Source of the DNA: a virus | Strand: one strand, 5' to 3' | DNA length: 30,640 nt | IMG/VR virus record: IMGVR_UViG_3300030098_006359 | Span: 3,640 to 34,279 of that record | Shown: positions 1 through 30,640 of the stretch, piece after piece | Numbering within the stretch: the stretch's first letter is position 1 | Layout: every line of letters starts with the position of its first letter | Notes under the pieces: generated by a model | What the model was told of the DNA's origin: nothing | What the model saw: only the letters and a program-made list of their open reading frames with translations | The model's database searches: none | Translations under genes and position numbers: made by a program

Positions 1-2484
1 TTGTTTAAAGTCGATTTTTTTAAGTATGCCGCGATCTGGACCGCCGACAAAAAAGTGGAATATGCCGCGCTGCTCATCCTCTTTGATATCTCCTCTATAG
101 GGGGACATCTCACCGGCCTCTAATTTTCTTTTAGAGTGTAAAACAAAACAATTCGAAGTGTTTTTGATGCTTGTCACCTTTAGCGTGTTAATAGTACTAT
201 TATTTTTTAGCTGTAAAAATTCTTTTCTTTCTCCCTCTAGGGCATTTTCAAGCTCTTTTGAGGGCAAGTCGATTGAGGTTAAATCCATCTTAAAGTTGGG
301 CGGTATAAGTGACACAGAAACAAAATCAGAAGAATGGGAAAAAACAGATTGAGTTTTGTCCATCACAAACTTAATTAAGTCAAAAGTAAAATTCAAAAGT
401 GGATAATTTTTTCTGCCCGTTCCTACAATCTTTTGTGCCACAAAAAGATGAAATATCTCTAAAGATATTGGAAGATTATATAAATTAAAACGTTTGGTTG
501 TATTTCCACTCTCAGGAATATCATATTCTCCCAAAAAAACTTTAAAATTAGGAGATTCCTCTTCAATGGTTTTTCCAAAATCCCCCTTTTCTAATATTGA
601 AGTTAATAAATCTCCCAATCTGAAATAATAAAGTTTATCACCTTTCACCCATCGAGGGGATTCAAAATCCCAAACCACCGCGTCTTTGGCGCCGCCATGG
701 CGTGATACTCTTCGCTTACCTTTTCGTCTGCGCTTTGGCTTCTTTTTTATCTTCGTAGCTGCTTTTTCTGGAATGGTGTCGGGCTCAGGCGCATCTGATA
801 TCAAATCATCTCTTAAGAGTGACATACCGGCTTGCAGACTTAAAACAGTGTCAACTCCTAAGTCGCCATACTTTTCCATTAGGTATTCTTTTTCGTCCCA
901 CATGGGTCCAAGCTCAAGTTGATATCTATGTTCTGATCTAGGCTCATCTCCTTCTAGCTCCCCCTGCAATCTATTAATTTTTTCAGCTGAACTTTCCGAT
1001 CCTCCCTTTTCGATTGCTGTGTTTATCATGTCGACGTATGTATTAAACTCGCTTTTTCTACCTGTTGTAACATATGCTATTTTGTTTTGAGTTCGCAAAA
1101 ACTCTACATAAGAAAAAAGATGTTTACCTTTCATCGCCCGTTCATATCGGCTCTTTGACGTTTTCAGTGCTTTGATCGCTTTTTTCTGAGCAGCTACTTT
1201 TTTTCTTGTGGAGCGACCTTTCGCTTTTGCACTCTTTAAGGCTTTTGACCTTTTCTCAGCGGCCTTAAGGTTATTATCCATCTTCCTTAACTCATCTCTA
1301 ATTTGAGCGGCAGTAGTGTCTTTAGTTGCGGCTGTTAGCGCCTGGATTGGTGATTTGCTACCTGGATATTTTTTACGAAGAGCGTTTGTAGCCTGTTCTA
1401 CTTTTTTGAATTGCTCAAGCAAATCTTTGGGAAACTGATCTTTTGATTGTTCAGCTGCTTTATCTAACATATCTCTGTATTTATAAAGTTTTTCTGTTTC
1501 TTCTGCTAATTTTTCAGTAGACTCAATATAATTGTAACGTTCTCCAAGTTTTATTCGGAGAAGAGAATCTTCCGCTCGCTTAATAGCTGCATTCATTTTG
1601 TTCAGTTCATTGTTTCCCCCTTGATTTCTAAGTATATTAGAAACCTGTGAGGAAAAAGCAGATTCTAGGGCGCCCTTATAGTGTGCGGTGATGGTTAGAG
1701 AGCCGTCACTATTAAATTCCATTTGGTGAGTGTATAAGTCGGCAGTAATTGAAATTTTACTGTCCTGAACTGCGCTAACAAAGTCTTTGGAATTCGGTTG
1801 TGAAGCAATATGTGAGCCCTCTCCAGTTAACATGGACCATCCCAATCTTAGCCTTATTCTAAATGCTTTGCTATTTAAGCCAGTTGCAGAACCCTGCATT
1901 GAGGGAGGATATCTAATTAAATCTGAATAACTAACTGAATGTCCCTTTATTTCTTTTGGAAGGCGTTTGAACAAGGTCAAAGTGTCATTAAAGAAAAATT
2001 TAATTTTTATGTCCATCACATTTGCAGATACTGGGTTTCTTCCTCGACCTTCCATTTTAACATCTATTGATTGAATACCTGCATCTCGACCCCTAAAAAG
2101 AATATTTTTCATAGGAGAAGGCCAATCTTTTGTAAAATCTGAAAAGCTCTTAAAGGGAAATTCATACTCTTCAATTTCTTCTTTATTGTGTATGTATACT
2201 TTATATAATTCAATGTGTGGTACCAATTGACTATAATCAACGGGCCGACCATTGAAGAACGAAAGCACAGAAGGGTTTGTTGTTAGCATATTAATCGTAG
2301 AGGATCCGTCCGTCTTTGGTACAAAAATTTGTTTTATATAGGGGCTTTGTTTATGATTCTCTTCCAACGGTTTTACAAGAGAGGGCGCACGGACCATTAA
2401 ATAGCCCTGTCTAAGCCAGGGCCTTTTAGAAGTTTGCTTTACTGCCTTTTTTGCTGATTTTCCTTTTCCACAATCTCTAGCCAT
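1..2484 (-). CDS. Large baseplate/tail structural protein, 3' end outside window
   Basis: An open frame of 828 codons runs from ATG at 2484 off the left edge without a stop, so the C-terminus is missing. The start is preceded by GGAGAAAAGAG. I do not recognise a named family. Residues about 1-280 look mixed alpha/beta. Residues about 288-451 are a long charged helical, Ala/Lys/Glu-rich segment that is probably coiled coil. A very basic Lys/Arg patch lies near residues 576-598. The visible end contains FVGGPDRGILKKIDF. It is the last gene of the tail block, 26 bases after the gp53-like LysM baseplate gene. From position alone I infer a baseplate or hub/wedge component. A VgrG- or gp27-like hub is possible but not shown. 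Confidence 0.75.
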   Translation of the reverse strand, partial: MARDCGKGKSAKKAVKQTSKRPWLRQGYLMVRAPSLVKPLEENHKQSPYIKQIFVPKTDGSSTINMLTTNPSVLSFFNGRPVDYSQLVPHIELYKVYIHNKEEIEEYEFPFKSFSDFTKDWPSPMKNILFRGRDAGIQSIDVKMEGRGRNPVSANVMDIKIKFFFNDTLTLFKRLPKEIKGHSVSYSDLIRYPPSMQGSATGLNSKAFRIRLRLGWSMLTGEGSHIASQPNSKDFVSAVQDSKISITADLYTHQMEFNSDGSLTITAHYKGALESAFSSQVSNILRNQGGNNELNKMNAAIKRAEDSLLRIKLGERYNYIESTEKLAEETEKLYKYRDMLDKAAEQSKDQFPKDLLEQFKKVEQATNALRKKYPGSKSPIQALTAATKDTTAAQIRDELRKMDNNLKAAEKRSKALKSAKAKGRSTRKKVAAQKKAIKALKTSKSRYERAMKGKHLFSYVEFLRTQNKIAYVTTGRKSEFNTYVDMINTAIEKGGSESSAEKINRLQGELEGDEPRSEHRYQLELGPMWDEKEYLMEKYGDLGVDTVLSLQAGMSLLRDDLISDAPEPDTIPEKAATKIKKKPKRRRKGKRRVSRHGGAKDAVVWDFESPRWVKGDKLYYFRLGDLLTSILEKGDFGKTIEEESPNFKVFLGEYDIPESGNTTKRFNLYNLPISLEIFHLFVAQKIVGTGRKNYPLLNFTFDLIKFVMDKTQSVFSHSSDFVSVSLIPPNFKMDLTSIDLPSKELENALEGERKEFLQLKNNSTINTLKVTSIKNTSNCFVLHSKRKLEAGEMSPYRGDIKEDEQRGIFHFFVGGPDRGILKKIDFKQ

Positions 2485-2510
2485 TATTAACTCTTTTCTC
2501 CATCTATTCT

Positions 2511-2840
2511 TTATCTAAAAAAACTTAAAACCCTTTCCAATGGAAGAGGAATTAACACTGGATCTCCAGCTTCAAAATCACTCTCCAAGGGCTTTTGGTT
2601 GAACCAAGGTATAATCCACCACAAAGATGTGTCACCATAATATTTATCTGCTAGTTTATAGAAGCGAAAGCCAACGCCCCAATATTCTTTTTCAACATCA
2701 AAATCAGGAGACCAACCAAACTCAACTGTTGTGTGTTGAACAACATTGTTGACTTTCCTAGCAGTAAACTGATTTATATAGCTTGGATCAACATTTTTAA
2801 ATGTCGGAATGTTTTGATATCTTGAATAATTGTATGCCAT
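2511..2840 (-). CDS. Baseplate wedge protein, gp53-like with LysM-type domain
   Basis: A 109-residue protein. Its C-terminal half has the LysM-like pattern of phage gp53 and gpX-type baseplate proteins: YKLADKYYGDTSLWWIIPW, then N, then a GDPVLIPLPLERVL ending (residues about 62-106). In T4, gp53 joins the baseplate wedges around the hub, and in other contractile systems the LysM domain sits at the tube-baseplate joint. The start at 2840 has a GAGAGGAT ribosome-binding site. It lies 19 bases after the tube-initiator-like gene, so the two probably work together. The LysM-type assignment is fairly secure. The precise T4 equivalence is inferred from motif and position. Confidence 0.8.
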   Translation of the reverse strand: MAYNYSRYQNIPTFKNVDPSYINQFTARKVNNVVQHTTVEFGWSPDFDVEKEYWGVGFRFYKLADKYYGDTSLWWIIPWFNQKPLESDFEAGDPVLIPLPLERVLSFFR

Positions 2841-2859
2841 AATTTCTTATCCTCTCACC

Positions 2860-3786
2860 TTATATCTTATCCAATCTATAAGTGCTACGGCCCTTCAATC
2901 CCGCAGCGCCCTCATAGTCATGGCTGGGACTGAGTATACGCTCTGTATTTTTGCTTTCCACTCGTTTTCCAACCGATTTCGCGCCCTTTTTGGCAGTGCT
3001 ACTTTCTTCTTCGGGACTGTTTTCCGCAGAGGCTTTAATTGCAGGTTTTCCGTCTCCGCTAGCCTCGTCAACATTTTCTTTCTGAGTTGGTGGGTCATCT
3101 TCGGATGGTGTCTCAATTGGTGCGGAAGTACTGTTAAAGCCGCTTCGATATGGAAATTCCCCATCATAGCCATTTATACTAAATTTGTCCTTTTCTCCTG
3201 CGCGGCGCCAACCAACATCTTTATCGTGTATTACTTCAAAGGAAAAGCTAACTTTTATTTCGCGAGGAACTGCTAAATGATTGCCCTCTGCAGTTGAGGC
3301 ATATGCCATATTTCTTGCAATCTTACCCAATTGGTGGCTAAAGCCAGTTATATAGCCAGTTAAGCCCGTGGAAACGCCAGTACCACTATAACTTCCAACA
3401 TAACTACCATACCTAATTCTAAAAAAGGGAGGTGATCTCAAAAGGCTTTTAGTTGAGTCGGTCGACTGATACGCTGGATAAAGAAATTGCGTTAATAAAT
3501 TTATCTGATAAACATTATCTGAAACTCCTAGATTTCCATCAAAATAGTGATGAGCTTGACAGCTAAAAGAGAACCTCATTGAACGACCTGTGTTTTTGTA
3601 AGTAACGATTGGGTCCATACGACCATAAACCTCCTCTTTATTATAAGAGGGGCTAAATTGTTGACTAATATCTAAATTTTCCACAGGTAACGAAATACCA
3701 GGATGATTTATGTGCAAGGGGACTATATCTAACGTTTTATAGCCGCTTTTTCTGATATTTTTGCTCTCTAGGGGTTTCAAATCCAT
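2860..3786 (-). CDS. Tail tube initiator-like baseplate protein (gp48/gp54 or CIS_tube slot)
   Basis: A 308-residue protein directly downstream of the tape measure gene, the position that T4 gives to gp48 and gp54, the tube-fold proteins that cap the baseplate and start tube growth. Residues about 110-195 carry a pattern I associate with contractile-system tube initiators: SPPFFRIRYGSYV, then GLTGYITGFSHQLG, then VPREIKVSFSFEVIHDKDVGW shortened by one residue at its end. After residue about 215 comes a low-complexity Pro/Glu/Ser/Lys tail, probably disordered. AAAAAGGAG precedes the start. The neighbouring LysM protein fits, since Afp7-type proteins combine both domains in one chain. The family call is by pattern only. 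Confidence 0.7.
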   Translation of the reverse strand: MDLKPLESKNIRKSGYKTLDIVPLHINHPGISLPVENLDISQQFSPSYNKEEVYGRMDPIVTYKNTGRSMRFSFSCQAHHYFDGNLGVSDNVYQINLLTQFLYPAYQSTDSTKSLLRSPPFFRIRYGSYVGSYSGTGVSTGLTGYITGFSHQLGKIARNMAYASTAEGNHLAVPREIKVSFSFEVIHDKDVGWRRAGEKDKFSINGYDGEFPYRSGFNSTSAPIETPSEDDPPTQKENVDEASGDGKPAIKASAENSPEEESSTAKKGAKSVGKRVESKNTERILSPSHDYEGAAGLKGRSTYRLDKI

Positions 3787-3815
3787 TTCTTTATCAATTC
3801 TCCTTTTTAAGTTAA

Positions 3816-5990
3816 CTAAGCTAGCGACGTAACATGCATACTTACTAAATCATTATTTAAATAAACATTAGGCGCTGGCTGGTTCTTGATCGCATCTGCA
3901 ACAGCTACAGATACTGCGTTAGCTACTTCCTGTAATTGGGGGCCCTGAGCATATGGGCTGGGAATAGTGTCCATGCCCATAAATATATCCGTCATATTTT
4001 GGTTTGCTTGGGTCATTTGCGGTTGCGCTGGCGTGATCTGAGGACCGGCAGCGGGTGTTTCAGTGGTGGCTTCTACTGGTGTTGGAGTGGGATCTAGCGG
4101 ATTTGGCGCCTGACCTGTCGACTGTTCGGCTGCCGTTTTAGCTATGACTCCAGATACGACACCTTCTTTTCCCGCGATGGCGAAGGCGCCAGCAATTTTC
4201 GCAAATTGTTCCAAGGCGCCTTTTTTGTCTCCCGATTCCAGCGCTGTAAATACTTTGTTTATCTCTTTATGCATCGCTTGTAATGAGCCTACAGCTATTC
4301 CACCAATATCTCTCCTAAATGTGTCACCCAACTTAGTTACTTGTCTGTTGACTAAGTTAATCAATTTGCGAGATTCTGTATATGCTTTGTTGAGTAAAAA
4401 TGTACTTTGTTTCGTCGCCTCCATTTGATCTTGGATTGATACTGCTGATGCTGATGCTGCCATACCCAATCTCTCATAAGAGGCACCATTTTTATCAACA
4501 GCCTGAGTTGCACTATCAATTTCACCTTGTTGGGCCCCAAACATTCTAGCTGCGGCTTGAACATCCATACCCACCGACTGGGCAATTGCTTTTTTCTTGA
4601 ACCTATCCATTTCAGCAAAGCTTTCGCCGCTTTGGGTCATCATGTCCTTCAACATTTCAATACGCTCTGATTCAGAGGCATTGACCATATCTAGAGTATT
4701 GAGATAAGGACCGCCCATCATTGCATTCAATTCACCAACAGCATTTGCTGCTTTTTCGATGTCATCGAATCTTGATGCAACATCCATAACCTTGCTCATT
4801 TCCACTCCAGTCGTAGCAGCGATGATAGAGAGCTTTTTAAACTCATCTTTGGCCTTGGGTAGTGAATATGCTGCTAAATTTTTCATTGCCGAGTCAAAGT
4901 TTTTACTTACCATGTCGGCGCTTTGGCCAGTTACACGAGCAATGTTGACAAATTCGGCTCCCAATAGCTTACTTTGTTTAAGAATATCGCTGCGACGATA
5001 AGTTTTTCCTAAAACATCGACTGCTTTACCGAAGCCTTCTGTTCCTAAGCCCACTTTTTTAAATGTTAGGGCCATTTCTGTTAACTGATCTGCTGCAGCT
5101 ATATTTCTTTTTGCGTTAGTGCCCAACAACATTCCATAAGTTCTGGAGGCCTTTGTCAGCCCTGTATATGCTTCGGTGACATCTTTTACTGTCACGCCAA
5201 GCATTCTATTTCTTCTTTGAAGTTTTATAACACGACCAGTAAAATTAGAAACTGCTGCGTCACCCTTTATTACTTGGCCAGTAAATTCAACAAACCCTGT
5301 AGTTAAATTGCTAAATTCCATATATAGGGATTTTACAGTATTTGCTAAACTCATCATAGCACCAGCTAACTTATCGTTTTGGGCTACTCCAGCGCCAAGA
5401 AAACCAGCTAGCTGTGGAAACTTATCCATTACATCTTTTTCATATTGACCAGCAAAATTGGCAGTTTTGTCTGTGAGGACATCGACTCCCCTAGCAAGAG
5501 TGCTGGTGAGCAAATCGCCTTGATTTATCGCATTACTAAAACTTTTGCCTGTTGACCTAATGGCGGTGTCAAAAAGTTTAGTCTGTTGAACATTTTTGGT
5601 GAGTGCGGTTCGCAGCTGCTGTTGGCCACTAACTTGTGTATTGGTCTGAGCGATTATATTCTCATTTGCTTCTATTTGTTCTAATAAGAGCTTCTTTTTT
5701 TCTGCGCTTATTGTATTGTTTGCTTTTAGTTGGTTTCCTAAGAGCTTATAGATTTGAACTTGTACTTGGGCGCTGTCGTTTTGATCTACAAAGTCGGTGC
5801 CCATGTCTTTGATGACTTGCTTCATTGCCTCGGCTGTTTGTTTTCCCTCGCGCATCTGGGTCACAAAGTCAGCAGTGGCGTTTTTAATTTGAGCCACCTC
5901 ATCCGCAGCGCTGTTCAGAGAATCCACCAAATTTTCTAAATTGGCTTCTTCCAGGGCCGCAATCGTCTCTTGAAGAGTTTTGTCTGACAT
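3816..5990 (-). CDS. Tail tape measure protein candidate
   Basis: A 724-residue, strongly helical protein, the largest gene in the stretch from the tail chaperones to the baseplate, which is where tape measures lie. The first 150 residues have heptad-like spacing (ALEEANLENLVDSLNSAADE onward), and the middle is Ala/Lys/Met-rich. A short hydrophobic stretch lies near residues 215-245. A Pro/Thr/Gln linker (about 630-680) leads to a small C-terminal end containing NVYLNNDL. At roughly 1.5 angstroms per helical residue it would span about 110 nm, near the T4 range (gp29, 590 residues). GGGAG lies about 14 bases before the ATG. Its role in fixing tail length is inferred from size, composition and place. 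Confidence 0.75.
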   Translation of the reverse strand: MSDKTLQETIAALEEANLENLVDSLNSAADEVAQIKNATADFVTQMREGKQTAEAMKQVIKDMGTDFVDQNDSAQVQVQIYKLLGNQLKANNTISAEKKKLLLEQIEANENIIAQTNTQVSGQQQLRTALTKNVQQTKLFDTAIRSTGKSFSNAINQGDLLTSTLARGVDVLTDKTANFAGQYEKDVMDKFPQLAGFLGAGVAQNDKLAGAMMSLANTVKSLYMEFSNLTTGFVEFTGQVIKGDAAVSNFTGRVIKLQRRNRMLGVTVKDVTEAYTGLTKASRTYGMLLGTNAKRNIAAADQLTEMALTFKKVGLGTEGFGKAVDVLGKTYRRSDILKQSKLLGAEFVNIARVTGQSADMVSKNFDSAMKNLAAYSLPKAKDEFKKLSIIAATTGVEMSKVMDVASRFDDIEKAANAVGELNAMMGGPYLNTLDMVNASESERIEMLKDMMTQSGESFAEMDRFKKKAIAQSVGMDVQAAARMFGAQQGEIDSATQAVDKNGASYERLGMAASASAVSIQDQMEATKQSTFLLNKAYTESRKLINLVNRQVTKLGDTFRRDIGGIAVGSLQAMHKEINKVFTALESGDKKGALEQFAKIAGAFAIAGKEGVVSGVIAKTAAEQSTGQAPNPLDPTPTPVEATTETPAAGPQITPAQPQMTQANQNMTDIFMGMDTIPSPYAQGPQLQEVANAVSVAVADAIKNQPAPNVYLNNDLVSMHVTSLA

Positions 5991-6022
5991 ACTATAAAAT
6001 ACTCCCTACAAACCTGTACATG

Positions 6023-6034
6023 TATAAATAGTTA
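6023..6034 (-). promoter_or_regulatory. ACTATTTAT-type motif upstream of tape measure gene
   Basis: The sense strand reads TAACTATTTATA, ending 32 bases before the tape measure ATG in a 73-base intergenic gap. The same motif precedes five other structural genes in this window. It may be a phage late-promoter core or another cis-element. It is not the T4 late consensus TATAAATA in the transcribed direction. Confidence 0.35.
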
Positions 6035-6063
6035 AGCAGTGTAATTTTTTATTATTATATAGG

Positions 6064-6261
6064 CTAGCGTCTTTGTGGTTGTTTTTTGGCTTCAGCTTCC
6101 TTTTCTTTCTGTTTCAAAAGCTTTTCAAAATACCAACCGCGTAGCCCAACAGGAAGATTATACAATTCCATTAACGACCAATTACTATAATATTTCATAT
6201 AGAAAAATTGTTCATAAATGCTTTGAATATACTCATGAGTTAGACCAAAAAAAGTCCGCAT
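6064..6261 (-). CDS. gp51-like small tail assembly/baseplate protein, nested start
   Basis: A 65-residue protein whose ATG at 6261 lies inside the end of the gp26-like gene (29-base overlap, different frame). The start is chosen because TGGAGG at 6276-6271 stands nine bases upstream. A longer frame opening at 6315 lacks support. The sequence is aromatic-rich with LMELYNLPVGLRGWYFEKLL followed by a charged Lys/Glu tail, similar in style to the short downstream partner of phage tail chaperone pairs. T4 gp51 acts with gp26 in hub assembly. The gp51 link rests on position and the NLPxxxRxW-like pattern. A frameshifted fusion with the upstream gene is an alternative expression route. Confidence 0.65.
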   Translation of the reverse strand: MRTFFGLTHEYIQSIYEQFFYMKYYSNWSLMELYNLPVGLRGWYFEKLLKQKEKEAEAKKQPQRR

Positions 6262-7105
6262 TAAGCGGAACCTCCAGTAAATCACTGTGACCGCAATGTG
6301 AACACTTAAAATCATGACTTAAATCTAAGCTTGGAACTAGCTTATCATAAGTTTTCCTAATATAGCGAGCATAAATTGCTGGAAGTGTATTAATGAACCC
6401 ATTTAGAGAATTAGGCTCCGTGACACCATTTACTGAAATTATTAAGCTTCTCAAGAAATCAGTAACTGGGCTTTCTGGAAAGTTGCGTTTTCTTTTGTGT
6501 TGAATGGTCTCATTGATCTTCTTTTCGTCGTATCCGGTTAAAAGCCTTACCTCGACAGTAAAATCAGTTTCTGGAATTGGAATTAAAAAAGTATTTCTCT
6601 CAGTAAGACTGATTCCCTTTTCTTCCAATAGCTCTTCAGAAACTTTAGAAGACTGCAGGGCGCCCAAATTAAAATTATATTGTTGACTCTCACCACATGA
6701 AGGGCATTTGACGGTCGTTTCGTACAACATGCCATATCCATGGGAACGCGCTGCAACAATAAGGGCGTTTTTGTCCCCAAGAAGTAAATCATCGACTCTA
6801 ACTCGATTATCAACAATAATACTTTCAAGCATTCTATCCAAAGCTAGCCCTTTTTTTAATAGGGCTTGAGAGGTTAATATGTCCTCTTCTTTGGTTGTCA
6901 TGTGTTTGATTTCAATAACCTCTTGATTGTGAAGCGGGTGATTTGGTGGATAATAACTTCCACCACTAGGAAGTTCAACAAATTCTGTTGGTGTAATAAA
7001 GTTCAATGTTTGTGGTACATTAGGGGCGCTTGGAGTGTGCTCCTGTGAAGGTGGTAGATCTACCGGTGGCGCTGCGCTTAAGCGACCTTCATTTCTATTA
7101 GCCAT
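6233..7105 (-). CDS. Baseplate hub assembly protein, gp26-like (T4_baseplate family), zinc-binding
   Basis: A 290-residue protein. After a Pro-rich N-terminus it has ELPSGGSYYPP (residues about 44-54) and IEIKHMTTKEEDIL (about 65-77), the opening pattern of the T4-type baseplate family (gp26). Two CxxC pairs, C134/C137 (CPSCGES) and C268/C271 (CSHCGHS), probably bind one zinc ion and staple the chain ends together. The family helps assemble the baseplate hub and tape measure complex. The gene precedes, and overlaps by 29 bases, the gp51-like gene, as in a tail chaperone pair. GAGAGG precedes the ATG. The last codons contain a run of seven T at 6253-6247. Confidence 0.75.
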   Translation of the reverse strand: MANRNEGRLSAAPPVDLPPSQEHTPSAPNVPQTLNFITPTEFVELPSGGSYYPPNHPLHNQEVIEIKHMTTKEEDILTSQALLKKGLALDRMLESIIVDNRVRVDDLLLGDKNALIVAARSHGYGMLYETTVKCPSCGESQQYNFNLGALQSSKVSEELLEEKGISLTERNTFLIPIPETDFTVEVRLLTGYDEKKINETIQHKRKRNFPESPVTDFLRSLIISVNGVTEPNSLNGFINTLPAIYARYIRKTYDKLVPSLDLSHDFKCSHCGHSDLLEVPLNADFFWSNS

Positions 7106-7156
7106 ATTAACCTCTCTTTATACTAAATTAAATTATATTATATATATTTGCTTATT

Positions 7157-7915
7157 TTAAGCTTTTTCTTTTGATTCGCCAAACATACTAGTCCAGTTCA
7201 TCTTATCTGTCCACCAGTCTGCTGCCTTATCCAACGCTGTTGAGTAGGGATTCCACGCTCGACCCATATCCTTTGATCTCTCGGACAAAAGGCGATCTCC
7301 CCATGAACTTAAATATTCAAAATTCTTATATTCAAAAGTCATATCAATAGTGCCAAAGCCTGACCCTTTATAATTTATAGGGGAAAAACTAACTGATGTC
7401 TGTACTGGATCTTCTATTATCCATTCTCCAACGGTGCGACCAGCATTATCAAATTCAATAATATGAAACACTCTTGGGTATTCCATCCATGATGTTTGGA
7501 GCACTTCCGGTGGCTGATCTTCCCGTACCAGCATTGTTCTATCAGCAAATGTACTAGTTTTCCCTTGAAGCACTAAAGATGTATGCACGGCAGCTGCAGT
7601 GTTCGCACCTTTGTTGTGATTTACAACATCCAAAAGCGTAATTTTCAGAGGGTTTGTTTTAAAACCCTGTGTCGGATAGCTAATTTTCGCAAAATCACCA
7701 GATTTTAACTGATATTCTGCGGTCGTTGCCTCAATTGAAGAATAACCGGGGCGACTAAAAGATGTTATTAAATAGGGTTCAATATTTTGTAAGCCATCGC
7801 CGCCAAAAATAAGATCTGGAAAGATCAAAATAGCCTCAAAAACTCTTTTTGGTCGCGCTTCGCTATTAGACCAGAATTGAAAAGCTTTTGGACTAAACAT
7901 TGGGAACTCAGGCAT
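7157..7915 (-). CDS. Second tail tube-fold protein (gp19 paralogue)
   Basis: A 252-residue protein just downstream of the tail tube gene and similar to it. Both share an aromatic QFWS near the N-terminus and a C-terminal pattern of a turn, a W-containing strand (VGEWIIEDPVQTSVSF here, IERWTLQNCWLSAVNF in the tube) and a final beta strand (DMTFEYKNFEYLS against NVQLTLRYDWAEY). It ends with an extra helical, Trp-rich tail of about 45 residues. In T4 such divergent tube-fold proteins (gp48, gp54) sit between baseplate and tube. This could be one, or a minor tube protein. A weak GGAG-like site, GGAGCACCC, precedes the ATG. Confidence 0.7.
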   Translation of the reverse strand: MPEFPMFSPKAFQFWSNSEARPKRVFEAILIFPDLIFGGDGLQNIEPYLITSFSRPGYSSIEATTAEYQLKSGDFAKISYPTQGFKTNPLKITLLDVVNHNKGANTAAAVHTSLVLQGKTSTFADRTMLVREDQPPEVLQTSWMEYPRVFHIIEFDNAGRTVGEWIIEDPVQTSVSFSPINYKGSGFGTIDMTFEYKNFEYLSSWGDRLLSERSKDMGRAWNPYSTALDKAADWWTDKMNWTSMFGESKEKA

Positions 7916-7936
7916 AATTTAAGGGTGCTCCACTTT

Positions 7937-8581
7937 TTAAGTTGCGAGACCTGCTGATGGGCTTCGTGTGAGTCCCAATTCAGTTTGATAGTTTGTAATC
8001 GTCGAAGGCTGATCCATGCCGTTAGTCATAACGCTCTCAGGAATCGGAAGTGCCGCTTTCGGATCTGGCTGTCCTTCATATTCAGCCCAGTCATATCTAA
8101 GTGTTAATTGGACATTGATCATTGAGTCGCTTTCATATGTAAGTTCCCCAAAATTCACAGCCGACAACCAACAATTTTGGAGCGTCCACCTTTCAATGAC
8201 GTTACCCGTTGCATCAATTTGCTCCATCTGAGGCACTCCAAGAGCTTTGACACCATCTTTTTTACTAAAAGATCTTTTTGCATCGGTATATTTACCAGGA
8301 ATGGCATAACCAGAGGCTTGGAGAGTTTTAACCACAATAGCAGACGCGTCCGGAAAAACAGGATCAACCAATGTTATATTAAGTTCATTCCACTGGATTC
8401 TCCCAGGATAGTGAAAAGTGTGAGAAACAAATTGATGTTGAATCCCCTCAATGGTAAAGCTCGGTTTTCCAGCTGTTTTAATAACATATGTAGGAATTTT
8501 GTTTAAAAGCAAAATCCACCGATAACTTCTTTTTGGGTCGACCGTAGAGGCGCTCCAGAATTGATCTTGTTGAATTGTCAT
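7937..8581 (-). CDS. Tail tube protein, gp19-like
   Basis: A 214-residue protein immediately after the sheath gene, the normal sheath-then-tube order of myoviruses. Length and pattern fit T4 gp19 (163 residues) with small insertions: an N-terminal FWSASTVDPKRSYRWILLL, a central ITLVDPVFPDAS strand-turn and a C-terminal beta region ending in NVQLTLRYDWAEY. It polymerises as hexameric rings to form the inner tube through which DNA passes. AGAAGGAG stands 13 bases before the ATG, and the ACTATTTATT-like motif lies 21 bases upstream. Function is from family resemblance and order. Confidence 0.85.
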   Translation of the reverse strand: MTIQQDQFWSASTVDPKRSYRWILLLNKIPTYVIKTAGKPSFTIEGIQHQFVSHTFHYPGRIQWNELNITLVDPVFPDASAIVVKTLQASGYAIPGKYTDAKRSFSKKDGVKALGVPQMEQIDATGNVIERWTLQNCWLSAVNFGELTYESDSMINVQLTLRYDWAEYEGQPDPKAALPIPESVMTNGMDQPSTITNYQTELGLTRSPSAGLAT

Positions 8582-8602
8582 TAGCTTAAAGTCTCCTTCT
8601 AT

Positions 8603-8615
8603 AATTAAATAGAAC
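8603..8615 (-). promoter_or_regulatory. CTATTTAATT variant motif upstream of tail tube gene
   Basis: The sense strand reads GTTCTATTTAATT, 21 bases before the tube ATG and upstream of its AGAAGGAG site. It is the most divergent copy of the repeated intergenic motif. Possible late promoter. Confidence 0.25.
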
Positions 8616-8627
8616 TAAGTTGAATTT

Positions 8628-11600
8628 TTAATCCTCAAAAGATGCTCCTGTGTTGGTAATAATGAAATCAATTGCAATATATTCAATTGAACGCGCAGGT
8701 TTAATATAGATTTTCGCATACATAATGTTCCTATCCATAAGATCTGGTGTTGTGGTTGTTTCATCCAACACGACTTTATAATCGGTTAAGCCCAGACCAG
8801 CTTTAACATCTGATAGGAATGGTACCACTTTAGACTTAAACCTAGCCCAAGTAACATCAACATTCTGATCAAAAAGAATCGTTGAGGCGAATCTAGAAAC
8901 CTGCTTTTTCAAGAAGATTAGCAGTCTTCTAACGTTGATTCTATCTAAGGCAGATGCACTCACTTGAAGTGTTTTCTGCCCAAAGATTACGATACCTTCT
9001 GCTGGGAAAGAAGCAATCGGATTAATTTGGTTCTCATAGAGCCTATCGCGTTGCTTAACTGTGAGCTTTTCTTCAACTCCAACAACAGGTACACCACCAG
9101 CACGATTAGCACTTAAGCCACCTCTTGTAAAGCCTGCAGGTGCAAACCAAAGCTGAGAATTTGCCTCACCATAAGACATCGCACCCAAGGCGACAACTGA
9201 AGGGGGCGCCCAAAGAGTAACACCGTTAATGGTGTCTCTAATTTGTACCCATGGGTAATAGGCGCATCCATAGCTGCTATTAACTTGAAGCGTATTTTTC
9301 TTATTGCTCACAACGGTTTTTACATTGCCCTTGCGATCAGTTCTCGTTCCACTACTCTCGTGTGGTGGTGTGTAGCCACCATGCAAGTCAACAACTGCCA
9401 ATGCATCACCTCTCAGTTCACACATATCAATCAACTTATTATTAAGCGTATTGTCTGTAAGTCCTGGCATTGCCAACAAGTTGTATTCCACAACTTCCGA
9501 ATCTCTCAAAGAATCGATAGCTACTGAAACTGAATTATAGGCTGAACTGTCTGTTTCAGTTTTACCACTTAACCCGGTATTTCTAAATGGATCACTTTCC
9601 TTGATATTTAGACCGTCAGAGCCACCGGCCAAACAAGTAGTAAACTGTTTCCACCCTGCAGTGTCACCACCATTATCGTCATCAATAACATTGAGGTAAC
9701 TAGCGGCAGATGGGCCAGCAGTTGTTGCATCCTTTGAGCCTGTGTGTGCGGTGTAGGAAAGACCATCATGTCTAGAGCCGGAAGCCCACACAGCTTGTGT
9801 GCTATAACTCCCACTATAATTTGCATCGGTCACATTAACATTTCGAACATCATCGAGCGAGAAATACCACATATCTTCTGTTTTGCCCGAAGTTGCGTCC
9901 CAAGTTAAGTCCACACATTTGGTTCGAAGTACGTCAAAAGTACTGTGGTCTAGGCCGCGAGAACCATTATAGGACACATCAACGCCGAAATAGGCGTCTT
10001 TAGGATCTGTTAAGGAGGCGCCCTCCGAAGAGCTAACTCTCAGTCTTAATTCTGGGAACTTAAATTGAGCATTAAGAATAAGGTTGTCTAAGGTGCCTCC
10101 CGGAAGTGTTCCGGACGATGCTGTTCCACTCGTGCCTGCATGTGGGTCACTGACGGCGACTTGTACAAAAGCGCCTGCGGCGCCGGAGATAGAAGATGTG
10201 GCGCCATATTGAGAAATATTGCCGCTTGCAGTCGTACCCCAGCCAACGTAGCGAGGTGGTCCAATTACACCAAAGGGCAAATACTTTTCATTTGCTACGC
10301 CTCGCTCTACATCGCTATGTACTTCAACATAAATGTAGTTAGAGACATTAGCGAAGTCGCCAAAAGACCTATATCTTCGATCCGTATCATCCCATTCAGT
10401 AAACTTATTACCAATTTTGCGACCTATATAGTTGCTAGAACCGGGATCTAAGTTGCAATTATTGTATTGTTCTAAGATTGTTGGACTAGCGTCAGTATCT
10501 GCAATGTCTCGAATCAAAACAGTGAAAGTGCCATATTGATTTGAGTCTAGAGGGTCTGATGCTCTAAGGTCTTTAATGCTTATTTTGATTTTACGTTGAG
10601 TCTCTTCACCCAATTCACGACTAACAAACCTAAACAACTTTTGCATCTGTGATGCGTCATATTCATCGAATGTAGTAGATAAGTCTTGAGCAATAAACCA
10701 TCCAGTTTTTGCCATTTGTTGTTTAGGACTTTTGGTTGGAGACATTGTGTTGTCTCCAGCATCGGTACTACCATCTGGTGTACCTAAGCGCATAATAGCG
10801 CCATATGTTTTGGCTGCAGTTTGATTGTTAAATCCAATTTGGGATCCCGAATGATTATAAGTTCGAACGTGGCCCTCAAATGATTCTCCAAGCCAATAAT
10901 TTGTGTCGTTGTCGCTGCCGACAATTGTACTATTCGTTTTAATTGGGTTTGTGTTAAAAACCTTTCTAATAAACCGTGGAGAATCGGGGTCAAAGTTGAA
11001 AGAAGAGTCGATAACTTTGTTACCACTGCCATCTTTAATTATCGCCTTAAATGTCGGCCCTGTGTCTGCGGCTTCATAAAAGGTAAAAGCGGAAGAGCTA
11101 GCTGAAGTAGTAGTCCCAGAGCTAGCAACATTTCCAGAAAGTTGGATGCTTCCTGCTGTGAGATACCAAACTGCTGCTAAGGTACCCTCAGCGCCGCGGG
11201 TAGCATATGTATTCTCGGCAGCGCTAGTCAAATTAAACATTGTGCTTGATCCACTTTCGCAAATAAACAACCCATATGCGCCGTTGTTGTTGGCGCCCGT
11301 TGCGCTATCCCCAACGCTGTCTGCAGTTTTCCACCCAGCATAGCCTTCGCTAGTTGCATCTTTGTGTGTTTGCCCCAAAAGTCTAACCATTGTTATAGGA
11401 GAATTATTGCGCAACCATGCTTGTGCCGCATATGCTGCATACGTGGGAGAAGTATAGTTTCCATAGCGGAAAACATCACCACCTTTGCCACCAGCAATGG
11501 GCTTACCAAAAACTTCTATAAAATCCGAAAATGAATTAACTTGAACGGGCTTAAGTGCGGGGCCTCGCTCTAATCTACCAACAACCGCGGGTCCAATAGC

Positions 11601-11684
11601 GGTCGGCAATCCGGGTAATTGAGAATTATCAATTTCATTGATAAAAATTCCCGGCGATATAAACTTAAATTTCTTATAAGACAT
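8628..11684 (-). CDS. Contractile tail sheath protein, gp18-like, unusually large
   Basis: A 1018-residue protein against 659 in T4 gp18. The N-terminus has the usual sheath opening, SPGIFINEIDNSQLPGLPTA, then AAYAAQAWLRNN and a TMVRLLG strand. The C-terminal sheath core (about residues 830-1018) includes FVIFGQ-like IVIFGQKTLQ, LIFLKKQVSRFASTILF and the closing IEYIAIDFIITN. These ends mediate polymerisation and contraction. About 350 residues more than T4, Gly/Ser/Thr/Asp-rich, lie between about 110 and 720 and probably form extra outward-facing domains. AAAGGAG precedes the ATG, and the repeated ACTATTTATT motif is 38 bases upstream. Confidence 0.92.
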   Translation of the reverse strand: MSYKKFKFISPGIFINEIDNSQLPGLPTAIGPAVVGRLERGPALKPVQVNSFSDFIEVFGKPIAGGKGGDVFRYGNYTSPTYAAYAAQAWLRNNSPITMVRLLGQTHKDATSEGYAGWKTADSVGDSATGANNNGAYGLFICESGSSTMFNLTSAAENTYATRGAEGTLAAVWYLTAGSIQLSGNVASSGTTTSASSSAFTFYEAADTGPTFKAIIKDGSGNKVIDSSFNFDPDSPRFIRKVFNTNPIKTNSTIVGSDNDTNYWLGESFEGHVRTYNHSGSQIGFNNQTAAKTYGAIMRLGTPDGSTDAGDNTMSPTKSPKQQMAKTGWFIAQDLSTTFDEYDASQMQKLFRFVSRELGEETQRKIKISIKDLRASDPLDSNQYGTFTVLIRDIADTDASPTILEQYNNCNLDPGSSNYIGRKIGNKFTEWDDTDRRYRSFGDFANVSNYIYVEVHSDVERGVANEKYLPFGVIGPPRYVGWGTTASGNISQYGATSSISGAAGAFVQVAVSDPHAGTSGTASSGTLPGGTLDNLILNAQFKFPELRLRVSSSEGASLTDPKDAYFGVDVSYNGSRGLDHSTFDVLRTKCVDLTWDATSGKTEDMWYFSLDDVRNVNVTDANYSGSYSTQAVWASGSRHDGLSYTAHTGSKDATTAGPSAASYLNVIDDDNGGDTAGWKQFTTCLAGGSDGLNIKESDPFRNTGLSGKTETDSSAYNSVSVAIDSLRDSEVVEYNLLAMPGLTDNTLNNKLIDMCELRGDALAVVDLHGGYTPPHESSGTRTDRKGNVKTVVSNKKNTLQVNSSYGCAYYPWVQIRDTINGVTLWAPPSVVALGAMSYGEANSQLWFAPAGFTRGGLSANRAGGVPVVGVEEKLTVKQRDRLYENQINPIASFPAEGIVIFGQKTLQVSASALDRINVRRLLIFLKKQVSRFASTILFDQNVDVTWARFKSKVVPFLSDVKAGLGLTDYKVVLDETTTTPDLMDRNIMYAKIYIKPARSIEYIAIDFIITNTGASFED

Positions 11685-11722
11685 ATACTGTTTCTCCTTT
11701 AAACAGAGGGCGTTATTTCTTT

Positions 11723-11734
11723 AATAAATAGTAG
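11723..11734 (-). promoter_or_regulatory. CTACTATTTATT motif upstream of sheath gene
   Basis: The sense strand reads CTACTATTTATT, ending 38 bases before the sheath ATG in a 79-base gap. It is one of six intergenic copies. Candidate late-promoter core, not verified. Confidence 0.35.
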
Positions 11735-11763
11735 TCCAATAAAGCAAAAACCTTTTTATAATT

Positions 11764-13752
11764 TTAATCTCTATAAAATCCACTTTTTGGGTCAAAATCT
11801 TGCTCATCGCTCAAAATAACTCGCTCGCGTGGCAATTTTACATCTACTACGTTCTCTCTTCTAGTAACTTTTGGTCTCTCCTGGTTTTTTCCTTCGCCTA
11901 TGACATAACCAAGTACTTCAAAATTAACAGTAGTTTGAAAAACTCTCTCCTCCTGATCGAATGATGAAATATTATTGTTTTGCGACAAATCTGACTGTAA
12001 AAACGTTTCATATTTGTGGCCATCTTTTTCTATCAAAAAGGAATTTATGTGGCCGCCTAACGTCACAAATGGCTGTAACATTTGATTCATATGTTGTTGA
12101 TAGTTTGATTGTAGGGTAACTTGATAACCCATACTCACATACACTGGTTGTGGTACTGAAAGGGTTTCTATTACAACTTTCTTATTTTTCTTTTCAACTA
12201 GAGGATAATACGGTTGTCTTCCCGGTGTTCGATTTACATTATTAAACTTTCTTATATTTTGAGCTATGGCAAAATTATTTGTCTTATCGCTAACTATTTT
12301 TTGAGAAATAGCAATTCTACCACCTCTTATCGGATCTGTAAATTGGGTTGGTGCACCAAAATATTTACCCTTCTTGGCTAGATCTTTTGTCATGGAAGTC
12401 CTCTGAATACTTATAATAGGGTAAATAAGGGTGCCATCAATATCATATATATCTTTATCTTTTTTAGAAAAATAAACCCTCTCTGGGGAAGACCAGACTA
12501 AAGTTACTTTTTTCCACCCCTTATTAGTATTTGCTCTAATTTGCATCTTATCATTAATAAAATCATAAAATGCGTAATCAATTGTTTCGAAATTGGAGGG
12601 GTTTACAAAAAACTCATCTAGAAATTTATTACTACTTTCTAGCTCCTTAGCGACATCTTTAACACCAGTGGTTCTCTTTATTTTACTTCCATTGGTTTTG
12701 CGCTTAGGGTCGCTAGCAGGTGCCACATAGTACGCATATGCACCGATTGAGGGTGGTGTTCTAAAAGAATTACGAGCAAGACCTAATGTTGGCGCGAATG
12801 TTGAACTTCCCTTTTCAAACAACAAAGCGCCCGAACCGCTGAACGGAGTGTAGTCAGCGCTAGCAACACTGTTGAATACTACAGCATTTGAAGAAACGCC
12901 AGAACCTTTTGTTATATTGGATGTCGATCCAACGTTAGTGTTAATGTTATCAGAAGACCAACGCGCCCCCCAAAGGACACAATGGGAAGCTGTTGATGTT
13001 GTCGGACTGCCATAGAGCAGCGCTTTGTCACCTGTAAATCCATCGGAAGTTAGACAATCCATACCCACCGTTGTATTATAGACTTTAGCATTATCGCCTA
13101 ATACATATATACCTATAGACGAAGCATTACCCGCTGTGCGGTTATTGTATACGGTAGTGTTTTTTATCGTAGGGCCAGGGTTGCCATTAGTGCCTAAGTA
13201 GATACATATGTAAGATGCGTTTAAAACAAAGCACGATTCAACAAGAGACCCTGAAGCGTTAGTAGAATCTGGACCTAATAAGTATGCGTTGTCGGCGGCA
13301 GTGTGAAATGATCCGTCAAACTTGCAGCGGCGATAAGTTGTGTTGTCGCCCATGCCCGACACCCCATAATATCCCGATGTCTCAATTATCATATCTTCGA
13401 GAAGATGTCCACCGTTGTCACCATATCCACCGTGTAAAAAACCACTAGAGGTGGAGAAATCTCCCGTATATCGCCCTTTAAATCCTTTAAAAGTCCAGTT
13501 AGTACAGTTGTTCATATCTATGGTTTTATAACCGTAAGAAGTGCCGGGATTACTGTAATAGACATCATAGTTGCCAGGATTTTCAACGTCTCCTATTACA
13601 GTAATGCTATCAAGTCCGCTGGGTTGTATCCTCTCATCCACACTATACCCAGAGACAAGTTGTATTGTATCGCCATTACTGACTGCTCCTGCTGAGAGAG
13701 CAGCTTGTATAGATGCGTGGTCTCCTCCGCTACCAACAGTAATAGTTGCCAT
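11764..13752 (-). CDS. Beta-helix domain fused to gp15-like tail terminator
   Basis: A 662-residue single frame with two parts. Residues about 1-340 look like a right-handed parallel beta-helix: a DHASIQAALSAG opening, a GDTIQLVSG strand-turn, and repeated short rungs with N/G turns such as GPTIKNTTVYNN and NAKVYNTTVG. Residues about 375-640 resemble T4 gp15, the tail terminator that caps tube and sheath: YPIISIQRTS, PVYVSMGYQVTLQSNYQQHM, a MLQPF segment and a closing TTVNFEVLGYVIG, matching the order of strands in gp15. The place just before the sheath gene agrees, as gp15 precedes gp18 in T4. No internal Met and ribosome site was seen that would release the terminator alone. The start overlaps the previous stop as TAATG. 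Confidence 0.75.
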   Translation of the reverse strand: MATITVGSGGDHASIQAALSAGAVSNGDTIQLVSGYSVDERIQPSGLDSITVIGDVENPGNYDVYYSNPGTSYGYKTIDMNNCTNWTFKGFKGRYTGDFSTSSGFLHGGYGDNGGHLLEDMIIETSGYYGVSGMGDNTTYRRCKFDGSFHTAADNAYLLGPDSTNASGSLVESCFVLNASYICIYLGTNGNPGPTIKNTTVYNNRTAGNASSIGIYVLGDNAKVYNTTVGMDCLTSDGFTGDKALLYGSPTTSTASHCVLWGARWSSDNINTNVGSTSNITKGSGVSSNAVVFNSVASADYTPFSGSGALLFEKGSSTFAPTLGLARNSFRTPPSIGAYAYYVAPASDPKRKTNGSKIKRTTGVKDVAKELESSNKFLDEFFVNPSNFETIDYAFYDFINDKMQIRANTNKGWKKVTLVWSSPERVYFSKKDKDIYDIDGTLIYPIISIQRTSMTKDLAKKGKYFGAPTQFTDPIRGGRIAISQKIVSDKTNNFAIAQNIRKFNNVNRTPGRQPYYPLVEKKNKKVVIETLSVPQPVYVSMGYQVTLQSNYQQHMNQMLQPFVTLGGHINSFLIEKDGHKYETFLQSDLSQNNNISSFDQEERVFQTTVNFEVLGYVIGEGKNQERPKVTRRENVVDVKLPRERVILSDEQDFDPKSGFYRD

Positions 13753-14015
13753 TAGGGTTGCTCCTCGTCATTTGGAATGGGTTTGCCATCCACTTCAAGC
13801 AGTCTGCCGTCATTACTGTACAAAGATGTGGTAACTAAATCACCATCTTCATCCCATTCTTGGTGCAAACCAACGGGTACGTTATACACATAATCACCCA
13901 ATAATTTAATTACGCCATTAGGGAAAGTTACTGTCACGGTGCCGTTTACCTTACCATCAACTTTTGTTCCAGTTGCGGTGCATCCGTCACTTCTTGATAT
14001 TGTGTACTCTTCCAT
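13752..14015 (-). CDS. Small MORN-like repeat protein
   Basis: An 87-residue protein with a MORN-type pattern: NGTVTVTFPNG, then LLGDYVYNVPVGLHQEWDED, giving about two to three beta-hairpin units of the form G-x-x-x-x-x-FPNG and VPVGLHQEW. Such repeats are known in many bacterial and some phage proteins and usually mediate binding. A specific role cannot be read. It lies between the neck and tail-terminator genes and shares TAATG with the latter, so the two are translationally coupled. It could be a small neck decoration or an assembly factor. The ATG follows AAAAGGGATTAAT. Confidence 0.6.
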   Translation of the reverse strand: MEEYTISRSDGCTATGTKVDGKVNGTVTVTFPNGVIKLLGDYVYNVPVGLHQEWDEDGDLVTTSLYSNDGRLLEVDGKPIPNDEEQP

Positions 14016-14032
14016 ATTAATCCCTTTTATAA

Positions 14033-14545
14033 TTAACTAGCATCAAACGTGCCTTCTCTTGCTTTTATACACTTGGCCTGAGCTTCGAATATTCGTTCCC
14101 AACCATCATGGCCTTGGCCAAATATCTGCTTTGGGTAGTCAATTGTTGCAATTTCAAAAAAGTCATCACCATACAATATAAAGTCACCCTCTCGAATATA
14201 TAAGTCTTGGTCTTCTGTAAGCCTTCTTCTGTGAAAATTAACTGTCAAAGATAATCTCTTATCAATACCCAAATTGCTGACTGTGGTGGCATAGCCTTCC
14301 CACACAACCAAAACATGGACTCTTATTGGAGATAGGAAGCTTTTTTCTACAGCCTCTCCATATAGCGGGTGAAAATTGGTATGTTCCAGGCTTATGGGAT
14401 AATAAATTATCTCTTGGCCAACAACTCTTTCAATTAGTTCATCATTAACCTGCTTTACTAAATCTCTTTCTTTCTCTCCTAAAAATAATGGAGGTGGAGG
14501 TGAAGCAGGTTGTGACCACTTATTTTTGTCTGTTGCGTCTGCCAT
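14033..14545 (-). CDS. Neck / head-closure protein candidate (gp14 slot)
   Basis: A 170-residue protein located five bases after the larger neck candidate. A Pro-rich start (SPPPPLFLGEKERDLVKQVN) leads into a beta-rich body with REGDFILYGDDFFEIATI near residues 116-133, a strand-turn-strand of the sort found in head-closure and neck proteins. T4 gp14 occupies this slot after gp13 and helps seal the filled head and attach the tail. I do not see a decisive family motif. The assignment rests on order, size and beta content. Its start has a weak upstream site overlapping the preceding gene's end. Confidence 0.6.
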   Translation of the reverse strand: MADATDKNKWSQPASPPPPLFLGEKERDLVKQVNDELIERVVGQEIIYYPISLEHTNFHPLYGEAVEKSFLSPIRVHVLVVWEGYATTVSNLGIDKRLSLTVNFHRRRLTEDQDLYIREGDFILYGDDFFEIATIDYPKQIFGQGHDGWERIFEAQAKCIKAREGTFDAS

Positions 14546-14550
14546 TTAAA

Positions 14551-15849
14551 TTACCCCACAAATACCTTTAAAGGAATTAATTTATTAATTGTATTAACTG
14601 ACTCCATAAGTGCTGCGTCTTCAGCCATCAGCTTGTGATATGTTAGTTCATCTAGAGTTGTTTTTAATTCCTCTCTAAGCTTTTCTTGCTCTGCTTGTGC
14701 CTGTGATAAGAGCGCTGGGCCGTCTAAAGTAACGCTATCACCAGGAATTGGTATAGTCGCAAATTTACTTCTTATATTTCCTAATGTTTCTTTAGAGAGA
14801 GATAGGGCAAATCTTCTAATCCACTGCTTTCCTATAGAGTTGATATTCTCATAAGGTAAATTCTCGTAAGGCAGTGTATTTAAATTATTAATACCATCGA
14901 TTCCAGATTTACCACCTCTCCCTTCTGTGTCTGGCTCTGACCATGGATCTGAATCCACAAAGAACTCTATCCAAATTTTGCTTGGGCTCGATTCGACAGC
15001 AGATGGGAAAAGGCGAAGTCTTCCATTTTTAATCTCGTAAGAATAGTGACTGTTTCTGGTGTAAATGGCATCTTCAAAAGCCATAGCTTGTGACTTATTT
15101 TGCCACGTTGGTATGATTTCAAAAGTTGAGTCATCTGCCCACTGACCATAACTAGCCAAGTTGCCAACTGTGTTTATACCACCATAATACCCATAAAACC
15201 TCCACATTGCATGCGGGGTTTTATAATAAACTTTCGTTATATTAATTTTTTTATCGCCCACTTCACCATAATATGGCAAAGATAAACTATTTGCTGCAGA
15301 TGAAGAAACTATTTGTTGCAAATCGTAGTCTTGCTGGTTAGTGACTGTATCAAAAGAAGCAGAATAAATTGGAACCTCTCCACCAAAACCAATCTCAGTT
15401 GCAACTCCATATCCAACTCGACGAGAATAGGCAAACTCGAATCGAGGGAATTTTAAATTAACATTTGTACCCTCTAGGGAATCTCCAGATTGTAGTTGAC
15501 CCTCATGATCAAATGTTCCAGTTGTAGCCCCAAGAAGATCAGAAAGTGCATTTTTAGCCTGATGTATATTAACAATGTAAGAATATTCTAAAACTGCTTC
15601 TTCGTAAGCTGCATAAATATTGTTATCAGTCAACTCAATGTCTAAAACATCGCCACCTAATTTTTTATATGTATAGGATACTTGTTCTGCGGCTCCAGAG
15701 CAAAAATATTGAGAAAAAAGACCGGATGCTGTATTTGAATACAGCCCAAAAGGTAAACTAGTATTATCTTCAACGTCAGACGGAGCGCTGCCTGTAGTTA
15801 GCACAACTGCGCTGGTTTGTGAAACTGGACTTAAAGTGGGTGTGGCCAT
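14551..15849 (-). CDS. Neck / head-tail adaptor candidate (gp13 slot)
   Basis: A 432-residue protein. Near residues 71-100 a helix, LTDNNIYAAYEEAVLEYSYI, resembles the first helices of phage head-tail adaptors. The middle is beta-rich with many aromatic residues (MWRFYGYYGG). The C-terminus returns to helices, including a charged segment, LSQAQAEQEKLREELKTTLD. T4 gp13 (309 residues) precedes gp14 in the same order. It probably joins portal and tail and seals the head. AGAGGAG precedes the ATG, and the motif ACTATTTACT lies 17 bases upstream, so it may have its own late promoter. The family is not certain. Confidence 0.65.
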   Translation of the reverse strand: MATPTLSPVSQTSAVVLTTGSAPSDVEDNTSLPFGLYSNTASGLFSQYFCSGAAEQVSYTYKKLGGDVLDIELTDNNIYAAYEEAVLEYSYIVNIHQAKNALSDLLGATTGTFDHEGQLQSGDSLEGTNVNLKFPRFEFAYSRRVGYGVATEIGFGGEVPIYSASFDTVTNQQDYDLQQIVSSSAANSLSLPYYGEVGDKKINITKVYYKTPHAMWRFYGYYGGINTVGNLASYGQWADDSTFEIIPTWQNKSQAMAFEDAIYTRNSHYSYEIKNGRLRLFPSAVESSPSKIWIEFFVDSDPWSEPDTEGRGGKSGIDGINNLNTLPYENLPYENINSIGKQWIRRFALSLSKETLGNIRSKFATIPIPGDSVTLDGPALLSQAQAEQEKLREELKTTLDELTYHKLMAEDAALMESVNTINKLIPLKVFVG

Positions 15850-15866
15850 TCATTTGATCTCCTCTC

Positions 15867-15879
15867 AGTAAATAGTTGA
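15867..15879 (-). promoter_or_regulatory. AACTATTTACT motif upstream of neck gene
   Basis: The sense strand reads TCAACTATTTACT, 17 bases before the ATG and immediately before the AGAGGAG site. A copy of the repeated intergenic motif with one change (C for T). If it is a -10 element the leader would be only about ten bases. Confidence 0.3.
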
Positions 15880-15901
15880 GAGAGAGACAAAAAACTAAAT
15901 G

Positions 15902-16183
15902 TTATTTCTTAGAAGTGGTCTTTGTGCTTTTTTTAGCGCTGGGCCACATTGATTTCTTTTTTGTGGTCGTCTTGGTTGTCTTTTTTGGAGCCTCTTTTGG
16001 TTTTGGAGCCTCTTTTGGTTCTACCTTGACAGTTTTCTCTTTAGGCGCCTCTATAGTCGGATTGACAATCGGCTCAAATTTAACTTCCTCGACCTCAACT
16101 TCCTGAGTGCTCAAAGCTGGATGTTGAGCATACTTTTTACCATATTTCTGAGTTTTTGCTATCATTTTTCTTTTCTTGCCCAT
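15902..16183 (-). CDS. Small Lys/Pro/Thr-rich basic protein, histone H1-like composition
   Basis: A 93-residue low-complexity protein: an N-terminal basic start (MGKKRKMIAKTQKYGKKYA), a short acidic middle, a duplicated PKEAPK unit, and a very basic Lys/Thr end. The composition recalls H1-like tails or a DNA- or RNA-binding internal head protein, but no fold is recognisable and that role is inference. The ATG is well supported by AAGGAG seven bases upstream and by the repeated ACTATTTATT motif. It is the first gene after the capsid terminator, so it probably starts the neck/tail transcription unit. It may be packaged with DNA or processed by the prohead protease. Confidence 0.7.
   Translation of the reverse strand: MGKKRKMIAKTQKYGKKYAQHPALSTQEVEVEEVKFEPIVNPTIEAPKEKTVKVEPKEAPKPKEAPKKTTKTTTKKKSMWPSAKKSTKTTSKK
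15983..16018 (-). repeat. Perfect 18-base tandem duplication in Lys/Pro-rich gene
   Basis: Two back-to-back identical 18-base units (15983-16000 and 16001-16018), each encoding PKEAPK, keep the frame and lengthen the low-complexity linker by six residues. Confidence 0.95.
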
Positions 16184-16202
16184 GGGGAATCTCCTTGATT
16201 AT

Positions 16203-16214
16203 AATAAATAGTTC
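16203..16214 (-). promoter_or_regulatory. GAACTATTTATT motif after capsid terminator, upstream of basic-protein gene
   Basis: The sense strand reads GAACTATTTATT, 19 bases before the ATG and about 85 bases downstream of the capsid-gene terminator. A promoter here would restart transcription after termination, which makes this the most persuasive copy of the motif. Confidence 0.4.
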
Positions 16215-16297
16215 CTTAAAAAGTAAAATCTCAAAAAATTGGGGCCGTCAAAATTTGAGCAACGCTGTTTTTGAAAGTATTTTACTTTGTGGGAAAT

Positions 16298-16328
16298 AAA
16301 AAACCCCGGTCTCCGAAGAAACCGGGGT
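16298..16328 (-). terminator. Strong rho-independent terminator after major capsid gene
   Basis: On the sense strand ACCCCGGTTTC pairs with GAGACCGGGGT (8 GC-rich pairs, then one G-U and two more pairs) around a TTCG loop closed by C-G, the very stable cUUCGg tetraloop. Six T residues follow. It begins 28 bases after the capsid stop codon. It would end or attenuate the head transcript and could protect the 3' end of capsid mRNA. Confidence 0.95.
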
Positions 16329-16356
16329 CAAGTTTAAAACTAAACTAAATTAGTTT

Positions 16357-18144
16357 TTAGGCAGTAGCTCCAGCCTCACCTAAGAGACCTCGAACAACAA
16401 CCAGACCATACATATCAGGTCGAACCATCTTCTTGGCGTAACGAGTCATGACACCCTTACGTGGTACGAAGTCTTCCGTACCAAAGATAGTGGGAGTAAC
16501 TTGCAACGGTACATAAGGTGCGTATACATAGCCACTCTCAAGGAAGCTATTGCCCTTACGTCCTACAAGAAGCACGTTACGGGGGAAGTAAGGATCGACG
16601 TAAACGTCCCATTTCTTACTAACCGAACCAACCTTTTGAGCGCCTGCAGTGCCCTTGTTCTCATCGACAGCAACCGATGCACGGAAACCAGCAGTAAACT
16701 CAAGAATCGAAGCAACCTCTGGACTACAAACAATAAAGTTTGCGCCACCACGAAGCGTCTTGCGGTGAATTTGTGCTGAAACATCGTTAACCGTTTCCAG
16801 AAGTGTCTCATACCACTCAGAAACAGTACCGGTGAAGTCAGGAGCAGCCGAAGATGCACCAATCTCAGAACCGGTTGTACGATTTACGAACAGCCCAGGT
16901 GAACGCGACCAGTAATAAGTACCGGCAGTTGCACCTTTAATCAGATCCTCAAGAATCTCTCTGTCAATCTCAAGAGCAATCTGCTCAGAAAGGATTGAAG
17001 TAAGCTCAACCTCTGCATCAAGGTTGTGATAAGCATTAAGATCCTGACCGAGTTCAGGAGTCCACTTTGCTTTGAGCTTTTTGGTGATTGCCGTGACGGA
17101 CACGGAATCTACCTTAAGATCAATCTCAGGAATGGCTTCGTTATTCTCAAGACCCCACGTATCGTCGCCAACAACCGCACCAATCGCTTGACCGGCGCCT
17201 GCGGCGGCTGTACCACCAAAGTTGTCAGTCAACGGGAACTCATAAGTTTCAGTTGTGTTCATTGATGCCTCAACGGCAGCACCAGTGGAATTGTCGCGCA
17301 AACCAACGACAAGAAGTCTTTGAGTTTGAGTGGCAGATTTACCCTCTGAGCCGGTACCAGCAGCAAAGCAAGTCAAACGACGAGCTTGAGGGGTGTTGGC
17401 GTCATACGTACCAGGATCATTGGAGCCATCTCTGGCTACAAGTGCAATCAAGTTTTTATAATTGAACTGATCTACATCATTACTAGTACCAGTAAGCTCG
17501 ACAGCAGCAATTGCGTATGAGGTTGTACCAGAAACAACAGCAGGATCCCATTGAAGAATCTCTTCAACTTGAGCCCTCGATAAATCCGAACCAGTGTCTG
17601 GATCTGCACCAAATGTACCAGAGGCAACAATTGTGTGAACAAGCGTTGTCGAACCGGTTGGCGAAGAATAGCCATTATTAAGCTCATAAAAGCTGCCTTC
17701 AGCATTTCGGCCCGTAAGAGTTACACCCTCGGTGATTTCCTGACCGACTTTGCCACCGCCATATAGTGAATCGGCACCCTCAGGGCCCTTCATTGACAGG
17801 CGGTCACCTCCAGCAGTGAAATCCATGAAGAAAATCAGACCCGAAGGTAGACTCATGGGCTGGACACTGACCAGATCATTGGCGATCAAGCCACCGAAAA
17901 CACGACGAACGATTGGGAATGCGACTGCTGCGAAGCCCTCGACATCACCACCTGCCATCGTGGAAGCCTCTCTAAGAAGCTCTTTTGCTTGGTTCTCAAG
18001 AAGACGAGACATACTGTTTTTAGCACTCTCACTTCCAAGACCCTCTAGAAGTCCGGTTTTACCCCACTTGTTAAGCAGAGCGGCGCCTTCCTTCTTCATA
18101 TCGCGATTAACGATACCTTCTGTTAATTTTTGAAGTATAGACAT
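16357..18144 (-). CDS. Major capsid protein, gp23-like
   Basis: A 595-residue protein (T4 gp23 is 521) with clear gp23-type landmarks. Residues 24-37, LNKWGKTGLLEGLG, match the gp23 propeptide LLNKWKPLLEG. Residues 76-96, FPIVRRVFGGLIANDLVSVQ, match the MVRRAIPNLIAFDICGVQP segment. The HK97-fold core follows. The prohead protease site pattern (L/I)xE is present as LRE-A at residues 57-60, at the spot where gp23 is cut after residue 65. Its GC content is visibly higher than its neighbours (38/60 bases in the line at 17161). AGGAGGAG precedes the ATG and a strong terminator follows. It forms the capsid hexamers. No separate pentamer gene (gp24) is seen here. Confidence 0.95.
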   Translation of the reverse strand: MSILQKLTEGIVNRDMKKEGAALLNKWGKTGLLEGLGSESAKNSMSRLLENQAKELLREASTMAGGDVEGFAAVAFPIVRRVFGGLIANDLVSVQPMSLPSGLIFFMDFTAGGDRLSMKGPEGADSLYGGGKVGQEITEGVTLTGRNAEGSFYELNNGYSSPTGSTTLVHTIVASGTFGADPDTGSDLSRAQVEEILQWDPAVVSGTTSYAIAAVELTGTSNDVDQFNYKNLIALVARDGSNDPGTYDANTPQARRLTCFAAGTGSEGKSATQTQRLLVVGLRDNSTGAAVEASMNTTETYEFPLTDNFGGTAAAGAGQAIGAVVGDDTWGLENNEAIPEIDLKVDSVSVTAITKKLKAKWTPELGQDLNAYHNLDAEVELTSILSEQIALEIDREILEDLIKGATAGTYYWSRSPGLFVNRTTGSEIGASSAAPDFTGTVSEWYETLLETVNDVSAQIHRKTLRGGANFIVCSPEVASILEFTAGFRASVAVDENKGTAGAQKVGSVSKKWDVYVDPYFPRNVLLVGRKGNSFLESGYVYAPYVPLQVTPTIFGTEDFVPRKGVMTRYAKKMVRPDMYGLVVVRGLLGEAGATA

Positions 18145-18177
18145 TGTTTTTTTCTCCTCCTTTATAAAATAAAAAAT

Positions 18178-19335
18178 CTAGTCCTTAATTCCAGCAAGAG
18201 CTTTCATTCTTGCCGTAAAGGGATCTACCCTTTTTTCCTCTTTGCGAGGCATAAAGGCTGAAGAGCGTTTAGTCACAACTTCGTTCAGTGATTTTGGCTT
18301 ACGTCTAGATGAGTTAGCTCCCACTGCACTTTGAAGAGTTTCATATATAATTTTTGCTTCTTCAACTGTTTTTGCATTCATGATAGTTTCGACAATTCTA
18401 TCTTTTTGTCGCTCATTCAAGGAGTCGCTATCCAAAACGCGGTTTTGATATAATAATTTAGCGTTTGCCAAATTAGTTTCATTAAGCTTCTCTTGAAGCT
18501 TATTAATGACTGTGCCATATTTCTCTAGTTTTTCTTCTAGTAAATGGACTTTTTTGTTAAGTGTCTTTTGCTCTTTTAAGAGAGATTTGTTGTTTGTTTT
18601 AAGTGTTTTAGATTCACTAAGGATTTTATCCTGTAATGCTTGAGGAAGTTTCTTTTGTGCAGGAGTGAGTTCTTTTTTGTCGTCTGTGTCTTCCTCTGTT
18701 TCTTCTTCCTCTGTTTCTTCTTCTAAGAGTGGCATATGCTCCTCTTCATCCTCATCCAGAAGATCACTCATTTCTTCTGCCAAAACATCTTTAATCATTT
18801 GTGTAATGCTCTCGTTAACAGAATCATCATCTTCATCTCCGACGTCGGAATCGTCGTCATCTTCGTCTTCAGGTACGGGCTCTTCAAAAAGAAGCGCTTC
18901 TTCCAGATCGTACTCTTCTTCCAAGCTTTCAACTCCCATCGAGTTTTCGTCAAGTTCTTGTCTTATTGACTCTTCAAGTCGGTCCAAGTCGATACTTACA
19001 AATGTTTTACTGTCTGTGGTTGCCGCATATGGCAACTGATCTACAACAAATTTACCATTATCTTTCGTATTTTCTTCTGCCTCGACATCAACAACTGAAG
19101 GGGCGGCTGGTGTCATGGCTGCTGGCATTGCGGCTGCCATTGGATCATAGGCTTGCGTATCGGCCATTGTGCCGAAATCTCCTAGTCCAAACATTTCCTC
19201 TTGTTCCAAGATCATATTGACGGCTTCTTTAATATCTTTCGAAAAGTGCTCTACAATTTTTTCTTCAGCGCTTTGACGGGCGGCTTCTTTTAATGACTCG
19301 GCATCGATAATAGCTTGTTCCAACATATTAGACAT
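18178..19335 (-). CDS. Prohead core scaffolding protein, gp22-like
   Basis: A 385-residue protein directly upstream of the capsid gene, the place of T4 gp22. The N-terminal helix (EQAIIDAESLKEAARQSAEE) is followed by an Ala/Pro/Met linker. A highly acidic segment spans about residues 140-225 with runs of Asp and Glu. A coiled-coil region near 235-300 leads to a basic C-terminus (TARMKALAGIKD) that probably contacts the capsid protein. Many (L/I)xE sites would let the prohead protease degrade it during maturation. AAAGGAG precedes ATG 19335, and an ACTATTTATT motif lies 29 bases upstream. It is longer than gp22 (269 residues) through the acidic insert. Confidence 0.88.
   Translation of the reverse strand: MSNMLEQAIIDAESLKEAARQSAEEKIVEHFSKDIKEAVNMILEQEEMFGLGDFGTMADTQAYDPMAAAMPAAMTPAAPSVVDVEAEENTKDNGKFVVDQLPYAATTDSKTFVSIDLDRLEESIRQELDENSMGVESLEEEYDLEEALLFEEPVPEDEDDDDSDVGDEDDDSVNESITQMIKDVLAEEMSDLLDEDEEEHMPLLEEETEEEETEEDTDDKKELTPAQKKLPQALQDKILSESKTLKTNNKSLLKEQKTLNKKVHLLEEKLEKYGTVINKLQEKLNETNLANAKLLYQNRVLDSDSLNERQKDRIVETIMNAKTVEEAKIIYETLQSAVGANSSRRKPKSLNEVVTKRSSAFMPRKEEKRVDPFTARMKALAGIKD
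18691..18720 (-). repeat. 15-base tandem repeat in acidic part of scaffold gene
   Basis: Two identical 15-base units (18691-18705, 18706-18720) encode a repeated Glu/Thr stretch (EETEE-type) in the acidic segment. In frame, so it changes only length. Confidence 0.9.
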
Positions 19336-19364
19336 ACTTCTGCTCCTTTAAAACAGTTTTTCAA

Positions 19365-19377
19365 GAATAAATAGTTT
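19365..19377 (-). promoter_or_regulatory. AAACTATTTATTC motif upstream of scaffold gene
   Basis: The sense strand reads AAACTATTTATTC, ending 29 bases before the scaffold ATG in a 103-base gap. A promoter here would give scaffold plus capsid mRNA its own start, ending at the capsid terminator. Confidence 0.4.
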
Positions 19378-19438
19378 GACAAACATGTAAATGACTTTTA
19401 TATTTTAAAGAGGGGAACGGCTCAGTCATACATTAATA

Positions 19439-20278
19439 TTATGACTTTCTAATTCCTGCAAAACAATTTTGAACTTTTCCCTTATTATATAGGTCTGTAA
19501 CTTGATCTGCAGTGAGAGCTATATCTGTCCAGTACGCTATTTCATCCATATAATATTTATAATAATTTGCGCCTGAATGGCGGCGATATCCTAACAATAC
19601 TGGTACATTGCCAAGAACAAAATTGCCACTTTGAGCGCCAGATTCAGTTTCTAAAACGCCATCGATATAAATGCTTATTTCGTTTGTTGCATCTCCGTTA
19701 TATACGTGCACAATGTGATGCCAATTGTCATCTTGTACAGATGTTGTGCTAGCTTTCCAGCCAGGACTACCGGCAGTATTCCAATAAACGTTTGCTTTAT
19801 TAGTTGTACCTACGCCAATTGCGCCATAAAACCAACCGGCAGTCGGTGAATGAGCGTCTTCTTCGGTGACCATCAGATAATCACTATTTTGATCAGTCTT
19901 GATCCACATAGAAACAGACAGCTTTTTAATCGAATTGTCGGGCTTAAGCTTTGCGTTATAAGCTATTGTCACCTTATTGTCAGTGCCGTTAAAACGAAGG
20001 CTTTGGTTGCTGCCATTAGCAGTTGTAGTTGTATTCCACGTGGCATCAGCGCCCGTTTCATCAACAGTTCCAGCTAAAGTGCCATCTAAATCATTACCTG
20101 CTTTTGATACATCTGGGAGAGTGGTTGCGTCTGCAGCAATTCCTTGGACTCTCCAGTAAGCGGTTGGGATTGTTCCGGCCCAACGGCGTGATCTGCCTCC
20201 AGTGCTACTGCCAAATCCAGATCTGCCGGTTTTGCCACCCGCTCTTATTTTACCAGCGATGGCCTTATGAAAACCCAC
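19439..20278 (-). CDS. LamG / concanavalin-like domain virion protein
   Basis: A 279-residue protein read from a GTG start that overlaps the previous stop as TAGTG. A Gly/Arg/Ser-rich N-terminus (about 1-35) is followed by a LamG-type jelly-roll: LRFNGTDNKVTI (about 95-105), SVSMWIKTD, DDNWHHIVHVYNG, ISIYIDGVLE, and YYMDEIAYWTDIALTADQV ending in LYNKGK. Such domains bind carbohydrate or protein. Between bS21 and scaffold genes and coupled to a small beta-rich gene, it is likely a head decoration or adhesion protein, though this is inferred. A paralogous LamG protein opens the window's right end. The GTG start is set by the overlap and could be replaced by an internal start. Confidence 0.85.
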   Translation of the reverse strand: MGFHKAIAGKIRAGGKTGRSGFGSSTGGRSRRWAGTIPTAYWRVQGIAADATTLPDVSKAGNDLDGTLAGTVDETGADATWNTTTTANGSNQSLRFNGTDNKVTIAYNAKLKPDNSIKKLSVSMWIKTDQNSDYLMVTEEDAHSPTAGWFYGAIGVGTTNKANVYWNTAGSPGWKASTTSVQDDNWHHIVHVYNGDATNEISIYIDGVLETESGAQSGNFVLGNVPVLLGYRRHSGANYYKYYMDEIAYWTDIALTADQVTDLYNKGKVQNCFAGIRKS

Positions 20279-20688
20279 TAGTCAGTGAGTCCTGAACCTG
20301 TGAGGTCATACATGCTATGTGTGGGAATATTAGTTAAGGAGGCATACATTTCGAAACCGCTAGTGGCGTTTTTGGCGTGAATATAAATTTCTTTACATTT
20401 AACGTCAAAGGTCATACTATCTCCGCTACTGTCCATTGTAATATAGTGTTTTCCTGATATTACATTTCCAGCACTACTTGTTGAATTAAATGTAATTCCA
20501 ATAAGAGGGTCATTAGTCGTACCTGATGCAATCACCGTTATCGACTTTGTAACAAAGGGAAATGATACTTTTGTTTCTGCACCGTCTGCCACAGTCGCCC
20601 CATAAACAAACGGGTGGCCCGAAGCCTGATAAGAACCAACATTTCTCAACCCTGGTGAACGTCCGGGATTTGCTATTTCATGTGACAT
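20278..20688 (-). CDS. Small beta-rich capsid-region protein
   Basis: A 136-residue protein, mostly beta strand by pattern (TKVSFPFVTKSITVIASG, KEIYIHAKNA), beginning with GLRNVGSYQASGHPFVYGA. I do not recognise a named family. Size, beta content and place next to a LamG gene and upstream of scaffold and capsid suggest a head decoration or fibre-base protein. AAAAGGAG stands ten bases before the ATG. Its TAG stop overlaps the GTG start of the LamG gene, so the two are probably made in linked amounts. Confidence 0.7.
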   Translation of the reverse strand: MSHEIANPGRSPGLRNVGSYQASGHPFVYGATVADGAETKVSFPFVTKSITVIASGTTNDPLIGITFNSTSSAGNVISGKHYITMDSSGDSMTFDVKCKEIYIHAKNATSGFEMYASLTNIPTHSMYDLTGSGLTD

Positions 20689-20713
20689 ATTTCACTGCTC
20701 CTTTTAACTCTAA

Positions 20714-20941
20714 TTAGTTTCCTAATTCCTTAATTCTTTGATTGTGAAGTTTTTCTAAAAGTTTTTTTCTTCTTGCCTTTTGTTTTCTCTTTTTGTCAGA
20801 ACGCTTCTCATATCTCATTCGCTCTTTGTAGAGTTCTAAAACTTTACTATTTTTTACTTTTTTCATAAATCTTTTTATCACTCTTTCTGGATGTTCGTTT
20901 TTGTCTCTCGGTTTAACTTCTACATTAATTGTTTTTGCCAT
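20714..20941 (-). CDS. rpsU: Ribosomal protein bS21 homologue (phage-encoded)
   Basis: A 75-residue, very basic protein that aligns end to end with bacterial bS21 (71 residues in E. coli). Residues 17-33 ERVIKRFMKKVKNSKVL match the family's ALRRFKRSCEKAGVL. KERMRYEKRSDKKRKQKA matches REFYEKPTTERKRAKA. A basic helical tail follows. bS21 sits at the 30S platform near the mRNA exit and aids initiation. It is loosely bound, so a phage copy can replace the host's. Viral bS21 homologues have been reported in marine phages, including pelagiphages. It lies in the head operon between a small helical protein and capsid-region proteins, with AAAGGAAAT before the ATG, so it is probably made late with virion proteins. 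Confidence 0.93.
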   Translation of the reverse strand: MAKTINVEVKPRDKNEHPERVIKRFMKKVKNSKVLELYKERMRYEKRSDKKRKQKARRKKLLEKLHNQRIKELGN

Positions 20942-20951
20942 TTTATTTCCT

Positions 20952-21389
20952 TTAAACTAACTTATTCCATTTGTGGCCACCAAGAGCCATGATACCAGAT
21001 ATATCTACTCCTGGGTCTTTAGGGTCAATCCCTGATAGCGCTCCGTGAGATGGACTTTCATCAGGAACACCAACAGAAGAAATTGGATCTACGCCTTCAA
21101 AAATTTCATTACCAAATCCGGTGGCATTTAAAATTTTTCTTTTTTGTTCTTTTATCATTCTCTGCTTCTCTTCTTCAAGTTCTGCTCTTTGTTGTTGTAG
21201 AAGTGCATCTTGATTAGAGGTCGCAACGCTTTTTTCAGCACTATAATTCCTATTTTCCGTTAATAGTGGTTTAAGCCCAACTGCAACCTCAGAAACAATA
21301 TTAGATAAAACGCCCTCTTCTAATAGCACCTCTTTAACACATTGTTTAATCAATGGTTTTAAAACATTTTTTAATTCTGATTTTTTCAT
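20952..21389 (-). CDS. Small helical head-operon protein, function unknown
   Basis: A 145-residue protein that I do not recognise. The first 95 residues are helical and charged (VLKPLIKQCVKEVLLEEGVL, then QQQRAELEEEKQRMIKEQKR, a likely coiled coil). The last 50 are Gly/Pro/Asp-rich and probably extended. It follows the prohead protease gene by three bases and precedes bS21. A minor prohead core or scaffold-associated role would fit but is not shown. LLxE-type sites (VLLEE) are present. AGGGTG precedes the ATG. Confidence 0.7.
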   Translation of the reverse strand: MKKSELKNVLKPLIKQCVKEVLLEEGVLSNIVSEVAVGLKPLLTENRNYSAEKSVATSNQDALLQQQRAELEEEKQRMIKEQKRKILNATGFGNEIFEGVDPISSVGVPDESPSHGALSGIDPKDPGVDISGIMALGGHKWNKLV

Positions 21390-21392
21390 GTA

Positions 21393-22028
21393 TCACCCTA
21401 TAAAGATATTATTTAAAGCTCTATTAATTCTATCACCTTTTGTAAAAATTTTAGACAAATCTTTTTCTACGTTTTCATACATCTTTACTTTTTGATCTAG
21501 AATATATGCCTCTGGTGCTGAAGGTTCGGAAACAGCATCAAAACAAATCAATTGAAGATCATCTTGAACCATCTGTGCTCCGGTGCCTCTTGGGCATGGA
21601 CCTAGAGAGCCCAAGGCTCTGGAAGAGAATCCAAATTTAACGCCACTTTTATATAGGCCCTCTAGGATTTGACCGGAAGGGGTTTTAAGGCATTGAATTA
21701 CCCCTATAACGTCATCTCCATCCCACCAAATTCTAACAACTTTGTGAGAAGCATTTTTAAGATTTATCACACTATCGTCCGGATGGTCACATTCGCCAAT
21801 AGCGCGACCTTCAGCAACCATTTTCGCATAGTTTTCGATCTCTCTTTCTAAAACTTGTCGACCGTAGACTCTACCATTCCCATTTTGTACATCACATTGC
21901 TGCAACTTTGCAGGAAACAACAAAAATCCATCGTTGATCATCCTTTTTTCGCTCTCATTCAAGAGATCTTTGCAGCCACGATCATCGCACTTTAGTTCAT
22001 AATACTCTCTTAAAAGTCCTTTAGACAT
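21393..22028 (-). CDS. Prohead maturation protease, gp21-like
   Basis: A 211-residue serine protease of the T4 gp21 type that cleaves capsid and scaffold proteins inside the prohead. With ATG 22028 as start, H82 in ECDHPDD and S135/S136 in GFSSRALGS are the catalytic His and Ser, spaced like H85 and S140 of gp21. NGNGRVYGRQVLEREI (49-64) is the usual substrate-side motif. The start is chosen because AAGGAAGGG stands six bases upstream. A TTG 27 bases earlier falls in a hairpin loop. The frame stays open further upstream without an ATG. Its predicted sites, (L/I)xE, occur in the capsid and scaffold proteins. Confidence 0.92.
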   Translation of the reverse strand: MSKGLLREYYELKCDDRGCKDLLNESEKRMINDGFLLFPAKLQQCDVQNGNGRVYGRQVLEREIENYAKMVAEGRAIGECDHPDDSVINLKNASHKVVRIWWDGDDVIGVIQCLKTPSGQILEGLYKSGVKFGFSSRALGSLGPCPRGTGAQMVQDDLQLICFDAVSEPSAPEAYILDQKVKMYENVEKDLSKIFTKGDRINRALNNIFIG

Positions 22029-22041
22029 CTTTTCCCTTCCT

Positions 22042-22122
22042 TTACGCGGCCTCAAGCCGCCCGATACTAGAGCCGCTGCAACAACGTCGAACGGGCTGTA
22101 GTTTCCATTTTTTAGTCAACAT
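22042..22122 (-). CDS. Possible 26-residue leader ORF before prohead protease
   Basis: An ATG overlapping the end of the DUF1360-like gene has AGGGAG seven bases upstream and opens a 26-codon frame (MLTKKWKLQPVRRCCSGSSI start) ending with TAA just before the protease ribosome site. It occupies a GC-rich patch holding an inverted repeat (22046-22060). It could be a coupling leader. It may also be chance. Coding use cannot be judged at this length. Confidence 0.25.
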   Translation of the reverse strand: MLTKKWKLQPVRRCCSGSSIGRLEAA

Positions 22123-22441
22123 AACAATCTCCCTCGTTTTTATGAGTTATTTTAAACCCAAAATCATTAACCAATACGCTTAACAAATAGCTCGTACCAG
22201 AGCTTAAGCACCCCAATACAAGTGCATTCGCTAAATTGTATTCAAATGTAAATAGTTCTGTATAACCATTAATTCCAAACAAAAACACACCAACCCAAAA
22301 GCCCATGCACATTGGACAATGAAAAAGCTTTCCAAAACCCTTGAGCCAACTTTTAGAAGGGCGTACTTTATTAAATATTGATCCCAAAATTATTATTTGG
22401 GTCATGCCGTATGCAGCAAGAACAAAATATAATAAATCCAT
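22112..22441 (-). CDS. DUF1360-like small membrane protein
   Basis: A 109-residue protein with about three hydrophobic segments (residues 3-22, 47-58 and 70-91) and the motif FHCPMCMGFWVGV (40-52), the CPxCxGFW signature that I associate with DUF1360-type membrane proteins found in bacteria and phages. The function is unknown. The two Cys (42, 45) could bind metal. A membrane protein between head genes is unusual. It might act during infection at the host membrane, or be a hitchhiking gene. Its ATG has GAGGTTTAA upstream. Confidence 0.75.
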   Translation of the reverse strand: MDLLYFVLAAYGMTQIIILGSIFNKVRPSKSWLKGFGKLFHCPMCMGFWVGVFLFGINGYTELFTFEYNLANALVLGCLSSGTSYLLSVLVNDFGFKITHKNEGDCYVD

Positions 22442-22472
22442 TTAAACCTCTATATCTCTTTTTAAATTAATA

Positions 22473-23072
22473 TTAATACCCAGTAAAGCCTGTTAAACCA
22501 TATTGAGCAGGATATCCAGTAAATTGGTTAACAGTGCCCTTAAATGGTTCGTGTGGTACTTCGCCAAGTTCAGTCGAATCTTTCTCGCTAGGATCAAGAA
22601 GATCTTTTTCAAAATCAATCTTATATTGCTGAACTGCGAGATAATGTGGCTTCTCTTCTAACAAGAATGAAACTACAGTGTATAGAGACATTTGAATTGG
22701 ATCAACCTTTGCGGGTTCCAACGGAGTCATTATAGTACCTTCTAGAGAACCAAATATATTTCCACCATGAATTGTAGATGCATCGACAACTCCATTTTTA
22801 GCTAAGTGTTCAAATAGCCTGGACTGTGTTGCGTACACATGATCACCATATTGATTTTTAGATAGAGCAAAAACTTTATTCTGCGAAGGCGATAAAACAA
22901 TATCTATTTCTGGATGGTCAACTATTAATATATTTCCATCCATTGTTTTTCTGGCCTTTAAATTTACCTTTGCTGCAATTGGTGATTCCACCTTAACTTT
23001 AAATTTGGGAGGCGGTGGCACATCTTCAAAAGTGCCTCTTGGGCCTTCAACCTTTACATTAAACGCTGCCAT
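22473..23072 (-). CDS. Head-operon protein of unknown function
   Basis: A 199-residue protein, not recognised. The N-terminal third is beta-like with Pro-rich spacing (FEDVPPPPKFKVKVESPIAA). The middle has HPEIDIVLSPSQNKVFALSK and SRLFEHLAKNG. The C-terminus has repeated short GF/GYTG-type pieces (FTGYPAQYGLTGFTGY). Its ATG shares TAATG with the upstream gene's stop. It is probably a virion or assembly protein because of its place between portal and protease genes. Confidence 0.65.
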   Translation of the reverse strand: MAAFNVKVEGPRGTFEDVPPPPKFKVKVESPIAAKVNLKARKTMDGNILIVDHPEIDIVLSPSQNKVFALSKNQYGDHVYATQSRLFEHLAKNGVVDASTIHGGNIFGSLEGTIMTPLEPAKVDPIQMSLYTVVSFLLEEKPHYLAVQQYKIDFEKDLLDPSEKDSTELGEVPHEPFKGTVNQFTGYPAQYGLTGFTGY

Positions 23073-23887
23073 TAGCTTTGTACCTCTTTGGCAACTAGTT
23101 GTACTTTAAGGATGTTTTGAATCATTTCTTTATCTAAAGGCTTTTTGTTGCAAGACTCTAGAAGCTCTTGTACTTTCTTCATTTTATCGAGCATCTTATT
23201 ATCTTTTTTTAGTTCTTCTAAATTAAAAGATTCTTTAATAATACTTTTAAGTCGACTTATTTCCTCGTTTATATATAATTTCAAGTCAACACCGTTATCT
23301 AAAAATGATAAAATATATTTATTAAGCAAATGTTTTTGATTTTCTGATAGGGTTGTTTTATACTGGTTATTGAACCTCTCAACAAACTTATTAACAACAA
23401 GATTGTTTACTTTATCATTTTTTTCATATTTTTGTTTTTTGTGGGTTATCTTAGACAAGACCTTTTCCTCTAAAACAACACGATGTTTAACTCCTACATC
23501 TTCGCCAAATATCTGCGAAAGAGTTGCAATGTCTTTGTAGTTTGGAACGAAATTGGAGAACACAGATTTAGAAATTTCTTTATTAATTTTCTTAATTAAT
23601 GTGCTTTGTTCTGAGAATATTTTCTTTTCATTTAGATTCTTATATTCCTTTTTAGTCTCTTGAATTAATTTTTCGCCAATCCTTGCAGAAACTCCTGTTG
23701 TTTCCATTAAGGTCTTAAAGAGTCGTAGTTCTTTCCCTAATTCATTTTTAGCACTAAAAGCTTCTTTTAAAATAGCGACAGTTTTATTTCTGACGGCTGT
23801 ATCTTTATTCATAGTCCGCTTAACTACTTCACGCACTAACGCCTCATAAAGAAAGGCGGTATTTCTCTTTTTATTATGTTTAGGCAT
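23072..23887 (-). CDS. Helical head-operon protein following portal gene
   Basis: A 271-residue, Lys-rich, almost wholly helical protein that I do not recognise. It begins MPKHNKKRNTAFLYEALVRE. Later segments such as KHRVVLEEKVLSKITHKKQ and NLEELKKDNKMLDKMKKVQE look like amphipathic helices. It overlaps the portal stop by eight bases. In T4, small prohead-core genes (67, 68) lie between gp20 and gp21, so a core or portal-associated role is plausible but unsupported by similarity. Confidence 0.7.
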   Translation of the reverse strand: MPKHNKKRNTAFLYEALVREVVKRTMNKDTAVRNKTVAILKEAFSAKNELGKELRLFKTLMETTGVSARIGEKLIQETKKEYKNLNEKKIFSEQSTLIKKINKEISKSVFSNFVPNYKDIATLSQIFGEDVGVKHRVVLEEKVLSKITHKKQKYEKNDKVNNLVVNKFVERFNNQYKTTLSENQKHLLNKYILSFLDNGVDLKLYINEEISRLKSIIKESFNLEELKKDNKMLDKMKKVQELLESCNKKPLDKEMIQNILKVQLVAKEVQS

Positions 23888-25892
23888 TATCTTTATGCTC
23901 CAAATCGTTTAATAGATCTCTCACTGTTTGGCTTACTTCAAACAGCTTTCGCTCTTCATCATTGTAATTAGTCTCTTTTGACTCATAAATACCTTTTCCT
24001 AGACCAAGCAATTCATCTGCACCGTCAGGCAAATTCATTTTCAATTGCCTTTTCGGTAACGTAGCAAATTCGTGTGCATCTTTCGCTTTCATGTTTCGCT
24101 TTCTTGCTCCGCTTTGGCGCTTGTCTGTGGTCACTGGTTCATACCATCCTTTCGATTTTGCGCTTTTAGTTTTTTCTACGGCGCCGAAAGCATTTTTCTT
24201 AACTTTGGCTTTTACCCACGCATGATCATCATCTCTCTTTCCTGGTGCGGCTAACAACGCAGTATCTTCATCCCCAGCCTCAGTTGTTGGTGGCGCTTCT
24301 TCCATTGGTGCAGTCATATCTTCACCACCGCCAAGATCTTCTGGGCCCATTCCCATATCTTCGCCACCAGCCATTTCTTCGCCACCTAAAGCGCCCATTG
24401 CTCCACCTGCGGCTCCTCCTGCGGCCATGGCATCTTGGCCTAACATTTCTATAGACTGAGCAAAATATTTATCATAATAAAGTTCGCGTTGGTTTCTCAA
24501 GAATTCCTCTTCTGATAGGTCAAATAGATTTCTTGCAATCCACCTCTTGCTAAAGAACCCTTCTGTTGCTTGTGCTGCAACGCTAAATTTAGTATTCCAA
24601 TGCTCCAACTCTTGAAGTTCAGAAATTTTGGACGGATTATTTAATTTAATCTTGAAAGATAAAAGATCATCACCTCTATAGCCCAGTGTATAAAGATGTA
24701 TAATACCAATTTTTTCTAACTCAGTTGTAACTGATCTTTGAAGTCTTTGAATTGTTCTAGCGAATCTAATGTCTTTTTGAGCTAACGTCGCTTTATCTTC
24801 GTCTCCACCTTCAGCACGTGACAAATAAGAGGCTGGTACTTTCAATGCGGAAAACAACTTGTCTCTCAGGTATTTAACATCGTCGATATCGCCAGTATAA
24901 GTCCCCCCAGGTAAAGATTGAATCTCTGTTCCTACGCCACCGCGCACAGGAATGAAATAATCTTCCTCTACGCTCATTGGATTATATCTTAAGTCGACTC
25001 TTCCAGTGTCAGCATCAACAACTTGATTGCGCTTCATGGAAGTAATAACACGTTGCATATATTGTTCAATATCTTGTGGTGGAATATTACCAACATCAAT
25101 CTTAAACACTCTTCTTTCTGGTGCTCTAACAATTCTATATGCCATCATTGCATCTTCTAGAAGAATAAGTTGTCTCCAAATTCTTCTGGCTGAATCTAGA
25201 ACAGAAGTTCCATATGGGGCAAACTTATCATTACCAAGAACTCTAAAATGGCCCATTTGCCAATTTTCAAAAGTCACTCCACCAGAATTCCACTGGTATT
25301 GTACATAATTGGGGTTTGTTTTATCTTCACCCTCAACTCTTTCTACTTGATCAGTTGGAAGTCCAATAACTTGCTTGATACCCATATCTGCATCAATATC
25401 TAGATAGAGATAAAAGTCTCCGTATTTACACATCGTTCGGCACCAACCAAACAAATTAAATTCAATGTTTAAAACATTAAAAAATAAAGTATCTAAGATT
25501 CCTTTTATCTCTTCATCATGACAATCTATATCAAGTATCTTCTTTATTCCTGTGTGGGTAGTCATTTCATCTGCGTAGATGTCTAGAGCCGAAGCAATTT
25601 CTGGTGTGTATTCCATTTGATCAAAATCAGCGTATCTTTGTAATCTAGACTGAGTGCCCATCATAAAGGCAGAGAAGTTATCAAAAGGATTATAACCAAT
25701 CCTTTCAAACTTTTGACCAGCGACATCTTTAAATGTTTTCGCGTACTTATCTAATCTTCTTCGTCTTAATTGTCTCGTATTTTGAGAACGATAGTTGATC
25801 AGGGGTCCAGAAAATAATTTAGTTAATCTTCTATATAAATTTGAATCTGGATTCTTAGGATTTTTGGTGCTTTTTATACTTTTTGGATCCAT
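23880..25892 (-). CDS. Portal protein, gp20-like
   Basis: A 670-residue protein (T4 gp20 is 524). The N-terminal half has the gp20-type YADFDQMEYTPEIASALDIY, then YADEMT, and FGWCRTMCKYGDFYLYLDID, then PTDQVERV. The central core includes RAPERRVFKIDVGNIPPQDI and LPGGTYTGDIDDVKYLRDKL, a typical portal stretch. The ring of twelve forms the DNA channel at one vertex and docks the terminase. A Gly/Ala/Met/Glu low-complexity insert lies at about 487-545, followed by a basic and acidic helical tail, which makes up most of the extra length. It starts five bases after the terminase stop. The tail may face the prohead interior and be trimmed. Confidence 0.93.
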   Translation of the reverse strand: MDPKSIKSTKNPKNPDSNLYRRLTKLFSGPLINYRSQNTRQLRRRRLDKYAKTFKDVAGQKFERIGYNPFDNFSAFMMGTQSRLQRYADFDQMEYTPEIASALDIYADEMTTHTGIKKILDIDCHDEEIKGILDTLFFNVLNIEFNLFGWCRTMCKYGDFYLYLDIDADMGIKQVIGLPTDQVERVEGEDKTNPNYVQYQWNSGGVTFENWQMGHFRVLGNDKFAPYGTSVLDSARRIWRQLILLEDAMMAYRIVRAPERRVFKIDVGNIPPQDIEQYMQRVITSMKRNQVVDADTGRVDLRYNPMSVEEDYFIPVRGGVGTEIQSLPGGTYTGDIDDVKYLRDKLFSALKVPASYLSRAEGGDEDKATLAQKDIRFARTIQRLQRSVTTELEKIGIIHLYTLGYRGDDLLSFKIKLNNPSKISELQELEHWNTKFSVAAQATEGFFSKRWIARNLFDLSEEEFLRNQRELYYDKYFAQSIEMLGQDAMAAGGAAGGAMGALGGEEMAGGEDMGMGPEDLGGGEDMTAPMEEAPPTTEAGDEDTALLAAPGKRDDDHAWVKAKVKKNAFGAVEKTKSAKSKGWYEPVTTDKRQSGARKRNMKAKDAHEFATLPKRQLKMNLPDGADELLGLGKGIYESKETNYNDEERKLFEVSQTVRDLLNDLEHKDNA

Positions 25893-25897
25893 TTATC

Positions 25898-27484
25898 TTA
25901 TCCTTTTAATAACCAAAGAAATTCTTTCGTTTTCTTTTTCTCTTCAATGGACTTTTCAAACAACTCTGTTTGTCTAGGCTTTTGCATTCCCGGTATTCTA
26001 GAGTCTATATGAGTCTTATTAGTCATTATACAGTTTAAAAATGCTTTTTTATACTCCATATCTCTTTTATTTTCAATAAGTACCGTGTCACGTACCCAAC
26101 AACCAATTGCGCAAGCCATAATTAAATCGTCATTATAACCTCTTTGAGCCTCTGGTTTTCCATTTTTCCATATAAAAGTGTCTAACTCATTAATTAGCCT
26201 TTTAGAATAAATAGTTAACATTTTATTTCTTATATATTCTTCAAACTTGGCGACAATGAGAGGCCTAGTTTTTAAAGAAGTAGTAAATCCAGCAATTGCA
26301 GAAGAGTGTGTTTCAGCCTGATATTGGTCAATATAATCGTGAGAAGACTTTATAGAATGATAAAGATTAGGATAAGCTTTGTCCTTCAATTTATCTAATA
26401 CTGCAAAGCCAACACTATTATTTTCTACAACAACCATCGCATTTCCATACTCTCGACCAGCATTAAAAATTATATCAGAGAATAAGTCTGGTGTGACCTT
26501 TCCTTGATATTCTGCAATGATTTCCATAGTTTCTAGTTTAAAGACATGGAATGTGCTTGAATCTGCGCCATCTCCACGAGCAACATCTGCCACTAAAAGG
26601 TAGGTATTTTCAGGCTGATGCTCTTCCCAAATCCAATAATTCCTATCAACTCCAGTTCTGTATTTTGGGTCAGCAATGTTAGCCTTTAAGAGTTGAATGT
26701 CATCGCCGTCAATAACAGTTTCACCTGAAGTATTAAAATTACATTGGTATTCTTGGGCAATCTGTCTCTTGCTCATATTTTTAGTTTCTGTTTCAAACCA
26801 TTCTTGATCTCTATCTGGGTGTACATCCCAATTTAATTTTATTGGATAGAATTCATTTTGCCCTGCTTCTGCTTTTATGTAAGTGTCATGGAACCAATCA
26901 CCAACACCATTTGGAGTTGAGAGTGAAATACAGCGACCACCAGTAGAAATTGTAGGGTAAAGGCCTGTCCACAATTCTGTTAAGTTGTCAATGTGCGCTG
27001 CCTCATCTATAACTAATAAAGATAATGCCTCAGAGCGACCAGCATCTCCAGAAGTGGAAGACGCCTTAACTTGAGATCCGTTACTTAATTCAAAAGAGTT
27101 CTTATTATCAATGTCGATACTAGCTATTCTTAGCCAATCCGGTAAGTGCTTGATTATTCCCTTAACTTTTCTCACTAAGTTTGCTGCTGTGTTTAATTTA
27201 GTTGCAACGACAAGGACATTCTTATCGCGATGGAACAAAAGAAGCCATGCAATATAAGCAGCAACAATTGTAGATATACCTAACTGTCGAGCTTTCAAGA
27301 TAACAGTAAAACGATAATCATTAAACTCATCCAACAAATTATCTTGATAATCGTATGTTTTAAAAGGGATTAATCCATGGCCTGGATGTGGAATTTTAGC
27401 GTAATTTCGTATAAAATAGCGCGTATCTTTACCGCACTGCAATACCTCTTTTAAGATATCCTTCTTTGTTAATTTGTATCCCAT
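25898..27484 (-). CDS. Terminase large subunit, gp17-like packaging ATPase-nuclease
   Basis: A 528-residue motor that pumps DNA into proheads and cuts it. The ATPase domain shows KARQLGIST (64-72), a deviant Walker A without Lys before S/T but with Lys at its start, as in several terminase families. Walker B is LLVIDEA (156-162, D160/E161), and the coupling motif is LSTPNG (189-193 region). The RuvC-like nuclease has D300 in VADVARGDGAD, E354 in VVVENNSVG and D452/D453 in YNDDLIMA, matching T4 D401, E458 and D542. The ATG overlaps the previous stop as TAATG, and the portal gene follows. T4 gp17 is 610 residues. This one has a shorter N-terminus. Confidence 0.96.
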   Translation of the reverse strand: MGYKLTKKDILKEVLQCGKDTRYFIRNYAKIPHPGHGLIPFKTYDYQDNLLDEFNDYRFTVILKARQLGISTIVAAYIAWLLLFHRDKNVLVVATKLNTAANLVRKVKGIIKHLPDWLRIASIDIDNKNSFELSNGSQVKASSTSGDAGRSEALSLLVIDEAAHIDNLTELWTGLYPTISTGGRCISLSTPNGVGDWFHDTYIKAEAGQNEFYPIKLNWDVHPDRDQEWFETETKNMSKRQIAQEYQCNFNTSGETVIDGDDIQLLKANIADPKYRTGVDRNYWIWEEHQPENTYLLVADVARGDGADSSTFHVFKLETMEIIAEYQGKVTPDLFSDIIFNAGREYGNAMVVVENNSVGFAVLDKLKDKAYPNLYHSIKSSHDYIDQYQAETHSSAIAGFTTSLKTRPLIVAKFEEYIRNKMLTIYSKRLINELDTFIWKNGKPEAQRGYNDDLIMACAIGCWVRDTVLIENKRDMEYKKAFLNCIMTNKTHIDSRIPGMQKPRQTELFEKSIEEKKKTKEFLWLLKG

Positions 27485-28044
27485 TACGCCTTGACATTGC
27501 TAGGTTTTTTTGCTCCAGAATATTTTGCTTTTCCAGTTTGCAGCCATTTTTCAACAGCCGAACGAAGCTTCTCTTCTGCATCACCAGGAGAATTTGTTCC
27601 AACCGCTTCAGCATCTTTCATGCCACCAATTGTGTAAACCTTTTTAGCCTGACACCATGTTCGAATTCGAGACATATTCTGTAAGAGCACATCACAAGGG
27701 CCATCGGCGCTAAGAGTTAGTGTATCTCCAGTGATCTTTTTATATTCTTTCTTAAGAAATTTAATAATATCAGCATAAGTTTGTTCAATTTCACTATCCA
27801 ACTTGTCATTGTGAAAAGATTTAAGAGGCAATTCTGATTGGTAAGTAACAATAAGTTTTGGGCCAGCAACACGCACTTTAAACCCGTCAATAACTCTAGA
27901 GTCGTGCAGTGGGCAACCCTCTTCTCTTTTTAAGCCAGTTAGTTTATCTTCGCCATCAACAACAAATCTCTTATCATGTGACCCATCATAAGCATTTGCA
28001 GCAGCTTGGTTGATTCCTTTTATTATATCATATACAGTTGCCAT
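27484..28044 (-). CDS. Unrecognised protein coupled to terminase (small-subunit slot)
   Basis: A 186-residue alpha/beta protein with GFKVRVAGPKLIVTYQSELP (beta), DSEIEQTYADIIKFLKKEYK (helix) and SGAKKPSNVKA at the end. It is coupled to terminase by TAATG, where T4 has gp16, the small terminase. However, it shows no clear coiled-coil oligomer or helix-turn-helix typical of small terminases. I cannot assign a function. Two neighbouring upstream genes are also unassigned, so the small subunit may be among them or elsewhere. Confidence 0.6.
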   Translation of the reverse strand: MATVYDIIKGINQAAANAYDGSHDKRFVVDGEDKLTGLKREEGCPLHDSRVIDGFKVRVAGPKLIVTYQSELPLKSFHNDKLDSEIEQTYADIIKFLKKEYKKITGDTLTLSADGPCDVLLQNMSRIRTWCQAKKVYTIGGMKDAEAVGTNSPGDAEEKLRSAVEKWLQTGKAKYSGAKKPSNVKA

Positions 28045-28506
28045 TTATTTTACCCCCCTGTAATCTTCTGGTGTGGGAATAGCGGCATCTTCTTTTTCTT
28101 CCCATCCAGCTGCTTGTAAATCATTATGCAATTGATCGTAATGTCGCTCTTTTGCTCCAGCCTTATCTAAATCAATAAATCTAAGATTGTTATCTAAACG
28201 ATATACGAGGTACTGGCCTCTAATATTATATTCATTATCTCCCAACCCTTCGCCGCCTTGTGATTTCGGAGCATATGTTGGATCTTCAGCATAATCAGTT
28301 CCAAATTCTACTCCAGCGACTGTTCGAAATGTAAGATCGGAGACAATTTTCGACGGACTTGAGGACGGATCGATTGAAGTTTCTAGTTCTGGAGTTTTCG
28401 GTGGAAAATCTTCATTTTCGGATCCACCTTCTAGATCTAAATTCTCATGTAAAAAATATCGTGGATCTCTTTTTCGTCTATTCTTTCTTGTTATTCTCAT
28501 TCTCAT
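28045..28506 (-). CDS. Unrecognised small protein upstream of terminase cluster
   Basis: A 153-residue protein, not recognised. It has a very basic N-terminus (MRMRITRKNRRKRDPRYFLH), an acidic Pro/Ser-rich region, and a more ordered C-terminal half with YNIRGQYLVYRLDNNLRFID and a helix. GGAG lies eight bases before ATG 28506. A second ATG two codons later is possible. It overlaps the zinc-ribbon gene by 29 bases, and the next gene's ATG follows its stop at once. Confidence 0.6.
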   Translation of the reverse strand: MRMRITRKNRRKRDPRYFLHENLDLEGGSENEDFPPKTPELETSIDPSSSPSKIVSDLTFRTVAGVEFGTDYAEDPTYAPKSQGGEGLGDNEYNIRGQYLVYRLDNNLRFIDLDKAGAKERHYDQLHNDLQAAGWEEKEDAAIPTPEDYRGVK

Positions 28507-28882
28507 TAGTTGGTCTCCATCCGTTTAGCCATTTTTCTTCGTTAAATTGAACGTACTTTAAATAGCAAGTAAAGCAGCAATCAAACTTATTCATATACAA
28601 ATCGTCTTTCAGCTTAAAAGAGAGAGTTTCGCAAGAGGAACACTTTCTTTTAATTTCTTTAGTAATTAGATTCTTTGGTATGAAAAAGCCGTCTTTCTCG
28701 ACTTTCTCTTTTTGCTCGCCTCTTTTATATTCTTCTTTGTAAAATTCCTTGACTTCTTCAAGATATTCCTTTTCCTTTTCTTCTGTCCAAAAAGACTTAG
28801 GATTTGCAATTGCCTCATGTCCATATTTCTTGGCCATGGCTTTTTCAATTTTAGCTATTTTATCTAAATTTTTTAATTTCAT
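28478..28882 (-). CDS. Small zinc-ribbon-like protein
   Basis: A 134-residue, highly charged protein. The C-terminal half has two Cys pairs, C81xxC84 (KCSSCE) and C103xxC106 (CFTC), a likely zinc ribbon, on a helical Lys/Glu-rich N-terminus. I chose ATG 28882, two bases after the preceding stop. An ATG seven codons earlier lies inside the preceding gene. Neither has a strong ribosome site. Role unknown. Nucleic-acid binding is suggested only by the zinc motif. It overlaps the next gene by 29 bases. Confidence 0.6.
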   Translation of the reverse strand: MKLKNLDKIAKIEKAMAKKYGHEAIANPKSFWTEEKEKEYLEEVKEFYKEEYKRGEQKEKVEKDGFFIPKNLITKEIKRKCSSCETLSFKLKDDLYMNKFDCCFTCYLKYVQFNEEKWLNGWRPTNENENNKKE

Positions 28883-28884
28883 AT

Positions 28885-29862
28885 TTATGCCGATGGGTTC
28901 CATCTAAATAATAAGTCAGCAGCCACTTTATATTTTCCAGTGCTATCTGCTGCTCCGTCTGCGCGTTGATAACTATTGCCGGTGCCCCTAAGTAATGTAT
29001 TTTCACCAAAAACGCCTAAAGTTGTGCTGTTGCTTGTATCTAATACTGAGCATGGCCCATTTACCCATCTTCCATTTCTAGATAAACTATGCCAGAAATA
29101 TTTTTCGTTATTGGCTTCTGGAATGCAAACTGTCACGTTTCCGTTAATTGAAGCGTGAGTATAGTTAGCTGGTGCGAGACAGTGAGTACCGTCCGTGTCT
29201 GACCAATATGCAGCGCTGTTCTGACCAGCCATGATTCTTGTAAATATGCATACAGGCTTTGTGTCATCATCCGGCTCTGTTGGAATATATCCTCCAACAT
29301 ACGTCCCTTCAAATTTACTATTTTCACTACTGCCAGCGTTATAGAGTAGTATTCTAAAATAAGTGTATGTTTGTGTGCCAGCGGAATTGGTGTATGTATC
29401 GTTATTGGAGCAAGAAAAGTACCAACTGTCACCAGCGACAGGTTTATAATATCCCGCTGCATATGTTAAAGCACCCGTAGTTAAGTTTGCAGCAGCAAAA
29501 TCATCGCCATCGGTACTATATCCACCAGACCATGATACCTCCACTGTTAGTTCGTTAACCTCATCATCCGACACGTCAACGCCTACAAATTTCGCTTGCC
29601 ATCTACCGCCTCCGGGATATTCATTCACCGGTTCTATAACAATGTAATTTCCATCTGTTCCAAATCCGCTTGATGATAAATCGTCGCTGCCGTTCCAATA
29701 TCCAGTGCCCGTTTTTACGGCGTAAGTGCTACCATCGTGAGTAGATTGAGCAAATCTAAGAATTCCACTTTGTGTGCTATGCACAAAATTAAACAATTGC
29801 TGTAAAAACTTTTGCCAATTTGGAGAAGATGGTACTGTTATTCTTGAATGCTTTTCTGCCAT
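28885..29862 (-). CDS. Beta-rich virion surface protein of unknown family
   Basis: A 325-residue protein, Gly/Ser/Thr/Tyr/Asp-rich, with the beta-strand and loop style of secreted or virion adhesins (NYIVIEPVNEYPGGGRWQAK, TQTYTYFRILLYNAGSS, YFWHSLSRNGRW). I do not recognise the family. An N-terminal short helix (WQKFLQQLFNFVHS) may anchor it. It follows the truncated LamG protein by 25 bases, with AGAGGA before the ATG, and probably belongs to the tail-fibre or surface set. It ends DLLFRWNPSA. Confidence 0.65.
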   Translation of the reverse strand: MAEKHSRITVPSSPNWQKFLQQLFNFVHSTQSGILRFAQSTHDGSTYAVKTGTGYWNGSDDLSSSGFGTDGNYIVIEPVNEYPGGGRWQAKFVGVDVSDDEVNELTVEVSWSGGYSTDGDDFAAANLTTGALTYAAGYYKPVAGDSWYFSCSNNDTYTNSAGTQTYTYFRILLYNAGSSENSKFEGTYVGGYIPTEPDDDTKPVCIFTRIMAGQNSAAYWSDTDGTHCLAPANYTHASINGNVTVCIPEANNEKYFWHSLSRNGRWVNGPCSVLDTSNSTTLGVFGENTLLRGTGNSYQRADGAADSTGKYKVAADLLFRWNPSA

Positions 29863-29887
29863 ATTTAATATCCTCTTTTATAAAATT

Positions 29888-30640
29888 CTAAATCTTACGA
29901 ATATCATAAATCTCTGTATTCTCTGGTGTCAGATGATGACTTCCAGTTCCCATATCATATATACGAGCGTCTGAATCGCTGCTATCTGAACTGTCTGCGG
30001 TAGAGCCACTAATTCCATCGCCGCACTTCCACCATGCAATTAAATTAGATGATGAAGCTGCCATACTCGATGACAAATTTCCAGGTTTTCCACTATTATA
30101 AATAGTTGTAATATCTGCAGTAGTTAATTCTTTATTCCAAACTGATACATGTGATATATAACCATCAAAATAATTTCCAAAATCTGCGCGTCCAACATTT
30201 ACATCAATTGCATTCACTGTTGTATCATTTCCAAGATTATCCGTGTGTGTGGTTTTGCTTTTGACATTACCATCAATATATAATTTAGCACCGGATGCGT
30301 TAGTTGAGCCGTCATAAGTAACTACCACATGATGACTAAGGGAGTCATTTAATTGATCATCTGTATCATCACTCTGAACATCTATCGCCTTCGATCCATT
30401 GGTGTTTTGTAGTCGGAATCTTGGTCGACCGCTAGAAGATCTAAAATCCCAGCCTCGATAGGAATTTGCAGACCCCATTTTACTTACTATTGTTTCGTCC
30501 CCAGTGTTTGTAGTTTTCACCCAGGCCGATAATGAAAATGTGTCATCGTATTCAAAATCAAAATCGCCATGATCACTCATGTTAAGATATTCGTTAGAAC
30601 CGTCAAGATCGATGGCGCTAGCTGATAACCAGTCTCCAGG
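29888..30640 (-). CDS. LamG-domain virion protein, 5' end outside window
   Basis: The frame is open to the right edge, so the start is missing. An internal Met at 30580 is not the start because the LamG pattern already begins upstream with AIDLDGSNEYLNMSDHG. The domain continues with FSLSAWVKTTNTG, HHVVVTYDG, AKLYIDGNVK and SHVSVWNKELTTADITTIYN, matching the same strands of the LamG protein at 19439-20278. A Ser-rich linker and a short second piece (LIAWWKCGDGI onward) follow. It probably belongs to a tail fibre or decoration protein that binds the host surface or sugar. The host target cannot be read. Confidence 0.8.
   Translation of the reverse strand, partial: PGDWLSASAIDLDGSNEYLNMSDHGDFDFEYDDTFSLSAWVKTTNTGDETIVSKMGSANSYRGWDFRSSSGRPRFRLQNTNGSKAIDVQSDDTDDQLNDSLSHHVVVTYDGSTNASGAKLYIDGNVKSKTTHTDNLGNDTTVNAIDVNVGRADFGNYFDGYISHVSVWNKELTTADITTIYNSGKPGNLSSSMAASSSNLIAWWKCGDGISGSTADSSDSSDSDARIYDMGTGSHHLTPENTEIYDIRKI

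Follow-up and report, generated by a model that had tools for sequence, protein, structure and literature searches.

A gp15-like tail terminator fused to a predicted beta-helix module shared between phage lineages

In the window, the whole 30,640-nucleotide stretch of DNA analysed here and taken from a virus record of 34,279 bases, one intact and uninterrupted ORF with an ATG start (11764–13752, minus strand, 662 aa) fuses an N-terminal module predicted to be a right-handed parallel beta-helix to a gp15-like tail terminator (Table 1). By analogy with known neck proteins, we consider it reasonably probable that this fusion would be hexameric and would display up to six outward beta-helices at the phage neck, where they would act on polysaccharide. 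The MORN-like gene and beta-helix that lie together in the window also occur as a pair elsewhere: in a second T4-like lineage the beta-helix is again joined to gp15, whereas a phage with a P22-like portal has the pair without that fusion.

Table 1. Features of the fusion gene and its surroundings (window coordinates)
Feature	Coordinates	Strand	Remarks
gp15-like tail terminator domain	11764..12633	(-)	residues 374–662; 99.3% aa identity to the standalone gp15 of L002 (290 codons)
Linker	12634..12717	(-)	residues 346–373; sequence unlike the L016 linker; downstream crossover near 12634/12635
Beta-helix module	12718..13752	(-)	residues 1–345; end at about SIGAYAYYVAPA, where identity to L016 drops
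MORN_2-like gene	13752..14015	(-)	87 aa; its stop and the start of the beta-helix gene share one base
Block replaced relative to the L002 empty site	12635..14069	(.)	last bases of gp14, MORN-like gene, beta-helix and linker; edges approximate
gp14-like neck gene	14033..14545	(-)	170 aa; named by position, family match absent; the L002 copy overlaps gp15 by 11 nt
Tail sheath	8628..11684	(-)	adjoins the 662-aa gene on its downstream side

The gene belongs to a T4-like cluster of structural genes on the window's minus strand, which runs from the major capsid protein (Gp23, E 2e-75) through a head-tail adaptor Ad2 match, the 170-aa gene and the 87-aa MORN_2-like gene to the 662-aa gene, the tail sheath, the tail tube and a baseplate protein, so that the gp15-like domain sits between the neck gene, named by position, and the sheath. 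The sheath protein is 1018 aa long, and its best family stretches fall in the last third (647–1016 for PHROG and 723–1009 for Pfam), which suggests large added domains. Two adjacent tail-tube-like genes at 7157–7915 and 7937–8581 (PHROG 4542, E 0.0047 and 8e-24) may include a tube paralogue, and a lysine-rich protein of 93 aa is encoded at 15902–16183, the version in the related contig L002 having 109 aa with more KKTTKVAP repeats.

The earlier note had read the C-terminal half as a gp15-like terminator and the N-terminal half as a parallel beta-helix, and both assignments are borne out by predicted structure, the second at fold level. The whole 662-aa protein gave no match in Pfam (E ≤ 1) or PHROGs (E ≤ 0.1). 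The full-length model was built from 52 sequences. When its residues 381–640 are cut into 26 ten-residue blocks, 20 of them have a mean pLDDT of 71–96 and the other six of 58–65. For residues of about 384–640 Foldseek placed T4 gp15 first (9mkb_AB, E 6.9e-9), with P1 8jan also among the top matches, and VIA likewise ranked T4 gp15 first (4huh_B, Z 12.5, rmsd 3.5, 150 aligned). Relatives were gathered by an IMG/VR scan with a 12-relative alignment, from which the best 80 of at least 572 encoding stretches were kept; 24 of these 80 match the Pfam family T4-gp15_tss (PF16724) at E ≤ 0.01, the best at E 1e-6. Neither the window's full protein (E ≤ 1) nor the L002 gp15 matches that family, and the full sequence of one gp15 family member scores 22.9 bits, under the cut-off of 25. 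Across the family, PHROG gives weak hits that disagree on function (tail sheath stabilizer, 3/80; tail collar protein, 3/80; several unnamed). A search of 50,697 phage records with the gp15 part returned two records at 21–23% identity (E 1e-5 and 2e-3), and its profile found no match among PDB chains at E ≤ 10. The 80-row alignment, which includes both fused rows, has 20 invariant columns. With the structural matches, the family matches of its relatives and the sheath gene next to it, the C-terminal half holds as a predicted tail terminator of the T4 gp15 type (gp15/gpU family fold).

Of 92 distinct contigs, 60 show an 11-nt overlap between the end of the gp14-like gene and the start of gp15; the 92 include four contigs with no gp14 match and one whose gp15 start was not placed. 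The N-terminal tail of gp15 is variable, with 17–60 residues between the upstream stop and the core anchor in 90 of the 92. These counts drop L021 and L022, which are the L004 and L005 contigs, and the repeats L015, L018–L020 and L102–L110; L029, whose gp15 start is unclear by first ATG, was checked stop to stop. Two tandem gp15-like genes occur in L067 (about 2630–4706) and L071, where both copies were read, and by spacing in L069 and L070. The second copy is extended C-terminally by about 110 aa, comprising a Gly/Ser linker and a further stretch, and this long second copy with a spacing of about 840 nt is seen in 4 of the 92 contigs. Tandem genes of the L067 type are another route to terminator extension, on a duplicate copy.

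The full-length model left the N-terminal module unresolved, and residues 1–345 were modelled alone from three sequences. The best model has a mean pLDDT of 51 and a pTM of 0.60, with residues 261–352 under 50, and the remaining four models score 29–38. Foldseek gave nothing at E ≤ 0.001 (best match E 2.8e-3), with pectin methylesterases, a pectate lyase, PL6 lyases and Rhombotarget A filling ranks 1–13. In VIA, which re-examines Foldseek's own list, the 50 structures listed of 432 aligned have Z scores of 17.2–20.5, and most span residues 1 to about 298. We take all 50 listed structures to be beta-helix proteins, phage tailspikes and phi29 gp12 included. The module sequence up to residue 345 closes with SIGAYAY, which seems to resemble an end motif common among bacterial beta-helix proteins. 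No named Pfam or PHROG beta-helix family matched the module, the profile of this half found nothing among PDB chains at E ≤ 10, and an analysis of hydrophobicity periodicity gave no signal. The N-terminal half holds as a predicted right-handed parallel beta-helix, at fold level only and with low model confidence.

The scans brought up relatives of the module in three contigs: the window's twin (L006/L015, 100% identity), L016 (92%) and L017 (67% overall, with 80% over residues 105–235 and 45% over 301–345). They were seeded by short exact peptides, which remoter relatives can escape; repeating the viral scan from different segments of the module led to the same three contigs. Two phiH matches at E 2 in a tblastn search of the 50,697 phage records were taken as chance, as was a candidate among genome contigs (L101, 31% over 81 residues), whose ORF is by eye unrelated except for GYSVDERI. 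The L017 relative of the module gave no tblastn match in the same phage records.

The earlier note had also proposed that the module was acquired separately, and this is shown by an empty site in L002, by a module common to the window and L016, and by a module without gp15 in L017. L002 is 94–98% identical to the window on both flanks, lacks 12638–14036, and encodes a standalone 301-aa gp15 whose ATG overlaps gp14. The two gp15 sequences differ at 7 positions from 12634 downward and at 21 of the 34 bases directly above; in gp14, 10 of 16 mismatches fall within the last 57 bases, in a run that begins at 14069. About 1.44 kb of the window replaces the L002 gp14/gp15 junction, and the edges of the block appear to lie inside the core genes on either side, the pattern expected of recombination. 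Between the window and L016, the module has a nucleotide identity of 93.6% (dN 0.047, dS 0.136, dN/dS about 0.34), identity drops where the beta-helix ends, and the two linkers are unlike; gp15 is 66.0% identical in nucleotides with a saturated dS of 3.2, and the sheath dS of 2.5 is saturated as well. A resemblance of TGVKD in the window's linker to the gp15 N-terminal tail of L026 was dropped, as nucleotide support was absent.

The MORN-like gene travels with the module. Its product matches PF07661 at 16.6 bits (E 0.0085), and the homologue in the L017 phage at 29.1 bits against a cut-off of 29.6 (E 7.6e-7). Its own search recovered the same three contigs as the module, the L016 copy being 5'-truncated by the contig end, and gave no match in the 50,697 phage records. 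The L017 contig has a P22-like portal (E 2e-35) and no gp15 match, and here the pair follows a 553-aa virion gene and precedes a gene that reads by eye as another beta-helix. Two further proteins of the L017 phage, near the module in L112 (2935–3597 and 7847–8812), are also beta-helix-like by eye, the second with a weak tail spike match. Judged from these comparisons, the acquired unit comprises two genes, for the MORN-like protein and the beta-helix, with edges inside gp14 and gp15.

Base composition had been offered as a sign of this acquisition, and here the observation stood and most of its weight did not. The GC counts of the sampled lines (14, 15, 34 and 33 of 60) are correct, and the gp15 part (11764–12696) has 33.8% GC against 44.4% for the beta-helix part. 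Of 574 placements of two segments of these lengths, 13 show a step as large, as do 9 of the 494 that stay clear of the gene, these at three other places near 15.4, 17.1 and 23 kb. The GC step alone proves little, because steps as large occur elsewhere in the window and because the GC of the module falls between that of the sheath gene (43.2%) and that of the major capsid gene (48.2%).

The gene encodes a tail terminator of the T4 gp15 type that carries an N-terminal beta-helix, predicted at fold level, on a linker of about 30–40 residues. As the sole gp15 found, and a conserved one, the terminator part would still form a hexamer that caps the sheath and the tube. The terminator C-terminus pairs with the sheath in XM1, Milano and R-type pyocin (PMC10457771, PMC10491603), which makes the N-terminus the natural site for an added domain; this end also varies among the gp15 relatives. 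The neck would carry up to six projecting beta-helices, either monomeric or grouped as two trimers, which should point outward because six such domains would hardly fit inside the tail lumen. There they would bind or cleave polysaccharide in the way of beta-helix tailspikes and neck appendages, aiding adhesion of the virion to the host or to polysaccharide-rich matter, while the MORN-like protein might cap the beta-helix or assist its folding. Recombination within gp14 and gp15, on either side, is the most likely route by which the block came in, replacing the usual gp14/gp15 overlap.

The fusion shares with T4 gp15 its fold, its gene position before the sheath and the Pfam T4-gp15_tss family; it differs in the N-terminal beta-helix domain, which 90 of the 92 contigs lack and which T4 gp15 is not known to have. 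The preneck appendage gp12 of phi29 is likewise a beta-helix at the neck, and its structure 3gq8 aligns with the module model at Z 17.3 in VIA; gp12 is a separate protein, of a podophage. In Vibrio phage XM1, gp40 is a tailspike-homologous neck protein that contacts the terminator gp5 and forms a collar spike proposed to act in host sensing or attachment, but it is a separate trimer bound via an Ig-like N-terminal domain, whereas here the module is covalent with the terminator (PMC10457771). Lactococcal phages of the 936 group likewise have exchangeable neck modules in their neck passage structure, two groups of which match the pectin- and alginate-related structures 1gq8 and 2pyg; it is a separate siphophage collar protein whose variable part follows a conserved N-terminal 180 residues (PMC6669499). 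Alteromonas phages A5 and V22 offer a two-gene recognition unit common to morphologically different marine phages, but one made of a tail fibre and a downstream chaperone (PMC10579305); the unit here pairs a MORN-like protein, encoded upstream, with a beta-helix that is fused to a neck protein. Among the titles and beginnings of abstracts listed, with subscription papers mostly outside the scope, we found no terminator fused to a beta-helix; neck-borne beta-helices are already known as separate proteins, and fusion to the terminator is what differs here. By analogy with the XM1 collar spikes and the lactococcal neck-passage proteins, the module is most likely a glycan-binding or glycan-cleaving neck decoration.

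The beta-helices might instead be structural, reinforcing the head-tail joint or holding tail fibres in the manner of T4 whiskers or the Milano collar, with no action on glycans. Such a role has precedent in the XM1 gp40 trimers, which bridge gp4 and gp5 and strengthen the joint (PMC10457771), and in a Milano collar without fibres (PMC10491603). We regard it as unlikely: 90 of the 92 contigs manage without the module, the module is also present without gp15 in another phage, and many of its nearest structures are glycan-active enzymes or adhesins, though a common fold proves no function.

It is also improbable that the two halves separate, by protease cleavage of the linker or by initiation at the GTG of codon 343, to leave an ordinary terminator in the virion and a beta-helix that is free or attached elsewhere. 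T4 virion proteins undergo proteolysis, the linker stretch has low pLDDT, and both fusions have an in-frame GTG, as codon 343 of the window's gene and codon 344 of that in L016. This GTG, however, specifies a Val close to where the beta-helix ends, and by eye lacks the AGGAG-like sequence that precedes the MORN, beta-helix and L002 gp15 starts, and the linkers of the window and L016 fusions are not conserved. Between codon 343, at the beta-helix end, and codon 403, in the gp15 core, there is no in-frame ATG, GTG or TTG. One gp15 match is present in the 95.5-kb record that twins the window, whose genome is incomplete. With no likely start for gp15 alone and a single gp15 in that record, every terminator subunit probably carries a beta-helix, unless the remaining genome encodes another gp15.

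Relatives with and without the N-terminal module were both found (L016 fused; L002 and most others unfused), and the distribution bears on whether the fusion is a recent in-frame accident without function. Fused gp15 occurs in 2 of 92 contigs, a set that is the best-scoring part of the gp15 family, or in 1 of 91 (the window's twin) among contigs from gp15 searches, L016 having been fetched via the module search. Because it is rare and absent from the near-identical L002, the fusion may be short-lived, and the same two facts could speak for an accident. Against this, two divergent T4-like lineages keep the module open and in frame with a dN/dS of about 0.34, and the MORN partner travels with it, so that we give an accidental, functionless fusion only a slim chance. 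The gp15 tree groups the window with L002 and sets L016 on a separate branch; starred branches force at least two changes, which may represent two gains, or a gain with losses, and 10 rows of the starred 12-row clade containing both fusions are unfused.

A chimeric assembly across the joint, which the GC step there might suggest, is very unlikely and close to negligible, because a second assembly, the 95.5-kb L006 contig that may share the window's sample, keeps the joint (12 mismatches, one 3-base gap and a 10-N run, none at the joint), and because the divergent L016 has the fusion too, its module being 92% identical to the window's, its gp15 about 61% identical and its linker different in sequence. 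The 10-N run of the twin lies near 23839, where the window is contiguous.

There is about an even chance that the terminator ring of this contractile tail serves as a docking platform on which a mobile MORN and beta-helix unit, also present in the phage with a P22-like portal, makes the six gp15 subunits into an obligate collar that binds or cleaves glycans, gained or lost between near-identical phages. If so, the neck would gain a function in contact with the host or matrix, fusion to the terminator would fix the copy number and place of the beta-helix, and a core assembly protein would tolerate an N-terminal domain of about 340 residues. The window and L002 form a natural pair with and without the module, through which the part played by neck decorations can be tested directly.
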